A stretch of 64,000 nt of DNA from NCBI RefSeq assembly GCF_017355875.1, contig NZ_JAFEWC010000003.1, forward strand, positions 253,001-317,000, in the 5' to 3' direction. Both the position numbers and the translations under genes were made by a program. This document shows positions 1-64,000 of this stretch, one piece after another (position 1 is the first letter of the stretch; each line of letters opens with the position of its first letter). The stretch is from Aridibaculum aurantiacum. Lineage in GTDB: Bacteria; Bacteroidota; Bacteroidia; Chitinophagales; Chitinophagaceae. Under the pieces are notes generated by a model. The model worked only from the letters and a program-made list of their open reading frames with translations, made no database searches and had not been told where the DNA came from.

Positions 1-60
1 ATCCCAAATTGATACCGGGTCGTTTGGCCCGTACCAGCGCATGGTTTGTTCGAATTGCAT
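1..60 (-). CDS. uxuA: UxuA, D-mannonate dehydratase (N-terminal 20 codons only)
   Basis: The minus strand from an ATG at 60 to the window edge is open and reads MQFEQTMRWYGPNDPVS..., which matches the highly conserved start of D-mannonate dehydratase (EQTMRWYGPxDPVSL in most UxuA proteins). The enzyme converts D-mannonate to 2-keto-3-deoxygluconate in the cytoplasm, the step after fructuronate reductase. It lies directly downstream of uxuB on the same strand, about 100 bp away, as expected for a glucuronate catabolic operon. Only 20 codons are visible, so integrity of the gene cannot be judged. The identification rests on the N-terminal motif plus the neighbour. Confidence 0.85.
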   Translation of the reverse strand, partial: MQFEQTMRWYGPNDPVSIWD

Positions 61-160
61 ATTGTGAATTATGAGTTTTGAAAGTGAATGGTAAATTGTG
101 AGTTGTGAGTGGTGAATAGTGAAAAGTGAATAGTCAATTGTGAATGCTTTTTTGACTTCC
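61..160. repeat. Degenerate TGAATAG / TGAATTG tandem repeat in the uxuB-uxuA spacer
   Basis: The spacer between the uxuB stop and the uxuA start is built from imperfect, roughly 7-8 nt units such as gtgaata, gtgaaaa, gtgaatagtc and aattgtgaat. No hairpin or gene is visible. It looks like a slippage-prone simple repeat transcribed inside the uxuBA operon. Confidence 0.5.
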
Positions 161-994
161 TTACACTCCGCTAAAAGCACTAAAGCCACCATCAATAGGT
201 ATTACTACACCTGTCACGAATTTGGAACCATCGCCGCAAAGCCATAGCAAGGTGCCGATTAGATCTTCAGGTGTACCAAAGCGACCCATGGGTGTGTGGG
301 AGATGATGGTGTTGCCTCTATCTGTTAAGCTGCCGTCTGCTGTTGTTAGTAGGCTACGGTTTTGGTCGGTAAGGAAGAAGCCCGGTGCCATAGCATTTAC
401 ACGAATACCGGCTTTCGAAAAATGCACAGCCAACCATTGTGTAAAGTTTGATATCGCTGCCTTGGCTCCACTGTATGCCGGTATCTTGGTCAATGGCCTG
501 AAGGCGTTCATTGATGATATGTTGAGGATGGTTGCGCCTTCTCTGCCAACCATATCTTTTGCAAATACCTGCGTAGGTAGCAGTGTGCCGATAAAATTCA
601 GGTCGAATACAAACTTGATCCCTTCCGGGTCAAGATCAAAAAATGTTTTTACTTCTTCACCCAGTGAAAGATCATCTTCCTCGAAGAAGTTCTTGGATGT
701 TGTTCCTTTTGGATGGTTGCCACCTGCACCATTGATCAGTATATCGCAAGGGCCTAATGTTGAAATGACCTCTTCATGTGCTTGCTTCAAGCTGGTTATG
801 TCTAATACATTTGCGGCAATACCAATGGCAGTGCCGCCTTGTTGCTTTATTTCATCTGCAACACTTTTAGCATTCTCTTCCCTTAAATCTAATACAGCCA
901 CCTTTGCACCTTGAGCGGCAAGGGCCAATGCCATTGTTCTACATAAAATTCCTCCACCGCCGGTTATGACGGCTACCTTGTTTGAAAGTTCCAT
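161..994 (-). CDS. uxuB: UxuB-type SDR, D-mannonate oxidoreductase (fructuronate reductase)
   Basis: This is a classical short-chain dehydrogenase of about 277 residues. It has the N-terminal Rossmann nucleotide motif (VAVITGGGGILC), the NGAGGNHPKGTT segment, the catalytic Ser in NISSMNAF and a YSGAKAA (YxxxK) motif. The GGNHPK insert, the FFDLDPEGIKFVFDLNFIGTLLPTQ region and the C-terminal DGGFSAFSGV match the SDR-type UxuB group (as in Bacillus) that interconverts D-fructuronate and D-mannonate. The start at 994 is preferred over an upstream ATG at 1051 because the shorter form begins with the canonical MELSNKVAVITGG. It also leaves a normal 40-bp gap after the GH2 gene, where the longer form would overlap it. 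It is cotranscribed with GH2 upstream and uxuA downstream, so it probably consumes glucuronate released by the neighbouring GH115. Confidence 0.9.
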   Translation of the reverse strand: MELSNKVAVITGGGGILCRTMALALAAQGAKVAVLDLREENAKSVADEIKQQGGTAIGIAANVLDITSLKQAHEEVISTLGPCDILINGAGGNHPKGTTSKNFFEEDDLSLGEEVKTFFDLDPEGIKFVFDLNFIGTLLPTQVFAKDMVGREGATILNISSMNAFRPLTKIPAYSGAKAAISNFTQWLAVHFSKAGIRVNAMAPGFFLTDQNRSLLTTADGSLTDRGNTIISHTPMGRFGTPEDLIGTLLWLCGDGSKFVTGVVIPIDGGFSAFSGV

Positions 995-1034
995 TAAGCG
1001 TTTGTTATGGTTGATGTTGTTTTTAAAATCATGT

Positions 1035-4022
1035 TTATTTTTTTGCAGCACTCAAAGGAGCATAGATCTCTGCTTCAATGATGCTTAGTGTGCCTTTTGC
1101 ATTTGCATCGTCCCTTGCTACACCATCATCCAGTTTTTTACCGTTCACTTCCACACCTGTATTTGTTCCCTGGTCTAGTGAAGTGCCCGCCAATTGTATT
1201 CTTACTGTTTTGCCCCTGGTAGGTTTTAATGAAATAGTATAGTAACCAAGCGTAGTTTGCGTTTTGCCATTGAATGCTTCCTTGCCATCTACCGTTATTA
1301 CCAATGGGTATACACGTGAACGGAAGTTGTTGAGCTTGATGGTGATCTCGCTCACTGTCGCTTCTTTCTCTAATGTGTATTCAATCCATGCTGTGTTAAG
1401 CTTGCCATCATTTACCCAATCCGAAAGTTCATTATCATCAAAGCTCCGGGCGGCTTTGTCTGCATTTGCACCGGCAGTAGCACTTACAATGGTAAGCGGC
1501 GTACGTGTCATGGTATAGGATGGTGTGGCAGGTGTTGGACCTCTATCCAAACGCATGGGTAAACCTGCAGATGGTAATACTGCAGACAAGCCATTTTCTG
1601 TTGCATAAGGCTTTGTGTTAAGTGTAATGGTTGCATCTTTCAAACCTTCTGCAGTTGCCTTCACTGTGATGGTGCCTGGCTGCGTTGTGGAACGAACGAG
1701 AAAACGATTAACACCACCTTCTACAGGATATGCAGTTGTTAGTACATAATTACCAGGGCCCATTGCCATACCACCTCTCCATTCTCCCGGGCCGGTCATT
1801 GTGTAGTTAACCATGTTGAGTGCGGTAGGGCAACGGTTGCCTTTTGCATCTACCACTTCCACTTCTACCAATGCAAGATCATGACCATTGGCTACAAATT
1901 CTGTCGGCCGTTTTACTTTTGTAAGTCGCAGTGCAACAGGAGCGCCAACAGTATGGATGATGCCAGTGCAGACTTGTTTGTTCTTTGCATCATAGCCAAC
2001 AGCACTTATGTTCCCTGGTACCCATTCAATGTTTTTGAAAGTGAAAAGGAAACCATCGCTCTTTTTTCCAAAGCCTTTTGATTTGCCATTTACCTTTAGC
2101 TCTACTTTATCTGAAGTTGAGATAACATAGATGTCTTTCTTAACACTGGGGTCGTAGTTCCAATGGCCTACGATGTGCAGGCTGTGCTTCTCAGGATTTA
2201 CCCAGCCATCCCACATTACTTTATGCGAATAATAATTCTGCTTCTTTATTCGCATTGCGTCCACTTCTCCACTACGACGGAAGTTCTCTTCACCGCGGTG
2301 GTGCGTATTGGTTTCAGACCAGATGATGTTAACACCTCCGCTGCTTAAACGCTTGCCTGTTCCGGGTCTTTCTTTCCAGAACTCGTACCAGCGTCTTACA
2401 TTCTCAACAGCATGGCTTTCCATGTTGCGGTTGTATGCCGCGGCTGATTGTCCTTTGTGTAAAGGACCTGCTCCATCTTTGTGGTAAGGCGGTGTAAAAT
2501 CATCCCAGTATTTTCTTGAACCTTCATCTCTTGAATATTCCATTGCCCACATAGGTATATGTGCACTTTTGTTGGTGTACAACATTTCACCACCATATTC
2601 CGCTGTTTTACTGTCCAGCATTTCGCGGCTGCCAATGGCTCTGCCTCCTTTAGGATCGTACTGGTCGCGGATATCCTTCATCTCCTGCATGTGTTGCTCG
2701 CTGATGCTTTCGTTGCCACACTCGTAAAAGATGATGCTGGGATTGTTCTTGTTGTAAATGATGGCATCGCGCATCACAGCCTTGCGTTGTTCCCATCTTG
2801 TACCTTCTACATCCTTCTCTGCATCACCAGCAGGCATGGCTTGTAAAAGGCCCACCCTGTCGCAGCTTTCAACGTCTTGCTTCCATGGTGCAATGTGCAT
2901 CCAGCGCACCAGGTTGCCTCCACTTTCTACCATCAATGCATTGCTGTAATCGCTTAGCCATGCAGGTATAGAAGCACCCACTGCAGGCCATTCATTGGTA
3001 GTACGTTGGGCATAACCATGTACCATGATGACGCGGTCGTTCAGATAGATCATGCCATCTTTAAAATCTGTTTTGCGAAAACCTGTTGTAGTAGTTACAG
3101 CGTCTGTAGGTTTTCCATTCACTTTTAAAGTAGTGGTTACATTGTACAGGTAGCCATAGCCCCAGCTCCAGAACTTCAAGCCGCTAACAGCTGATGAGGC
3201 CTTCAGAACTTTTGTTTCGTTTGGTGCAATAATTACTTTATCACCAACAAATGTTTTCAGAAGTTTATCATCCAGTTCTTTGATTGAAACTTCATAGATC
3301 ACTTGCTGTGGTTGTGCTGTTTCATTTTTTACTTCTGACTCAGCATGTATGGTAGCAGTTTCCCCTTTTATATTATGATTTAGTGCGTATACATAAACAC
3401 CTGTTGTTTTCAGGTTGGAATACAAAGGAAGTGTTTGATAAACCTTAGGTACAATATGCAGGTAAACATTCTTTGTGATGCCTCCATAGTTCACGTTGAA
3501 GTTCTTGTCTTCCCATTGAAACTTCGTATTGGTAGCTTTCTCACGGTAGTTCCAGTCATTGTCTATACGTGCTGCCACCACATTCTCTTCATCACCAAAT
3601 TTCACCAGCTCGGTTACATCAAATCCAAATGAAGTAACACCGTTTTCGTGCAGGCCAACATGTGTTCCATTTACATAAAAATCACCGGCCTGGCGAATAC
3701 CTTCAAATTCTAAAAACACTTTTTGTCCTTTGGCAGATGCAGGCAATTTAAAACGTTTGCGATACCAGGAGATACCTGTTGAAAGATCAACAATGTCTTT
3801 TTTAAAAGCTTCATCCTCGTTCCATGCATAGGGTAGTGTTACACTTTTCCAACTGCCATCATTGAAGCTGACATTTGAAGCTTCCTTAGGATCACCAACT
3901 ATAACTTTCCAGTCGCTGTTGAAGTTGTACTTCGTGCGCTGTGATGTGTTTTGCGCTAGTGACACAGTAGTGATGAACGAGAGGCAGAAAATTGCGGATA
4001 GATGTTTAATCATCTTTTTCAT
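1035..4022 (-). CDS. GH2 family glycosidase, secreted (beta-galactosidase-like)
   Basis: About 995 residues. A signal peptide (MKKMIKHLSAIFCLSF...SLAQ) is followed by a GH2 sugar-binding domain (residues ~30-190), an immunoglobulin-like domain (~190-320) and the TIM barrel (~320-620). The predicted acid/base Glu438 lies in FYECGNES and a candidate nucleophile, Glu495, in MWAMEYSRDEG. The C-terminal third holds beta-sandwich domains, the last with a malectin / galactose-binding look (AEIYAP ending). Family members remove terminal beta-galactose or beta-glucuronate; the exact substrate cannot be read from sequence. The start at 4022 is chosen because it opens the signal peptide; an in-frame ATG at 4070 adds an unlikely charged leader. 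It is the first gene of the GH2-uxuB-uxuA run, which suggests a link to uronic-acid-bearing side chains. Confidence 0.88.
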   Translation of the reverse strand: MKKMIKHLSAIFCLSFITTVSLAQNTSQRTKYNFNSDWKVIVGDPKEASNVSFNDGSWKSVTLPYAWNEDEAFKKDIVDLSTGISWYRKRFKLPASAKGQKVFLEFEGIRQAGDFYVNGTHVGLHENGVTSFGFDVTELVKFGDEENVVAARIDNDWNYREKATNTKFQWEDKNFNVNYGGITKNVYLHIVPKVYQTLPLYSNLKTTGVYVYALNHNIKGETATIHAESEVKNETAQPQQVIYEVSIKELDDKLLKTFVGDKVIIAPNETKVLKASSAVSGLKFWSWGYGYLYNVTTTLKVNGKPTDAVTTTTGFRKTDFKDGMIYLNDRVIMVHGYAQRTTNEWPAVGASIPAWLSDYSNALMVESGGNLVRWMHIAPWKQDVESCDRVGLLQAMPAGDAEKDVEGTRWEQRKAVMRDAIIYNKNNPSIIFYECGNESISEQHMQEMKDIRDQYDPKGGRAIGSREMLDSKTAEYGGEMLYTNKSAHIPMWAMEYSRDEGSRKYWDDFTPPYHKDGAGPLHKGQSAAAYNRNMESHAVENVRRWYEFWKERPGTGKRLSSGGVNIIWSETNTHHRGEENFRRSGEVDAMRIKKQNYYSHKVMWDGWVNPEKHSLHIVGHWNYDPSVKKDIYVISTSDKVELKVNGKSKGFGKKSDGFLFTFKNIEWVPGNISAVGYDAKNKQVCTGIIHTVGAPVALRLTKVKRPTEFVANGHDLALVEVEVVDAKGNRCPTALNMVNYTMTGPGEWRGGMAMGPGNYVLTTAYPVEGGVNRFLVRSTTQPGTITVKATAEGLKDATITLNTKPYATENGLSAVLPSAGLPMRLDRGPTPATPSYTMTRTPLTIVSATAGANADKAARSFDDNELSDWVNDGKLNTAWIEYTLEKEATVSEITIKLNNFRSRVYPLVITVDGKEAFNGKTQTTLGYYTISLKPTRGKTVRIQLAGTSLDQGTNTGVEVNGKKLDDGVARDDANAKGTLSIIEAEIYAPLSAAKK

Positions 4023-4167
4023 ATGAAGCTTGTGAGGTTGTTCGTTGTAATTAACCTTGAAACGAAGCATTGTAAGATTAAGTTCAAGACGCTCTTTTGA
4101 TTGCCTGCCTGTTACACCAAAGGTGAGGGCAAACCAGCAAGCGATGCTTAAGTGCTTTCTACTTTAT

Positions 4168-4184
4168 TTACGAAAACGAAGTAG
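4168..4184. promoter_or_regulatory. Candidate LacI-regulator operator A (17-mer)
   Basis: TTACGAAAACGAAGTAG lies about 150 bp upstream of the GH2 start. It matches TTACGAAAACGATGTAG at 8738-8754, upstream of GH115 and lacI, at 16 of 17 positions. Both copies are followed by a GATTTCG / GATTTTCG segment and have the same orientation relative to the downstream minus-strand gene. Binding by the LacI protein encoded at 8809 is inference. The remaining 4023-4301 spacer holds no gene; a possible -7 element (TAATCTTAC, 4072-4080 on the minus strand) precedes GH2. Confidence 0.5.
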
Positions 4185-4301
4185 CTGGATTTCGCAGGTT
4201 TTGAAAATCTTATAGTTTCCTTCCAGTAGATTATCAACTGAAGTCTTTGATTGTTTTTGAACAGTAGTTAATAATTATTCTTGCGAAGGAGAAACGTGTT
4301 C

Positions 4302-5621
4302 TTAATCGTTCAATACCTGGTAAACAGATGCGGTGAATTTATCCTGCACATCTGATCTCAGCGATGAATGTTGTGTATACAATAGTGCTATAATGTTCTC
4401 TTTCGGATCTACCCAATAGGTGGTTCCAAAATATCCACCCCATTTGTAGGCGCCTTCGGTCATGCCTAGTTTCAATTCAGTTTGTTTGGTTGTTACCTGG
4501 AAGCCTAAACCAAACTTGTCACTACCTACAAACAGGTCGCCTATGTGATTGCTTGTCATCAGCTCAACTGATCTGCGAGACAGGAGCCTTGTGCCATTGT
4601 AAGTGCCGCCGTTCAATAGCATCTGGAGAAATGCTGCATAATCAGAAATGGTAGAACTTAAACCAGCGCCGCCAGATAGGTATACGCCACCGCGCTTTGG
4701 ATAGTCTGCACTTACAGAACCAGTTCCTTCGTATGTAGTTAATGTTCTGTTCGCACCTTGCCTATGTACAGTTACAAGCCTGCTATGCTTTTCTTGTGGC
4801 AGGTAAAAGTAAGTGTCCGTCATACCAAGCGGCTTAAATATTCTTTCCTCAAAAAATCTATCTAATGGCAATCCTGAGGCAACTTCTACCAGCCTACCCA
4901 ACACATCCGTGCTTAATCCATAGGTGAATTTTTCCCCTGGATTGTGCGCCAGCGGAAGTTTAGCTAACCTATCTACCGACCAGCTTAATGAGTCGCTGCT
5001 TGCTTCAAAACCCGCATAGATTTTTGCTTTAGAATAGATAGCCGTCCATGGCTCTCCACCAATAACAGCATACTGAAGACCTGCCGTATGGGTAAGCAGG
5101 TCGCGAATGGTTATTTCTCTTTTAGCAGGTTTGGTGGTAAAGGTTGTATCAGCAGCATTATATTGATCTAATACCTGTGGCTTAGCAAATGCAGGAATAT
5201 ATTTGGAAATACGGTCGTCCAGTAAAAACTTTCCTTCTTCAAAAAGCATCATCACTGCAACACTTGTGATGGCTTTGGTTTGCGAAGCGATCCTGAAAAT
5301 GTGGTCAGTCTTAAGCGCAGTTTGAGTGGGTATGTCAGCATGTCCAAATGACTTGTTGTAAACTATTTTGCCGTTGCGGGCAATAAAGCCTATAGCGCCT
5401 GCTACCTCTCTTTTTTCGATGGCTTGCTGGATTATGTTATCTATCCGTTGCAGTCTTTCTTCGCTTACGTTGGCCGCTGAAGGCGAAGTTGCCTGCAGAG
5501 TAGATGGTATAGTTCCACTGCCTGCTGTGCCCCTGTGATTACCGGAAGTTGATAATGACGAAGAACAGGAAAAGAATATGGTACAACCGACAAGTACAAG
5601 GCTTAAGAATGATGACTTCAT
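4302..5621 (-). CDS. Class C beta-lactamase-like serine hydrolase, lipoprotein
   Basis: 439 residues. A lipoprotein signal (MKSSFLSLVLVGC...FFSC) is followed by a beta-lactamase / transpeptidase-like domain (residues ~55-435). The SxxK catalytic motif is visible as SQTK (Ser113-Lys116) and the Tyr motif as YGLS in FTYGLSTDVLG. LLTHTAGL is typical of the EstB / CubicO group. Such enzymes are esterases or D-amino-acid peptidases rather than true beta-lactamases. It starts 8 bp downstream of the GH115 stop, so it is very probably cotranscribed with it. In this setting it may deacylate glycans, but that is inference from context only. Confidence 0.85.
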   Translation of the reverse strand: MKSSFLSLVLVGCTIFFSCSSSLSTSGNHRGTAGSGTIPSTLQATSPSAANVSEERLQRIDNIIQQAIEKREVAGAIGFIARNGKIVYNKSFGHADIPTQTALKTDHIFRIASQTKAITSVAVMMLFEEGKFLLDDRISKYIPAFAKPQVLDQYNAADTTFTTKPAKREITIRDLLTHTAGLQYAVIGGEPWTAIYSKAKIYAGFEASSDSLSWSVDRLAKLPLAHNPGEKFTYGLSTDVLGRLVEVASGLPLDRFFEERIFKPLGMTDTYFYLPQEKHSRLVTVHRQGANRTLTTYEGTGSVSADYPKRGGVYLSGGAGLSSTISDYAAFLQMLLNGGTYNGTRLLSRRSVELMTSNHIGDLFVGSDKFGLGFQVTTKQTELKLGMTEGAYKWGGYFGTTYWVDPKENIIALLYTQHSSLRSDVQDKFTASVYQVLND

Positions 5622-5629
5622 ATTAGGTA

Positions 5630-8563
5630 TTATGGATTGATGTGATTGTTTAAAAATGTGGTTGGAGGTAATGTGCTATATGCTTTTTTCAAACCGCCTA
5701 TATCTATACGTATTTCATCCAGCATTACACCCGGATCAACTGCATAGATTTTCAAAGTATGTTTTCCTGCAGGAAGAAAGGGTAGTTGTATTTTTCTTTC
5801 AGCCCTGTTCCGCAAAACATTTTGTTTCCACTCTTCGCTTCTGCCTGCTGTTTTTATATCTATCAATTGCAACGGGCCATCATCAACAGTTACTGCATAA
5901 CGTACCCTGTAGTTATTGTTGATAGGATGAGAAGGTAACGCAAAGACAGACACAACAGGCGTGGCGGCATTGAAAGTATGGAAGTCGTATTCAACAAGCG
6001 CGTTGCTTTGCTTAATAGAGTCGGTGTTGGTTGTAACCTTTTTGTTGACCGATAGAGGAGAAGCCTGGAGCACATTACCTGTATATCCTAAACCATTTAT
6101 CGTTTGCCATTGGCTGGAATGCTGGTCGCTCTTGCGGGTGAAGCCAGTGGCAGGGATCACAACTATCCCATTGTTTTCAATGAAACCTTGGAAGCCTGCA
6201 AATGCTTCAGTGCTTCGCTTTTCAGCCTGCACGTTTACAACATACTGCTTTCCTCCACCAGTGAATGTTATGGTGCCAATTGTCCTGCCAACTTCTTGCA
6301 ATTTGCGAAAGTCAACATCCACCCACAGGCGTACTTGCTTCTGGTCCTTTTCGACGGTGAGCGTACCGCTGTTTTTTGAAATGCGTATCCAGTCATGCGA
6401 CGGTGTTGCGATCCATTGTTGCTGTTGTGCTTTATCTAAATAAACATCAATAAAATATTGCTGCTTATTCAGGTTGTCAAAAGCTGGTAATGATAATAGT
6501 GCTGCATCACCATGTAGTGATGAATCCTTTGTAACAAAACCTTCAGGAGCAATATTCCATCCGATTCCTTCTTCAAGTTTTATGGTGGGTAGTGCAGGTG
6601 GCTGGTAAACGGGAAGCTCCCGTGGCTTCATCGACATCATGTTCTTCCACTTACCATTTGCCAACTGGTTGTTATAGTAGCCTGTCTCCTTTACAATACT
6701 ATCGTAAGCTGCTTTAGACATATCAGCATAATCAGTTGCACTCAGCCTGTTTTGCCTGCTGTAGAAATATGCTTTATCACGGTACAAAAACTTTTTATTC
6801 ATGAATGAGGCGCCTACCACAGGATAATAAACCAACTGGTAAAAAGCAGCTGCATCTTGCTGGTTTAGCTGCGCATATATTTTCTTTACAGATGTCTCCA
6901 GCTTATTGTATTGGTCTATCCGCTTCTGTGCTTCATCGCCGTAGTAAAAATGATTGAATGCTGTATACTTTGTTTGCGTGGTTGGTTCTGTCTGGCTCCA
7001 GCCCATGAACTCAGGTTTTCGCTCAAACGCCAGTTGATAATATTGCCATAGTATATCAACCATTTCACCAGACTTGTCCTTGCCAAATATGCTGTTGAGC
7101 CAACTATGCATGTGTTGCCTGGAATACCTGCTATCCTTAAAAGGTGCAGGATTATAAGCCATATCTAAGAACTGCTGTATGTTGTATTCTTGCGGTTTTA
7201 TATCGCCAACATTCAGTACCCACAAACGGTCTGCGCCAGTTTCAAAAGCCTTCATCATTTCTTCGCGCAACAACGATGGATGCGTAGAAGGCAGCCACAA
7301 ATAATCGTGCGGACGTCCCCAGTACGAAGCATGATAATACACTCCAGCGCCACCTTTCCTTTGCTTCTCCGTTTCATTGTTCAGCCGGTGTATGTAGCCG
7401 TAGTTATCATCGGGCCATACAAGGGTTACATCATTCGGCACGCTTAAGCCGTTGTCGTAAATATCGAGCACCTCTTTGTAGGGAGTAAGTACCTGCGGTA
7501 TGGCAGTAACATCTTTGTTGATATATTTCGCCAGCATCTCCCGTTCTTCCTCAATTATTTTACTTACCACTGGCACCGCTTCTTTCAGATCTTTTATCCC
7601 TTCCATTTGCCCGTCGTGCACTCCCCGCATTCCAATAGTATAGATCGCATTGATACCGCGACTTTCTTTTATCCTGTCTTCCCAGTATTTAAAAATTCTT
7701 TCTTTGTTGGTGAAGTAATTGAAAGGTCCCATCGTCTTTACATTCCATTCATCCACGTTGTTGCGTAGCATTGGCTCCGCATGCGATGAACCTATAATTA
7801 CCTGGTAGTCTTCTGCTGTTTTTATATTGCCGGGATAATGAAAGAACGCTTTGGTGCTGGGATGCATGGCGGGCCAGATAAGGTTGGCTTTCAGGCGAAG
7901 CAACAACTCAAAAATTTTTGCATAGGTTTTTGGCCCTATATCACCTGTTCCGGGTTCAAAAGTTTTGGCTGCCCATGGTTGCAGGCCCCAATCTTCATCG
8001 TTGATAAAAATTCCTCTATACTTTACACCCGGCGGTGAAGAAATAAATTCTTCCTGGCTGATGATGCATTCTTCTTGTTTCTTCACTGGTGCATCAGCCC
8101 ACCAGTACCACGGCGAAACACCTAGTTTTTCTGATAATGTAAATACTCCGTAAGCTGTACCTCTTGCATCACTACCTGCAATGATCAGTGCTTTAGAAAT
8201 TGCAGCAGTTGGTTTGTCAACAACACGAAGGCCGAAGCGCTCCCATTGGCCAGTAAGTTTTTTAGATAAAGAAGATTTGGAACCCGCAAACTTCTTCACA
8301 AGTGCAGAGCCAATAGTACCAATGACAATCATATTGCCTCTTGCTTTGGAAATATCTGTTATGACCGCGGGTTTATGGGAGGTTACACGTTCAATATCTT
8401 CTGCAAGAAGGTAAGCGGCTATAGAGTCGAGAGCTTTTCCTTGTTTACTATATACAATGGTAGCCTTTTGTTGTTTTGTAACAATCGCGAAACTATTCTT
8501 CTGCCCTGCGCAAAGTGAAGACACTACTAGGCTGATGAGCAGGAAAGAGCAAGAGATTTTCAT
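5630..8563 (-). CDS. GH115 alpha-glucuronidase, secreted
   Basis: About 977 residues. A signal peptide (MKISCSFLLISLVVSSLCAGQ) is followed by a small N-terminal domain and the GH115 catalytic barrel. The barrel shows family-typical segments: KYRGIFINDEDWGLQPW, LRLKANLIWPAMHP, YTIGMRGVHDGQMEG, LVWPDDNYGYIHRL and YYHASYWGRPHDYLW. A C-terminal beta-rich domain ends the protein. GH115 enzymes remove (4-O-methyl-)glucuronic acid from glycan backbones, usually xylan, and some act on arabinogalactan or RG-I side chains. The start at 8563 opens the signal peptide; an upstream in-frame ATG at 8623 would add a charged leader but cannot be excluded, since the predicted promoter lies further upstream. 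It shares a spacer with divergent lacI and is followed at 8 bp by the serine hydrolase. With uxuBA nearby it implies glucuronate use. Confidence 0.92.
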   Translation of the reverse strand: MKISCSFLLISLVVSSLCAGQKNSFAIVTKQQKATIVYSKQGKALDSIAAYLLAEDIERVTSHKPAVITDISKARGNMIVIGTIGSALVKKFAGSKSSLSKKLTGQWERFGLRVVDKPTAAISKALIIAGSDARGTAYGVFTLSEKLGVSPWYWWADAPVKKQEECIISQEEFISSPPGVKYRGIFINDEDWGLQPWAAKTFEPGTGDIGPKTYAKIFELLLRLKANLIWPAMHPSTKAFFHYPGNIKTAEDYQVIIGSSHAEPMLRNNVDEWNVKTMGPFNYFTNKERIFKYWEDRIKESRGINAIYTIGMRGVHDGQMEGIKDLKEAVPVVSKIIEEEREMLAKYINKDVTAIPQVLTPYKEVLDIYDNGLSVPNDVTLVWPDDNYGYIHRLNNETEKQRKGGAGVYYHASYWGRPHDYLWLPSTHPSLLREEMMKAFETGADRLWVLNVGDIKPQEYNIQQFLDMAYNPAPFKDSRYSRQHMHSWLNSIFGKDKSGEMVDILWQYYQLAFERKPEFMGWSQTEPTTQTKYTAFNHFYYGDEAQKRIDQYNKLETSVKKIYAQLNQQDAAAFYQLVYYPVVGASFMNKKFLYRDKAYFYSRQNRLSATDYADMSKAAYDSIVKETGYYNNQLANGKWKNMMSMKPRELPVYQPPALPTIKLEEGIGWNIAPEGFVTKDSSLHGDAALLSLPAFDNLNKQQYFIDVYLDKAQQQQWIATPSHDWIRISKNSGTLTVEKDQKQVRLWVDVDFRKLQEVGRTIGTITFTGGGKQYVVNVQAEKRSTEAFAGFQGFIENNGIVVIPATGFTRKSDQHSSQWQTINGLGYTGNVLQASPLSVNKKVTTNTDSIKQSNALVEYDFHTFNAATPVVSVFALPSHPINNNYRVRYAVTVDDGPLQLIDIKTAGRSEEWKQNVLRNRAERKIQLPFLPAGKHTLKIYAVDPGVMLDEIRIDIGGLKKAYSTLPPTTFLNNHINP

Positions 8564-8677
8564 TATAGCAATCGATCGTTGTTTTGTTAGGCAGATAGTT
8601 TGGTTTCTTCTTTTATGGATCAAACATGTTTAGCGTTATAAGAAGAAGCTGTTTATATCAGCAAATCATTATGTGCT

Positions 8678-8722
8678 TAAAACTAGTTTAACCGCCATCC
8701 AACGCTGTCCTGTACAGTCCTG
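8678..8722 (-). promoter_or_regulatory. CAGGAY direct-repeat promoter, site 1 (GH115)
   Basis: On the minus strand CAGGACTGTACAGGAC spans 8722-8707 (two CAGGAC units, period 10 bp). A -7-like element TAGTTTTA starts 22 nt after the second unit (8685-8678). This is the same arrangement as six other sites in the window. The leader to the GH115 start would be about 110 nt, or about 50 nt if the ATG at 8623 is used. Confidence 0.65.
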
Positions 8723-8737
8723 AAAACCAGTAGTGCA

Positions 8738-8769
8738 TTACGAAAACGATGTAGTTTAGATTTTCGTAA
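8738..8769. promoter_or_regulatory. Candidate LacI operator B with inverted repeat
   Basis: TTACGAAAA (8738-8746) and TTTTCGTAA (8761-8769) form a perfect 9-bp inverted repeat with a 14-nt spacer, ending 39 bp before the lacI start. The left half, extended to 8754, is the 17-mer shared with site A at 4168. The position suits autoregulation of lacI plus control of GH115. Assignment to this LacI protein is inference. Confidence 0.5.
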
Positions 8770-8808
8770 AATGCTGGAAAATATACTTCCTTAGCGCAAA
8801 ATGATTGT

Positions 8809-9831
8809 ATGGCAAAAGTCAGCCTCAAAGACCTGTCTGATAAGTTGGGTGTTTCTATGTCGACTGTTTCGAAAGCATTGCGCGATAGCTACGAGATTAG
8901 CGAGGAAACAAAGAAGAGAGTACTACAGGTTGCTTCTGAAATGGGTTATAGTGCCAGTCCTTATGCCGGCCATTTACGCCATCACAAGAGCCGCACCATT
9001 GCCATTATAGTTCCTGAATTAAACAACAATTTTTTCATTCAAGCCATAAGCGGTGCTGAAGCAGTAGCCCGTACCAAAGACTATCATGTATTGGTGTATG
9101 TAACGCATGAGAATAATGAATTGGAAGAGGGAATTCTGAAACATCTGCAAAATGGGAGAGTGGATGGTGTGATCATGTCGGTAGCAGCCACTTCTAAAAA
9201 TGTTCAACACATTGAAGCGCTGATGCAATGCGATATACCTGTCGTTTTTTTTGATAGGATATGTCATGAAATAGAGACTGCTAAAATAACAACAGATGAT
9301 TTTGCCAGTAGCCTTACCGCTACCGAACATCTTATAAAAAATGGCTGCAGGGATATTGCTTTCCTGTCGCTTTCAGAAAACCTTTCTATTGATAACAAAA
9401 GAAAGCAAGGCTACCTGGAGGCGTTGCACAAACACAACCTCACGATCAACGAAGCAAGGATCATAAAATGCAATGGAGACGACAAAGTAAACTTCAGGAA
9501 AATAAAGCAGTTGTTGAATACGAATAAACCGGATGGGATATTTGCGGCTGTAGAAAAGTTGGCACTTACCACATACGAGGTTTGCCATGAGCTGAAAATT
9601 GATATTCCTGCAGGTGTAAAAATTATCTGCTTTTCTAATCTTACAACAGCTCCACTGCTTAATCCTTCACTTACCACCATTTCGCAACCAGCACTGGAAA
9701 TGGGCAAACAGGCCGCCACTATTTTGCTAAAACATCTGGAGAAAAAGCGGGCAACCATTGCTAATGAAAATATCGTGATCAAGTCGATGCTGGTTGAACG
9801 TGCGTCTACCAAAGCAGTTGCTGTTGTTTAA
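8809..9831 (+). CDS. LacI-family transcriptional regulator
   Basis: 340 residues. The N-terminal helix-turn-helix and hinge helix (residues ~3-60; VSLKDLSDKLGVSMSTVSKALR) are followed by a periplasmic-binding-protein-like sensor domain (~61-330; RTIAIIVPELNNNFF, DGVIMSVAA, PVVFFDR, SLTTISQPALEMGK). The start at the ATG gives the standard MxxVSLKDLS opening. Most members repress catabolic genes and are released by a sugar or sugar phosphate. It is divergent from GH115, sharing a 245-bp spacer that contains an inverted repeat. Half of that repeat recurs upstream of GH2-uxuBA, so a glucuronate-related effector is plausible. It is the only recognisable DNA-binding transcription factor in the window. 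Confidence 0.95.
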   Translation: MAKVSLKDLSDKLGVSMSTVSKALRDSYEISEETKKRVLQVASEMGYSASPYAGHLRHHKSRTIAIIVPELNNNFFIQAISGAEAVARTKDYHVLVYVTHENNELEEGILKHLQNGRVDGVIMSVAATSKNVQHIEALMQCDIPVVFFDRICHEIETAKITTDDFASSLTATEHLIKNGCRDIAFLSLSENLSIDNKRKQGYLEALHKHNLTINEARIIKCNGDDKVNFRKIKQLLNTNKPDGIFAAVEKLALTTYEVCHELKIDIPAGVKIICFSNLTTAPLLNPSLTTISQPALEMGKQAATILLKHLEKKRATIANENIVIKSMLVERASTKAVAVV

Positions 9832-9945
9832 ATTTTCTCCAGTCTGATAAAGGGTGGCGGCTTAGAGAATATCCTCTTGCTTCTGAATTTGCACCATCCA
9901 GTAACAAAAAAAATCTTCTACAAAGCGGCTATTCCCAAAAACAAG

Positions 9946-9971
9946 AACGGCGAGCATCACTGCCCGCCGTT
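9946..9971 (-). terminator. Hairpin between convergent lacI and PL11 genes
   Basis: AACGGCG (9946-9952) pairs with CGCCGTT (9965-9971) around a 12-nt loop. Read on the minus strand, the stem is followed by cttgTTTTTGGG, consistent with a Rho-independent terminator for the PL11 gene ending at 9994. Confidence 0.6.
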
Positions 9972-9993
9972 TCTATTGCTTATATTAAACGTC

Positions 9994-12900
9994 TTATTGT
10001 TTAATTAATGGTCCTTTAAAAATTGCTTCTTTCTCCGCCACCTGTACATGGTAATAACCTGGCTTCATTAAAGGTAGCAATGCATTTATTTCGCTGTTGA
10101 CCTGGCTAAGCAAGCCCCTGCTCCTGAATACAATTCTTCCTTCTACATTGGTAATAGTAACAGATAAAACATTATTTGATGGTGGCATCTCTAGTTTTAC
10201 AAAAGAAGTAGCCGGGTTAGGGTAAATGTTTAACTGCTTTGTCTTTCCAAAACTGACTGTCTTAATGTTGGAATAAACATATTTGCCATCAATGTCTACC
10301 TGCTTCAAACGGTAGTAATTGATGCCATCCAGAGGTTGCGTGTCAAAAATATAGTAGTAGTTCACGCTGCCATTGCTTCCTTTATCAGCAACGGTTTCAA
10401 TGGCGGTAAAATCTCTTCCATTGGATGAGCGTTCTACTACGTATTCTTTACTATTCACTTCATTGGTTGCTGTCCACTCTACCAGTACTTGCTTGTCATG
10501 CGGCTTTGCAGTAAAGGTTAACAGCTTCACAGGTAAACCTGCATCATTGGCTATAAAGATGTTTGGCATTGGCGGTTCTTCCATATTGTTACCCAGGTAG
10601 AAACTTGGATGTGGTGGCTGGTTGTAACCAGAGTTTTGCCAGGCGATAGCAGTACGGTATTGCGGGTCGTGCATCAGTGTGCGAATGCGGTGGTTGGTAG
10701 GTATAGTAGTGGTAAAAATTACCAACGCTGAATTATCGGAATAACGGAAGATCATTTCCTCGCGCCAGTCACCAAACAGGTCGGCAGAAAGACCCGGTGT
10801 TGCTTTCGTATCGTTATTTTGAGCAATAGGCGCTGCCTGGTAGATGGTAAATAACCTGTTGGTGGTATTGGTAAGTGGGTTCCATTTGTCAATCATGGTC
10901 CTGTCTAATAACTCGCGACTAAGATCACCGTCCCACCAGATTCCGAAGTTGAAAGAAGAAGGTTTGCTGGTGCTTATCTGCTGTCCCCTTGCATTATATA
11001 GATTACCTGCAGAACCCCAAACCTCGTAACCTTTATGCGCAGGATCTATATCTGCTGCCATGGAACGACCCACATCGCCGGTGGTAGGTACACCCCAAAT
11101 TGTTTGACCAGTTTTAGCATCGTACATTCTCAAACCCATTCCATCATATTCACTCGGCGACTCAAGATTGATCCAGATCTCCTGTCCGGGGCGGTCCGGG
11201 TCCATGTCAGACATATGTAATGCATCGCCATGACCCATCCGGTATGTCCAAAGTCGTTTTCCATCATCATCAATAGCACTTGATCCATTGATGACTTCAT
11301 CTTTTCCATCTCCATCCACATCACCTATCGTCATCTGGTGATTACCCTGCCCTGCATATGCTCCGTTACCCGGGTCGCTGCTATCAAACTTCCAGCGAAG
11401 TGTAAGTTGCCCATTTCTAAAATCATAAGCAGCACGCGCCAGCTTATTATAGTAGCCGCGGCCAATTACCAGGCTCGGACGTACTCCATCCAGATAGGCT
11501 ACAGCCGAAACAAAACGATCTGCACGGTTGCCATAATTATCGCCCCAGTCGGAAATGTTGCCGCGTGCTGGTTGATAAGTAGCAGTTGACATTGCAGCAC
11601 CTGTAAGACCATTGAAGACAGTCAGGTATTCAGGACCCTGGTGTACCCATCCGGCGCTGTTGCGGTAATCAACTGTTGGATTACCTAATACTGCACCGGT
11701 TCCATCTATTGTACCATCTGCAGTCTTGCACGCCATTTCTGCTTTTCCATCACCATCCAGGTCGTATACCATAAACTGCGTAAAGTGTGGGCCCGCATTG
11801 ATGTTCTTGCCAAGGTTGATGCGCCACAAACGGGTACCATTCATCTTATAGCAGTCAATGATCTGGTCGCCGGAGTAGCCGCCAGAGTTATGGTTCAATT
11901 TAGTAGGATCCCACTTTACAAAAACTTCGTATTCGCCATCTGCATCAACATCACCTACAGAGCAATCGTTGGCCGTGTAAGTGTATGCAACACCATCAGG
12001 GGTAGTGCCACCAGGGGGTATTTGCATGGGAATGGTAAGCTGGTTGTTGCTCCATGTAGGAGATGGCGCTGAGGCTGTTCCTTCTACACCATTGATGATG
12101 GCAGTAACTGTATAAGTGCCGTTGATGGTAGCATTATCTTCAAAATTGGTAGAATTGGTGATAGGCGAGTTGTTCACCTTTACACCGTTGCGGTACAGGT
12201 TGTAGCTAACAGAAGAAGGTTCGGTACCAAGCATGCGCCAGCTTACAAACACCCTGGTTGACGATGTGCGCACAGCTACCACACCGCGATTTAAAAGTTC
12301 CATTTGTTTGGGAGCTGTTACCACTGAGCCGGCTAAGGGCAATGTATTGAACCTTATATTGCTTCCGTAGGTAACTGTACCGCCACCGCTGATTGCATAT
12401 GCTCTTACATAATATAAAGTAGCGGTTGCCAAACCATTGATGGTAGCAGAAAAAGAACCCAAGCCTGTGGAACCGTCTACAATCTTAGTATTAGCAGTAG
12501 TAGGATTAAGGCTAGTTCCGTAAACGATACCGCGTTCGGTAATGGCAGTTCCACCGTCAGCCGTAATATTTCCACCGGCTACAGCCGACGTAGAAGTGAT
12601 ATTAGTAGCTGCGGTAGTAGTAAGTGTGGCGGGGGGAGAAGGCGGTGTGTAAGCCCGTACAACAGGGGTGGTTACACCAGCAGAATTAGACCTGGTGTAA
12701 ACAATATGTGGACGTGCAGTATCGCTGCCAACGGCAATGGTCAGATTACCTACAGGTTCATCTATGCCTGTCATAGCCGGGTCTTTCAGTTCGCGCCATG
12801 TGGTGCTTTGCAACTCCAGTTTAAACACACGCGCAGCATTCCTGAAAGCACTTGATATAGCATCTATGAAAGAGCAATACAGGTTTCCAGAAATGTCTCT

Positions 12901-13842
12901 GATAAGGCTAAGGCTTGGAGCATCACGCGAGGAAAGCGAAGTGGTAGTGCCAAAAGTGCCGGCTGTTTTATCATAGATAACAACAGTTGCCCTATTGGAA
13001 TTGCCGGTATTGAAATAAGCTATAGCAAGATTGTTATTTGGTGTTAGTGCCATGCTTGTGTGTCGTATCCCGTTGAAGTTGGAAGACATGCGTGTCCAAG
13101 TACCACCACCAAAACGATAGAGCGCCATGCTTCCGGTAGTAGAATTTGATGCGGCCAATTTTACAAAAGCAAGCCATGGCACATCAGCCTCATCAAGTAC
13201 AAGAGTTACTGCAACGGCAGTGTCTGCTGTATTTACCGCGCCAGTACCAACAGTTTGCCATGCACTGTCTATAAATCTTTTTACAAATGGCGTAAGCATA
13301 CTGCCTTCTGCATAGGCAATGTAAGGACGGTTGTCGGAGTCGAATGCCAGCGAACTACGGGGTGTAGAGCTGTATTGAGTAACACCACTAGCGCCATTCA
13401 CTGTTCCTGTAGAAACATAAAGATTGTTGCTGTTGTTATGTAGTGGTTGCCATAGCTGCATAGTATCGTTGTACATTTTTACCGCCAGGCGATTTCCATT
13501 AGAAGCATCAACATAGGTAACATATAGGTTATTTGTTTTGTCCACCATGATCCTTGGGTAGATCACGTTGCTTCCAATAATATCACCTACCTGTTCCCAG
13601 GCACCTGTGCTTGTATTCTTTCTTTTCACTTTAGCCTCAGTACCTTCCCGGTACACCACGTATGGAACAGTATCCAATACAGCAATAGAAGTATAATTAG
13701 AAGAGACAGCAGATACCTGGTTCTCGTTGCCGAGGATGGTCCATTGCTGGCTATAAGACATGTTGCACCACAAAACACTAAAGAAAGAAAAAGCCAAAGC
13801 AAGGCACATACGCTGGCTAAGCGAGGTAAAGTTTTTATTCAT
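9994..13842 (-). CDS. PL11 rhamnogalacturonan lyase with N-terminal propeller-like region and T9SS sorting domain
   Basis: About 1,282 residues, roughly twice a minimal PL11. After a signal peptide comes a region (~30-400) with seven recurring segments (PYVVY, LYVTYVD, PYIAYAEG, PWLAFVK, LAIAYFN, LYCSFID, PHIVYTR), suggesting a seven-bladed propeller. Next are an FN3-like domain (~405-505), then the PL11 module (~510-1110: PKQMELLNRGVVAVR, then repeated Ca-binding DxDGDGxxE motifs such as GDVDADGEYEV, DLDGDGKAEM and GDVDGDGKDEV). A beta domain and a type IX sorting domain (LNIYPNPATSFVKLE to the end) close it. PL11 cleaves the RG-I backbone by beta-elimination; the CTD places it on the cell surface or outside. 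The start at 13842 is preferred because the predicted promoter lies between it and an in-frame ATG at 13902. It is paralogous to the gene at 49619. Confidence 0.92.
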   Translation of the reverse strand: MNKNFTSLSQRMCLALAFSFFSVLWCNMSYSQQWTILGNENQVSAVSSNYTSIAVLDTVPYVVYREGTEAKVKRKNTSTGAWEQVGDIIGSNVIYPRIMVDKTNNLYVTYVDASNGNRLAVKMYNDTMQLWQPLHNNSNNLYVSTGTVNGASGVTQYSSTPRSSLAFDSDNRPYIAYAEGSMLTPFVKRFIDSAWQTVGTGAVNTADTAVAVTLVLDEADVPWLAFVKLAASNSTTGSMALYRFGGGTWTRMSSNFNGIRHTSMALTPNNNLAIAYFNTGNSNRATVVIYDKTAGTFGTTTSLSSRDAPSLSLIRDISGNLYCSFIDAISSAFRNAARVFKLELQSTTWRELKDPAMTGIDEPVGNLTIAVGSDTARPHIVYTRSNSAGVTTPVVRAYTPPSPPATLTTTAATNITSTSAVAGGNITADGGTAITERGIVYGTSLNPTTANTKIVDGSTGLGSFSATINGLATATLYYVRAYAISGGGTVTYGSNIRFNTLPLAGSVVTAPKQMELLNRGVVAVRTSSTRVFVSWRMLGTEPSSVSYNLYRNGVKVNNSPITNSTNFEDNATINGTYTVTAIINGVEGTASAPSPTWSNNQLTIPMQIPPGGTTPDGVAYTYTANDCSVGDVDADGEYEVFVKWDPTKLNHNSGGYSGDQIIDCYKMNGTRLWRINLGKNINAGPHFTQFMVYDLDGDGKAEMACKTADGTIDGTGAVLGNPTVDYRNSAGWVHQGPEYLTVFNGLTGAAMSTATYQPARGNISDWGDNYGNRADRFVSAVAYLDGVRPSLVIGRGYYNKLARAAYDFRNGQLTLRWKFDSSDPGNGAYAGQGNHQMTIGDVDGDGKDEVINGSSAIDDDGKRLWTYRMGHGDALHMSDMDPDRPGQEIWINLESPSEYDGMGLRMYDAKTGQTIWGVPTTGDVGRSMAADIDPAHKGYEVWGSAGNLYNARGQQISTSKPSSFNFGIWWDGDLSRELLDRTMIDKWNPLTNTTNRLFTIYQAAPIAQNNDTKATPGLSADLFGDWREEMIFRYSDNSALVIFTTTIPTNHRIRTLMHDPQYRTAIAWQNSGYNQPPHPSFYLGNNMEEPPMPNIFIANDAGLPVKLLTFTAKPHDKQVLVEWTATNEVNSKEYVVERSSNGRDFTAIETVADKGSNGSVNYYYIFDTQPLDGINYYRLKQVDIDGKYVYSNIKTVSFGKTKQLNIYPNPATSFVKLEMPPSNNVLSVTITNVEGRIVFRSRGLLSQVNSEINALLPLMKPGYYHVQVAEKEAIFKGPLIKQ

Positions 13843-13862
13843 ATGACAACTATAAGTACTGG

Positions 13863-13906
13863 TAAATTTATCCCTTGTGCCATGCGGATTGTCCTGTTCC
13901 ATCCTG
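13863..13906 (-). promoter_or_regulatory. CAGGAY direct-repeat promoter, site 2 (PL11)
   Basis: On the minus strand CAGGATGGAACAGGAC spans 13906-13891. The -7-like TAAATTTA starts 21 nt after the second unit (13870-13863). The predicted leader to the ATG at 13842 is only about 15 nt. Confidence 0.7.
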
Positions 13907-14104
13907 ATATAGGTAAATAGATAAGGTGGATGAAGTATTGTTGAAAAAATCTATTACTACCTAATACTTGTTTCATAAGCCTGGTAGAAAAGTATTTTTC
14001 ATTTGCCTGCAGCATTATAAAAACATTTCATGTCTTCATATAGCTGTGAATCATCATAATTGAGAATGATGAATTTAAAAATTAAGGATTTTTAAATTAC
14101 TACT

Positions 14105-14149
14105 CAGGATGGCACAGGATAGTTCATTATACATTCGCCACTACTTTTA
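14105..14149 (+). promoter_or_regulatory. CAGGAY direct-repeat promoter, site 3 (FAS1-SusCD operon)
   Basis: CAGGATGGCACAGGAT (14105-14120) is followed 22 nt later by TACTTTTA (14142-14149). The predicted leader is about 170 nt, much longer than at the other sites. A second -7-like TAATCTTTTG at about 14173 could give a shorter transcript. The rest of the 13907-14327 spacer is AT-rich and holds no gene that I can see. Confidence 0.7.
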
Positions 14150-14327
14150 GTTTGAAGAAATTGTTAAAATAATCTTTTGGACCATCTAACGGGTCTATTC
14201 CCCTAAATGCTTGCACATGTATAACACCTACTATATACGATTCTGGACACTCGTCTTTCAAGACCTGGAATCATCACCACGGATATAAAGAACATTCATA
14301 ATAAATACTAATAATCCTAACAGGACT

Positions 14328-16583
14328 ATGTATAATTTAACCCGGATAATTTTCCCTTTATTGCTGCTTGCAGGTTTGTTTGGTAGTTGTCGGAAAAAAG
14401 CTTTTGATGAATATTATGGACGCCCGGAAAACCTGGAGCCGCCCGTTTACCAAACATTACAGGCTAAAGGAAATTTCAAACATTACCTGGCTGCCGTTGA
14501 TAAAGCAGGCTATGGTAATACCTTACGAGCTGCTGGTTACTGGACTGTATTTGCGCCGCATGACTCTGCTTTCAATGCTTATTTCTCTACAATGGGCATC
14601 AATGGTATAGAGCAGTTGGACTCTGCTACCTGCCGCCAGTTAGTTACTTACTCTTTAGTGTACAATGCGTTTAAAGTAGAGCGCCTGGACGATTACCAAA
14701 GTAACACAGGTTGGGTGCCTTCTTCTGCATGGAAAAGAAGAACGGCCAATTATACATATGTATATGATGGTACAGATACAGCTGGCCGCCCTATAAAAGT
14801 GGTTGCAGCCAACAGGAACGGAACTGTGTATGTAGATGCAGATAATAACAACAAGCACATTCCTTATTTCATCAACGAGTTCATGCAGTCAAAGAATTTA
14901 ACTGCTGCTGACTATAATTACTTTTTCCCTAACACGCCGTACACAGGTTTCAACGTAGTGGATGCGGTAGTAACAGAAAAAGATATTCCTGCTGAGAATG
15001 GTGTTATACACGTAGTGAACAAAGTGATAACAGTTCTTCCTTCCATTGATCAATACCTGGGAAGCAAACCTGAGTATAGTTTGTTCAAAAGCATATTTGA
15101 TAGGTTCCTTGTTCAGTATGTATTGAACCAGGGAGTAACACAACGCTACCGCGCTACCACTGGTAGTTCAGCTGATGTGTATACTAAGTTCTATACTGCA
15201 CCAGGTGGTACTTTGGCTTATTCGCTCAACAATGAAAACTTCATGAACGCAGTTAATGAAGGACAAACAGAGAGCTACACCATTTTTGCTCCTACCAATA
15301 CTGCTCTTCAGCAGTACATCAACAATGTTTTGCTAGAAAATTATCCTCCTAATTCTACACTGAAAGATGTTGACATCAACATTGTATACGATTTTATAAA
15401 TGCGCACTTGTGGCAAAAGGCAGTATGGCCTTCCAAGTTCGGATCTACATTTAGTTTCCTGAATGAGCCGGCACGTTTCAACCCATCTAATGATGTAGTT
15501 GATAAAAAGGTACTGAGCAATGGTATCTTCTATGGTACCAACAAAGTGCAGGAAGCAAACGTATTTACCAGTGTTTATGGTAGGGCTTACCTGGATCCTA
15601 AGTATTCCATGATGAAGAAGTTGATAGACTTTGAACTTCGTCCTGCTGTGTCAGATATCTCAAGGTATTATACAATGTTTATGATCAGCAACGATATGTG
15701 GAATGCTGCTGGTTTCTTTGCTGATCCTACAGTAAGTAACAACAGCCAGGAACAATGGCGCTTCATTCCGCCAGCAGGTTCTACACTTGCTGCAAGTACC
15801 GGAGCTACTACACGTAATCGTATGTTGCGTATACTAAACCTGCACGTAGTACCACACTCACTACCTAATAGAGTTTTGAACAGCCTTGCTGGTGAGGGTG
15901 CTGTAATGACAGCAGGTGGTGAATACATAGGTTTCAAAAATAATACAGTGTTTGCCTCTGGTAATGTGGAAGAAAATAATGTAGCAAACATAATAAGTAC
16001 CAAAACATCCAGGAATGGTCGTGTTTACTACATCAACCGCATACTAGATTTCAGTGATGTACAGATAGGTGCACATATTGAAAAAGTTGGTACGCCTACT
16101 ACTTCTGAATACAATTACTTCTGGCAGTTCCTGAGAACATCAAGCATCTGGAATGCTACTACAAAAGAAATCACTGGTATTTCTTACGGTACATTCTACA
16201 CCGTATTAATACCTAACAATGCAGCTATTATGCAAGCTGTGCGTGATACTTTACTTCCGGGTAACAGGACAACAGGTGTTCCAAATTTCAACTTCGGTAC
16301 ACAGTCTAACCAGGAAAGGGAGCAGGTTATCCGCTTTATCTATTACCATATTCTAGATAAGCGTACAGTAGCTGCAGATGGAGAGGAAAGTGGTTCGTTT
16401 AGTACCATCTTACGTACCAATCTTGGTGATCCTACCAATGTATTTGTAAATAACAACCCGGGTTCGCTGGTGCTAACAGATATGTTTGGACGTACTGCGC
16501 AGGTTATATCTGCACCAAGTACTTACCTAAGTAATCGTATGGTTATTCACCTAATCAACAACTACCTTAAATACTCCTTATAA
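14328..16583 (+). CDS. Fasciclin (FAS1) multi-domain lipoprotein
   Basis: 751 residues. A lipoprotein signal (MYNLTRIIFPLLLLAGLFGSC) is followed by what look like four FAS1 modules at about 40-235, 245-425, 430-590 and 595-751. Each carries the FAS1 hallmarks in recognisable form: YWTVFAPHDSAF, YTIFAPTNTALQ, YTMFMISNDMW, and YTVLIPNNAAI, with H2-like ends such as GVIHVVNKVI, GRVYYINRIL and MVIHLINNYL. FAS1 domains mediate adhesion to proteins or carbohydrates. It is the first gene of the operon, 18 bp upstream of susC, and its export signal fits an outer-membrane lipoprotein. A glycan-binding role like that of SusE/SusF is inference; no enzymatic motif is visible. Confidence 0.85.
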   Translation: MYNLTRIIFPLLLLAGLFGSCRKKAFDEYYGRPENLEPPVYQTLQAKGNFKHYLAAVDKAGYGNTLRAAGYWTVFAPHDSAFNAYFSTMGINGIEQLDSATCRQLVTYSLVYNAFKVERLDDYQSNTGWVPSSAWKRRTANYTYVYDGTDTAGRPIKVVAANRNGTVYVDADNNNKHIPYFINEFMQSKNLTAADYNYFFPNTPYTGFNVVDAVVTEKDIPAENGVIHVVNKVITVLPSIDQYLGSKPEYSLFKSIFDRFLVQYVLNQGVTQRYRATTGSSADVYTKFYTAPGGTLAYSLNNENFMNAVNEGQTESYTIFAPTNTALQQYINNVLLENYPPNSTLKDVDINIVYDFINAHLWQKAVWPSKFGSTFSFLNEPARFNPSNDVVDKKVLSNGIFYGTNKVQEANVFTSVYGRAYLDPKYSMMKKLIDFELRPAVSDISRYYTMFMISNDMWNAAGFFADPTVSNNSQEQWRFIPPAGSTLAASTGATTRNRMLRILNLHVVPHSLPNRVLNSLAGEGAVMTAGGEYIGFKNNTVFASGNVEENNVANIISTKTSRNGRVYYINRILDFSDVQIGAHIEKVGTPTTSEYNYFWQFLRTSSIWNATTKEITGISYGTFYTVLIPNNAAIMQAVRDTLLPGNRTTGVPNFNFGTQSNQEREQVIRFIYYHILDKRTVAADGEESGSFSTILRTNLGDPTNVFVNNNPGSLVLTDMFGRTAQVISAPSTYLSNRMVIHLINNYLKYSL

Positions 16584-16601
16584 TCATCCACAACTTCTCT
16601 T

Positions 16602-19600
16602 ATGAACCAGAATTTTAAAAAGATTTTTTCTGTTCTTCTGTTTGCTGCGGTTTGCTTTGTAGGAGCTATTGCGCAGGATAATGTTGTCAGGGGAAAGATT
16701 GTAAATGCCAAAACTAAAGAGGCTATTCAAGGCGCTTCTGTATCGGAGGTGGATCCTGATGGCCGTATTGTAAAAGGCGCGGCATCAGATATAGAAGGTA
16801 ACTATGTTATCAGGATCAACAATCCACGAAATAAGATATCGGTTTCTTATGTTGGTTTCAAATCAACCAGCGTATCCATCAACGGCCGTTCTGTTATCAA
16901 CTTCAACCTTGATGCAGGCGACTCTCAACTTGGCGAGGTAGTGGTTGTTTCTTCCCGTGGTGTAGACAACGGTATGGGTTCTACGCTTGAGAAAAACCTG
17001 ACTACTGCTGTAGCAAGAATAGATGCCAAGAACCTGGAGGAAATGCAGGCAGCAAGTATTGACCAGGCGCTGCAAGGTCGTTTAGCTGGTGTAGATATCA
17101 CTGCAACAAGTGGTGATCCGGGTGCTGCTATGAACATTCGTATCAGGGGTGTATCTTCTATCAACTCTACCGGTAACCCGCTGATTGTTGTTGACGGTAT
17201 GCCTTATGAAACAGAGATACCTGGAGACTTCAACTTTGGTGCTGCTGACGAACAAGGTTATGCGCAACTACTAAACATTTCACCTGCTGACATACGTGAT
17301 ATCACAGTATTGAAAGATGCGGCTGCTACATCTGTTTGGGGTAGCCGTGCAGCTGCTGGTGTATTGGTAATTACTACCAAGCGTGGACAAAGAGGTAAGC
17401 CAACTATCGGTTACACCTTTAAAGGTTCTGCTTCCTTCTTGCCAGATGCCATACCAATGCTGAATGGTGACCAGTATTCTACACTGATACCAGAGATATT
17501 CATGAACAGGACTGGTACTCCTCTAAATCCAACCAACGTAAGAGAATTCAACTACGATCCTAACGATCCATACTGGTACTACAACTATAGCAACAACGTG
17601 AATTGGGTAGACGCTATCAGCCGTGTAGGTCATTTACAGGATCATACAATCTCTATGAATGGTGGTGGTGAGAAAGCGAGATACTTTGCTTCAATTGGTT
17701 ACTTCGACCAGGTAGGTACTACCATTGGTACATCGTTGAAGCGTATCAACACCCGTATCAATCTTGACTATACCATCTCTGAGAAAATTAAAATATTTAC
17801 CAGTATTGCCTATACCCACACTGACCAGAGCCGTAACTACTTAAGCTCAAACGAAGGTGCTATAAGAAACGTAGCTTATTTAAAAATGCCGAACATGAGC
17901 ATTTTTGAATACGATCAACTAGGTAATCTTACACCTAACTATTTCTCACCGGCATCTAACATCCAGGGCCAGTTCAGCCGTATTTACAACCCGGTTGCTA
18001 TGGCATCTGAAGCAAAGTTTGGTGTACTGGGCGAAAGGGTAGTACCACGTTTCCAGATCGATTATTCGATATTAAGAAATGTACTGCGTGCTACTTTCGA
18101 TGTTCAGTTCGACATCAACAATACGCAAAACAGTAGCTTCTTACCACAAATAGCAACTGGTAGACCTTATACAGAAACTGTAGTGAACAGGGCGTACAAC
18201 GGGGATATTGACCTGTTTAGCGCTACTACAAGAACTACCGTTATGTACACTCCGAAGTTTAAAAGCAGGGATCATATCTTCTCTTCCAGCCTGAACATTT
18301 TCACCAGCGATTTCCGTTCAGTTAACCAGGAGATTGAAACATCTAACACTGCCTCTTCTTTGTTAGTAGATCCGGCTGCAGACTCACGTACCATTACTGG
18401 TAGAGTGATGTCAGGTATGGGTCAGTCAAGATCTGTTGGTGCGGTTATCACAACCAACTATTCCTACAAAGACAAGTACCTATTCTCTGCCACATTGCGT
18501 GGTGACGGTAACTCAAGATTTGGTCCTGCTTACAGGTACGGCATTTTCCCCGGTGGATCTTTCCGCTGGAGAATTTCTGATGAAAACTTCTTCAAGAGAT
18601 TTAAGAACCTGGACGACCTGAGCTTTAGAGCGAGCTATGCATTATCTGGTAATGCTCCTCGTCGCGATTATTCTTTCTACAACACCTATACTACTTATAA
18701 CTGGAGCTACCAGGGACAGAATGGTATCTACCCTTCAAGCATGGAACTAAAAAACCTGCGCTGGGAAACAGTACATGGTGGTAACGTAGGTGCTAACGTT
18801 TCAATGTACAAAGGACGTATAAGAGCTGACGTAGACTTGTACCGCAACCGTACCAAAGACCTGTTTTTCGATAACCTGCAGATTGCTTCATTCACTGGTT
18901 TCAACAACGTGAACATGAACGTAGGTACAATGGACAACCAGGGTTGGGAAGTTGCTTTGTGGACCATTCCATACAAAACAAAGAATGTAACTGTAGGCTT
19001 CGACTTCAATATCTCCCGCAATACAAACATCATCCGTGAGATCTCTGAGTTTTATCCTAGTACAAGAGGAGATGTAGGAAGAAATGGTGAGTACATGCGT
19101 TTGCTGCAGATCAATAATCCTTTCGGTTCATTCTATGGTTTCAGGTACAAAGGAGTATATACCGATAAAAATGCAACCGTTGCAACAGGTGCCAATGGCA
19201 AACCGATCATCGGGCCAAACGGACAGATCGTTTACATGAGGTTCAATTATCCAACTGTGGATTATACTTTCCAACCTGGTGATGCCATCTACGAAGACAT
19301 CAACAACGATGGTAACATCAACTACATGGACGTGGTTTATCTTGGAAACAGTAACCCGAAGTTCACCGGTGGTTTTGGTCCTTCTATCTCTTACAAAAAA
19401 TTACGCATATCCTCTTTCTTTAGCTTCAGGTATGGATACGACATTGTAAATGGTACAAAGATGACCACTTCAAACATGGCTGGCTTTGATAACCAGAATA
19501 CATCTGTATTACGCCGCTGGAGAAAAGAAGGTGATGTAACAGATATACCTCGTGGTGTGATTGGTGGTGGTTATAACTGGTTGGGTAGCGATAGGTATGT

Positions 19601-19853
19601 AGAAGATGCATCGTACCTGCGTTTCCGTACCATTACTGCACGTTACACTTTCGATTCAAAAGTGCTGAACAAGTTCAGGATGAAAAACCTGAGTGCTTAT
19701 ATAACTGCAGAGAACTTGTTTACCTGGACTAACTACACAGGACAAGATCCGGAGGTAAGTACACGTGGTGCTGATCCTTTCCGTGTGGCTATCGATTATT
19801 CAATGACACCTCCATCTAAAATATTTACACTGGGTTTGGTTGCTGGTTTCTAA
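16602..19853 (+). CDS. SusC-like TonB-dependent outer-membrane transporter 1
   Basis: 1,083 residues. A signal peptide (ending AIAQ) is followed by a CarboxypepD_reg-like beta-sandwich (~25-105; VRGKIVNAKTKEAIQGASV), the plug domain (~120-265) with the SusC signatures SINSTGNPLIVVDGMPYE and VLKDAAATSVWGSRAA, and the 22-strand barrel to the C-terminal Phe of LGLVAGF. It imports oligosaccharides across the outer membrane using TonB energy, capped by its SusD partner 45 bp downstream. Length is normal for the family. Substrate is inferred as RG-I/pectin oligomers from the surrounding enzymes and the shared promoter motif. Confidence 0.95.
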   Translation: MNQNFKKIFSVLLFAAVCFVGAIAQDNVVRGKIVNAKTKEAIQGASVSEVDPDGRIVKGAASDIEGNYVIRINNPRNKISVSYVGFKSTSVSINGRSVINFNLDAGDSQLGEVVVVSSRGVDNGMGSTLEKNLTTAVARIDAKNLEEMQAASIDQALQGRLAGVDITATSGDPGAAMNIRIRGVSSINSTGNPLIVVDGMPYETEIPGDFNFGAADEQGYAQLLNISPADIRDITVLKDAAATSVWGSRAAAGVLVITTKRGQRGKPTIGYTFKGSASFLPDAIPMLNGDQYSTLIPEIFMNRTGTPLNPTNVREFNYDPNDPYWYYNYSNNVNWVDAISRVGHLQDHTISMNGGGEKARYFASIGYFDQVGTTIGTSLKRINTRINLDYTISEKIKIFTSIAYTHTDQSRNYLSSNEGAIRNVAYLKMPNMSIFEYDQLGNLTPNYFSPASNIQGQFSRIYNPVAMASEAKFGVLGERVVPRFQIDYSILRNVLRATFDVQFDINNTQNSSFLPQIATGRPYTETVVNRAYNGDIDLFSATTRTTVMYTPKFKSRDHIFSSSLNIFTSDFRSVNQEIETSNTASSLLVDPAADSRTITGRVMSGMGQSRSVGAVITTNYSYKDKYLFSATLRGDGNSRFGPAYRYGIFPGGSFRWRISDENFFKRFKNLDDLSFRASYALSGNAPRRDYSFYNTYTTYNWSYQGQNGIYPSSMELKNLRWETVHGGNVGANVSMYKGRIRADVDLYRNRTKDLFFDNLQIASFTGFNNVNMNVGTMDNQGWEVALWTIPYKTKNVTVGFDFNISRNTNIIREISEFYPSTRGDVGRNGEYMRLLQINNPFGSFYGFRYKGVYTDKNATVATGANGKPIIGPNGQIVYMRFNYPTVDYTFQPGDAIYEDINNDGNINYMDVVYLGNSNPKFTGGFGPSISYKKLRISSFFSFRYGYDIVNGTKMTTSNMAGFDNQNTSVLRRWRKEGDVTDIPRGVIGGGYNWLGSDRYVEDASYLRFRTITARYTFDSKVLNKFRMKNLSAYITAENLFTWTNYTGQDPEVSTRGADPFRVAIDYSMTPPSKIFTLGLVAGF

Positions 19854-19898
19854 ATCAGGAGAAAGATAACCGGTAAAACAAAAAACACATTTAGCACA

Positions 19899-21386
19899 AT
19901 GAAGAATATTATCAAATACACGCTAGTTTGTACCCTACTCATAAGTGCTGTAGGTTGTAATAAATGGCTGGAGCTAAAGCCGCTCGATGGTATTGTTGGC
20001 GATGAGTTCTGGAATACAAAAGAGCAGGTAGATGCTGCCGTAACAGGTATCTATTCATCTATGCAGGCAAGTAACGGCGACAGGCAGATGGTGGAGTACT
20101 TGTTTATCTGGGGTGAAGGAAGAACCGATATGGTAACTCCAGGTTTCAGAGCTGACCAGGATGAGCAGGATATTGTAAACATGAATATGCTGCCGCAAAA
20201 CAGGTATGTAAACTGGCGCTCCTTTTACCAAACCATCAACTACTGCAATACCCTTATTGAAAAGGCACCTGGAGTAAAACAAAAAGATAATACGTTCTCT
20301 GATACTCACCTGAATACTGCAGTAGGGCAGGCTCTCGCTATCAGGTCGCTTATGTACTTCTACCTGGTACGCAGCTTTGGCGAAGTGCCTCTGAAGCTTA
20401 CCGCTACTACCAGTGACCAGGATATTGTAAACATTCCTAAATCGAAGGCTGATACAGTATTGAACCAGATAGTAGCAGACCTGAAAAAGGCTGAGACATT
20501 TCTTCCTGTTTCTTATGGCAGCAATGCTACCGATAAAGGCCGCGTTACCCGTTATGCAGTGAATGCTATGTTGGCAGATGTTTACATGTGGAGAGACAAC
20601 TACATGAACGCTGTAGAGGAATGTGATAAGATCATCAATTCAAGAAGATTTGGACTGGTGAGCAGGAACAACTTTTACGACGCTATTTTCCTGGCTGGAA
20701 ATTCTAACGAAAGCATTTTTGAACTGCAGTTTGATGAACAGCGTCTTAATCCTTTCTTCGATATTCATACACCTAACAGGCGTCGTTGGGGTGCGTCTCC
20801 GCATCTTACGGAGAATGTTTATGGAATCGACCTTCTCAATGCTGTTCCGCAGGAAGATAAAAGAGGAGAGAATAGCGCTTACCGTGGTGCAGACTTCTCT
20901 ATTTGGAAATATGTAGGTGCCAATGATGATGGTACTGTTTTCAGAAACTTTGACCAGTCGTATGCTAACTGGATATTTTATCGTTATGCTGATATTCTTC
21001 TTCTAAAAGCTGAAGCCATCAACCAGATGGATCAACCACTGGAAGCTTCACGCATCGTAAAGACAATACGCGAAAGGGCAAATGCTGTTGACTTCAAAGT
21101 GATGGATAGCACCAACAAAGGCGCCATGACCAACTTCATTCTTGAAGAAAGACAAAGAGAACTTGCTTTTGAAGGGAAGCGTTGGTACGATGTGCTGCGC
21201 AATGCAAAAAGAAATAATTACGAAAGACTGCAATTGCTCCTTGATATAGCTTCTATTAGTATTCCTCCGGATAGACGCCAGGCAGCTTTCAACAAGTTGA
21301 GAGACAAGAACAGCCACTATTTCCCAATCTATTTTTACGAAATACAAACCAACCGGTTACTGGAACAAAATCCTTTCTACCGATAA
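19899..21386 (+). CDS. SusD/RagB-like surface glycan-binding lipoprotein 1
   Basis: 495 residues. A lipoprotein signal (MKNIIKYTLVCTLLISAVGC) precedes the SusD N-terminal domain (NKWLELKPLDGIVGDEFWNTKEQVDAAVTG style opening), TPR-like helices (LAIRSLMYFYLVRSFGEVPL) and the C-terminal SusD domain with the typical ILEERQRELAFEGKRWYDVLR motif near 425. It forms the lid on SusC and binds the incoming glycan. It is paired with the transporter just upstream and followed at 12 bp by a FAS1 lipoprotein gene. Confidence 0.95.
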   Translation: MKNIIKYTLVCTLLISAVGCNKWLELKPLDGIVGDEFWNTKEQVDAAVTGIYSSMQASNGDRQMVEYLFIWGEGRTDMVTPGFRADQDEQDIVNMNMLPQNRYVNWRSFYQTINYCNTLIEKAPGVKQKDNTFSDTHLNTAVGQALAIRSLMYFYLVRSFGEVPLKLTATTSDQDIVNIPKSKADTVLNQIVADLKKAETFLPVSYGSNATDKGRVTRYAVNAMLADVYMWRDNYMNAVEECDKIINSRRFGLVSRNNFYDAIFLAGNSNESIFELQFDEQRLNPFFDIHTPNRRRWGASPHLTENVYGIDLLNAVPQEDKRGENSAYRGADFSIWKYVGANDDGTVFRNFDQSYANWIFYRYADILLLKAEAINQMDQPLEASRIVKTIRERANAVDFKVMDSTNKGAMTNFILEERQRELAFEGKRWYDVLRNAKRNNYERLQLLLDIASISIPPDRRQAAFNKLRDKNSHYFPIYFYEIQTNRLLEQNPFYR

Positions 21387-21398
21387 TATACACTTGTC

Positions 21399-23069
21399 AT
21401 GAAAACAAAATTATCCCTTTGGGCTTTCGCTTTTAGCTTATTGGCTTGCAGTGTTGCATTCCTGAGCAGCTGTAAGAAAGAGGATTTAAAGATGACCACA
21501 ACAGATGATGTGAACGTGGTTGGCTATTTGAAGAAGAACCTTGACTCTTTCTCCCTGTTCAAAGAAATATTGGACAGAACAGAGACCAGTGCATTCTTAG
21601 ACGCCTACGGTGCTTACACTGTTTTTGCTCCTACTAATCATGGTGTAAAAACATTTCTTGCATCTATCAATGCGCCAAGTGTTGAAGCTGCAGACATTAA
21701 TGTTTTGAAAGAGATCGTGAAGTTTCATATCCTGGAAGACACTGTGAACACCGCTTCATTTACAGATGGTAAGCTGCCGGTGCCTACAATGCATGGCCAG
21801 TTTCTTATTACAGGTGTATCCAACGATGGTGGCTTTTCAAGCTACATTGTTAACCGCCAGGCAAATGTTTTACGTACCAATGTCAGGGTAGGTAATGGAC
21901 TGATACATGTTACAAACAATGTTCTTGTTCCTGCAAAAACTACCATTGCAAAGCAACTGGAAGATAATCCTGAATATTCCATTTTTGTAGAAGCGCTCAA
22001 GGCAACAGGTCATTTCACTTTGCTGAATACAGTTAATCCTGATACGTCTAAAAGGTGGAAAACTGTAATAGCTGAAACCAACAGGGCATTGTCTGACAGT
22101 GGTATTAATTCTTACGCAGCACTAAGGGCAAAATATTCTAATACCGGTAATCCAGCTAATCCTTTAGATAGCCTGAACCTGTATGTAGCTTACCATATCA
22201 TTGATGGTATTAAATTCCTTGGTGATATCATCAACCAGCCTTCTCACCTTACGTTGCAGCCGCAGGAGGTAATCACTGTACAGTTGATAAACCAGGAAGT
22301 GATTCTGAATACAGCTGAATTCAATGGTGTAGTAGAGCCGGGTGTGCTTCTGGTAAGAAGCAAAAGTGATAACTCTGCTACCAATGGTGTATGGCATACA
22401 GCAAATGCACACTTTGCTGCTAAATTCAGGAAGCCAACTGCAGTGTATTGGGATCTTGCGAAGTTCCCTGAGATCATGCGTATGACCGCGATATATGGTA
22501 GAGGTACACATACTTTCTACAAGAACAGTGCAGCTGACAGACCTATCAAGGATATTGATTGGGAGTGGAAGGGAGAGAACTACCTGCGTTACGAATATGG
22601 TACTACATCTACACTACACAACTTTGCTGTGTTCAATGATATTCTTACTATTCCATTAGGCGCTCCTTCTAATAACAATCGTGCTACTTGGATTGAGTTT
22701 ACCACACCACCAATCATCAAAGGCCGCTACAAAGTTTGGATCTGCTATCGTAACAGGAATGCAGTAACACTAAACGTGCGTGTGAATGGCGAACTGATGC
22801 AGCGCCCGGTTAACTTAGGCCAGGGTGTACCTGCAGGTACAGATGCTGAACTGGAAAGTTTAGGCTGGAAGCGTTATACTACCGGTGGCTCATTTGCTGG
22901 AAGATTGGTTGGTACAGTTGATCTTCAGACTACGCAAAGGCATTCACTGCGTTTTGAAGCAATATCAGGTAGCAACAGGGATCTTCACTTTGATATGGTT
23001 CACTTTATACCTGTAGATGATCACCAGTACCTGCCGCGCTTCAGGCCAGATGGTACTCCCGTTTTTTAA
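21399..23069 (+). CDS. FAS1 lipoprotein with C-terminal beta-sandwich, copy A
   Basis: 556 residues. After a lipoprotein signal (...CSVAFLSSC) come two FAS1-like modules, at about 38-185 (YTVFAPTNHGVKTFL, GLIHVTNNVLVPA) and 187-345 (the degenerate second copy lacks a clear TVFAP motif). A C-terminal beta-rich module (~350-556) follows, ending in a segment LHFDMVHFIPV that resembles jelly-roll carbohydrate-binding modules. The gene sits between susD-1 and a second FAS1 gene of the same architecture. A surface glycan-binding function is inference; the sequence shows exported, non-enzymatic domains only. Confidence 0.82.
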   Translation: MKTKLSLWAFAFSLLACSVAFLSSCKKEDLKMTTTDDVNVVGYLKKNLDSFSLFKEILDRTETSAFLDAYGAYTVFAPTNHGVKTFLASINAPSVEAADINVLKEIVKFHILEDTVNTASFTDGKLPVPTMHGQFLITGVSNDGGFSSYIVNRQANVLRTNVRVGNGLIHVTNNVLVPAKTTIAKQLEDNPEYSIFVEALKATGHFTLLNTVNPDTSKRWKTVIAETNRALSDSGINSYAALRAKYSNTGNPANPLDSLNLYVAYHIIDGIKFLGDIINQPSHLTLQPQEVITVQLINQEVILNTAEFNGVVEPGVLLVRSKSDNSATNGVWHTANAHFAAKFRKPTAVYWDLAKFPEIMRMTAIYGRGTHTFYKNSAADRPIKDIDWEWKGENYLRYEYGTTSTLHNFAVFNDILTIPLGAPSNNNRATWIEFTTPPIIKGRYKVWICYRNRNAVTLNVRVNGELMQRPVNLGQGVPAGTDAELESLGWKRYTTGGSFAGRLVGTVDLQTTQRHSLRFEAISGSNRDLHFDMVHFIPVDDHQYLPRFRPDGTPVF

Positions 23070-23120
23070 AACCTGCTTACAACGAGCGCTCGAAAGAGCT
23101 GCAGTTTGGCTCTAACATGA

Positions 23121-24584
23121 ATGACACAAACAATGATGATGAATATCAAATTCTATAAGGTAGTTTTTTCACTGTTCTTTGCAGCTGTATTCCTGGGCAG
23201 CTGTAAAAAGTGGGATGATCATAATGCCATTACAGATGCTATGGCAGGTAAGGATCTATTCCAGCAAATAAGCGAGAACGGAGACCTGAGCACATTTACA
23301 GACCTGCTAAGAAAATCAGGTTACGACCAGGTTATTTCCAGCTCAAGAACGTTCACTGTTTTTGCACCGGTTAATGCTGCCCTGGCTTCTCTTGACCCGG
23401 CTATAGTAGCGGATAGTGCACGTTTGAGAGCATTTGTAGGTAACCACATTACCAACCTGGTGTATACAACCACTGCAGGTACGGGAGCACAGCGCATACA
23501 AATGCTTAATGGCAAGTACAACAATATGAATGGCAGATTGCTGGAAGATGCCAACATCACTGTTGCTGATCGTTATGCAAAAAATGGTATGCTGCATATT
23601 GTTGACAAGATGCTTCCTGCATTGCCTAACGTATGGCAGCTGTTAGAAACAAATGCTACAGTACCGGCTGCTCAAAAGAACTACCTGTTATCTATTTTCA
23701 GAAATGTTTTCAATCCTGCTACAGCGGTTCAGATAGGAGTTGATCCAAATACAGGCCTGCCTGTTTACCAGCCTGGTACTGATTCTATTCGTACCAATGT
23801 TTTCTGGAACAATGTATATGACCTGCGTGATGAAAGAAAACAATACACATTTTTTGTAATGGCAGATGCAGCATGGGATGCAGAGGTAAACAAGTTCAAA
23901 CCATACTTTGCTACCGGAACAGCTGACAGCACCACCAATCTTGCCAGCTTCGAGGTTGTTAAAGACCTTGCTTTCGAAGGGTACTATTTACCTAACGCTC
24001 TTCCGGATACTTTGATCTCTAAGTTTAATACCAAAGTGGGTATAGACAGGACAAAGATTGTTCAGTCTATTAAAGTGAGCAATGGTATTGTGCATGTAAT
24101 GAGCAGTCTTCCTGTTACACCAAAAGGTAAGTTTAAAGATATCATTGTACAAGGTGAAAGCTATAGTTTCAGTTCAGCCAACAGGGCAGGTAATACCTAT
24201 TTCAGGGATAAGATGAACCCGGTAACTGGTCGCCAGTTCAGGGACGTATTAGTTTACCAACATGGATTGGCACTGTTCAACCTCGGCTACAATGTGCGTA
24301 ATGTTCCTTCACTAAAATACAAGGCTTACTGGGTAGCTTTAAATGATAACATCAACGGTATTACGGGAGTTTTCAAGCAAAAGATAGGTATAGGTACTGC
24401 TACTTCTACCATACTTCCTTATGTGAACGTTAATCCAAATGTATACGATGAAGTGTATTTAGGTGAGTTTACATTAACCAGTTTTCAACCATTGTTACAG
24501 GTATTCCTTACCGCAGATAATTCTACCAATGCCAGCCTTAACCTGATAGTGTTAGATTATGTAAGGTTCGAGCCTGTTTTATAA
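23121..24584 (+). CDS. FAS1 lipoprotein with C-terminal beta-sandwich, copy B
   Basis: 487 residues, with a lipoprotein signal (FFAAVFLGSC). The first FAS1 module spans about 40-170 (RTFTVFAPVNAALASL, GMLHIVDKMLPAL), a second about 175-335 (QYTFFVMADAAWDAE, GIVHVMSSLPVTP), and a C-terminal beta module about 340-487 ends LIVLDYVRFEPV. The overall plan is the same as the gene at 21399, so the pair probably arose by duplication or serves the two SusCD systems. Several ATGs (23121, 23133, 23136, 23139) could be the start; the sequence does not decide. It lies 32 bp upstream of the second susC. Confidence 0.82.
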   Translation: MTQTMMMNIKFYKVVFSLFFAAVFLGSCKKWDDHNAITDAMAGKDLFQQISENGDLSTFTDLLRKSGYDQVISSSRTFTVFAPVNAALASLDPAIVADSARLRAFVGNHITNLVYTTTAGTGAQRIQMLNGKYNNMNGRLLEDANITVADRYAKNGMLHIVDKMLPALPNVWQLLETNATVPAAQKNYLLSIFRNVFNPATAVQIGVDPNTGLPVYQPGTDSIRTNVFWNNVYDLRDERKQYTFFVMADAAWDAEVNKFKPYFATGTADSTTNLASFEVVKDLAFEGYYLPNALPDTLISKFNTKVGIDRTKIVQSIKVSNGIVHVMSSLPVTPKGKFKDIIVQGESYSFSSANRAGNTYFRDKMNPVTGRQFRDVLVYQHGLALFNLGYNVRNVPSLKYKAYWVALNDNINGITGVFKQKIGIGTATSTILPYVNVNPNVYDEVYLGEFTLTSFQPLLQVFLTADNSTNASLNLIVLDYVRFEPVL

Positions 24585-24616
24585 CCCATCTCTATTTTAG
24601 ATTTTATACCATTACA

Positions 24617-27600
24617 ATGCTGATAATAAGAAAACCCGGTAAAAAGATTTTATGTGCTTCCATGCTGGTGCTGATGCTTGGAACTGTGAAAGCACAAGAC
24701 ACCCGCACTGGTAATGATACAATTGTTGTGAACCAGAGTACCAGTGCTAAAGGTATTGTTATCACTGGCTCTGTTACTGATGCAGCAACCTATAAAGGCA
24801 TTACAGGCATTCGTGTAAAAGTTGAAGGATTTTCAGCAGCACTTACCGATGCCAATGGTAGTTTCAAATTGAAAGTGCCTTCCCTGTTTGCTATGGTAAC
24901 GGTAGAAGGCGAAGGCTATGATACGCGCCGTGTTCCTTTAAAAGGTCGTAGCTCTATTCGTGTTGCGCTGCTGGATGAAGCACACGAATCTTTCGATGAA
25001 AAAGTGACCATGCCTTTCGGTCCAAAAAATAAAACAGATGTAACAGCTGCCGTTGGGCAATACAATGCTACTACTACATGGGCTCAGCCAAGCGAACTGC
25101 CGGATGCGCTGTTACAAGGACGTATAGCTGGTTTAAATGTTATTCGTCGTTCAGGAGCACCTGGTGTAGGAGCTAATATGTTTTTACGTGGTTACAATTC
25201 TTTATATGGAACCAACAAGCCTTTGATCATTGTAGATGATATGCTTTTTGATGCCAATGAATATGGTAACAGCATCATTGCAAATCATGCTGTAAATCCA
25301 TTGGCTTTGATAGATGTAAAAGATATTGACAACATCACTGTACTGAAAGATGCGAGCAGCATCTATGGTACAAAGGGAGCAAATGGAGCTATCATCATCA
25401 CCACTATCAGGGCACGTACACAGGCTACAAGAATTGACTTTGGTGCCTTTACCGGCTTCAACGAAGCGCCACAGAATTTACCTGTAATGGGTGCTGCTGA
25501 TTACCGTATTTATTTAAGTGAGATATTGCAGAGCAGGGGAATGACACCTGCACAGATAATGGCGCAGCCTTACATGACTGATGATCCTCAAAATCCTCAA
25601 TACGCACGTTATCGTTTCAATACCAACTGGCAAAGAAATGTATTGGGCAATAGCACCAACCAGAACTACTACCTGAAAGTAACAGGAGGTGATAACATAG
25701 CTACTTATGGTTTGAGTATGGGCTTTACCAAGAACAACGGCATTATCAGAACCACAGATATTTCCAGGTATAACACCAGGTTCAATGCTGACTTCAACTT
25801 CACAAGAAAGTTCACCGGTGCAGCTAATCTTTCGTTTGCTTACAACGAGCAAAACCTGAAAGACCAGGGTATAGCTGATAACACAGCTCCTTTGTTTCTT
25901 GCACTTACCAAAGCTCCATTCTTACATAGTAAAGATGTGAATGACAATGGTGTGGAGTCGCCAAACTTATCTGACAGGGATACACTGGGAATAACCAATC
26001 CTTCTACCATTATAGAAAAGATGCAGGCGTACAATAAGTACTACCGTTTCTTTGGTTCATTCCAATTTAAGTATGAGATCAACAACTACTTAACAGCCAG
26101 CACCCGTGTAGGTGTGGTGTTCGATAAGGTGCGTGAGAATTTCTTCGTTCCGCAGAAAGGCGTAGCAAAAGATACACTTCCAAATGGCCTGGTACAAAAT
26201 CGTATGGGTACACAAGTGAAGCGTTTGTTCTCTATTTACAACGATACACGTTTAGAATACAACAGGACCTTCACCGGTCAACATAGCCTTGGCTCAAGAG
26301 TTGGCGTACGCTACCAGATGAACAATGCAGAGCAGGATTATGCTTTGTCTTTCAACTCAGCTACAGACGATCTTGTAAGTGTGCAAAATGGTTTAGCTAC
26401 ACTGCGCCAGGTAGGTGGTGGTACAGGCAACTGGAACTGGATGAACGTTTACTTCAGTACTGACTATGGTTATAAGAACAGGTATTTCCTCACATTCAAT
26501 GCTGCTATGGATGGCTCTTCCAGGTTTGGTAAAGAAGCTACTGGCGGTATAGGTATAGGCAAAAACAGGTTTGCTGTTATGCCTTCAGTAGGAGCAGCTT
26601 GGTTGATTTCTTCAGAGCAGTTTATGGCCACTGCACCAATCGATCTTTTAAAACTAAGAGCTACATATAGTGTCACCGGTAACGATGATATTGGTAACTA
26701 CAACAACAGGCGTACATACACTTCTCAGAACCTGTTAGGTTCACAAGGTCTGGTACGTGCTGGTATAGGTAATCCTGCCATTCAATGGGAGACTGTTATC
26801 AAAGCAAATCTTGGCCTTGACCTTGCTTTCTGGAATGAGCGTGTTAGTTTAAGTTTTGATGCTTACCAGAATAAGACAAACAATATGCTGGTATACCAGC
26901 CCCTGCCAACCATCAGTGGTTTTGAGCATGTGCTGAACAACGGCGGCCGCATGCAAACAACCGGTGCAGAAGCTGGATTGAATGTGCGGGTAATAAACAC
27001 GAAGAAATTCAAATGGGATGCAGGAGTAAATGCATCTACATTCAAGAACAAAGTTCTTGCAGTGCCTAATGATCGTTTTGAGACACAGTTTGCAAATGGT
27101 ACCATTCTTACTGCTGTTGGCCAGCCAGCTAACCAGTTCTTTGGTCACACTACCAATGGTGTTTTTGCTACCGATGCTGAAGCTGCTGCTTCCGGCTTAT
27201 CTACCAGGAATGCAGATGGTAGCCTTGCTCCATTCAAAGGTGGTGATGTAAGGTTCATTGACAGGGACGGCAACAAGATCATTGATCAGAATGACCGTAC
27301 AGTAATAGGCAATCCTAATCCAACAGTGGTTGGTGGTTTCAATAACAGGATCTCTTACAAAAACTTTGAGCTGAATATGTTGTTCACCTTTAGCCAGGGC
27401 AACGATGTATACAATTACTTACGCTACAGGCTCGAGTCTGCAAGTGGTGTAGAAAACCAATTGCTGAGTGTAAACAACAGGTGGCGTGGCCAGGGTCATG
27501 TAACCAACATGCCAAAAGCTACATGGGGCGATCCACAAGGCAACAACCGCTTCAGCGATCGTTGGATAGAAGATGGTTCTTATTTCCGCCTGCGTCATAT

Positions 27601-27811
27601 TTCATTGCAGTACAACATACCAATGAAGGATGAAGGTTTCCTGAGAAATGCAACAGTATACCTTACAGGCAGCAACATCTTTACCCTTACCAGGTACAAA
27701 GGTTACGATCCTGAATTCAGCGTATCGCCAAGCATATTTTCTCAGTCGGTTGATACAGGCCTTGATCCTCAATTCAGAAATGTTACCCTTGGTGTAAGGC
27801 TAGGTTTATAA
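24617..27811 (+). CDS. SusC-like TonB-dependent outer-membrane transporter 2
   Basis: 1,064 residues. A signal peptide (ending VKAQ) precedes a CarboxypepD_reg-like domain (~48-120; VITGSVTDAATYKGITGIRVKV), a plug domain (~135-280) with SLYGTNKPLIIVDDMLFD and ITVLKDASSIYGTKGANGAIIITT, and a barrel ending in VTLGVRLGL. The plug is more divergent than in SusC-1 (SLYGTNKP in place of SINSTGNP), suggesting a different oligomer or branch. It is followed by its SusD partner after 51 bp. An RG-I-related substrate is inferred from context. Confidence 0.95.
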   Translation: MLIIRKPGKKILCASMLVLMLGTVKAQDTRTGNDTIVVNQSTSAKGIVITGSVTDAATYKGITGIRVKVEGFSAALTDANGSFKLKVPSLFAMVTVEGEGYDTRRVPLKGRSSIRVALLDEAHESFDEKVTMPFGPKNKTDVTAAVGQYNATTTWAQPSELPDALLQGRIAGLNVIRRSGAPGVGANMFLRGYNSLYGTNKPLIIVDDMLFDANEYGNSIIANHAVNPLALIDVKDIDNITVLKDASSIYGTKGANGAIIITTIRARTQATRIDFGAFTGFNEAPQNLPVMGAADYRIYLSEILQSRGMTPAQIMAQPYMTDDPQNPQYARYRFNTNWQRNVLGNSTNQNYYLKVTGGDNIATYGLSMGFTKNNGIIRTTDISRYNTRFNADFNFTRKFTGAANLSFAYNEQNLKDQGIADNTAPLFLALTKAPFLHSKDVNDNGVESPNLSDRDTLGITNPSTIIEKMQAYNKYYRFFGSFQFKYEINNYLTASTRVGVVFDKVRENFFVPQKGVAKDTLPNGLVQNRMGTQVKRLFSIYNDTRLEYNRTFTGQHSLGSRVGVRYQMNNAEQDYALSFNSATDDLVSVQNGLATLRQVGGGTGNWNWMNVYFSTDYGYKNRYFLTFNAAMDGSSRFGKEATGGIGIGKNRFAVMPSVGAAWLISSEQFMATAPIDLLKLRATYSVTGNDDIGNYNNRRTYTSQNLLGSQGLVRAGIGNPAIQWETVIKANLGLDLAFWNERVSLSFDAYQNKTNNMLVYQPLPTISGFEHVLNNGGRMQTTGAEAGLNVRVINTKKFKWDAGVNASTFKNKVLAVPNDRFETQFANGTILTAVGQPANQFFGHTTNGVFATDAEAAASGLSTRNADGSLAPFKGGDVRFIDRDGNKIIDQNDRTVIGNPNPTVVGGFNNRISYKNFELNMLFTFSQGNDVYNYLRYRLESASGVENQLLSVNNRWRGQGHVTNMPKATWGDPQGNNRFSDRWIEDGSYFRLRHISLQYNIPMKDEGFLRNATVYLTGSNIFTLTRYKGYDPEFSVSPSIFSQSVDTGLDPQFRNVTLGVRLGL

Positions 27812-27862
27812 ACCATCACCACAAGAATAGAAGCTGTTTGAAACTACATAACGATTTGTAAA

Positions 27863-29641
27863 ATGAAGACAATCAAAATAAAGAAAATACTCCTCGTAAC
27901 ACTTTTAGCAGCAAGTATTGTTTCTTGTAAGAAACAGTTTGACCAGCTGCCTGAAACACAGTTGGACGCGTCTCAGATGTACAGGGATGTATACGATGCC
28001 AATGCTGCTGTTATTGGTTTGTACGGCAAGTTCATGAGCCTTTCTGACAGGTATATTGTGCTGAATGAACTGCGTGCCGACCTGATGAAGTTTACCATGA
28101 ATGCTGATGAGAGCCTGCGCCAGTTGAGTACGCATACAGTAAGTGCAGATAATCCTTATGCAAACCCACGCCCGTTCTACGAGCTGATCAATAACTGTAA
28201 TGACGTTCTGAAGAACTTCGTTATCATGCGCCAGAAGAATACTTTGGGTGTAGATGAATTTAACCAGCGTTATTCTGATATAGCTTGCCTGCGTTCGTTC
28301 CTATACCTGCAGTTGGGTATTCACTATGGCCGTGTACCGTACATTACGCAGCCGTTAGAAAACCTGGCTGACCTAAATGATATCAACCGTTTTCCTAAGC
28401 TTGAGCTGCCTCAGCTGATCGACTCATTGGTTGAATTCACTGATGCCATTCCTTTCAAAGGAGATTATCCTCCTGCTGTTGGTGCAGCTATAGGTGCATC
28501 ATTGAACGTAACATTAGATGGTTATCCAACTTCTAAATTCTTCATCAACAAAAGAATTTTATTGGGTGACCTTCACCTATGGAAAGGTGATTACCAGAAA
28601 GCTGCAACTTATTACAGGCAGGTAATGGAAACCGCCACTACAGGTACAGTAAACGATAATTACTATACTCAGTATAAGAATGGTTGGGGTACAGCCAACA
28701 TGTATATCAGTTATGGACGTGCCGGAGATGTAAGTACACTTAATTATGAGAATGGATGGGGATCATGGTTTTTTGCAACAGATGATAGGTTCAATAGAGA
28801 GATAATCTGGGCATTGCCTTATGATAGCAGGTTTAAGCCCGCTAATCCATTGATCAACTTGTTCTCACCAGTTGGTGGAAGTTACCAGGTTACAGCCTCT
28901 GAGGAGATCATGGATAACTGGAACAGGCAACAACAAGCTGCAATGACCGTTTCGTCTTCATTGACAGTGGGTACAGCCGGTATTCCTTTCGATGCACGAA
29001 AACTCATATCAGTAAGGAATGTTTCTGGTCAGCCTACTATCATGAAGTTCATTACTAACTATGTACATCCAGGATCCCTTACCACCATTAACCCGTTCAA
29101 TAAAAATGGTCGTTGGTTCCTTTACAGGCAGGCCCATTTACATCTTCGTTTTGCAGAGGCTGCTAACAGGGCTGGTTATCCTAAACTAGCGTACGCTTTA
29201 TATAACAATGGAATTCCAAATGTGTACCAGTCACCAGCCAATACACCAGATAAAACGATTTGGCAGAATACGCTTGATCTGCCGGCACCATTTAATTTTG
29301 ATGCAAGGAACGGGGAGATACCTTACTACCGTGGCGAATGGTACCGCAACATTGGTATTCGTGCAAGGGCAAACCTGATTAACTATTCTTTAAGTGCTAC
29401 AAGTGTGGCTGATAGTATTAGTCAAAATGAAATCGGCTTGTTAAACGAATCTGCATTAGAGACTGCATTTGAAGGTAATCGCTGGAGTGATCTTTTGAGG
29501 ATTGCTATCAGGAGAAACGATCCATCTGTTATTGCTGATAAAGTTTACGATAGAATGAGAAAAGATGGTGTAGGTGACCCTGCTGCTGTAAGGGCAAAGC
29601 TGATGACCCGTGATTGGTTCCTGCCTTTCAAACTACAATAA
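27863..29641 (+). CDS. SusD/RagB-like surface glycan-binding lipoprotein 2
   Basis: 592 residues, longer than SusD-1. The lipoprotein signal ends SIVSC. The SusD fold is recognisable from DQLPETQLDASQMYRDVYDANAAVIGLYG, the helical SDIACLRSFLYLQLGIHYGRVPYI and the C-terminal LNESALETAFEGNRWSDLLRIAIR motif. The extra length is in the middle (~220-440), where loops shape the glycan site. It is the partner of SusC-2 and the last gene of the operon, followed by a clear terminator. Confidence 0.94.
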   Translation: MKTIKIKKILLVTLLAASIVSCKKQFDQLPETQLDASQMYRDVYDANAAVIGLYGKFMSLSDRYIVLNELRADLMKFTMNADESLRQLSTHTVSADNPYANPRPFYELINNCNDVLKNFVIMRQKNTLGVDEFNQRYSDIACLRSFLYLQLGIHYGRVPYITQPLENLADLNDINRFPKLELPQLIDSLVEFTDAIPFKGDYPPAVGAAIGASLNVTLDGYPTSKFFINKRILLGDLHLWKGDYQKAATYYRQVMETATTGTVNDNYYTQYKNGWGTANMYISYGRAGDVSTLNYENGWGSWFFATDDRFNREIIWALPYDSRFKPANPLINLFSPVGGSYQVTASEEIMDNWNRQQQAAMTVSSSLTVGTAGIPFDARKLISVRNVSGQPTIMKFITNYVHPGSLTTINPFNKNGRWFLYRQAHLHLRFAEAANRAGYPKLAYALYNNGIPNVYQSPANTPDKTIWQNTLDLPAPFNFDARNGEIPYYRGEWYRNIGIRARANLINYSLSATSVADSISQNEIGLLNESALETAFEGNRWSDLLRIAIRRNDPSVIADKVYDRMRKDGVGDPAAVRAKLMTRDWFLPFKLQ

Positions 29642-29668
29642 TTGTTAGCGTTTGTTTTGATAAACTAC

Positions 29669-29699
29669 TCCTGTTTGCCCGTGGTAAACAGGATTTTTT
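29669..29699 (+). terminator. Rho-independent terminator of the FAS1-SusCD operon
   Basis: TCCTGTTT (29669-29676) pairs perfectly with AAACAGGA (29686-29693) around a 9-nt loop and is followed by TTTTTT. It lies 28 bp after the susD-2 stop. Confidence 0.85.
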
Positions 29700-29793
29700 A
29701 TTAGCGCCTGCTTTTGGTGGTTGATGATATTCAAATGCATTTCTACATAACAAACAATAGTCTTATCACTTACATGACCAAATGAAACTATAG

Positions 29794-31896
29794 ATGAAAA
29801 TGAAGAATCTAAATAGCCTTTTACTCGCCATCATAGCATTGGTTAATCTTCAAAGAATAAATGCACAATCTGCAGATCGCTTTTTTCCTAAAGCAGACCT
29901 GATGACCATTGGCTCTTATTATTACCCTGAACAGTGGCCACGGCAATACTGGGAGCGGGATATAAAGAAGATGGCTGAAGTAGGTTTTGATTTTACACAC
30001 TTCGGAGAATTTGCCTGGTCATTCATTGAGCCGGAAGATGGCAAGTTTGATTTCAGCTGGTTGGATGAAGCAGTTGAACTTTCTCATAAGAATGGGATCA
30101 AAGTGATCATGTGTACATCTACACCTACACCACCAGCATGGATGGTGCAAAAGCACCCTGAGATACTGATGGTAAATGCAGAAGGCAGAACCATGCAACA
30201 TGGCTCGCGGCAGCATATATCATGGTCGAGCCCGGTATATAAAAAATACGTAGAACGCATGGTAGAAGCAATAGGAAAACATTATGGTAAAGACACGCGC
30301 ATATGGGGCTGGCAGCTTGACAATGAGCCTTCGCATTACGGGCAATACGATTATAGCCCTGCTGCGCAAATAAGCTTTCGCAAATGGCTGCAGGCAAAGT
30401 ATAAAACTGTTGACAAACTGAATGAAGCATGGGGCACTGCTTTCTGGAGCATACGGTACAACAACTTTGAGCAGGTGCTTATTCCAAATCAAAAAGAACT
30501 GATAGCACAACCAAGTCCCCATGCAGTATTAGACTTCAAACGTTTTTCAGCCGATGAAGCCAATGAATTTCTTGGGCTCCAGTACAACATTTTGCGCAAG
30601 CATATTTTGCCTACGCAATGGATCACAACCAACCTGATGCCTGAGCACGTAGAGGTTGATCCAACCAGGATTAATAGCCTCGATTTTGTTACCTACACTA
30701 AATATTTGGTTGCAGGCTACGACAAAGGCACCGGCCCGCAAGGTTTTAGAATGGGCTCTGCCACCAGTATTGCTTTTGCTAACGACCTGTTCCGCTCGTT
30801 GAATGGAACAACAGGGGTAATGGAGCTGCAACCGGGACAGGTTAACTGGGGTAAGTTCAATGCACAACCACTTCCCGGTGCAGTGCGTATGTGGATCTGG
30901 CACGCCTTCGCCGGAGGCAATAAGTTCGTATGTAACTATCGTTTCAAGCAACCGCTTACCGGTGGTGAACAATACCACTATGGAATCATAGGAACTGATG
31001 GTGTTACGCCTAGTACAAGTGGGTTGGAGTATATAAAAGTTATCAACGAAATCAACACGCTGAAGAAGCATTACGATGCCAATGCTACCATGCCACCAGC
31101 TTATAAAAAAAGGTGGACAGCTGTTTTATATAACCCGGACAACAGGTGGGAAATGGACAACCAGCCGCAGACAAATCAATGGGATTTTATGGCTCACCTG
31201 AAGCGGTATTATGTCGCACTCAAACAATTTGGTGCACCTGTTGATGTGATCACAGAAGAGAAGGATTTTTCAAATTATCCTGTTATGGTAGCGCCGGCTT
31301 ATCAACTGCTGGATGCAAACCTTGTCGCTCGTTGGAAGCAATATGTGCAGAATGGTGGTCACCTTGTTTTATCAAGCCGCACCGGGCAAAAAGACAGGAC
31401 AGGAAAGCTTTGGGAAATGAAATGGGCTGAACCTATCTATGATTTGATTGGAGCTAAAGTTTCTTTTTATGACCTGTTGCCTGATAGTGTACAGGGAACT
31501 ATCAAAGCTGGTACGGCAAACTATAAATGGAACAACTGGGCAGATGTGCTAGAGCCTATGGCAGGTACAGAAACATGGGCTACCTATACCAATCAATATT
31601 ATGCAGGTAAAGTGGCTGTAACGCATCGCAAGATGGGTAGAGGAACAGTTACTTATGTGGGTCCTGATACCGATGATGGCGCCCTTGAAAAAGCTGTTCT
31701 TGCAAGGGTATATATGCAGGCCGGAATTGCTATAGAAGATTATCCTGAAGGTGTGATGGTAGATTGGCGTGATGGCTTTTGGGTAGGCGTTAATTATTCA
31801 GGTGCTGCTTATAATGTGGCCATGCCAGCCAAAGGCAAAGTCCTCATTGGAAGTAAAACAATGCAGCCTGCAAGCGTGGTTGTTTGGAAGGATTAA
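29794..31896 (+). CDS. GH42 beta-galactosidase, secreted
   Basis: 700 residues. A signal peptide (to RINAQ) is followed by the GH42 barrel (~33-400) with YYPEQWPRQYWERDI, GEFAWSFIEPEDGKFDF and the acid/base Glu178 in WQLDNEPS. The nucleophile is Glu344 in GVMELQPGQVNW. The trimerisation-like domain (~415-620) and a C-terminal beta domain follow. GH42 enzymes hydrolyse beta-1,4- or beta-1,3-galactooligosaccharides, here most likely galactan side chains of RG-I. Most GH42 proteins are cytoplasmic, so the export signal is notable but common in Bacteroidota PULs. No CAGGAY repeat precedes it, and a terminator separates it from the SusCD operon, so its promoter is separate. Confidence 0.93.
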   Translation: MKMKNLNSLLLAIIALVNLQRINAQSADRFFPKADLMTIGSYYYPEQWPRQYWERDIKKMAEVGFDFTHFGEFAWSFIEPEDGKFDFSWLDEAVELSHKNGIKVIMCTSTPTPPAWMVQKHPEILMVNAEGRTMQHGSRQHISWSSPVYKKYVERMVEAIGKHYGKDTRIWGWQLDNEPSHYGQYDYSPAAQISFRKWLQAKYKTVDKLNEAWGTAFWSIRYNNFEQVLIPNQKELIAQPSPHAVLDFKRFSADEANEFLGLQYNILRKHILPTQWITTNLMPEHVEVDPTRINSLDFVTYTKYLVAGYDKGTGPQGFRMGSATSIAFANDLFRSLNGTTGVMELQPGQVNWGKFNAQPLPGAVRMWIWHAFAGGNKFVCNYRFKQPLTGGEQYHYGIIGTDGVTPSTSGLEYIKVINEINTLKKHYDANATMPPAYKKRWTAVLYNPDNRWEMDNQPQTNQWDFMAHLKRYYVALKQFGAPVDVITEEKDFSNYPVMVAPAYQLLDANLVARWKQYVQNGGHLVLSSRTGQKDRTGKLWEMKWAEPIYDLIGAKVSFYDLLPDSVQGTIKAGTANYKWNNWADVLEPMAGTETWATYTNQYYAGKVAVTHRKMGRGTVTYVGPDTDDGALEKAVLARVYMQAGIAIEDYPEGVMVDWRDGFWVGVNYSGAAYNVAMPAKGKVLIGSKTMQPASVVVWKD

Positions 31897-31906
31897 TTTA
31901 TACTAC

Positions 31907-32129
31907 ACTACGGTAGTCTTTGACACTAGGTATTCTTAAAAAACTACCGTAGTATTTGGCTACGAATAGTGCCCCGTAGGGGCAACAGGTAGGTAGCAAA
32001 CAATAAATAATAAACCTTCTTGCTCCGTAGGAGCAAATGGTGCTTGTTGATTTTCACCGAGCTATATGAAACTACGGTAGTCTTTAAAATTTGAACTACA
32101 CTACGGTAGTCTTAGAGACTACCGTAGTG
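31907..32129. repeat. Cluster of ACTACGGTAGT hairpins between convergent genes
   Basis: Five copies of ACTACGGTAGT or its complement occur at 31907, 31943, 32071, 32100 and 32118. The last two form a perfect 14-bp stem with a 3-nt loop (32099-32112 / 32116-32129). The first two also pair, across a 25-nt loop. Lying between the convergent GH42 and PL22 genes, they may act as bidirectional terminators. The repeat extends past the stem with TCTTT in three copies. Confidence 0.75.
31970..32036 (+). repeat. Two REP-like palindromes (CCGTAGG core)
   Basis: TGCCCCGTAGGGGCA (31970-31984) and TTGCTCCGTAGGAGCAA (32020-32036) share the NNCCGTAGGNN core and ~50-bp spacing. The GGTAGGTAG or TGGTGC tail seen after palindromes at 42.0, 60.7 and 61.4-61.8 kb is present here too. 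Stem bases differ between copies but keep complementarity. Confidence 0.75.
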
Positions 32130-32142
32130 GTTTAATTCAGCA

Positions 32143-33582
32143 CTACTTCCGCTTCAGCCATTTCTTCGGCACATGAACAATACAAATATTCATCGATTTA
32201 TTATCAGCTGAAAGCATGGCTGATTGTATCTGGATCTTTGTTCCATCAGGACTGAAAGTAGGATGCGGGTGATCGGATGCTGTTACTTTATGACCAGCAG
32301 TAAGCATAATCATTTCTCTTGTCTTGCGATCTATCAGGTAAATTCTTCTTGAGAAATCATCACCCACTGCAAAGCGGCCATCATGCGAACCATGCACATG
32401 CCATAGACCACTGCCAGAAGGTGTTTGCGCGGCTATTGTCATTTCTCTTGTTCTTAAGTTTACAATGGCTAAGCCTGTAGGCTTTTCACGTGTACCCGAT
32501 GGACCCCATGCGGCTTCCTGCCCTGGATTAGCTCCTGATACCGGAGTGCCTGCTGCATTAACACCTGTATTCTCTGTTCCCGGTATTTTACGATGACCCA
32601 TGATAGCCATTGCTACTTCATCTTTTGTAATAACAGCTTCGTGTGTTACCCACTCGTATTCTGCTTCTGGATATAAAGGACGAAGTCCTGTTCCATCAGA
32701 TTTTACAGTCCATGTACGTTGTGGCGATTTGCCGCCTGTTTCCCAGCAAAAGACGATCTCACCCGGCTCCCAGGGATTGGTTTGAATATGCCCCACCTGG
32801 AATGGCACCGACACCACATGTTTAATAGCACCGGTTTTTATATTCATAGCAGCTATACCCGATGGACCTGCGCCCATATTACGTGGCCCAAAGTTGCTTT
32901 CCAGTTTTACATCAGCAGGTAAATGTCGTGCTGCTTCCTGTGTGCCTATTCTAAAGTAAGCCCATTCTTCATCTCCATCCAAAGCCATATCGCCACCAGC
33001 GCCCATAGAGGCTGGAGTAGTGCCGCAAACACGTTGATACACGCTTGCATCCTGCATCTTTCCAGACTTGCTGTCAGCAAATACTTTTGCAAGATCTACT
33101 TCAATGATCTGTACCGGTACACCAGGGAAGGAGCGGCGGCGCATCGTGTCATTTTCATTCCTGGCTGAGTCTTGTAGTGGAGCAGCTTCACGCATACGGC
33201 GTATAGTAGTATCTCTTGGCGGTGTTCTCATGAAATACAGCTTCATGGAATTTCTTGCAATGTTCAGCATGCCTGTATAGCCTCCTTCACTTACCTGCAC
33301 CATCACGCCAGTTTTCTCATTTACTGCCATTGCTTCGCCGCGCACCCTGCTGCTTCTAAAAATCAGCCATTCACCATCAGCCGTCCATTGGTTGTGCGTT
33401 GGATATATTTTAGCATCACCACCTTGCGAGGATGTGAGAAAGGTAAGACGAGCGCCTGTTACAGGATCTTTTATCACTTTTCGTTCAGAGGGAAATCTTT
33501 TACCTATCTGTGCTGATGATGAAATAGTGAACAGCAAAATGCAGCAAGCAGTAGCTATGGAATAGAAGCGTGAAAATTTCAT
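32143..33582 (-). CDS. PL22 oligogalacturonate lyase
   Basis: 479 residues. A signal peptide (ending SSSAQ) leads into a beta-propeller of the oligogalacturonide lyase family. Visible segments are FPSERKVIKDPVTGARLTFLT, THNQWTADGEWLIFRSSR, GHIQTNPWEPGEIVFCWETGG, WVTHEAVITKDEVAMAIMGHRKIPG, LWHVHGSHDGRFAVGDDFSRRIYLI and ASDHPHPTFSPDGTKIQIQS. The conserved His residues in these motifs match the Mn-dependent active site of PL22. It splits short, often unsaturated, galacturonate oligomers to monomers. The protein is about 90 residues longer than cytoplasmic PL22 enzymes, because of the signal peptide and an insert near 120-150 (arginine-rich DTTIRRMREAAPLQ). It is divergent from the GH28 operon. 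Confidence 0.88.
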   Translation of the reverse strand: MKFSRFYSIATACCILLFTISSSAQIGKRFPSERKVIKDPVTGARLTFLTSSQGGDAKIYPTHNQWTADGEWLIFRSSRVRGEAMAVNEKTGVMVQVSEGGYTGMLNIARNSMKLYFMRTPPRDTTIRRMREAAPLQDSARNENDTMRRRSFPGVPVQIIEVDLAKVFADSKSGKMQDASVYQRVCGTTPASMGAGGDMALDGDEEWAYFRIGTQEAARHLPADVKLESNFGPRNMGAGPSGIAAMNIKTGAIKHVVSVPFQVGHIQTNPWEPGEIVFCWETGGKSPQRTWTVKSDGTGLRPLYPEAEYEWVTHEAVITKDEVAMAIMGHRKIPGTENTGVNAAGTPVSGANPGQEAAWGPSGTREKPTGLAIVNLRTREMTIAAQTPSGSGLWHVHGSHDGRFAVGDDFSRRIYLIDRKTREMIMLTAGHKVTASDHPHPTFSPDGTKIQIQSAMLSADNKSMNICIVHVPKKWLKRK

Positions 33583-33609
33583 ATGGCAATGATTAAAATG
33601 AGATCAATT

Positions 33610-33654
33610 GCATGATACGGTGTTCATATTTATAAAGCATCCTGCTGCATCCTG
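33610..33654 (-). promoter_or_regulatory. CAGGAY direct-repeat promoter, site 4 (PL22)
   Basis: On the minus strand CAGGATGCAGCAGGAT spans 33654-33639. The -7-like TATCATGC starts 22 nt after the second unit (33617-33610). The leader to the PL22 ATG would be about 20 nt. The divergent GH28 gene has no second copy, only a possible TAGTTTCG at 33684. Confidence 0.65.
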
Positions 33655-33710
33655 AGATGGCCTGCTTTCCATTTTGCTTTAAGTAGTTTCGCCTAAACAA
33701 GAATTGCCAG

Positions 33711-35300
33711 ATGAAGAAACCTTTCATTCAAGTAGTGTTGCTGTTGCTAGCAGTATTCTCTTTATCTACTCTATCAGCACAACAACAAAGTTCATTTCAA
33801 AACATTCGTTCTTATGGTGCAGTAGGTGATGGTAAAACACTAGATACAAAAGCCATCAATGATGCGATAGAAGCAGCTGTGAAAGCAGGCGGAGGTACAG
33901 TGTTTTTTCCTGCAGGAAAATATCTCAGTTATTCCATTCGGCTTAAAAGCAACATCTCTTTATACCTCGACCAGGGCAGTACTATAATAGCAGCAGACTC
34001 AAGTGATGGTGGAAGGTACGATGCACCTGATCCCGGGCCGGGCAATAAGTATCAGGACTATGGACACAGCCATTGGCACAACAGCCTAATATGGGGCGAG
34101 AACCTGGAGAATGTTTCTATACTGGGACCTGGCACAATCTGGGGTAAAGGGCTTAGCCGTGGTTTTTACAGGAATGAAGGTTGGGAAAAAATAGGCGTGA
34201 ACGCAGGTGTATTCATGTGGGAGGGAGGCGCTAATAAAGCCATTGCTTTAAAGCTTTGCCGCAACGTGATCATGAAAGATTTTACCATACTGAATGGCGG
34301 ACATTTTGGTATACTGGCAACCGGTGTAGATAATCTTACCATTGATAACTTGAAGATGGATACCAACCGCGATGGTATAGATATAGACTGTTGCCAGAAC
34401 GTTCGTGTTTCCAACTGCACCATAAATTCACCTTATGATGATGCAATATGTTTGAAAAGTTCTTTTGCACTTGGATATGCACGTCCTACACAAAATGTTA
34501 CCATCACCAATTGCCAGGTAAGTGGATATGATTTGGGAACGCTGCACAATGGTACATACCAGCGCAAGCAATTCAACCAGGTGCCCGACCAGGAAGGACC
34601 AACAGGTCGTATAAAATTTGGAACTGAATCAAATGGAGGATTTAAGAACATCACGATCTCCAACTGCGTGTTTGATTATTGCCGCGGTCTTGCATTGGAA
34701 ACAGTAGATGGAGGTTTACTGGAAGATGTAACCATTACCAACATCACCATGCGCGATATCGTAAATTCGCCTTTCTTTTTACGATTAGGTGGTAGAATGC
34801 GTGGACCAAAAGGTGTAGCCATAGGTAAGCTTCGCAGGGTAATGATCAGCAACGTAGTTGTACACAATGCAGACTCTCATTTTTCTACACTAATTTCTGG
34901 TTTGCCAAACAATGAAATAGAAGATGTAAAATTCAATAACATCCGGATTTACTACAGGCCTATTGACTCTCCTGCACATACTATTCAAACAACAGTACCT
35001 GAGTACGAGAGGAGCTATCCTGAGCCGCAAAAATTTGGTGTGCTACCTGCATATGGTTTCTTCATTCGCCATGTAAAAAATATAGAACTGAATAATGTAG
35101 AGATCTCTTTTTTAGGAAAAGAAACACGTGCTGCCTTCATTATGGATGATGTGAATGGCGCTTCGTTATTCAATGTAAAAGCACAGAAGGCAGGCAATGC
35201 TCCGTTGTTCAACCTAAAAAATGTACAGCAGTTGCAACTGGATAAGGTGAAGGGAATCCCTAACAGGATCATTACAAAAACCGACAAGCTAACCTTCTAA
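33711..35300 (+). CDS. GH28 family glycosidase (polygalacturonase-like), secreted
   Basis: 529 residues. A signal peptide (ending TLSAQ) precedes a right-handed parallel beta-helix. GH28 landmarks are present: the pectate-lyase-3-like start (IRSYGAVGDGKTLDTKAINDAIEAA), TNRDGIDIDCCQNV and SPYDDAICLKSS, which carries the DD pair. The usual GHG motif is replaced by GTESNGG, and the RIK motif by LALETVDGG. Loss of the RIK lysine suggests a substrate other than plain polygalacturonate, such as an RG-I or substituted oligomer. It is the first gene of a three-gene run with DUF4861 and CBM9-PKD proteins. Confidence 0.86.
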   Translation: MKKPFIQVVLLLLAVFSLSTLSAQQQSSFQNIRSYGAVGDGKTLDTKAINDAIEAAVKAGGGTVFFPAGKYLSYSIRLKSNISLYLDQGSTIIAADSSDGGRYDAPDPGPGNKYQDYGHSHWHNSLIWGENLENVSILGPGTIWGKGLSRGFYRNEGWEKIGVNAGVFMWEGGANKAIALKLCRNVIMKDFTILNGGHFGILATGVDNLTIDNLKMDTNRDGIDIDCCQNVRVSNCTINSPYDDAICLKSSFALGYARPTQNVTITNCQVSGYDLGTLHNGTYQRKQFNQVPDQEGPTGRIKFGTESNGGFKNITISNCVFDYCRGLALETVDGGLLEDVTITNITMRDIVNSPFFLRLGGRMRGPKGVAIGKLRRVMISNVVVHNADSHFSTLISGLPNNEIEDVKFNNIRIYYRPIDSPAHTIQTTVPEYERSYPEPQKFGVLPAYGFFIRHVKNIELNNVEISFLGKETRAAFIMDDVNGASLFNVKAQKAGNAPLFNLKNVQQLQLDKVKGIPNRIITKTDKLTF

Positions 35301-35309
35301 ATATTTTAC

Positions 35310-36605
35310 ATGCTGAAAGCATTTTCTATTGGTTTGATTACAACGGTCACATTGTTGATTGGTTGCACTGGTAGCCGCATAAACAGCAGCCAACAGGTAC
35401 AAAGGATCGTTGTCAGTAATTCCTCTTCCATTGCTTTGGTTGATAAACCAGTGGCCGTTAACAGGGCCAGCTTACGTAATGTTTCTGCAGGACAATTCCC
35501 GCTGTTGTTATCAGCTGCAAAAGATACCATTCCCGTACAACTGGACGACGTGGATGGAGACAATCAATGGGATGAATTGTTTTTCGTAGCGAATCTTCCG
35601 GCTAACAGCAGCACTACTTTCACATTGCAATGGACGGGAGTGCAGCCGGTTTATAAGCCACGTACAAGTGTACGCTTTGGAAAACGCATGAAAGCAACAG
35701 AGCCTGTTCAACCTGCTTCAAGCGAAGTAGTGCATAGACGCGATCTGCCAAAGAGCATCGGCTTCCAGCGTTATCAAACAGATGGTCCTACATGGGAGAA
35801 TGATAAAGTAGGTTTTCGCCACTACCTGGACGGAAGAAATGCGAAAGATGTATTTGGAAAATTGGTACCTGAAATTTCGCCAGAGGATGTAGGCATCAAT
35901 GCAAAGGGTGAAGTAGAAGACAATTACCATGTAATGGAAAAGTGGGGGAGAGATATACTGGCTGTAGGCAACTCTGTTGGTATAGGTGGTGTTGCTTTGG
36001 TTCAAGGCGACCAGTTGTTTCGCTTGGGTGTAACTGTTGATGATTCAGTAAATAATGTGGCGCAAACGCATTTCAATATCCTTACCGAAGGCCCTGTACG
36101 ATCTATGATGAAGTTCAGGTACGAACATTGGACACCTGCAGCAGGCAGGCATTATGACCTGCAGGAAACAGTGAGCATAACGCCTGGCATGTACGCCTAT
36201 AAGAATACGGTTGTTGTATCCAACTTAGAAGGTGGTGAAGAGTTAGGAATAGGTATAGTGAAGATCAACACTGGGAAGGATCCATTGGTAGTGCCTGTTG
36301 GTAATGATTGGGTGGCGCTGGTTTCGCATGATAAGCATAGCTACAACAAAGAGTGGTGGCTCGGCCTTGCGCTTATTGTACCTGCCAAGGCTTATAATGG
36401 ATTTATACGTGCTCCAAAGACGGGTAAACTATCCAATACATTTTTAGCGAAATTGAAAGTGACCAATGGAGCGCCAGTTACTTATTATTCAGTTGCAGGC
36501 TGGGAGCTAAGCGACGCAGGTTTTAAAGAAGAAGCATATTTTAAGAACTACGTGGTGCAATTAGCACAACAGCTAGCTGCTGAAATAAAAGTTTCAGTTA
36601 AGTAA
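35310..36605 (+). CDS. DUF4861 family lipoprotein
   Basis: 431 residues. A lipoprotein signal (MLKAFSIGLITTVTLLIGC) is followed by a single long domain recognisable as DUF4861: WDELFFVANLPANSSTTFTLQW, IGFQRYQTDGPTWENDKVGFRHYLDGRNAKDVFGK and EDNYHVMEKWGRDILAVGNSVGIGG. The fold resembles the beta-sandwich of large sugar-binding domains. Many members sit next to GH28 and GH105 genes in pectin loci, so an accessory or catalytic role on unsaturated uronides is plausible but unproven. It starts 9 bp after the GH28 stop, so the two are cotranscribed. Confidence 0.82.
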   Translation: MLKAFSIGLITTVTLLIGCTGSRINSSQQVQRIVVSNSSSIALVDKPVAVNRASLRNVSAGQFPLLLSAAKDTIPVQLDDVDGDNQWDELFFVANLPANSSTTFTLQWTGVQPVYKPRTSVRFGKRMKATEPVQPASSEVVHRRDLPKSIGFQRYQTDGPTWENDKVGFRHYLDGRNAKDVFGKLVPEISPEDVGINAKGEVEDNYHVMEKWGRDILAVGNSVGIGGVALVQGDQLFRLGVTVDDSVNNVAQTHFNILTEGPVRSMMKFRYEHWTPAAGRHYDLQETVSITPGMYAYKNTVVVSNLEGGEELGIGIVKINTGKDPLVVPVGNDWVALVSHDKHSYNKEWWLGLALIVPAKAYNGFIRAPKTGKLSNTFLAKLKVTNGAPVTYYSVAGWELSDAGFKEEAYFKNYVVQLAQQLAAEIKVSVK

Positions 36606-36654
36606 ATAAGCTGTTACTTTTCCTACACTAGTTGATCATCTCTTATAGCACATC

Positions 36655-37731
36655 ATGAAAATCGTTTCTTACCTATTGCTGTTCATTTTCATTTTACCTG
36701 GTATAAGTATTCATGCGCAGGATGATCGCAGTTATAAAATATTCAAATTTCCTGCTAATGCTATACCCACCATTGATGGTAAAAAATCTGACTGGGATAT
36801 AGTGCCGGAGAGCTATACCGTTGGCATGGATCAACTGTGGGATGATAGTAAAAAGCATGTGAATGCAAACCCAAAGAACCTGGATGTGAAGGTGAAAGTA
36901 GGTTGGGTGAAAGGCATGAACAGGTTGTACTTTTTGTATGAAGCGTTTGATGATTATTGGGATTTTTCTTTGACAGATCTGCACAATGATATTTTTGAAA
37001 TAGTAGTAGATGGAGATCAATCAGGCGGACCACTTATTGATCGTTTTCACCCAAACAAAACGCTCAGCCCGATGGATGCTTACTTTTCATTTCATGGTGT
37101 GCATGCGCAGAACTACCACATTTTTACACCAGCTGTAGGCAAGGATTGGGCGCTGGCGTGGGGCAGCCAGCCGTGGATAAAAGATCTGCCTTATGCCAAT
37201 GCTGCTTACGATTACAACTTTAAGCCAGGCGACTCTGGGCGGCTGGTGCTCGAGTTTTGGATCACGCCTTTTGATTATGCAGGGGCTGAAGGTCCCAGCC
37301 GTGCTGTAGAATCTGTCCTTCATGAGAACAAGAACATCGGCATGAGTTGGGCAATCATAGACTATGATGATGTGAATGCAAAAGGCAACAATGGCTTTTG
37401 GAATCTTTCAAAAGAACATACAATGTATGGCAATGCCTCTTACCTGTTGCCTTTTAAGCTGATGCCTTTGGAGCCACAGTTTAAGAAGCCAATAGAAGCG
37501 CAATGGTCATTTAAAGTTGTTGATATGAACCGCCGGCTTGTTTCTTTCATTGATGAATCAGGCGGCGCTATCACTTCCTGGAAATGGGATTTTGGTGATG
37601 GAAAAACTTCTACTGAACAACATCCGACACATGTATATGATAAAGCAGGTTTGTACATTGTAACGCTATGGGTGGAAGGTCCCGCTGGTAAATCGCGCAT
37701 GGCTAAAGTTTGGGATGTGGCGGTAAAATAG
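36655..37731 (+). CDS. Secreted CBM9-like plus PKD domain protein
   Basis: 358 residues. A signal peptide (ending SIHAQ) precedes a CBM9-like beta-sandwich (~25-270), with IPTIDGKKSDWDIVP at the start, LYFLYEAFDDYWDF, and NDIFEIVVDGDQSGG. A PKD domain (~275-358; GAITSWKWDFGDGKTSTEQHPTHVYDKAGLYIVTLWV) closes it. No catalytic motif is visible. CBM9 relatives bind reducing ends of glycans. Together with the preceding GH28 and DUF4861 genes it forms a compact operon, so a substrate-binding partner is a reasonable inference. Confidence 0.8.
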   Translation: MKIVSYLLLFIFILPGISIHAQDDRSYKIFKFPANAIPTIDGKKSDWDIVPESYTVGMDQLWDDSKKHVNANPKNLDVKVKVGWVKGMNRLYFLYEAFDDYWDFSLTDLHNDIFEIVVDGDQSGGPLIDRFHPNKTLSPMDAYFSFHGVHAQNYHIFTPAVGKDWALAWGSQPWIKDLPYANAAYDYNFKPGDSGRLVLEFWITPFDYAGAEGPSRAVESVLHENKNIGMSWAIIDYDDVNAKGNNGFWNLSKEHTMYGNASYLLPFKLMPLEPQFKKPIEAQWSFKVVDMNRRLVSFIDESGGAITSWKWDFGDGKTSTEQHPTHVYDKAGLYIVTLWVEGPAGKSRMAKVWDVAVK

Positions 37732-37759
37732 CTCACTGCTTTATCGTTAAGATTAGCAG

Positions 37760-37804
37760 CAGGATGGAACAGGACGAAAAGGTAATTGTCAATTTCTACT
37801 TTTA
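37760..37804 (+). promoter_or_regulatory. CAGGAY direct-repeat promoter, site 5 (GH105)
   Basis: CAGGATGGAACAGGAC (37760-37775) is identical to site 2. The -7-like TACTTTTA starts 22 nt later (37797-37804), at the same spacing and with the same -7 sequence as site 3. Confidence 0.7.
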
Positions 37805-37839
37805 GGCGTACCGCATTTTCAATGATTGCCTATTTGCTT

Positions 37840-39228
37840 ATGAAAGTTCAAAAACTTCTTCGTTCAACTTTACCTTCTTGTCGTTTATTTTTTGCAGCTG
37901 CAGCTTCTATACTTTTCGTTTTCTATTCCCGGGCGCAGGTAAAAACAAATGATGTTACTACACCACTTCATTTACTGAAGCCGGATTATAAAATACCGTA
38001 CGGCGCACCTGCCATTGATACAGTTAAAAAGGTACTTGACAGGGTTTATACTTACCTGGATGAAGTAACACCTGCACAATTGATAGATCGCCGTACCAAT
38101 CAAAATATTTACAACTTCAGCAGCATTGATACGAACACTGTTTTAAAGCAGGGGGATTTCAGGCTTACCAGCTACGAGTGGGGTGTTACCTATTCGGCTA
38201 TGTTGCTGGTAGGCGAAGCAACCGGTGATGAACGCTACACCAACTACACAAGAGAGCGTGTAAATTTTCTTGCTAATGCGTACCCGCACTTTAAGGAGCT
38301 AAATGCAAAATTTCCAAAAGCAAATAATCCATTGCGCCAGCCGGTAAGCCCGCATGCACTAGACGATGCAGGTGCCGTTGCTGCTTCTATGATCAAAACG
38401 TTGCAGGTTGGTGGCAATGCAGGGATCAGGCCACTGGTCAATCATTTGGTGGATTATGTATATACAAAGGAATTTCGTTTACCCGATGGTACATTGGCAA
38501 GAAATCGTCCGCAGCCAAATACCATCTGGCTGGATGACCTGTATATGAGTGTGCCTGCCATTGCACAAATGGGCAAGCTTACCGGTGATAAAAAATATTA
38601 TGATGATGCAGTGAAGCAAATACTGCTTTTTTCTAAAAGGATGTTCAATAAAGACAACAACCTGTACATGCATGGTTGGGTGCAGGAAATGAAAGAACAT
38701 CCGCAGTATCATTGGGCACGTGCCAATGGTTGGGCTATTATGGCAATGGTTGAATTACTGGATGTTTTACCAACTACACATCCTGGATATAAACCAGTTT
38801 TGCAACAATTGCAACTGCATGCTAAAGGTTTGAAAGCTTACCAATCAGGTGAAGGTTTTTGGCACCAATTGATCGATAAGAATGATAGCTATCTGGAAAC
38901 ATCTGCCACTGCTATTTATGCTTATTGTTTTGCAAGAGCCATCAACAAAGGTTGGATAGACGCCAAAGCTTATGCACCTGCTGCTATATTAGCTTGGAAT
39001 GCTGTTGCAACCAAAGTAAATGATCGCGGACAGGTGGAAGGTACTTGTGTAGGAACAGGAATGGCTTTCGATCCCGCTTTCTATTACTATCGTCCAATTA
39101 ATGTTTATGCAGCACATGGTTATGGCCCGGTGCTGTTAGCAGGAGGTGAGATCATCACACTACTGAAGAATTATATTTTTGAAATAAACGATAGTTCATT
39201 ACAATTGAAGAATAAGGCAAACAAGTGA
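37840..39228 (+). CDS. GH105 unsaturated rhamnogalacturonyl hydrolase, secreted
   Basis: About 462 residues. A signal peptide (MKVQKLLRS...FYSRAQ) is followed by the (alpha/alpha)6 barrel of the YteR/YesR family. The catalytic Asp region is in TIWLDDLYMSVPA. Also visible are YMHGWVQEMKEHPQYHWARANGWAIMAM, GEGFWHQLIDKNDSYLETSATAIYAY and VEGTCVGTGM. The enzyme hydrates and removes the 4,5-unsaturated galacturonate left by RG lyases from the non-reducing end. Starts at 37786 (TTG) and 37822 (ATG) are also open. The TTG lies upstream of the predicted -7 element, so it is unlikely; 37840 gives the cleanest signal peptide. It heads the block of side-chain enzymes. Confidence 0.92.
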   Translation: MKVQKLLRSTLPSCRLFFAAAASILFVFYSRAQVKTNDVTTPLHLLKPDYKIPYGAPAIDTVKKVLDRVYTYLDEVTPAQLIDRRTNQNIYNFSSIDTNTVLKQGDFRLTSYEWGVTYSAMLLVGEATGDERYTNYTRERVNFLANAYPHFKELNAKFPKANNPLRQPVSPHALDDAGAVAASMIKTLQVGGNAGIRPLVNHLVDYVYTKEFRLPDGTLARNRPQPNTIWLDDLYMSVPAIAQMGKLTGDKKYYDDAVKQILLFSKRMFNKDNNLYMHGWVQEMKEHPQYHWARANGWAIMAMVELLDVLPTTHPGYKPVLQQLQLHAKGLKAYQSGEGFWHQLIDKNDSYLETSATAIYAYCFARAINKGWIDAKAYAPAAILAWNAVATKVNDRGQVEGTCVGTGMAFDPAFYYYRPINVYAAHGYGPVLLAGGEIITLLKNYIFEINDSSLQLKNKANK

Positions 39229-39271
39229 GAAGGCAAAAGACGAAATATTTTTCAACAGCATCAGTCGCACT

Positions 39272-40339
39272 ATGAAGTTCACTAACCTCCTAAAGCTTAC
39301 ACTTTCATTGTCGTTAATCCTTAGCAATTCTGGCATGTACGCTCAGAAGCTAAAGAAGAACCAATTCAACAATCCAATTGCCTTTCAGAGAGCGGATCCA
39401 CATGTATGGAAAACGCCTGATGGGATTTATTACTTTATTGCGACGGTACCAGAATATGATCGTATTGAGATACGTAGTTCAAAAACCATCAATGGCATAA
39501 AGGAAGCGCAACCGGTAGTAGTTTGGCGCAAGCACTCAAAAGGTATCATGGGCAATCACATCTGGGCTCCCGAACTCCATCAGATAGATGGGACGTGGTA
39601 CATTTATTTTGCTGCAGGGTCCGCTGAAGAAAAGTGGAAAATACGCAAATACGTCTTGTCCAATCCATCTGCAGATCCGACAAAAGGTGAATGGAAAGAG
39701 GAAGGTCAAATTTATAGTAAGAGAGATGAATTTACCCTTGATGCTACCACCTTCATGCATAAAGGAGAACGTTACATGCTGTGGGTAGATAGGGCATCCA
39801 CTAAGGTGGTCAATACAGGCTTGTACATTGCAAAGATGACCAGTCCAACAACGCTTGACGTTAAGCAAACAATTATTTCTGAACCGCAATATGCATGGGA
39901 ATTGCGAGGTCATAAAGTGAATGAAGCCCCTGCTGTAATAATTCGCAATGGAAAAGTATTTGTAACCTTCTCAGCTAGTGCCACTGATGCAAATTATGCC
40001 ATAGGACTACTGTGGGCTCATGAGGATGCAGATCTTCTCGACACTGCATCATGGCACAAGTTGCCTGAGCCTGTTTTTTATACCAATGAAGGGCTTAAAC
40101 GTTTTGGTCCGGGACACAATAGTTTTATAGTAGCTGAAGACGGTAAAACTGATATCATGATTTATCATGCCCGTGATTATAAAGAGATCAAAGGCGAACC
40201 GTTGTATGACCCTAATCGTCATACCCGAGCCAGGGTTTTAAAGTGGACTAAAGATGGCATGCCTGATTTTGGACAAGATTTAGACGACAACGAAATGGCT
40301 TTAAAATCCAGTAAGCTTAAAAAAGTAAAAAGACAATAG
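39272..40339 (+). CDS. GH43 arabinofuranosidase-like enzyme, secreted
   Basis: 355 residues. A signal peptide (ending GMYAQ) precedes a five-bladed beta-propeller. The three catalytic carboxylates of GH43 are visible: base Asp in QRADPHVWK, pKa-modulating Asp in FTLDATTFMH and acid Glu in VNEAPAVIIR. GNHIWAPELHQIDGTWYIYFAA is a typical blade-2 motif. Closest in style to exo-alpha-1,5-arabinofuranosidases, so it probably trims arabinan side chains. It follows GH105 by 43 bp and is likely in the same transcript. Confidence 0.88.
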   Translation: MKFTNLLKLTLSLSLILSNSGMYAQKLKKNQFNNPIAFQRADPHVWKTPDGIYYFIATVPEYDRIEIRSSKTINGIKEAQPVVVWRKHSKGIMGNHIWAPELHQIDGTWYIYFAAGSAEEKWKIRKYVLSNPSADPTKGEWKEEGQIYSKRDEFTLDATTFMHKGERYMLWVDRASTKVVNTGLYIAKMTSPTTLDVKQTIISEPQYAWELRGHKVNEAPAVIIRNGKVFVTFSASATDANYAIGLLWAHEDADLLDTASWHKLPEPVFYTNEGLKRFGPGHNSFIVAEDGKTDIMIYHARDYKEIKGEPLYDPNRHTRARVLKWTKDGMPDFGQDLDDNEMALKSSKLKKVKRQ

Positions 40340-40358
40340 TATTGAAGGTGGGTAAAGT

Positions 40359-40442
40359 ATGAAGCTCATCATTGCAATTCCTTCTTTCCTTTTCACAGCA
40401 TGTAAGCTTTGTTGCAAATTGAGATTAGAAATTTTCCGGTAA
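40359..40442 (+). CDS. 27-codon lipoprotein-leader-like mini-ORF
   Basis: The spacer between the GH43 and CE12 genes contains an ATG-initiated ORF reading MKLIIAIPSFLFTAC and then KLCCKLRLEIFR before a stop. The first 15 residues look like a lipoprotein signal with a lipobox (FTAC). It could be the remnant of a decayed lipoprotein gene, a short leader peptide, or chance. No ribosome binding site helps to decide. Confidence 0.25.
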   Translation: MKLIIAIPSFLFTACKLCCKLRLEIFR

Positions 40443-40467
40443 TGACTAAAAAAGCAAGCAGTTAGGG

Positions 40468-41838
40468 ATGTATCAGATTAGAGACAAAAACACGAAAGTA
40501 AAGCTTACCCATATACTCGTTCTGTCAATTCTTTTTTCAGCTTGTGCTGCAAAAAAGTTTCCACAGCTAAGCAGTAATTACCATAACTACGACTTTAGCG
40601 CTTCGGCAAAGACTGGCTACACTAAGGTGATTCCCAGTGACACTTACACTGATGAAAGAGGTTATGGATTTGAATATGGATCATCGGTGAAGAGTGTGGA
40701 GCGTAGATCAAATAATGCTTTAGAAGATGGATTTGTTACCAATGACACGCCATTTCTTTTTTCTGTAAAACTACCTGAAGGTAATTATGATGTAAAAGTG
40801 GTGTTGGGTGATAAAGAAGGAACATCAGATGCAGCAATACGTGCTGAAAGCAGGCGGATGATGGTAAATAGAATCCAGACTCTGCAAGGGGAAGTAAGAG
40901 CGCTGGAGTTCACGGTCAATCTCCGCGATACCATCATTAAAACCAACAATAGCAGGGTAAGGATAAAGCCACGTGAAAGGGATTATTATCATTGGGATAA
41001 TAAGCTTACGCTAGAGTTCAACGGTGAAGCACCTAAAGTGGCAGCTATAGAAATTACACCTTCTGCCAGTGATGTAATCAATGTTTTTCTCGCAGGAAAT
41101 TCTACCGTTGTAGACCAGGCATCAGAACCTTATGCAGCATGGGGACAGATCATTCCTGCGTCGTTTGAAGCACGCAAAATAGCAGTAGCCAATTATGCTG
41201 AATCTGGTGAATCCCTTAGCAGTTTTATCAGTGCAAGGCGTTTCGAAAAAATGTTGTCGATGATGAAAAAGGGTGATTATGCTTTTGTAGAATTTGGCCA
41301 TAATGACATGAAGCAAAAAGGTGAAGGCATTGGTGCATTTACCAGCTATAAAAAAGATTTGAAATTTTTTATCGACGAGGTGCGAAAGAAAGGAGCAACA
41401 CCTGTTCTTGTAACTTCCATGCAAAGAAGAAGTTTTGATAAAGATGGTAAGATAACAGAAACATTAGGTGATTATCCGGCTGCAGTAAGGCTTACTGCTA
41501 AGGAAGAAAATGTTGCCCTGATAGACCTGAACGCAATGAGCAAAACGATGTATGAAGCATGGGGGCCTGACGAATCTATCAAGGCATTCGTGCATTTTCC
41601 TGCTAACACTTATCCTGGACAAAAAACAGCCCTGGCAGATAATACACATTTCACTCCTTTTGGTGCATACCAGATCAGTAAGCTTATCATCAGGGGCATA
41701 AGAGAAAATAAACTAGGTTTAGCTAAATATTTACAACCTGGTGTTCCTGATTTCGATCCTGCAAAACCAGATGCGTTTGATTCTTTTTATTGGCCTGATA
41801 GCCCTGTAAAAAATACAATGAAGCCGGATGGTAATTAG
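40468..41838 (+). CDS. CE12 rhamnogalacturonan acetylesterase, lipoprotein
   Basis: 456 residues. The lipoprotein signal ends SILFSAC. An N-terminal beta-sandwich (~38-195; YDVKVVLGDKEGTSDAAIRAESRRMMV) is followed by an SGNH hydrolase domain (~205-435). Its blocks are present: FLAGNSTVVD with nucleophile Ser212 (GNST instead of the usual GDST), AESGESLSSF, EFGHNDMKQKGEG and DNTHFTPFGAYQIS with the catalytic His. CE12 enzymes remove acetyl groups from galacturonate in RG-I, clearing the way for PL11. The N-terminal module is the extra domain commonly attached to this family in Bacteroidota. Confidence 0.9.
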   Translation: MYQIRDKNTKVKLTHILVLSILFSACAAKKFPQLSSNYHNYDFSASAKTGYTKVIPSDTYTDERGYGFEYGSSVKSVERRSNNALEDGFVTNDTPFLFSVKLPEGNYDVKVVLGDKEGTSDAAIRAESRRMMVNRIQTLQGEVRALEFTVNLRDTIIKTNNSRVRIKPRERDYYHWDNKLTLEFNGEAPKVAAIEITPSASDVINVFLAGNSTVVDQASEPYAAWGQIIPASFEARKIAVANYAESGESLSSFISARRFEKMLSMMKKGDYAFVEFGHNDMKQKGEGIGAFTSYKKDLKFFIDEVRKKGATPVLVTSMQRRSFDKDGKITETLGDYPAAVRLTAKEENVALIDLNAMSKTMYEAWGPDESIKAFVHFPANTYPGQKTALADNTHFTPFGAYQISKLIIRGIRENKLGLAKYLQPGVPDFDPAKPDAFDSFYWPDSPVKNTMKPDGN

Positions 41839-41951
41839 ATGGTTTAGAATGATTGATTAAATCAAGACAAATTGATTAGTCAATACGATGATAAAATATT
41901 TTCGATCCTTTTTTTGTTTTTCTTTTGAATCAAGGGAATATCGTACAAGAG

Positions 41952-42183
41952 CTACCGTGTAGACACATCTTTTGCATGTCCTGTAGGGACATTTGGTTGG
42001 TAGGGAACCGAACAATTGATTGGATCTGACGTTCCGTAGGAACGTCTGGTGCAGGGTAACTAGAATTTAAGTACCAGACGTTCCTACGGAACGATAGGAA
42101 ATAATATTTCATACTTCTTCTACTCACTAAATGTTCCGATGGAACATGAAACATCGAAACAATAAGATATGTCCACACGGTAG
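41952..42183. repeat. 232-bp element bounded by 20-bp inverted repeats, containing REP-like palindromes
   Basis: The left end CTACCGTGTAGACACATCTT (41952-41971) matches the complement of the right end (42164-42183) at 18 of 20 positions. Inside are palindromes at 41976-41992 (ATGTCC/GGGACAT), 42028-42046, 42079-42093 and 42131-42147 (ATGTTCC/GGAACAT). No ORF is present. It may be a MITE-like unit or a very large hairpin at the end of the CE12 transcript. The rest of the 41839-42400 spacer holds only the repeat at 42322. Confidence 0.65.
42028..42093. repeat. REPIN-like inverted pair of REP palindromes
   Basis: A forward unit (CGTTCCGTAGGAACG followed by TCTGGTGC) and a reverse unit (ACCAGA followed by CGTTCCTACGGAACG) face each other across about 30 nt. 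This is the arrangement of a REP doublet forming an imperfect hairpin. The core is identical to the palindromes beside the IS200-like gene at 60.7-61.8 kb. Confidence 0.7.
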
Positions 42184-42321
42184 GTACAAGAATGCGAAGC
42201 TGGTATAGATAAATTAACTGCAGCTTTATTGAAGCAAACGGTGGATTATATTGGTGCTTGAAAAAATTTGGACGGTTAAAAAAATGGAAGCTGAAGTTGA
42301 ATAAAGATATTCCGTAAAAGT

Positions 42322-42358
42322 GTGCGACCCCGCAAGACTGACGGGGCAGGCTGCAACG
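42322..42358. repeat. Dispersed repeat, long form, copy 1
   Basis: GTGCGACCCCGCA is followed by ctgACGGGGCAGGC and TGCAACGA, with an internal CCCCG/CGGGG stem. The complement recurs at 56387-56429. Short forms lacking the internal GC-rich hairpin are at 61868 and 63874. Confidence 0.65.
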
Positions 42359-42400
42359 AGGTAGATGAAAGTACTACTGTACGGAACATAAAAATGAAAT

Positions 42401-45187
42401 ATGAAGAAGATAATTATAGCCTTTGTTTTATCAGTGTTGGTACTGCAAGGGCATGCACAAATATGGCCTGCTATTACACAGACCGCTAAGCCATGGACGC
42501 GCTGGTGGTGGATGGGTAGTGCAGTGGATGAAAAGAACATAAGTTCTCAACTGTCTACTTATCAAAAGGCTGGTTTTGGAGGCGTGGAAGTGGTGCCAAT
42601 CTATGGTGCTAAAGGCCACGAGAGCAAGTATATACCCTACCTGTCACCGCAGTGGATGAAGATGCTCGATCATACGGTGAAGCAATCAACGGGTTTAGGT
42701 ATGGGTGTATATATTTCAGTAGGTACGGGTTGGCCTATTGGTGGTCCGCAGGTCACCACAGAGGATGCAGCTACGCGCTTGGTTATTCAGCAGTATACGG
42801 TAAAGGCCGGTGAGCCATTGAAAGATAAAGTACTCATCAATGACGCAAGGCAGAAGGATGTGGCTAAACTCACCGCACTAATGGCCTATGGCAAGGATGA
42901 AAAGTTGGACATTACTGATAAAGTACAAGCTGACGGGACGCTCAATTGGACACCTGCTGCAGGTGAATGGAAGTTGTTTGCAGCTTTTTCTTCCAAAACC
43001 AAGCAGGCTGTAAAGCGTGCTGCACCTGGTGGTGAAGGCTATACGCTTGATCATTTCTCTAAAGCATCGCTGACAAACTATTTCAAAAAATGGGATACTG
43101 CTTTTGGCAATACAGCCCGTGGTGTTAAAGCTTTTTACAACGATAGTTATGAAGTTTATAATGCAGATTGGACACCTGCTTTTTTTGATGAATTCAAAAG
43201 GAGAAGAGGGTATGACTTAAGATATTTTTTACGGGAAATGGCATCAACTGTGGCGAGTGAGGAAGTGGCAAGAGTGAAGAGTGATTACCGTCAAACCATG
43301 AGTGACCTGATGCTGGAGAATTTCTCAAAAACCTTCACGAAGTATGCGCATGATAAGAAGACGAAGTCGCTGAACCAGGCGCATGGTTCACCTGGTAACC
43401 TGCTAGACTTGTATGCTGCATTTGATATTCCGGAGACAGAAACTTTCGGCTCCAGCTATTTTCCTATCCCTGGTTTGCGAAGAGATAGTGCAGATGTGCG
43501 CAATGTAGATCCTGATCCTAACATGCTGAAGTTTGCTTCTTCGGCTGCGCATGCTATGGGTAATAAACTCACTTCTTCAGAAACATTTACCTGGTTAACT
43601 GAGCATTTTAAAACATCCTGGGCGCAGTGTAAGCCAGAGGTAGAGCAGGTGTTTTTATCGGGCGTAAATCATGTGTTTTATCACGGTACTACTTACTCAC
43701 CTGACTACGTACAATGGCCCGGTTGGTTGTTTTATGCTTCTGTGAATTTTGTTCCGAACAATAGTTTGTGGCCACACCTGCAGGGATTGAATAACTACAT
43801 TGCCCGCTGCCAGAGTGTGCTGCAGAGTGGTGAACCTGATAACGAGATAATGGCTTACTGGCCTGTGTATGATGCATGGCACAATGCCAAGGGAACAGAC
43901 ATGCCACTGAAGGTGCATGATATTGACCACTGGTTGCATCCAACTCCTTTTTATAAGAACCTTGTGCAGTTACAGGAGCGAGGTTATTCCATGGATTTTG
44001 TTTCTGATAAAATGTTGTCTGAAGCATCAGTTACTAATGGCATTGTAAAGGTTTCAAAAAATGGTGCGGCTCATAAAGTATTGCTGGTTTCTAAATGCAA
44101 AATGATGCCTGTGGCTACTTTACAAAACATCATTCGTCTTGCCAATGCAGGTGCAATAATAGTATTGGAAGAGATGCCTGCTGATGTTCCGGGTTTGGAT
44201 CATTACGAACAACAACGGGCTTCTTTAGCTGCATTAATAGCTACTTTAAACTTTCAGCAAAAAGGAAAAGATTTAAGTGAAGTGGTAGTGGGTAAAGGAA
44301 AGATCATTCTTTCCAAAGATGTTATGAAGGCGCTGGAGTATGCAGGTGTGAAAAGGGAGGTGCTGGTGGATAGCGGTTTGAAATTCATCAGGCGCAGTGT
44401 GAATGGTGGTAAATATTATTACCTCGTTAATCATACACCCAATACCATCAACGCAAACCTTCCAATACAGTTCGCTGCTAATTCGGTAGTTATAATGGAT
44501 CCTCAATCAGGGGATGCAGGCATGGCTGCGTTCACTAAAAAAGGAAACACAACAGATGTAAGACTTCAGATTAAACCAGGCGAAGCTTTGAATCTAAAAG
44601 CAACTACAGCAAAGCCTGCTACAACTCCTAAATGGAAATACCTTGAGACACTGCACCTGCCCTTTAATCTTGAAGGCAAGTGGCAGCTAAGCTTTAAGGA
44701 AGGTGGTCCATCTTTGCCAGCTGCCAGGACATTACAACAGCTGCAAAACTGGACTGATCTTACTGATGATACTGCTACGCAAAATTTTTCAGGAACAGGC
44801 GTATACACCACCACTTTTAATTTACCTGCAAAACGAGCCGATGAATATTTACTGCAATTGGGAAAAGTCAATGAATCTGCACGTGTTACCATCAATGGAA
44901 AAGAGGTGGGCATATTATGGAGCATTCCTTATGAAACACGCATTGGTAAATACTTGAAGACAGGCCAGAACACCATCACCATTGAAGTTGCTAATCTGAT
45001 GGCGAATCGCATTAGGTATATGGACAGGATGGGAATGGAATGGAGGAAGTATCACGAGATCAATTTCGTTAATATAGATTACAAGAGTTTTGATGCCTCT
45101 AAATGGAAAGTGCAACCTTCAGGGTTAGAAGGACCTGTAACCATAAGTCCTTTTATTGCTAATCCAAAAGGAAGTGCGAAGAAATAA
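42401..45187 (+). CDS. GH106 alpha-L-rhamnosidase, secreted
   Basis: 928 residues. A signal peptide (ending QGHAQ) precedes the GH106 barrel, with the family-typical opening PWTRWWWMGSAVDEKNISSQL, then GFGGVEVVPIYGAKGHESK, YISVGTGWPIGGPQV, FYNDSYEVYNADWTP, NQAHGSPGNLLDLYAAFDIPETE and SSEFTW-like SSETFTWLTEHF. C-terminal beta domains (~720-928) include a GH2-type sugar-binding fold (YTTTFNLPAKRADEYLLQLGKVNESARVTINGKEVG). GH106 enzymes remove alpha-L-rhamnose, for example from RG-I oligomers or branches. It is followed by GH51 after 41 bp and probably starts a four-gene transcript. Confidence 0.93.
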   Translation: MKKIIIAFVLSVLVLQGHAQIWPAITQTAKPWTRWWWMGSAVDEKNISSQLSTYQKAGFGGVEVVPIYGAKGHESKYIPYLSPQWMKMLDHTVKQSTGLGMGVYISVGTGWPIGGPQVTTEDAATRLVIQQYTVKAGEPLKDKVLINDARQKDVAKLTALMAYGKDEKLDITDKVQADGTLNWTPAAGEWKLFAAFSSKTKQAVKRAAPGGEGYTLDHFSKASLTNYFKKWDTAFGNTARGVKAFYNDSYEVYNADWTPAFFDEFKRRRGYDLRYFLREMASTVASEEVARVKSDYRQTMSDLMLENFSKTFTKYAHDKKTKSLNQAHGSPGNLLDLYAAFDIPETETFGSSYFPIPGLRRDSADVRNVDPDPNMLKFASSAAHAMGNKLTSSETFTWLTEHFKTSWAQCKPEVEQVFLSGVNHVFYHGTTYSPDYVQWPGWLFYASVNFVPNNSLWPHLQGLNNYIARCQSVLQSGEPDNEIMAYWPVYDAWHNAKGTDMPLKVHDIDHWLHPTPFYKNLVQLQERGYSMDFVSDKMLSEASVTNGIVKVSKNGAAHKVLLVSKCKMMPVATLQNIIRLANAGAIIVLEEMPADVPGLDHYEQQRASLAALIATLNFQQKGKDLSEVVVGKGKIILSKDVMKALEYAGVKREVLVDSGLKFIRRSVNGGKYYYLVNHTPNTINANLPIQFAANSVVIMDPQSGDAGMAAFTKKGNTTDVRLQIKPGEALNLKATTAKPATTPKWKYLETLHLPFNLEGKWQLSFKEGGPSLPAARTLQQLQNWTDLTDDTATQNFSGTGVYTTTFNLPAKRADEYLLQLGKVNESARVTINGKEVGILWSIPYETRIGKYLKTGQNTITIEVANLMANRIRYMDRMGMEWRKYHEINFVNIDYKSFDASKWKVQPSGLEGPVTISPFIANPKGSAKK

Positions 45188-45228
45188 TTTCAACCACGAT
45201 TAAAAAACCTAACATATAACTTTTATAT

Positions 45229-46797
45229 ATGCTGCTTTCACGAATCACTAAGTTGTCATTTGCTGTATTGGCATTATCCACCTTACAGCTTCAATCTTTT
45301 GCGCAACAAGCCGAAGTAACCATTAATGCTGGTGCAGGTGCACCCACACATACCATCAGCAGGCATATCTATGGCCATTTTGCCGAGCATCTTGGCAGGT
45401 GTATCTACGATGGCTTTTGGGTAGCTGATACCATGAAAGTGCCTAAAAAAGATCGCATACGTTTAGATGTTGTGGAGGCTTTAAAGAATATAAAAGTGCC
45501 GAACCTACGCTGGCCCGGTGGCTGCTTTGCCGATGAATACCACTGGAGAGATGGTGTTGGTCCGCGCAAGGACCGCCCAAAGATGGTGAACACCAACTGG
45601 GGTGGCGTAACAGAAGACAACAGCTTTGGTACACACGAATTCATGGAGCTGTGTACGCTGCTGGGCACTGAGCCTTACATAGCTGGTAACGTAGGCAGTG
45701 GCACAGTAGAAGAAATGGCGAAGTGGGTAGAATACTTTAATGCAGCAGGCGAAAGTCCTATGGCCAAATTGCGCAAAGAGAATGGTCGTGCTACACCATG
45801 GAAAGTAACCTACTGGGGTGTGGGCAACGAAAGCTGGGGCTGCGGCGGAAACATGTCTCCTGAGTATTATGCTGACCTGTACAAGCGCTATGCAACTTAT
45901 GCGCGCAATTATCCTGGTGCACCATTAAAGAAGATCGTAAGCGGCGCCAATGCCAGCGACTATCGTTGGACAGAAGTGTGCATGCAAAAGATACCACGCA
46001 ACCAGATGTGGGGTATTACACTGCACTACTACACACTGCCTACAGGTAGCTGGAGTGGCAGCAAAGGCTCAGCAACTAATTTTGAAGAAAAGCAATACTT
46101 CCAAACCATGAAGAATGCCTTGTTCATGGATACATTGGTAGCACGTCACTCGGCTATTATGGATAAATACGATAAAGAAAAAAGAGTAGCGCTGGTGGTA
46201 GATGAGTGGGGCATATGGACAGACGTAGAACCCGGTACCAATCCTGGTTTCCTTTACCAACAAAACAGCTTACGTGATGCATTGATAGCAGGTACTACTT
46301 TGAATACTTTTAATAACCACAGCGACCGTGTTCGGATGGCAAATCTTGCTCAAACGGTTAACGTATTGCAGGCGGTGATCCTTACCAAAGGCAGGCAGAT
46401 GTTGCTTACGCCTACTTACCATGTGTTCGATCTTTATACGGTTCACCACGATGCAAAGTATCTACCTGTACAATTGAAATCTCCTGACTACACCATGGAA
46501 GGTAAAAGTATACCTGCCGTAAATGTTTCTGCTTCGCAAGACTCTACAGGTGCTGTACATATCTCTTTTGTAAATCTTAATCCTAACCAGTCTACTCCTG
46601 TGCGTTTAGCACTTAATGGAATAACATGGAATACTGTAACAGGTAAAATGTTGACTTCCGGAAAAGTGAATGACATCAACACTTTTGAAAAGCCGAACAA
46701 CATTCAGCTTACTTCTTTCATCGGTGCAAGAAAAGAAGGCAATGACCTTGTGGTTGATCTTCCGTCAAAATCAGTAGTTGTTTTAAGGCTCAAGTAA
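45229..46797 (+). CDS. GH51 alpha-L-arabinofuranosidase, secreted
   Basis: 522 residues. A signal peptide (ending SFAQQ) leads into a GH51 barrel. [40 protein letters not shown] and the acid/base Glu201 in [11 protein letters not shown] are clear, as is the nucleophile Glu326 in VVDEWGIW. The C-terminal beta-sandwich (~390-522) ends with the normal [11 protein letters not shown]. It releases L-arabinofuranose from arabinan or arabinoxylan oligomers. Length and motifs are standard; the only family-atypical trait is export. The next gene starts 11 bp downstream. Confidence 0.95.
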
Positions 46798-46808
46798 GCA
46801 AAACAAAT

Positions 46809-47834
46809 ATGAAAAGATTGTCTTTGCCAGGGATAATGTACCTGCTGTTTTTGATGGTGATAGCAGGTACTGCATGCGCTGTGTCTTCAAGATCTGCGAA
46901 AGGTGTTCCTGCTCCTAAGCCACTGTACCGCGATCCTATTTATGATGGCGCTGCCGATCCTGTTATCATCTGGAACAAGCAACGGAAGCGGTGGTATATG
47001 TTGTACACCAACAGGCGGGCAACTCATAGTGACTCTACCGGTGTCAGGTGGGTGCATGGTACACGCATAGGCATAGCAGAATCGAAAGATGGTGCAAACT
47101 GGAAGTATGTAGATACGGCCAATATCAATTATCGTCCTGTAGCAGATTATACGCACTGGGCACCCGATGTGATAGAACACGAAGGTGTATACCACATGTA
47201 CCTTACTTATGTACCAGGCATTTTTAATGATTGGAATCATCCACGCAATATTATTCATCTTACCAGCAATGACCTGCTCAACTGGCAGTACCAGTCAACG
47301 CTAAAACTGGCTAATGATAAAGTGATAGATGCAGGTGTGGTAAAGCTACCCGAAGGTGGCTGGCGCATGTGGTACAACAACGAGAGAGATGGCAAGTCGA
47401 TCTGGTATGCTGACAGCAAAGACCTGTACAACTGGGAAGACAAAGGCAAGGCCATAGCTGCCCGTGGCGAAGGAGCTAAAGTCTTCTGGTGGAAGAATAC
47501 CTACTGGATGATAGTAGACGCATGGAAGGGATTGGAGATCTATCAATCTAATGACCTGCTGAAATGGAAGAAGCAAACCACACGTATACTCGAAGAGCCG
47601 GGCGAAGGAGCAGAGGACGCAGCCATAGGTGGTCATCCTGATGTGGTGGTGAGTGGTGACCGTGCATACATATACTATTTTACACACCCCGGAAGATCAA
47701 AAGCCAATCCTGCACCAAATAATTCAGTAGATGCTAAGCGCAGCCTTATACAGGTGGCAGAACTAGAGTATGCCGATGGTGTAATAACATGCGACAGGGA
47801 TAAGCCTGTATACATTCAACTACAACACAACTAG
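46809..47834 (+). CDS. Five-bladed beta-propeller glycosidase (GH43-like), lipoprotein
   Basis: 341 residues. The lipoprotein signal ends IAGTAC. The rest is a five-bladed propeller with GH43/GH32-superfamily features: an early Asp in DGAADPVIIWNKQRKRWYMLYTNR, HWAPDVIEHEGVYHMYLTYV, a middle Asp in KVIDAGVVKL and a candidate acid Glu in EPGEGAEDAAIGGHPDVVV. The RWVHGTRIGIAESKDGANW segment is common to a poorly characterised Bacteroidota group. I cannot assign the subfamily or sugar. Its place between GH51 and another GH43 argues for an arabinose- or galactose-related side-chain activity. Confidence 0.8.
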   Translation: MKRLSLPGIMYLLFLMVIAGTACAVSSRSAKGVPAPKPLYRDPIYDGAADPVIIWNKQRKRWYMLYTNRRATHSDSTGVRWVHGTRIGIAESKDGANWKYVDTANINYRPVADYTHWAPDVIEHEGVYHMYLTYVPGIFNDWNHPRNIIHLTSNDLLNWQYQSTLKLANDKVIDAGVVKLPEGGWRMWYNNERDGKSIWYADSKDLYNWEDKGKAIAARGEGAKVFWWKNTYWMIVDAWKGLEIYQSNDLLKWKKQTTRILEEPGEGAEDAAIGGHPDVVVSGDRAYIYYFTHPGRSKANPAPNNSVDAKRSLIQVAELEYADGVITCDRDKPVYIQLQHN

Positions 47835-47843
47835 AACTACAAC

Positions 47844-48845
47844 ATGAATTTGAAGTCAACTTGTATAGCTGCTATTCTATTGGCTGGCATTCTTAATGGA
47901 TGTACAGCACAGCGTTCTGCAGAAGTGAAACCTTATACCACCCGCGACACTACACGTGTAGGTGGCAATCCCATTATACAACATAAATACACTGCTGATC
48001 CTGCGGCTTTGGTGCACAATGATACGGTGTACCTGTACACTGGTCATGATGAGGCGCCGAGAAGAGAGCAGCGGTATGTAATGCATGACTGGCTGGTCTT
48101 TTCATCTACCGATATGGTGAACTGGAAAGAGCACCCTGTACCACTTACGGTAAAAGATTTTACCTGGGCTAAAGGTGATGCATGGGCATCGCAGGTGATA
48201 GAGCGCAACGGAAAGTTCTACTGGTTTGTTTCCATTGAACATAAAACCATCAATGGTAAAGCCATTGGAGTGGCTGTGTCTGATAGTCCTACAGGTCCTT
48301 TTAAAGATGCTCTTGGCAAAGCACTAATCACCAACGATATGACCATCGAGACGAAGATCACGTGGGATGATATTGATCCTTCTGTTATGATAGACGATGA
48401 TGGACAAGCTTACTTGTTTTGGGGCAACACTACGCTGCACTATGTAAAGCTGAAGGAGAATATGATAGAGATGGATGGCCCGATGAAGACGATCAAGTTG
48501 CCGCATTTTACCGAAGCGCCCTGGATACACAAAAGGAATGGCTGGTACTATCTTTCATACGCTTACGAGTTTCCTGAAAAGATAGCTTATGCCATGAGCC
48601 GCAGCATCGATGGGCCGTGGGTGTACAAAGGCATCATCAATGAGATTGCAGGCAACAGCAACACCAATCACCAGGCGATCATTGACTTTAAAGGCAAGTC
48701 GTATTTTATTTACCATAATGGCGCATTGGCTGCAGACGCAGGCAGCTTTCACCGCTCAGTATGCATAGATTACCTGCACTACAATAAAGATGGTACAATC
48801 AAGAAAATAGTTATGACCTCGGAAGGAGTGAAGCCGGTGAAGTGA
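47844..48845 (+). CDS. GH43 family glycosidase, lipoprotein
   Basis: 333 residues. A lipoprotein signal (MNLKSTCIAAILLAGILNGC) precedes a five-bladed propeller. Base Asp is in HKYTADPAALVHNDTVYLYTGHDE, the second Asp in TWDDIDPSVMIDDDGQAYLFWG and acid Glu in LPHFTEAPWIHKRNGWYYLSYA. The GNSNTNHQAIIDFKGKSYFIYHNG motif supplies the usual late His. Members act as arabinofuranosidases, beta-xylosidases or galactosidases. It begins 9 bp after the previous stop, so the two are translationally close. Pectin side-chain trimming is inferred. Confidence 0.9.
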   Translation: MNLKSTCIAAILLAGILNGCTAQRSAEVKPYTTRDTTRVGGNPIIQHKYTADPAALVHNDTVYLYTGHDEAPRREQRYVMHDWLVFSSTDMVNWKEHPVPLTVKDFTWAKGDAWASQVIERNGKFYWFVSIEHKTINGKAIGVAVSDSPTGPFKDALGKALITNDMTIETKITWDDIDPSVMIDDDGQAYLFWGNTTLHYVKLKENMIEMDGPMKTIKLPHFTEAPWIHKRNGWYYLSYAYEFPEKIAYAMSRSIDGPWVYKGIINEIAGNSNTNHQAIIDFKGKSYFIYHNGALAADAGSFHRSVCIDYLHYNKDGTIKKIVMTSEGVKPVK

Positions 48846-48918
48846 TTGGAAGCCTTCTAATACAAATTGATAAGCCTTACTGCTTTTCTACCAGTTTATC
48901 TTGCATTCAAACCTATAT

Positions 48919-49395
48919 ATGAAAAACACCTTTTTCCTCCTGGTAATGATGAATACTGCCTGTTCTGGCACTACCGGTGAAACAAAACCTTCTGCCGCTG
49001 CAGAAACAAACGGTACTACAGTTTCTACTACTTCAGAAACTGCAGCTGCCCGTCATTATGCAGGTGCTTTTTCCAATGGTATGAAAGGAGACTCCATATT
49101 TTTTGATGTGTCTGCAGATGGTAAAACACTGGAGAACCTGACATTTAAAGGTTACTGGCGCTGTAGTGGTAAATTAGAACAAACAACGGTTGGGCCTGAT
49201 GGGGCTTTCAATATCAACAACGGCAAAGTGAATGATCATATATCAGAACCACCCGATGGAGGCTCAACTGCATGGAGGTTTGACCTCGAAGCCGACATAA
49301 ATCCAACATCAGCAAGCGGCACTTTTAGAATGAACATCAATAACCTTGGCTGCGACACCTACAAACTGAACTGGACAGCAGAGGTTAGAAAATAA
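48919..49395 (+). CDS. Small uncharacterised lipoprotein
   Basis: 158 residues from the ATG at 48919; an in-frame TTG at 48901 is less likely because the ATG opens the lipoprotein signal directly (MKNTFFLLVMMNTAC). A Ser/Thr/Ala-rich linker (~20-45) is followed by a small beta-rich domain: HYAGAFSNGMKGDSIFFDVSADGKTLENL, GYWRCSG and FRMNINNLGCDTYKLNWTAE. Two Cys in the domain could form a disulfide. I do not recognise the family. It lies 73 bp after a GH43 gene at the end of the side-chain block, so it may belong to that transcript. Confidence 0.7.
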   Translation: MKNTFFLLVMMNTACSGTTGETKPSAAAETNGTTVSTTSETAAARHYAGAFSNGMKGDSIFFDVSADGKTLENLTFKGYWRCSGKLEQTTVGPDGAFNINNGKVNDHISEPPDGGSTAWRFDLEADINPTSASGTFRMNINNLGCDTYKLNWTAEVRK

Positions 49396-49545
49396 GGAGT
49401 ATAACAGGTAAAGCCAGGTGCAGAAACTTCTTGTTTTGATTATTCCAATTGCTTCAATGAGTGTTCAGTTGGAAAAGAAAAGAAGCTTATTCTTCAGCAA
49501 TCATGTAAGCATATTCTTTTAATAAGATGTTTCGTGGGAGGAACA

Positions 49546-49590
49546 CAGGATGCCGCAGGACACTTAAAAAAATTTTAAGAGGTAAACTTG
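49546..49590 (+). promoter_or_regulatory. CAGGAY direct-repeat promoter, site 6 (second PL11)
   Basis: CAGGATGCCGCAGGAC (49546-49561) is followed 22 nt later by TAAACTTG (49583-49590), the closest match in this set to the TAnnTTTG consensus. The leader to the ATG at 49619 would be about 23 nt. Confidence 0.72.
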
Positions 49591-49618
49591 GGCATTATTT
49601 GACTGTTCCTCTAAAACG

Positions 49619-52600
49619 ATGTGCTTGAAAAAAGATCTACAATGTAATGCTCTGCAGCGGCTGGTTCTTCCACTACAGGTTGTTTCTTCTAAAGCTATTT
49701 TGTTCAGGCTGTTGTTGCTGACAACAGCATTGGGCGTTAGTTCTTTACTGCAAGCGCAACATTGGACGATCCTTGGCAACGAAAGCCAGGTAGCCTCGGC
49801 TACATCCAATCATACTTCTATTGCAGTATTATTAGAAGGAGATGAAGGCACCACCACTGTTCCTTATGTTGCCTTTATTGAGTCTGGTGTGCCTAAAGTA
49901 AAAAAACTGGTTGCCGGTGCGTGGGAGCAGGTGGGTAATAATCTTTCTACCGGCAGTGCAAGTTATACCAGGATAATTGCTGATAACAACAACCGCCTGT
50001 ATGTTTCATATGTGGATGGTACCAACAGCAACAGGCTGGCCGTAAAAACATACGATACTTCTTCTGCTAGCTGGCAGCCACTTAACAACGATCCCAACAA
50101 TCTGCACCTTTCAGCAGGTTCTGTTACCTATAGCATCAGCCAGTATAGCAGCACACCCCGTAGCACGTTTGCATTGGATACTGCCAATAGGCTGTATGTA
50201 ATATTTGGTGAGGGTTCAGGTCTTGTGCCAACTGTAAAGCGATATAACGGTACTGCTTGGGAAACAGTAGGAGGCGCGCCTGTATCGTCAGACAGGGCAG
50301 TAGGTGTGGGTATAGCTATAGACAGCACCACAAACGCACCATATGTTGTGTATGCACAACTGGCTACTGCCACTTCTACTACTGGTACGGTGATGGCCTA
50401 TCGCTTTATCAATAATGCATGGGAAAATATCCCTGTTCCCAGTCCTGTTTTACCCGGCAGTTCTACTACGGGTTCCACTACAGGAGTACGTCATACAGTT
50501 ATCACTTTCAACTACCAATGGAATCCTGTTGTAAGTTATTTCAATGCTAATAATAGCAACCGTTCTACTATCATCATATACAACAAGAGCACCAGCAGCT
50601 GGAGCTATGAAGGAACTGTTTCTGCAAGAGATATTTCCAACAACTCGCTGGTGCGCGATTTTGCCGGCAACCTCTATAACACTTTCACTGATGCCTACTC
50701 AAATGGCTCAGGCCGCTCCGTAGCCCGTGTTATGCGCCAACGTGCAGGAACAACTAATTGGGTGGAGCTCAAAGATCCGAATGTAACAGATGGTATTGAC
50801 GAGCCTGTGGGTAATGTGCAAATTGCATTTGCGCCAGAGGATTCTACAAGACCATTCATTGTTTATACAAAGACCAACAGCAACTCGGTAGTGACACCGG
50901 TGGTTAGAAGATTCTCAACACTTCCGCCACCGCCACCTCCGCCACCTGCAGTTGATTCAGTAGTTACTACGCCTAAACAAATGGAACGTTTGAACAGGTC
51001 GGTAGTAGCCGTACGCACCAGTTCTTCGCAGGTGTATATTGGCTGGAGGTTATTAGGAACAGATTCTTCAAATGTTGGTTTCAACGTGTACCGCGATGGA
51101 ACTTTGATCACTCCTTCACCCGTTACCAATTCTACCAACTTCATTGATCTGACTGCTGTAAATGGAAAATATTCAGTGAAGCCTGTGATCAATGGTGTGG
51201 AGCAAGCCAACACTGATACATCTGGTGCTGTATGGGCGCAGAATTATTTGAACATACCATTGCAACGACCTGCAGGCGGCGTTACACCAACAGGTGAAGC
51301 ATATACTTATAGTGCGAATGATGCAAGTGTAGGCGACCTTGATGGTGATGGAGAATATGAAGTGGTCCTGAAGTGGGATCCATCCAATGCTAAAGACAAT
51401 TCTCAATCTGGTTATACAGGAAACGTTTACCTGGATGCATATAAACTGAACGGAACAAGATTGTGGCGCATTGACCTTGGCAGAAACATACGTGCAGGTG
51501 CCCACTACACGCAGTTCATTGTATACGACCTGGATGGAGATGGCAAGGCTGAAGTAGCATGTAAGACTGCTGATGCTACCATAGATGGACTGGGTAACGT
51601 GATTGGTAATGCCAATGCAGATTATAGAAACAGCAGCGGCTACATTCTTTCTGGTCCTGAGTTCCTGACTGTTTTCAATGGTTTAACGGGTGCTGCAATG
51701 GCTACTACCAATTACTTACCTGCAAGAGGTACGGTAAGTAGCTGGGGCGATAGTTATGGTAACCGTGTAGATCGCTTTATAGCGGCAGTAGCTTATTTAG
51801 ATGGTGCACGTCCAAGCCTTATTATGGGGCGTGGGTATTATACACGTCTTGTGCGTGCAGCGTGGGATTGGAGGAATGGACAACTTACAAGCCGCTGGGT
51901 GTTCGATAGCAACACACCGGGTAACTCTGCGCATTATGGCCAGGGCAATCACCAGATGACCATTGGTGATGTAGATGGTGACGGTAAAGATGAAGTGTTC
52001 AATGGCTCAAGTGCCATCAATGATAACGGTAAAAGTTTATGGGCTAATGGCATGGGTCATGGCGATGCATTGCACATGACGAACATCGATCCTGACAGGC
52101 CAGGACAGGAGATATGGATGCCATATGAAGATCCGGCAAACAATGGATTGGTAGGTGCAGCACTCATTGATGCAAAAACAGGCGCACGCATTTTTACTGT
52201 TCAATTAGCTGCTGCCGAGGATGTAGGTCGTGCACTTTCTGCTAACATAGATCCACGTCACAAAGGCAACGAGGTATGGGCTTCAAGAGGTGGGTTGTTT
52301 ACAGCTAAAGGTGTACAGTTAACCACTTCAAGGCCATCCATGAACTTTGCCATATGGTGGGATGCCGACAGTACAAGAGAACTGCTGGACGGTACCACTA
52401 TTACCAAATGGAACCATTTAACCAACAGCAGCACTGGAATATTTTCTGCAGCCAATTGTTCTTCAAATAATGGCACTAAATCAACACCTGCGCTTACTGC
52501 CGATCTTTTTGGCGATTGGAGAGAAGAGGTTATGTTCAGAACAACTGACAACCTGAACCTGCGTATTTACACTGCTACCACTTTTGCTGAAAGCCGTTTT

Positions 52601-53293
52601 TATACATTGATGCACGACCCGCAGTACCGTACTGCTGTTGCATGGCAGAACTCTGCTTACAACCAGCCACCGCACCCAAGCTATTATTTAGGTGAAGGCA
52701 TGGCCCCAATCAGTGCACCGAATATTTACATCGCCAATGATCCGTCGTTACCTGTAGTGCTTATGGACTTCAGGGCCAAAGAAAACAATGGCAAAGTGAA
52801 CTTGTATTGGAAGACAGCAACAGAGATTAACACTGCTACTTTTACCGTAGAGAGATCTGTTGATGGTAACACATTCACACCCATTTATACAACAAATGCA
52901 GCCGGCAACAGTACCTCTGAAAAATCTTATTATGCAGTAGACTTAACGCCTTTGGCTGGTTATAATTTTTACAGGTTGAAACAAACTGATATAGATGGAA
53001 AACATGTTTATTCAGTAATAAGAAGAGTGAGCATTGCAGGAGCAAAGAACCACTTCAGTATTTTGCCTAATCCAGTTACCAATGCTGTTAAACTAAATTT
53101 CACCAATGCAGCAGCACACCTGCGGCTGGTAGTTACATCTGCCGAAGGTAAGGTGCTGATGATACAGGAAGGAAACCTGCAGGTATTGAACAATACACTA
53201 AACAACAAGCTAAGCACACTGAATACAGGCGTATACATGCTGCAGCTTTCTGATGGTAATGAAGTTTACAACACAAAAATGGTGAAGCAATAA
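49619..53293 (+). CDS. PL11 rhamnogalacturonan lyase with propeller-like region and T9SS sorting domain, second copy
   Basis: 1,224 residues. A signal peptide with a long n-region ends LLQAQ. The N-terminal region (~48-430) again shows seven recurring segments (VPYVAFIE, LYVSYVD, LYVIFGEG, PYVVYAQ, PVVSYFN, LYNTFTD, PFIVYTK), opening HWTILGNESQVASATSN like the gene at 9994. A polyproline linker (~435-445) leads to the PL11 module (~450-1040), with Ca-binding GDLDGDGEYEV, DLDGDGKAEV and GDVDGDGKDEV. A beta domain and a type IX sorting domain (FSILPNPVTNAVKLNF to the end) follow. It lacks the extra FN3 domain of the first copy. It should cut RG-I at or outside the cell surface. Confidence 0.92.
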   Translation: MCLKKDLQCNALQRLVLPLQVVSSKAILFRLLLLTTALGVSSLLQAQHWTILGNESQVASATSNHTSIAVLLEGDEGTTTVPYVAFIESGVPKVKKLVAGAWEQVGNNLSTGSASYTRIIADNNNRLYVSYVDGTNSNRLAVKTYDTSSASWQPLNNDPNNLHLSAGSVTYSISQYSSTPRSTFALDTANRLYVIFGEGSGLVPTVKRYNGTAWETVGGAPVSSDRAVGVGIAIDSTTNAPYVVYAQLATATSTTGTVMAYRFINNAWENIPVPSPVLPGSSTTGSTTGVRHTVITFNYQWNPVVSYFNANNSNRSTIIIYNKSTSSWSYEGTVSARDISNNSLVRDFAGNLYNTFTDAYSNGSGRSVARVMRQRAGTTNWVELKDPNVTDGIDEPVGNVQIAFAPEDSTRPFIVYTKTNSNSVVTPVVRRFSTLPPPPPPPPAVDSVVTTPKQMERLNRSVVAVRTSSSQVYIGWRLLGTDSSNVGFNVYRDGTLITPSPVTNSTNFIDLTAVNGKYSVKPVINGVEQANTDTSGAVWAQNYLNIPLQRPAGGVTPTGEAYTYSANDASVGDLDGDGEYEVVLKWDPSNAKDNSQSGYTGNVYLDAYKLNGTRLWRIDLGRNIRAGAHYTQFIVYDLDGDGKAEVACKTADATIDGLGNVIGNANADYRNSSGYILSGPEFLTVFNGLTGAAMATTNYLPARGTVSSWGDSYGNRVDRFIAAVAYLDGARPSLIMGRGYYTRLVRAAWDWRNGQLTSRWVFDSNTPGNSAHYGQGNHQMTIGDVDGDGKDEVFNGSSAINDNGKSLWANGMGHGDALHMTNIDPDRPGQEIWMPYEDPANNGLVGAALIDAKTGARIFTVQLAAAEDVGRALSANIDPRHKGNEVWASRGGLFTAKGVQLTTSRPSMNFAIWWDADSTRELLDGTTITKWNHLTNSSTGIFSAANCSSNNGTKSTPALTADLFGDWREEVMFRTTDNLNLRIYTATTFAESRFYTLMHDPQYRTAVAWQNSAYNQPPHPSYYLGEGMAPISAPNIYIANDPSLPVVLMDFRAKENNGKVNLYWKTATEINTATFTVERSVDGNTFTPIYTTNAAGNSTSEKSYYAVDLTPLAGYNFYRLKQTDIDGKHVYSVIRRVSIAGAKNHFSILPNPVTNAVKLNFTNAAAHLRLVVTSAEGKVLMIQEGNLQVLNNTLNNKLSTLNTGVYMLQLSDGNEVYNTKMVKQ

Positions 53294-53320
53294 ATTGATA
53301 AACGACAAGGGTAAATAAAG

Positions 53321-53370
53321 CAATCCATCAACTCCCTGTTGGCTTACATGCTGATGGGGATTGATGTTTT
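53321..53370 (+). terminator. Probable terminator after the second PL11
   Basis: CAATCCATCA (53321-53330) can pair with TGATGGGGATTG (53352-53363) with a two-base bulge. A T-rich ATGTTTTT follows, about 60 bp after the stop. Confidence 0.5.
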
Positions 53371-53479
53371 TAATGAAACACTATAGCAGGCTGAGAAGTA
53401 GTAACATAAAATGAACCGGAGTTACTACAAGAAAAAATACAGTTGCTACCTAACAAGAAACAAGGAGATGAACATACTA

Positions 53480-56326
53480 ATGAAGAAAATTTTTTTACTG
53501 GTGCTTCTGCTTGCTTTTGCAGGGCCATTGTTTGCACAACAAAAAGAGATACGGTACTTGTCGGGCACCGATAGTAAGAACACAGTGCAATGGGATTTCT
53601 TTTGTACCGGTGGCCGCAACAGTGGTTACTGGACCAAAATACCTGTGCCTGCGCATTGGGAGCAGCACGGATTTGGCAGCTATAACTATGGCCGCGATTA
53701 CAAAACCAATGGCAAGAATGCGCGCTTTGCAGATGAGAAAGGCATGTACAAGCATAGCTTCAATGTGCCTGCAGCGTGGAAAGGAAAAGAAGTTTTTATT
53801 GTATTTGAAGGATCGATGACGGATACCGATGTGAAGATCAACGGGCAATCTGCAGGTGCTGTACACCAGGGTGCTTTCTATCGTTTTAAGTACAACATAA
53901 CCAACAAGCTGAAGTTTGGTGCAGCGAATACACTGGAAGCAACTGTAAGCAAAATGAGTGCAGATGCAACGGTGAACAATGCTGAGCGCCTTGCTGATTA
54001 CTGGGTGTTTGGTGGCATATTCAGGCCGGTATATTTAGAAGCAGTTCCAAAGGAGCACATAGATTACACAGCTATAGATGCTAAAGCCGACGGCAGTTTT
54101 GCCATGCAGGTTTTCACAAAAGGAATAACGGCTGGTAGAACAATAGTAGCCGACATAATAGATGCTACAGGTAAACGTGTAGCATCTACAACAGCCAAGG
54201 TTGCCAAAGGAGACTCTGTTGTTTTACTAAATGCTAAAGTAAATAACCCGCTGCAGTGGACCAGCGAAACACCACACTTGTACAAGGTGAATGTTCACCT
54301 GCGGGATGCTACCAAAAGCATATTTACTACCTCAGATAAATTTGGATTTAGAACTATAGAAATAAGACCAGGAGAAGGTATTTACATCAACGGTACGCAG
54401 GTAAAGTTTAAGGGTGTTAACAGGCATGTGTGGTGGCCTACATCAGGCAGGGCTGTAAATCGTGAAATAGACCTAATGGACGTGAACCTGATAAAGGAAA
54501 TGAACATGAACGCTGTTCGCTGTTCGCATTATCCACCAGATAAAAGCTTTTTGAACCTGTGCGATTCATTAGGATTGTATGTGCTGAATGAACTGGCTGG
54601 CTGGCAAACGGCATACAGCACCAAAGCCGGTGAGCCACTGGTAAAAGAGCTGGTGATACGAGATGTAAATCATCCAAGCATTATCTTTTGGAACAATGGT
54701 AACGAAGGCGGTACCAACAAAGAATTGGATGATGATTTTCATAAGTGGGACTTCAGTAAGCGACCTGTTATTCACCCGCACCACAGGCCGGGCAACGCTT
54801 TCAGCGGTATAGATACCGACCACTACGAAGACTACTACAGCACTGTAAGGAAACTAAACGACAGCCTGATTTATATGCCTACTGAATTTCTGCATGCACA
54901 GGATGATGGTGGCGCAGGAACTGCTATGCATGATTTCTGGGAGCTTCATTATAAGAGTAAAAAGAGCGGTGGCGGCTTTATATGGGCTTTGGTAGACGAA
55001 GCCATTGTAAGAACTGACTTCAACAATGTGCTGGATGCAAATGGCCTCAATGCCAATGATGGTATTGTGGGTCCGTATCGTGAGAAGGAAGGAAGCTTTT
55101 TTGCGCTGCGCGAAATATTCTCGCCGGTGAAGATCTGGATGAAGGAGCTGCCTGCATCTTTCAATGGGACATTGGAAGCGGAGAACCGATATTATTTCAC
55201 CAACCTAAACCAATGTAGCTTTCAATGGGCGCTGGTTAATTTTAGAAAACCGGCTGAGCCGCTGGCAGGTTATTCGGTGATGAAGAAAGGCAATGCCACC
55301 GCAGCATCTATTGCGCCTGGTGCTACAGGTGCCATTTCTTTCGCTCTGCCTGCTGATTATAAGAATTATGATGCACTGGTGTTTGTTGCACTCGATCCTA
55401 CAGGTAAAGAAATTTATAAGTGGACGTGGAAAGTAAAGAGCTATGAGCAATTGCTTTCAGGTATACTGACTCTGAATGACAGCACTACTTCTGTTGCTGA
55501 AACCGATACAACTTATACCTTAAGAGGTGCAGATGTATCTGTTTTCTTGAACAAAAGAACAGGTATGCTGGCAGGAACGAAGCATGCAATGATGGACAAC
55601 TTGTCTTTTGCTAAAGGTCCTGTTTTAACACATGGTACATCAAACCTTACCGGCCACAAAACCTACAAAGAAGGCAACAGCCATGTTGTGGAGTTTACCT
55701 ATGATGGTGCCATGAAAAGCACACGCTGGAAGATGTACGGCACCGGCTGGGTGAGCCTGGAGTATGAGTATGAGTTGGAAGGTAGTTTTCCTTTTGCAGG
55801 TGTTAGTTTCAGCTATCCTGAAAATTATATTCTGAGTGCCAAGTGGCTGGGCAAGGGGCCTTACCGCCAGTGGAAGAACCGTACTGCAGGAACGCCTGTA
55901 AATGTTTGGCAGAACCTTTACAACAATACACACACCGGCTATTCACCTGTTGTTTATCCAGAGTTTAAAGGCTACTATGGCGACATTAGCTGGATGGAGT
56001 TCAGTACAGTGGAAGGTAAATTTTATGTAGCAAGCAGGGACACAGGTTTATATGTAAGGCTGTTTGATTTTTATGCATTATCTGCATCTGAAAGACCGCA
56101 TCCTGTACTGCCTGTAGGCAACATTTCTTTCCTGGATGCTATACCGCCTATTGGTACAAAGCTGGCGCTGAACGTTAGCACCAATACACGCCAGTTAGGT
56201 CCGCAGAGCGAGCCCAACCACTTGAGTGGACGAAAGAAGCGTACACTGTTTTTCTATTTTGGTTTGCCTAAAACCACCAATAGCAAAGAACAATACAGCA
56301 GGCCAGAAATTGATAATGTTTTTTAA
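53480..56326 (+). CDS. GH2 beta-galactosidase, secreted
   Basis: About 948 residues from the ATG that opens the signal peptide (MKKIFLLVLLLAFAGPLFAQQ); ATGs at 53411 and 53468 are also in frame. The domains are a sugar-binding domain (VPAHWEQHGFGSYNYGRDYK), an Ig-like domain and the barrel, with GVNRHVWWPTSGR, acid/base Glu in FWNNGNEGGTN and a candidate nucleophile Glu in YMPTEFLHAQ. C-terminal beta domains end with the galactosidase small-chain-like LGKGPYRQWKNR segment and a LSGRKKRTLFFYFG tail. It differs from the GH2 at 1035 in all active-site surroundings. Likely substrates are galactan or arabinogalactan side chains (inference). An AAGGAG sits 12 nt before the chosen ATG. Confidence 0.9.
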   Translation: MKKIFLLVLLLAFAGPLFAQQKEIRYLSGTDSKNTVQWDFFCTGGRNSGYWTKIPVPAHWEQHGFGSYNYGRDYKTNGKNARFADEKGMYKHSFNVPAAWKGKEVFIVFEGSMTDTDVKINGQSAGAVHQGAFYRFKYNITNKLKFGAANTLEATVSKMSADATVNNAERLADYWVFGGIFRPVYLEAVPKEHIDYTAIDAKADGSFAMQVFTKGITAGRTIVADIIDATGKRVASTTAKVAKGDSVVLLNAKVNNPLQWTSETPHLYKVNVHLRDATKSIFTTSDKFGFRTIEIRPGEGIYINGTQVKFKGVNRHVWWPTSGRAVNREIDLMDVNLIKEMNMNAVRCSHYPPDKSFLNLCDSLGLYVLNELAGWQTAYSTKAGEPLVKELVIRDVNHPSIIFWNNGNEGGTNKELDDDFHKWDFSKRPVIHPHHRPGNAFSGIDTDHYEDYYSTVRKLNDSLIYMPTEFLHAQDDGGAGTAMHDFWELHYKSKKSGGGFIWALVDEAIVRTDFNNVLDANGLNANDGIVGPYREKEGSFFALREIFSPVKIWMKELPASFNGTLEAENRYYFTNLNQCSFQWALVNFRKPAEPLAGYSVMKKGNATAASIAPGATGAISFALPADYKNYDALVFVALDPTGKEIYKWTWKVKSYEQLLSGILTLNDSTTSVAETDTTYTLRGADVSVFLNKRTGMLAGTKHAMMDNLSFAKGPVLTHGTSNLTGHKTYKEGNSHVVEFTYDGAMKSTRWKMYGTGWVSLEYEYELEGSFPFAGVSFSYPENYILSAKWLGKGPYRQWKNRTAGTPVNVWQNLYNNTHTGYSPVVYPEFKGYYGDISWMEFSTVEGKFYVASRDTGLYVRLFDFYALSASERPHPVLPVGNISFLDAIPPIGTKLALNVSTNTRQLGPQSEPNHLSGRKKRTLFFYFGLPKTTNSKEQYSRPEIDNVF

Positions 56327-56346
56327 AAGCAATAACTATTTATCAC

Positions 56347-56377
56347 GCTGGTATTTTATATACCAGCATTGGTTTTT
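56347..56377 (+). terminator. Terminator after GH2
   Basis: GCTGGTAT (56347-56354) pairs perfectly with ATACCAGC (56360-56367) around a 5-nt loop, followed by attGGTTTTT. Confidence 0.75.
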
Positions 56378-56386
56378 CATAGGGTC

Positions 56387-56429
56387 ATCGTTGCGCCTGC
56401 CCCGTCAGCGTAAGTAATGCGGGGTCGCA
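56387..56429. repeat. Dispersed repeat, long form, copy 2 (inverted)
   Basis: ATCGTTGCGCCTGCCCCGTC is followed by a short variable loop and GCGGGGTCGCA. It is the complement of the copy at 42322, with the same GC-rich internal hairpin. The CATAGGGT-type flank is also shared with the short copies at 61868 and 63874. Confidence 0.65.
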
Positions 56430-56506
56430 ATCACTTTATCCGCATCGCATTCATGATCTTTAGGTTTATAAACAGATAACACCAACAACACTTAGACAGC
56501 TTCTAA

Positions 56507-57463
56507 ATGATGATAATGAAAAAAATTTTGAATACTGTTCTATTGCTAACAGCAATGTTTGCTTCTACACATGTACGGGCGCAGGCACCTTCAGATACTG
56601 TATATATGTTCTCTTACTTCAAAGGAAGTGGAGACGGCCTGCACTTGGCGTACAGCGAGGATGGCTATAAATGGACTGCACTATTTAACGACAGCATTAT
56701 TTTAAAACCAACGGTAAGTAAAGACAAGCTGATGCGCGACCCGTGCATCATCAAAGGTGGCGATGGCAAATACCACATGGTATGGACAGTTAGCTGGAAC
56801 GACCGTGGCATTGGTTATGCTTCATCACCTGATCTTGTAAACTGGAGCGAACAACAGTTTCTGCCGGTAATGATGCATGAAGATTCTGCACGCAATACAT
56901 GGGCACCAGAGATAACATACGACCCAAAGAAGAAGCAATACATGATCTATTGGGCAACCTCTATTAGAGGACGTTTTCCAACAACTGACACGGCTGCAGA
57001 AGCAGGCTACAACCATAGGATGTACTATGTTACTACAAAAGATTTCAAGAAGTACAGCAAGACAAAGCTGCTGTACGATCCTAATTTTAGTGTAATAGAT
57101 GCTACTATACTAAAGGATGGAAAGCGCTGGGTAATGTTCTTAAAAAATGAAACACGCTATCCTGTAGAAAAGAACCTGCGGGTAGCCTATGGTAAAAAAT
57201 TGACAGGTCCATACACAGCAGCAGGTCCTGCCTTCACCGGTAAGTATTGGGCAGAAGGGCCAACTGCTTTAAGGATAAACAACGAGTGGATCGTTTTTTT
57301 CGACAAGTACCGTGATCATGTGTATGGTGCAGTTACTTCCACCGACCTGGTAAGTTGGAAAGATGTTTCTGCTAAACTAAAGATGCCAAAAGGCATCAGG
57401 CATGGTACTGCATTTACTATTACACGCGAAGAATTAAATAAGCTGCTACAGGCAAAACTATAA
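56507..57463 (+). CDS. GH43-like five-bladed propeller glycosidase, secreted
   Basis: 318 residues. A signal peptide (ending HVRAQ) precedes a five-bladed propeller: DGLHLAYSEDGYKWTAL, a candidate base Asp in LMRDPCIIKGGDGKYHMVWT, NTWAPEITYDPKKKQYMIYWAT, an Asp in SVIDATILKDGKRW and a candidate acid Glu in YWAEGPTALRINNEW. The order and spacing of these carboxylates fit GH43. Proteins of this type are frequent arabinosidase candidates in pectin loci. Two Met codons (56507, 56516) could start translation. It is separated from GH2 by a terminator and a repeat, so it probably has its own promoter, although no CAGGAY pair is present. Confidence 0.83.
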   Translation: MMIMKKILNTVLLLTAMFASTHVRAQAPSDTVYMFSYFKGSGDGLHLAYSEDGYKWTALFNDSIILKPTVSKDKLMRDPCIIKGGDGKYHMVWTVSWNDRGIGYASSPDLVNWSEQQFLPVMMHEDSARNTWAPEITYDPKKKQYMIYWATSIRGRFPTTDTAAEAGYNHRMYYVTTKDFKKYSKTKLLYDPNFSVIDATILKDGKRWVMFLKNETRYPVEKNLRVAYGKKLTGPYTAAGPAFTGKYWAEGPTALRINNEWIVFFDKYRDHVYGAVTSTDLVSWKDVSAKLKMPKGIRHGTAFTITREELNKLLQAKL

Positions 57464-57507
57464 AGACATTATCATTCACCTGTTATTTATGGCTGTTTAC
57501 CCTATTT

Positions 57508-57551
57508 CAGGATGCTACAGGATGGATGGCTAAATGCTACTATTACCTTAC
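57508..57551 (+). promoter_or_regulatory. CAGGAY direct-repeat promoter, site 7 (SGNH esterase, GH28)
   Basis: CAGGATGCTACAGGAT (57508-57523) is followed 21 nt later by TACCTTAC (57544-57551). The leader to the ATG at 57576 would be about 20 nt. Confidence 0.65.
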
Positions 57552-57575
57552 AATTTGCATTAATTGCTTTGGCGT

Positions 57576-59108
57576 ATGACAAATTCAACTTCTTTTAAAT
57601 TCTTTTTATCGTTGATTGCGGTGATGGCAACGTTGTTAAGCGACGCTGCCGTAAAACTCCCTTCTATCATTAGCGATCACATGGTGCTGCAGCAACGGAG
57701 CAAAGTGGCATTATGGGGTTGGGCAAATGCAGGTGAAAAGGTAACCATCAATACCAGTTGGAACAACAAAGCATATACAGTAACTGCTGATGCTTCAGGT
57801 AAATGGATAACGTATGTAAGCACTTCGAAAGCAGGAGGTCCATATACTATCACATTCAAAGCAAGCAATGAAGTAAAAGTAGAAGATGTGCTGTTGGGCG
57901 AAGTGTGGCTGGCATCGGGTCAGTCGAACATGGAGTTCTTTATGACCAAAACAAGAAGCTCTTCATATACTGGTGTGTTGAATTATGAGCAAGAGATAAA
58001 AGCAGCCAATTATCCTGCCATCAGGCAGATAGATGTTGCCAATAAAAATGCTGCTGAACCACAACAAGATTTTAAAGGCGATTGGAAAGTGTGTTCACCA
58101 CAAACCGCAGATACATTTTCTGCAGTGGCTTTTTATTTTGCAAAAGAAGTTCATTTGGCTACAGGCTTTCCTGTTGGTATCATCAACGCTACATGGGGTG
58201 GTACAGCCGCAGAGTCTTGGACAAGGAAAGATGTACTGGAAGCAGATCCGGATCTTGCTGTCACTGTAAAAAATTATGATCAACAGGTAAGAGATTACCC
58301 GGCTGCATTAGACAAATTCAATAAAGCACTTGAACAGTGGAAACAAGATACTACGCAGCGCCAACCTACTGCACCTGCCAGGCCTAATAATGATAAAGCT
58401 CCATTCCGCCTGTACAATGCGATGATCGCACCGTTGATCCCTTATACGTTGAAAGGAGTGATATGGTACCAGGGAGAAAATAATGCACAAAAGGCTTACC
58501 AGTATCGCAAGCTGTTCCCGGCTATGATTGCTAACTGGAGAAGTGATTTTAGAAATGAAAAGTTGCCTTTTTACTTCGTGCAGATATCGCCGCACCGCAG
58601 CCAGAACCCGGAGATAAGAGAAGCGCAACTCATGACATACCGGTCTGTCCCCAACACAGGTATGGTAGTAACAACAGATAACGGAGATTCGCTTGACATC
58701 CATCCACGTAACAAAAAATTGGTAGGCGAACGCCTGTCTCTATGGGCGCTGCGCAATGAGTATGGTAAGAAGAACATTGTTGTTTCTGGTCCGCTGTACA
58801 AGTCAATGAAGGTGGATGATAATAAAATCAAGATCAGCTTTGACTTTACAGGTGGTGGCCTGGTAGCAAAAGATGGAAAAGAGCTTGCAGAATTTACCAT
58901 AGCAGGTGAAGATCAAAAATTTGTTCCTGCCAAAGCTGTGATAGAAGGTGATAAAGTAATAGTGTGGAGCGATGCTGTGAGCAAGCCTGTGGCTGTTCGT
59001 TTTGCATGGCGCAACATACCTGATCCTAATTTCTATAACAAAGCAGGATTGCCAGCTTCACCTTTCAGAACTGATAATTGGAAGGGCATGACGGAGGGGC
59101 GGAACTAG
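57576..59108 (+). CDS. Sialate O-acetylesterase-like SGNH hydrolase, secreted
   Basis: 510 residues from the ATG; a TTG-initiated extension at 57564 is unlikely given the predicted promoter. A signal peptide is followed by a small beta domain (LPSIISDHMVLQQRSKVALWGWANAGEKV) and the SASA-type SGNH domain, with the nucleophile Ser117 in LASGQSNMEF, GTAAESWT, IWYQGENNA and DNGDSLDIHPRNK, which supplies the Asp and His. Despite the family name, such enzymes in plant-glycan loci deacetylate xylan or pectin. It is the first gene after a CAGGAY promoter, with GH28 65 bp downstream, so acetylated galacturonan is a plausible target (inference). Confidence 0.88.
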   Translation: MTNSTSFKFFLSLIAVMATLLSDAAVKLPSIISDHMVLQQRSKVALWGWANAGEKVTINTSWNNKAYTVTADASGKWITYVSTSKAGGPYTITFKASNEVKVEDVLLGEVWLASGQSNMEFFMTKTRSSSYTGVLNYEQEIKAANYPAIRQIDVANKNAAEPQQDFKGDWKVCSPQTADTFSAVAFYFAKEVHLATGFPVGIINATWGGTAAESWTRKDVLEADPDLAVTVKNYDQQVRDYPAALDKFNKALEQWKQDTTQRQPTAPARPNNDKAPFRLYNAMIAPLIPYTLKGVIWYQGENNAQKAYQYRKLFPAMIANWRSDFRNEKLPFYFVQISPHRSQNPEIREAQLMTYRSVPNTGMVVTTDNGDSLDIHPRNKKLVGERLSLWALRNEYGKKNIVVSGPLYKSMKVDDNKIKISFDFTGGGLVAKDGKELAEFTIAGEDQKFVPAKAVIEGDKVIVWSDAVSKPVAVRFAWRNIPDPNFYNKAGLPASPFRTDNWKGMTEGRN

Positions 59109-59137
59109 TAGTTGATCAGTGACTAGTTGATCAGTGA
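59109..59137 (+). repeat. Short tandem repeat TAGTTGATCAGTGA x2
   Basis: Two perfect 14-bp copies (59109-59122 and 59124-59137) start directly after the esterase stop codon. Each contains the palindrome TGATCA. It is a small local duplication of unknown role, similar in flavour to the simple repeat at 61-160. Confidence 0.6.
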
Positions 59138-59173
59138 TTAGAAGGATATTTATAAATAGCTAAAAAAGTTTTA

Positions 59174-60610
59174 GTGAAGAATATTATTACGTTTTTGATG
59201 ATTTGCTTTTGTGGTTTTGCGCTTAGCAGCTGCATAGGTACTGCTAAAAGCACGGCAAATGACAACCTTAGTTGGACGAAGAAAGTAGGTGCAAGAAAAA
59301 CACCTAAGAAGCAAACTGTTTACTGGGTAAATACCTATGGAGCAACAAACGATGGCAAGACACTCGCAACGCCTTTCATCCAACGAGCTATTGATGAATG
59401 TGCGAAAAATGGAGGAGGTACTGTTGCTTTTAAAACAGGTGCTTATCTCACTGGTTCGCTTTTCCTGAAGAGTAATGTTCACTTGCGGATCGATAAAGGT
59501 GTATTGCTGCGCGGCAGTACCAATTTTGATGATTATCCTGAAATAGATACACGCATTGCAGGAATAGAAATGAAGTGGCCTGCAGCACTGATTAATGTAC
59601 TAGACCAAAAAAATGTAGCCGTAACAGGTGAAGGAAAAGTAGATGCCCAAGGCAAGTTCTGCTGGGACAAATACTGGGCTATGCGCCGCGAATATGAACC
59701 CAAAGGCTTGCGCTGGATAGTAGATTATGATGCCAAGCGTGTACGTACATTCCTTGTGCAATCTTCAGAAGATGTAACGCTGAAAGGATTGACATTTTCC
59801 AATGCAGGCTTCTGGACAGTGCAGCTGTTGTATTCAAAATATCTTACTGTAGATGGTGTTACCATCCGTAACAATGAAGATGGACATGGACCCAGTACAG
59901 ATGGGATAGATGTAGACTCCTCATCTTGGGTGCTGGTGGAGAATTGTGATATTGACTGCAACGATGATGACTTCTGTTTGAAAGCTGGTCGTGATTGGGA
60001 TGGGCTTCGTGTTAACCGTCCTACAGAGTACGTGGTGATACGCAATTGCATAGCTCGTAAAGGTGGAGGCCTTCTAACTTTAGGTAGTGAAACGTCAGGT
60101 GGTATAAGACACGTATTGGCTGAAAACCTAGTAGCCAAAGGAACGGGTAATGGCTTTCATATCAAATCTGCAACCACACGTGGTGGCGTAGTAGAAGACA
60201 TACATTTTAGGAACGTGGTGATGGATAGTGTTGGCAATGCATTCATGTATACCATGAACTGGAATCCTACATATAGTTATTCTTCATTGCCTGCAGGTTA
60301 CAACTACGACAGCCTGCCGGCACATTGGAAAACGATGCTGCAAAAAGTAGAGCCTGCGGAAAAAGGTATCCCAAAGTTCAAGAACATCTTCGTGAACAAC
60401 GTTGAGGTGAAGCAATCAAAGAAAGCCATTAGTGCAAGCGGACTGGAGCAATCATCACTTGATAATTTCAATTTCACAGATGTTAATATCAACACAGCAA
60501 ATGCCGGTGAAATAAATCATGCAGTAGATTGGACATTTAAGAACGTAGAGATAAAGGCGAAAGACAACAGCAAGGTAAAGGTGAAGGATTCCAAAGAGAT
60601 GAAGTTGTAA
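59174..60610 (+). CDS. GH28 polygalacturonase-like enzyme, lipoprotein
   Basis: 478 residues starting at a GTG that opens a clear lipoprotein signal (MKNIITFLMICFCGFALSSC). The parallel beta-helix shows WVNTYGATNDGKTLATPFIQRAIDECAKNGGG, STDGIDVDSSSWVLVENCDIDCNDDDFCLKAG (the catalytic Asp cluster is in these two turns), a GSETSGG replacement for GHG and NGFHIKS, which keeps the RIK-type lysine. The GSExxGG form is common in exo-acting GH28 enzymes of bacteria. It lies 65 bp after the SGNH esterase and is probably cotranscribed. It likely releases galacturonate from oligomers. The GTG start is unusual for this window. Confidence 0.88.
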   Translation: MKNIITFLMICFCGFALSSCIGTAKSTANDNLSWTKKVGARKTPKKQTVYWVNTYGATNDGKTLATPFIQRAIDECAKNGGGTVAFKTGAYLTGSLFLKSNVHLRIDKGVLLRGSTNFDDYPEIDTRIAGIEMKWPAALINVLDQKNVAVTGEGKVDAQGKFCWDKYWAMRREYEPKGLRWIVDYDAKRVRTFLVQSSEDVTLKGLTFSNAGFWTVQLLYSKYLTVDGVTIRNNEDGHGPSTDGIDVDSSSWVLVENCDIDCNDDDFCLKAGRDWDGLRVNRPTEYVVIRNCIARKGGGLLTLGSETSGGIRHVLAENLVAKGTGNGFHIKSATTRGGVVEDIHFRNVVMDSVGNAFMYTMNWNPTYSYSSLPAGYNYDSLPAHWKTMLQKVEPAEKGIPKFKNIFVNNVEVKQSKKAISASGLEQSSLDNFNFTDVNINTANAGEINHAVDWTFKNVEIKAKDNSKVKVKDSKEMKL

Positions 60611-60716
60611 GATTATTGGTGGAAGGTTTCTTTTAATAAAGTAGGGCTGGTCGATAGCAATTAGATAAACTATTATAGCTCCACAGGGATATCTGGTGCT
60701 CAATTGATAGGGAAAA

Positions 60717-60781
60717 CGTTCCGTAGGAACGATATGTCGGTAGAAAAAGATGATCGTAAACAATCACGTTCCGTAGGAACG
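60717..60781 (+). repeat. Two REP-like palindromes upstream of the IS200-like gene
   Basis: CGTTCCGTAGGAACG occurs at 60717-60731 and 60767-60781, exactly 50 bp apart, each followed by a G-rich tail ending GGTAG or GGGTA. The 60611-60910 spacer otherwise shows only a degenerate related unit near 60678 (CTCCACAGGGAT followed by ATCTGGTGC). Confidence 0.8.
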
Positions 60782-60930
60782 TTTGGCGGGTAACAATTCA
60801 TTGAGAACGCATTCATCTTTTTTTAGAACGCCTGGTGGAAATTTAACATATAGAAAAAGACGCTATTGAGGACAAAGAAATTGTGTTAGGTTAGGATAAA
60901 ATAAACCAACATGCCTAACACATACACACA

Positions 60931-61371
60931 ATGCACATACAATTTGTTTTTGCTGTTAAATATCGTGCTGCATTGATAAGTGATGAATGGAGAGAAAGAT
61001 TGCATCAATACATGACAGGGATTTTTCAAAAGAATGAACATAAGTTGTTGCAGATAAACAGTATGCCTGACCATGTTCATGTTTTTATAGGAATGCGTCC
61101 CCATCAATCTGTTTCAGCTTTGATGCAGCTCGTGAAGGGTGAAACAAGCAAATGGATTAAAGAGCAAAGGTTGTGTAATCATCCATTTGCATGGCAGGAA
61201 GGATATGGAGCATTCTCTTACGCCAAAAGCCAGGTTGCGGATGTTGTGAGGTACATCCAGAATCAGCAGGTGCATCATAGGAAGGAAACATTTTTAGATG
61301 AGTACAGGAAGTTCTTAAATGCATTCGAAGTTGATTGGGATGAGAGGTATATTTTCAAGGAGCTGCAGTAA
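60931..61371 (+). CDS. IS200/REP-associated (RAYT-like) Y1 transposase, 5' end frameshifted
   Basis: 146 residues from the ATG at 60931. It has the Y1 HUH nuclease signatures: HVH in MPDHVHVFIG (His48, His50) and the catalytic Tyr108 in VVRYIQNQQVHH. The KYRAALISDEWRERLHQY and WQEGYGAFSYAKSQ segments and the YRKFLNAFEVDWDERYIF tail are typical of the stand-alone TnpA group common in Bacteroidota. Relatives usually begin MPNTYTQI. Here ATGCCTAACACATACACACA is present at 60911 but one base out of frame, so either the gene lost its first seven codons or it starts internally. No TnpB or cargo is attached. The gene sits between REP-like palindromes, as RAYT genes do. Confidence 0.87.
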   Translation: MHIQFVFAVKYRAALISDEWRERLHQYMTGIFQKNEHKLLQINSMPDHVHVFIGMRPHQSVSALMQLVKGETSKWIKEQRLCNHPFAWQEGYGAFSYAKSQVADVVRYIQNQQVHHRKETFLDEYRKFLNAFEVDWDERYIFKELQ

Positions 61372-61431
61372 AAGGATGAAGTATTTAAAGAATGTACTTT
61401 AATTCTTTGTCTTTAGATGGTTCAGCACCTA

Positions 61432-61831
61432 ACGTTCCTATGGAACGTGGATATGACCGTTAGATATTGCTACCGACCAGATGTTCCTAGGGAACATGGT
61501 AGCATACATGTAGAATGTTTCTTCTTTACATAAAGAACGTTTGGTTGGTAGAAGAAATGAATAGTGGTTCATCGTTCCGTAGGAATGTTTGGTTAGTAGA
61601 TGAAATCAATAGTTGTTCATTGTTCCATAAGTAACGTTCGATGGGTAGAAGAAATGAATAGTTGTTCATCGTTCCATAAGGAACGTTTGGTGGGTAGCAA
61701 ATAGAAAAAAATTGTTTATCGTTTCTTAGGAACGTCTGGTTGGTAGAATAGAATACATGTTTTATCGTTCCGTAGGAACGTTGGGTTGGTAGTAGAAGAA
61801 ATGAATAGTTGTTCATCGTTCCGTAGGAACG
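61432..61831 (+). repeat. Array of REP-like palindromes with ~49-bp period
   Basis: At least eight units of the type CGTTCCGTAGGAACG followed by TTTGGTTGGTAG occur. Clear palindromes are at 61432-61448, 61481-61497, 61573-61588, 61670-61685, 61720-61735, 61766-61780 and 61817-61831, with weaker ones near 61520 and 61621. From 61573 on, the spacing is 47-51 bp. The intervals themselves are similar (AAGAAATGAATAGTTGTTCA), so this is a tandem repeat and not a CRISPR array. It fills the 61372-61928 gap, which has no convincing gene. Confidence 0.85.
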
Positions 61832-61867
61832 TTGGGTGGGTAGCCGATTAAATATAAAAGAGTGCAA

Positions 61868-61885
61868 GTGTGCGACGCAACGATG
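61868..61885. repeat. Dispersed repeat, short form, copy 3
   Basis: GTGTGCGACGCAACGATG is followed by cttcATAGAAT. It equals the long form at 42322 with the internal CCCCG...CGGGG hairpin missing. It lies 43 bp before the third PL11 gene. Confidence 0.6.
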
Positions 61886-61928
61886 CTTCATAGAATTATC
61901 AATGCTGGTTACAAAAAAGTAAAATTTC

Positions 61929-63818
61929 ATGATTCGAAGATTTCATATTTCCCTTTGCCTGCTGCTGACTTTGCTTGTGTTAGATGCAAACGCGCAGCGC
62001 ATGATGGAGCGGCTGGATCGTGGAGTGGTGGCAGTAAGAAATGCTGAAGGCAAAGTATTTGTCAGCTGGCGGTTGCTGGGCAATGAAGCGGATGATCTTG
62101 GCTTCAACGTTTATAGAACAATTGGCGAAAAATGCGAGAAACTGAATAAGCAGCCGGTGACAACGACCACCAGCTTTTTAGATGAGCTGACTGATACATT
62201 AGCACAACGGGCCTACGTGGTGAAGGCAACTGTAAAAGGTAAAGAACAGGAGGACTGCAAGCCCTTTATCCTGAATGGTGGTAACGTTCCTTATTTCTCA
62301 ATCCCGCTGCAAACGCCAAAAGGATATAGTGCTAATGATGGTTCTGTGGGTGACCTGGATGGCGATGGACAGTACGAGATAGTGATACATATGACCGGCA
62401 GGGGGCGCGATAACAGCCATGCTGGGTTTACTGATCCGGCTATCTTTCATGCGTATAAAATGGATGGAACTTTGTTGTGGTCCATCAACCTTGGTAAGAA
62501 CATCAGGGAAGGCGCGCACTACACACAGTTTATGGTGTACGACCTGGATGGTGACGGCAGGGCAGAAGTGGCCATGAAAACCGCAGATGGGTCAATTGAT
62601 GGAAAAGGCAATGTGATTGGCGACTCTACCAAAGACTGGCGCAATGCAAGAGGCTATGTACTTGCAGGTCCTGAATACCTGACGGTGTTTGATGGGCTGA
62701 CTGGTGCGGCGCTTGCTACCACAGCATATATACCGCCGCGTCATGCTAAACTGGAACCTTCAGTGGATGAACTGAAGCAGGTGTGGGGCGATGGTTATGG
62801 CAATAGGATGGATCGCTTCCTGGCTGCTGTTGCATATCTTGATGGAAAAACGCCCAGCCTCATTTTTACACGCGGATATTATACAAGATCGGTGCTGGCT
62901 GCCTTTAAATACAGCAATGGAAAAATTACACATCAATGGATTTTTGATAGTCATGATCCTGCTTATCCAGGCAATAGAAAATATGCAGGACAAGGTGATC
63001 ATAGCCTAAGTATAGCTGATGTGGATGGTGATGGTAAAGATGAAATTGTATTTGGTGCAATGACTATAGATAATGATGGAAAAGGATTGTATTCAACAGG
63101 GCTTGGTCATGGTGATGCACTGCATGTTACCGATCATGATCCCTCTCGCCCGGGTTTGGAAGTCTTCAATATACAAGAACGATTTGATGATGCAGGTGCC
63201 AACTTTCGTGATGCACGTACAGGTGAAGTGTTGTGGAAGTTGCCATCAGTAAAAGCAGGTGATGATGGTGAAGGTCCCGGTAGGGGATTGGCCATTGATA
63301 TTGATCCACGTTATCCAGGTAGTGAATGCTGGGTATTTGGTGCAGGCATAAGAGGATTGTACGATGCCAAAGGCAACAAGATATCTGATAGAACGCCACC
63401 CACTTGCAACTTTGGTATTTTTTGGGATGGCGATGTGCTGCGTGAGCTCCTTGATGGCACCAACATCTTTAAGTGGAAGTATGAAAGCGAAGCAGTTGAA
63501 CGCATGCTGGATGCATCTAAGTATAACTGCGTACGGAACAATGGAACAAAATCAAATCCTGTTTTATCAGCAGATATTATGGGCGACTGGAGAGAAGAGG
63601 TGATCTACAGAACAGCTGACAGCAAAGAGCTACGCATTTTTTCAACCAGTATTCCTACTGATAGAAAGTTTTATACGCTCATGCACGACCCGCAGTACCG
63701 CTTGAGCATTGCATGGCAAAATGTAGGTTACAATCAACCACCGCATACAAGTTTTCATATTGGTGAAGGCATGAAGAATCCGCCAAAGCCAAATATTGTT
63801 TTCCCAATAAAAAAGTAA
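61929..63818 (+). CDS. PL11 rhamnogalacturonan lyase, minimal form
   Basis: 629 residues. A signal peptide (MIRRFHISLCLLLTLLVLDANAQ) is followed at once by the PL11 module: RMMERLDRGVVAVRNAEGKVFVSWRLLGNE, GDLDGDGQYEIVIHMTGRG, INLGKNIREGAHYTQFMVYDLDGDGRAEVAMKTADGS, YGNRMDRFLAAVAYLDGKTPSLIFTRGYYTR, ADVDGDGKDEIVFGAM and HDPQYRLSIAWQNVGYNQPPHTSFHIGEG. The Asp-rich motifs are Ca-binding. It lacks the propeller region, FN3 and sorting domains of the other two PL11 proteins, so it is probably periplasmic and acts on imported oligomers (inference). Confidence 0.95.
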   Translation: MIRRFHISLCLLLTLLVLDANAQRMMERLDRGVVAVRNAEGKVFVSWRLLGNEADDLGFNVYRTIGEKCEKLNKQPVTTTTSFLDELTDTLAQRAYVVKATVKGKEQEDCKPFILNGGNVPYFSIPLQTPKGYSANDGSVGDLDGDGQYEIVIHMTGRGRDNSHAGFTDPAIFHAYKMDGTLLWSINLGKNIREGAHYTQFMVYDLDGDGRAEVAMKTADGSIDGKGNVIGDSTKDWRNARGYVLAGPEYLTVFDGLTGAALATTAYIPPRHAKLEPSVDELKQVWGDGYGNRMDRFLAAVAYLDGKTPSLIFTRGYYTRSVLAAFKYSNGKITHQWIFDSHDPAYPGNRKYAGQGDHSLSIADVDGDGKDEIVFGAMTIDNDGKGLYSTGLGHGDALHVTDHDPSRPGLEVFNIQERFDDAGANFRDARTGEVLWKLPSVKAGDDGEGPGRGLAIDIDPRYPGSECWVFGAGIRGLYDAKGNKISDRTPPTCNFGIFWDGDVLRELLDGTNIFKWKYESEAVERMLDASKYNCVRNNGTKSNPVLSADIMGDWREEVIYRTADSKELRIFSTSIPTDRKFYTLMHDPQYRLSIAWQNVGYNQPPHTSFHIGEGMKNPPKPNIVFPIKK

Positions 63819-63873
63819 GTGCTGCTTGTATTGATGAATGATCTTTGATACCAACATCTGTATTCCATAGCAT

Positions 63874-63888
63874 CATCGTTGCGTCGCA
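63874..63888. repeat. Dispersed repeat, short form, copy 4 (inverted)
   Basis: CATCGTTGCGTCGCA is the complement of the short form at 61868, preceded by ATTCCATAGCAT (the shared flank, inverted). The rest of 63819-64000 shows no gene. An ATG at the last three bases may start the next gene, but nothing supports it. Confidence 0.55.
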
Positions 63889-64000
63889 ATACGTTCGTCG
63901 GCAGTGCAGGTAGGTAGCTTCAGTTTCATATGCAGGTAGTTTATGATTTTACAACAACCCTTGCCACTAAAAATCTACTAGAACTAATAACATATTTATG

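Follow-up and report, generated by a model that had tools for sequence, protein, structure and literature searches.

In the genome of Aridibaculum aurantiacum, a transposase gene of TnpA-Y1 subclass 1.2 is flanked by hairpins that carry a conserved tag on their 3′ side, and equivalent units occur at most of the homologous loci that we scanned across the phylum Bacteroidota. Together, these genes and units probably represent a system comparable to REPs and REPtrons, built around an IS200-type HUH single-strand endonuclease, for which the tagged hairpin would be the cleavage substrate. Subclass 1.2 has been described as generally lacking terminal secondary structures and as having 'no' REPs (Quentin et al. 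2018, PMC6006769), yet most of the loci examined here have a hairpin-plus-tag partner.

Anatomy of the locus

The stretch of DNA that was analysed (hereafter, the window) comprises 64,000 nt, corresponding to positions 253001-317000 of contig 3 of the 4.86-Mb A. aurantiacum genome. The relevant features, in window coordinates, are as follows, where HP1 denotes the tagged and HP2 the untagged hairpin, and primes denote inverted copies:

31971-32041 (+), HP1-HP2 pair in direct orientation, with different stems: GCCCC (tail AACAGGTAGGTAG), followed by GCTCC (37.6 and 15.0 bits)
41978-42145 (no strand assigned), gene-less miniature element, an inverted double-hairpin pair: HP1 at 41978 (+), HP2 at 42031 (+), HP2′ at 42073-42092 (-) and HP1′ at 42120-42145 (-)
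60718-60743 (+), left HP1, tagged hairpin unit GTTCCGTAGGAAC plus GATATGTCGGTAG (40.0 bits, the top covariance-model match in the window)
60768-60793 (+), left HP2, second hairpin 50 nt on, tail GTTTGGCGGGTAA without TAG; the two-hairpin spacing is as at other loci
60911-60931 (+), coding stretch for the conserved N-terminal MPNTYTQ, in a different frame from the rest of the gene
60931-61371 (+), TnpA-Y1 transposase gene, subclass 1.2: HUH at residues 48-50, Tyr108, Gln112 and His115-His116
61434-61446 (-), right HP2′, inverted untagged hairpin GTTCCATAGGAAC
61470-61495 (-), right HP1′, inverted tagged hairpin GTTCCCTAGGAAC plus ATCTGGTCGGTAG (30.5 bits)
61521-61843 (+), head-to-tail array of about seven tagged units, with a period of about 49-50 bp

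The order at the locus is, therefore, HP1, HP2, gene, HP2′ and HP1′, followed by the direct array, whose units lie near 61530, 61574, 61622, 61671, 61721, 61767 and 61818 (the first and third being degenerate). Exact CGTTCCGTAGGAACG palindromes, with a CCGTAGG-like core, are found at 60717, 60767, 61766 and 61817, and degenerate copies of the same palindrome near 61530, 61574, 61622, 61671 and 61721. The stems at this locus differ from one another yet stay paired. Five full units, i.e. a perfect 5-bp stem with TAG at the fixed offset, occur within 1.25 kb, whereas 200 dinucleotide-shuffled sequences contain a mean of 0.0, and a chance origin is, therefore, excluded.

A sequence-only reading of the window had interpreted this locus as a RAYT-type transposase gene within an array of REP-like palindromes. 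The palindromes are real and were placed correctly, their period of about 49 bp and the retention of pairing across variable stems are borne out, and the related units that it noted at 31.97 and 41.98-42.15 kb exist, the latter group being the inverted gene-less pair listed above. However, only two of the downstream copies are perfect CGTTCCGTAGGAACG palindromes, the upstream tails are GATATGTCGGTAG and GTTTGGCGGGTAA and not the (T/C)TGGTNGGTAG that was claimed, and the two inverted copies immediately downstream of the gene (61434-61446 and 61470-61495) were missed from the proposed layout, as was the inverted arrangement of the gene-less group at 42 kb.

The lack of a T-run after the hairpins rules out terminators, and CRISPR was likewise ruled out, as the stretches that separate the palindromes are themselves repeated; no Rfam families were found in the window. 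Beside the HP1-HP2 pair at 31,971, the interval 31,900-32,140 also contains the palindromes CTACGGTAG and ACTACCGTAGT, repeated on both strands; these are without a tag and may belong to an unrelated repeat family.

The transposase belongs to subclass 1.2

The ORF at 60931-61371 (+) matches the Pfam Y1_Tnp domain with an E-value of 1.8e-30, and no tnpB was seen among the surrounding ORFs when the ORF list was read by eye; the earlier description of a single Y1 transposase without TnpB is thus upheld. The protein contains the motifs DHVH, WQ and YIQNQQVHH, the last of which corresponds to the signature Y---Q--HH, and this signature, together with the HUH and W-Q motifs, is present in 71 of the 73 homologs in our protein tree. 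Subclass 1.2 is described in the literature as having Y---Q--HH, a length of about 148 aa and a low copy number, and is found in Bacteroidetes (Quentin et al. 2018, PMC6006769); the family described here agrees in all of these respects, and also in its conserved C-terminal part, within which Phe121, Glu124, Tyr125 and Leu129 are invariant, or nearly so, in the homolog alignment. Against the NCBIfam profiles, the window protein scores 80.1 bits for IS200 (cut-off 55) and 35.3 bits for REP_Tyr_transpos (cut-off 80), i.e. above and below threshold, respectively. Its AlphaFold2 model (mean pLDDT 89.8) is closest in fold to the IS608 and ISDra2 transposases, with E-values of about 1e-7, whereas the RAYT structure 4er8 is more distant (E 2.9e-4). 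We conclude that the protein is a TnpA-Y1 transposase of subclass 1.2, on the IS200-like branch, and not a RAYT.

All of the aligned homologs begin with M-x-N-T-Y/F-T/S-Q read in frame. In the window, a one-base frame offset at 60,911-60,935 separates the equivalent MPNTYTQ from the remainder of the transposase, such that the gene looks to be frameshifted at its start. As the first seven residues of the homologs are encoded here, but in another frame, this copy may be undergoing decay or, alternatively, may start at an internal ATG.

A hairpin with a 3′ tag recurs at homologous loci

Palindrome arrays, differing in sequence, surround most of the homologous genes whose flanks were read in relatives. 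Across 80 loci with homologous genes, taken from named genomes, the hairpin density is 3.40/kb within 1 kb of the gene and 0.70/kb beyond 2.5 kb, an approximately five-fold difference, and TAG starts exactly 10 nt past the foot of a 5-bp stem in 206 cases, compared with 3-17 at each other offset. Since this search started from hairpins, a second test was anchored on the tail motif only: a perfect stem is found at offset 10 for 153 of 242 tails near a gene (at most four for any other offset), and for 5 of 134 tails far from one. At least one full unit is present at 66 of the 80 loci.

HP1 consists of a 5-bp stem, a loop of 3-4 nt and a 13-nt 3′ tail ending in (G/T)GTAG, and the consensus of the unit is roughly (G/A)(T/C)YCC-loop-GGRRN, then nAAATATn(G/T)GTAG, then A-rich sequence; at the homologous loci, nothing is strongly conserved 5′ of the stem. 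The covariance model was built from units with 3-nt loops only, as MAFFT misaligned 3-nt with 4-nt loops, and units with 4-nt loops are, therefore, undercounted. HP1 is followed, approximately 51 nt on, by the untagged HP2, the spacing being 46-56 nt in 46 of the 49 cases in which HP2 was identified. Of the units closest to the gene, the one on the upstream side is on the + strand at 42 of 47 loci and the one on the downstream side is on the - strand at 39 of 53. Thus, the recurrent form is an HP1-HP2 pair on each side of the gene, the two being inverted relative to each other, and the array is only a part of the anatomy.

Two further observations concern individual loci. In eight of them (L055, L077, L087, L090, L095, L101, L102 and L111), HP2 reads GTGCC...GGTAC, which pairs with a G-T wobble on the outside-to-gene strand but has A-C on the other, and hints that one strand is functional. 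At L020 and L148 there are short tandem duplications with junctions directly after GGTAG, which could be traces of cleavage at the tag or of replication slippage.

Units, gene and tag are linked

For 198 Bacteroidia genomes, units were called at E at most 0.02 and the gene was scored as present on the basis of a strong match. Units are present in 51 of the 70 genomes with the gene and in 16 of the 128 without it, shared ancestry being ignored; the palindromes are, therefore, not equally abundant in relatives lacking this gene family, as they should be if the association proposed in the sequence-only reading were spurious. The corresponding counts (51/19/16/112) give an odds ratio of 18.8 and a Fisher p of about 1e-17, again ignoring kinship, and the mean number of units per genome is 6.0 with the gene and 0.55 without. 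There are 19 gene-bearing genomes without detected units, and 16 unit-bearing genomes without a strong gene match. Some more distant subclass-1.2 genes are likewise without units. One of them belongs to the same genome as the window: this third subclass-1.2-like gene (L228, at G000:C1:904,258; YIYKQEEHH) has no units around it and points to a branch of subclass 1.2 that is without the hairpin-plus-tag repeat type.

The tag also follows the protein. Base 9 of the tag, which distinguishes GGTAG from TGTAG, changes four times on the tree of 73 proteins, compared with 17.6 times in shuffled data (minimum 13). Both tag types occur within the same host genera, and even within one genome, as illustrated by the window and its paralog L040, and by the pair L072 and L104; the tag, therefore, changes together with the protein lineage across mixed host taxa. 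Candidate tag-reading residues are 2 (His/Tyr), 56 (Arg/other) and 103 (other/Asp), although the independent changes are few, and a test of the protein residues by independent pairs has too little power for this reason. The GTTCC stem of the window is common to four of its five nearest protein relatives, which belong to different genera.

Dispersal of units

The genome that contains the window has few units, nearly all of them in the window or at a paralog near C1:421.5 kb, which has a different stem (TGGGC). Relatives differ in this respect, with 61, 56, 33 and 30 units in G018, G024, G010 and G022, respectively. Many of the dispersed units form inverted pairs, with their tails pointing inwards, like the ends of the gene, in G024 and G022, and outwards, like REPINs, in G018. 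Dispersed tails are best matched to the gene flanks of their own genome in only four of seven genomes. In several pairs of species, the gene itself is found at the same chromosomal location, and comparison of these orthologous pairs revealed only unit-sized gains and losses, with no clean empty site.

In one genome, G043, seven dispersed copies are closely similar but differ in their flanks: two of them are identical over 134 bp, and most of the others are 92-99% identical where aligned. These copies show recent spread within a single genome, for which the Y1 enzyme is the presumed mover. One copy is without a segment that ends exactly at the tag. The outer borders of the copies are terminal inverted repeats beyond HP2 and, because these bound the copies outside the unit, another transposase could have moved them. 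In G169, the flanks of the copies at L217 and L218 are themselves inverted repeats, different for each copy, as if the copies had inserted into hairpins or terminators.

Relationship to known systems

Of the alternatives to a REP-like system, the strongest, albeit unlikely, is that we are dealing with a conventional insertion sequence of the IS200/IS605 type, which has the usual left and right ends and is in no way REP-like, and some copies of which have decayed to miniatures. The IS200-type HUH/Y1 protein, its fold and the Gln at +4 from the Tyr are shared with IS608 and ISDra2, a hairpin with a 3′ site at a fixed distance resembles an IS200/IS605 right end, and gene-less copies exist. However, IS608 has distinct left and right ends on the same strand and needs a guide tetranucleotide 5′ of the hairpin (PMC5934647), whereas here the ends are inverted copies of each other, and neither a conserved 5′ guide nor any signal of guide pairing was detected at the homologous loci. 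Moreover, the multi-copy, mobile gene expected of an insertion sequence is not what we see: the gene is present in few copies against many units, and several of the genes are at orthologous positions.

Two other explanations are less probable still, and about equally so. In the first, the hairpins would be mainly cis-regulatory, serving for example in translational or transcriptional autoregulation of the transposase and its neighbours, and their clustering would reflect regulation and not mobility. HP2 does lie near the start codon, and its tail leads straight into the ATG at L044, L045 and L051; however, units also lie at a distance from the gene, and they occur as arrays, as inverted pairs without a gene and as dispersed copies that closely resemble one another, and the missing T-run argues in the same direction. 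In the second, the units would be MITEs moved by some other, double-strand transposase, with the Y1 gene among them by chance. The terminal inverted repeats that surround copies in G043 and G169 would suit such an origin, but it leaves unexplained why the units are so closely tied to the Y1 gene, both in position and in phylogeny, the latter including the co-variation of tag and protein across mixed host taxa.

An assignment to the genuine RAYT/REP systems (class 2 TnpA-REP), which the sequence-only reading had made, can largely be dismissed: the dispersed and gene-flanking GTAG hairpins, their inverted pairs (as in BIMEs and REPINs), one repeat type per gene and a gene of low copy number that frequently keeps its position in relatives are all RAYT-like, but the protein is of class 1 by signature and profile, the tag is on the opposite side of the hairpin, and the units cluster at subclass-1.2 genes, with none at four RAYT-like Y1 control genes (Y-I-H-N/Y-N-P). 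RAYTs are class 2 proteins with Y---NP, and the canonical REP tag, GT[AG]G, is at the 5′ foot of the hairpin (PMC6006769); here, the tag ends 13 nt 3′ of the 5-bp stem, and a second, untagged hairpin follows the tagged one. What survives of the earlier interpretation is the tie between palindromes and transposase, as evidenced by clustering, co-occurrence and the tag-lineage changes, including a cognate palindrome that flanks the gene and seeds the genome, albeit weakly in A. aurantiacum itself, which has only few and local units. The GTAG palindromes of Di Nocera et al. 2013 (PMC3733652) are also similar, in that they end in GTAG and have associated Y1 genes; there, however, GTAG terminates the REP itself, whereas here it is 9 nt from the stem on the 3′ side, and the relevant passages of that article name Bacteroidetes only for CGTC repeats.

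Proposed mechanism and implications

For the REP-like system that we favour, we envisage that the protein binds HP1 as single-stranded hairpin DNA, and that Tyr108 would cut and rejoin at or next to GTAG, such that HP1-HP2 units would be copied or moved, and the units would owe their presence to the enzyme. Arrays would grow beside existing tags and gene-less copies would spread as inverted pairs, and the gene itself would stay low-copy and often be inherited in place.

The statement that subclass 1.2 has no terminal hairpin records an absence in a search for 5′ tags and is not a defining requirement of the subclass; the founding description probably missed the partner DNA because its search required a 5′ tag. 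In the literature covered, in which subscription journals are thinly represented, we found no description of hairpin-plus-tag units for this subclass.

The broader proposal, for which we consider the case to be evenly balanced, is that of a second REP-type origin, independent of the RAYTs and from the IS200 (class 1) lineage. Its agent would be a Y1 protein that is widespread in the Bacteroidota and often passed on vertically; this protein would target a hairpin whose 3′ tag it reads itself, in place of a 5′ guide, and would spread two-hairpin units as arrays and inverted pairs. Such a system would provide another evolutionary instance in which to ask how single-strand transposases turn into resident repeat-makers. 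Subclass 1.2 was hitherto an orphan, with intact catalytic motifs and a wide distribution in Bacteroidetes, but no known DNA partner; a defined candidate partner makes its biochemistry directly accessible, and would explain a class of hairpin repeats in many Bacteroidia genomes. Finally, the switch between GGTAG and TGTAG, together with candidate residues 2, 56 and 103, suggests a route to understanding how the tag is read.
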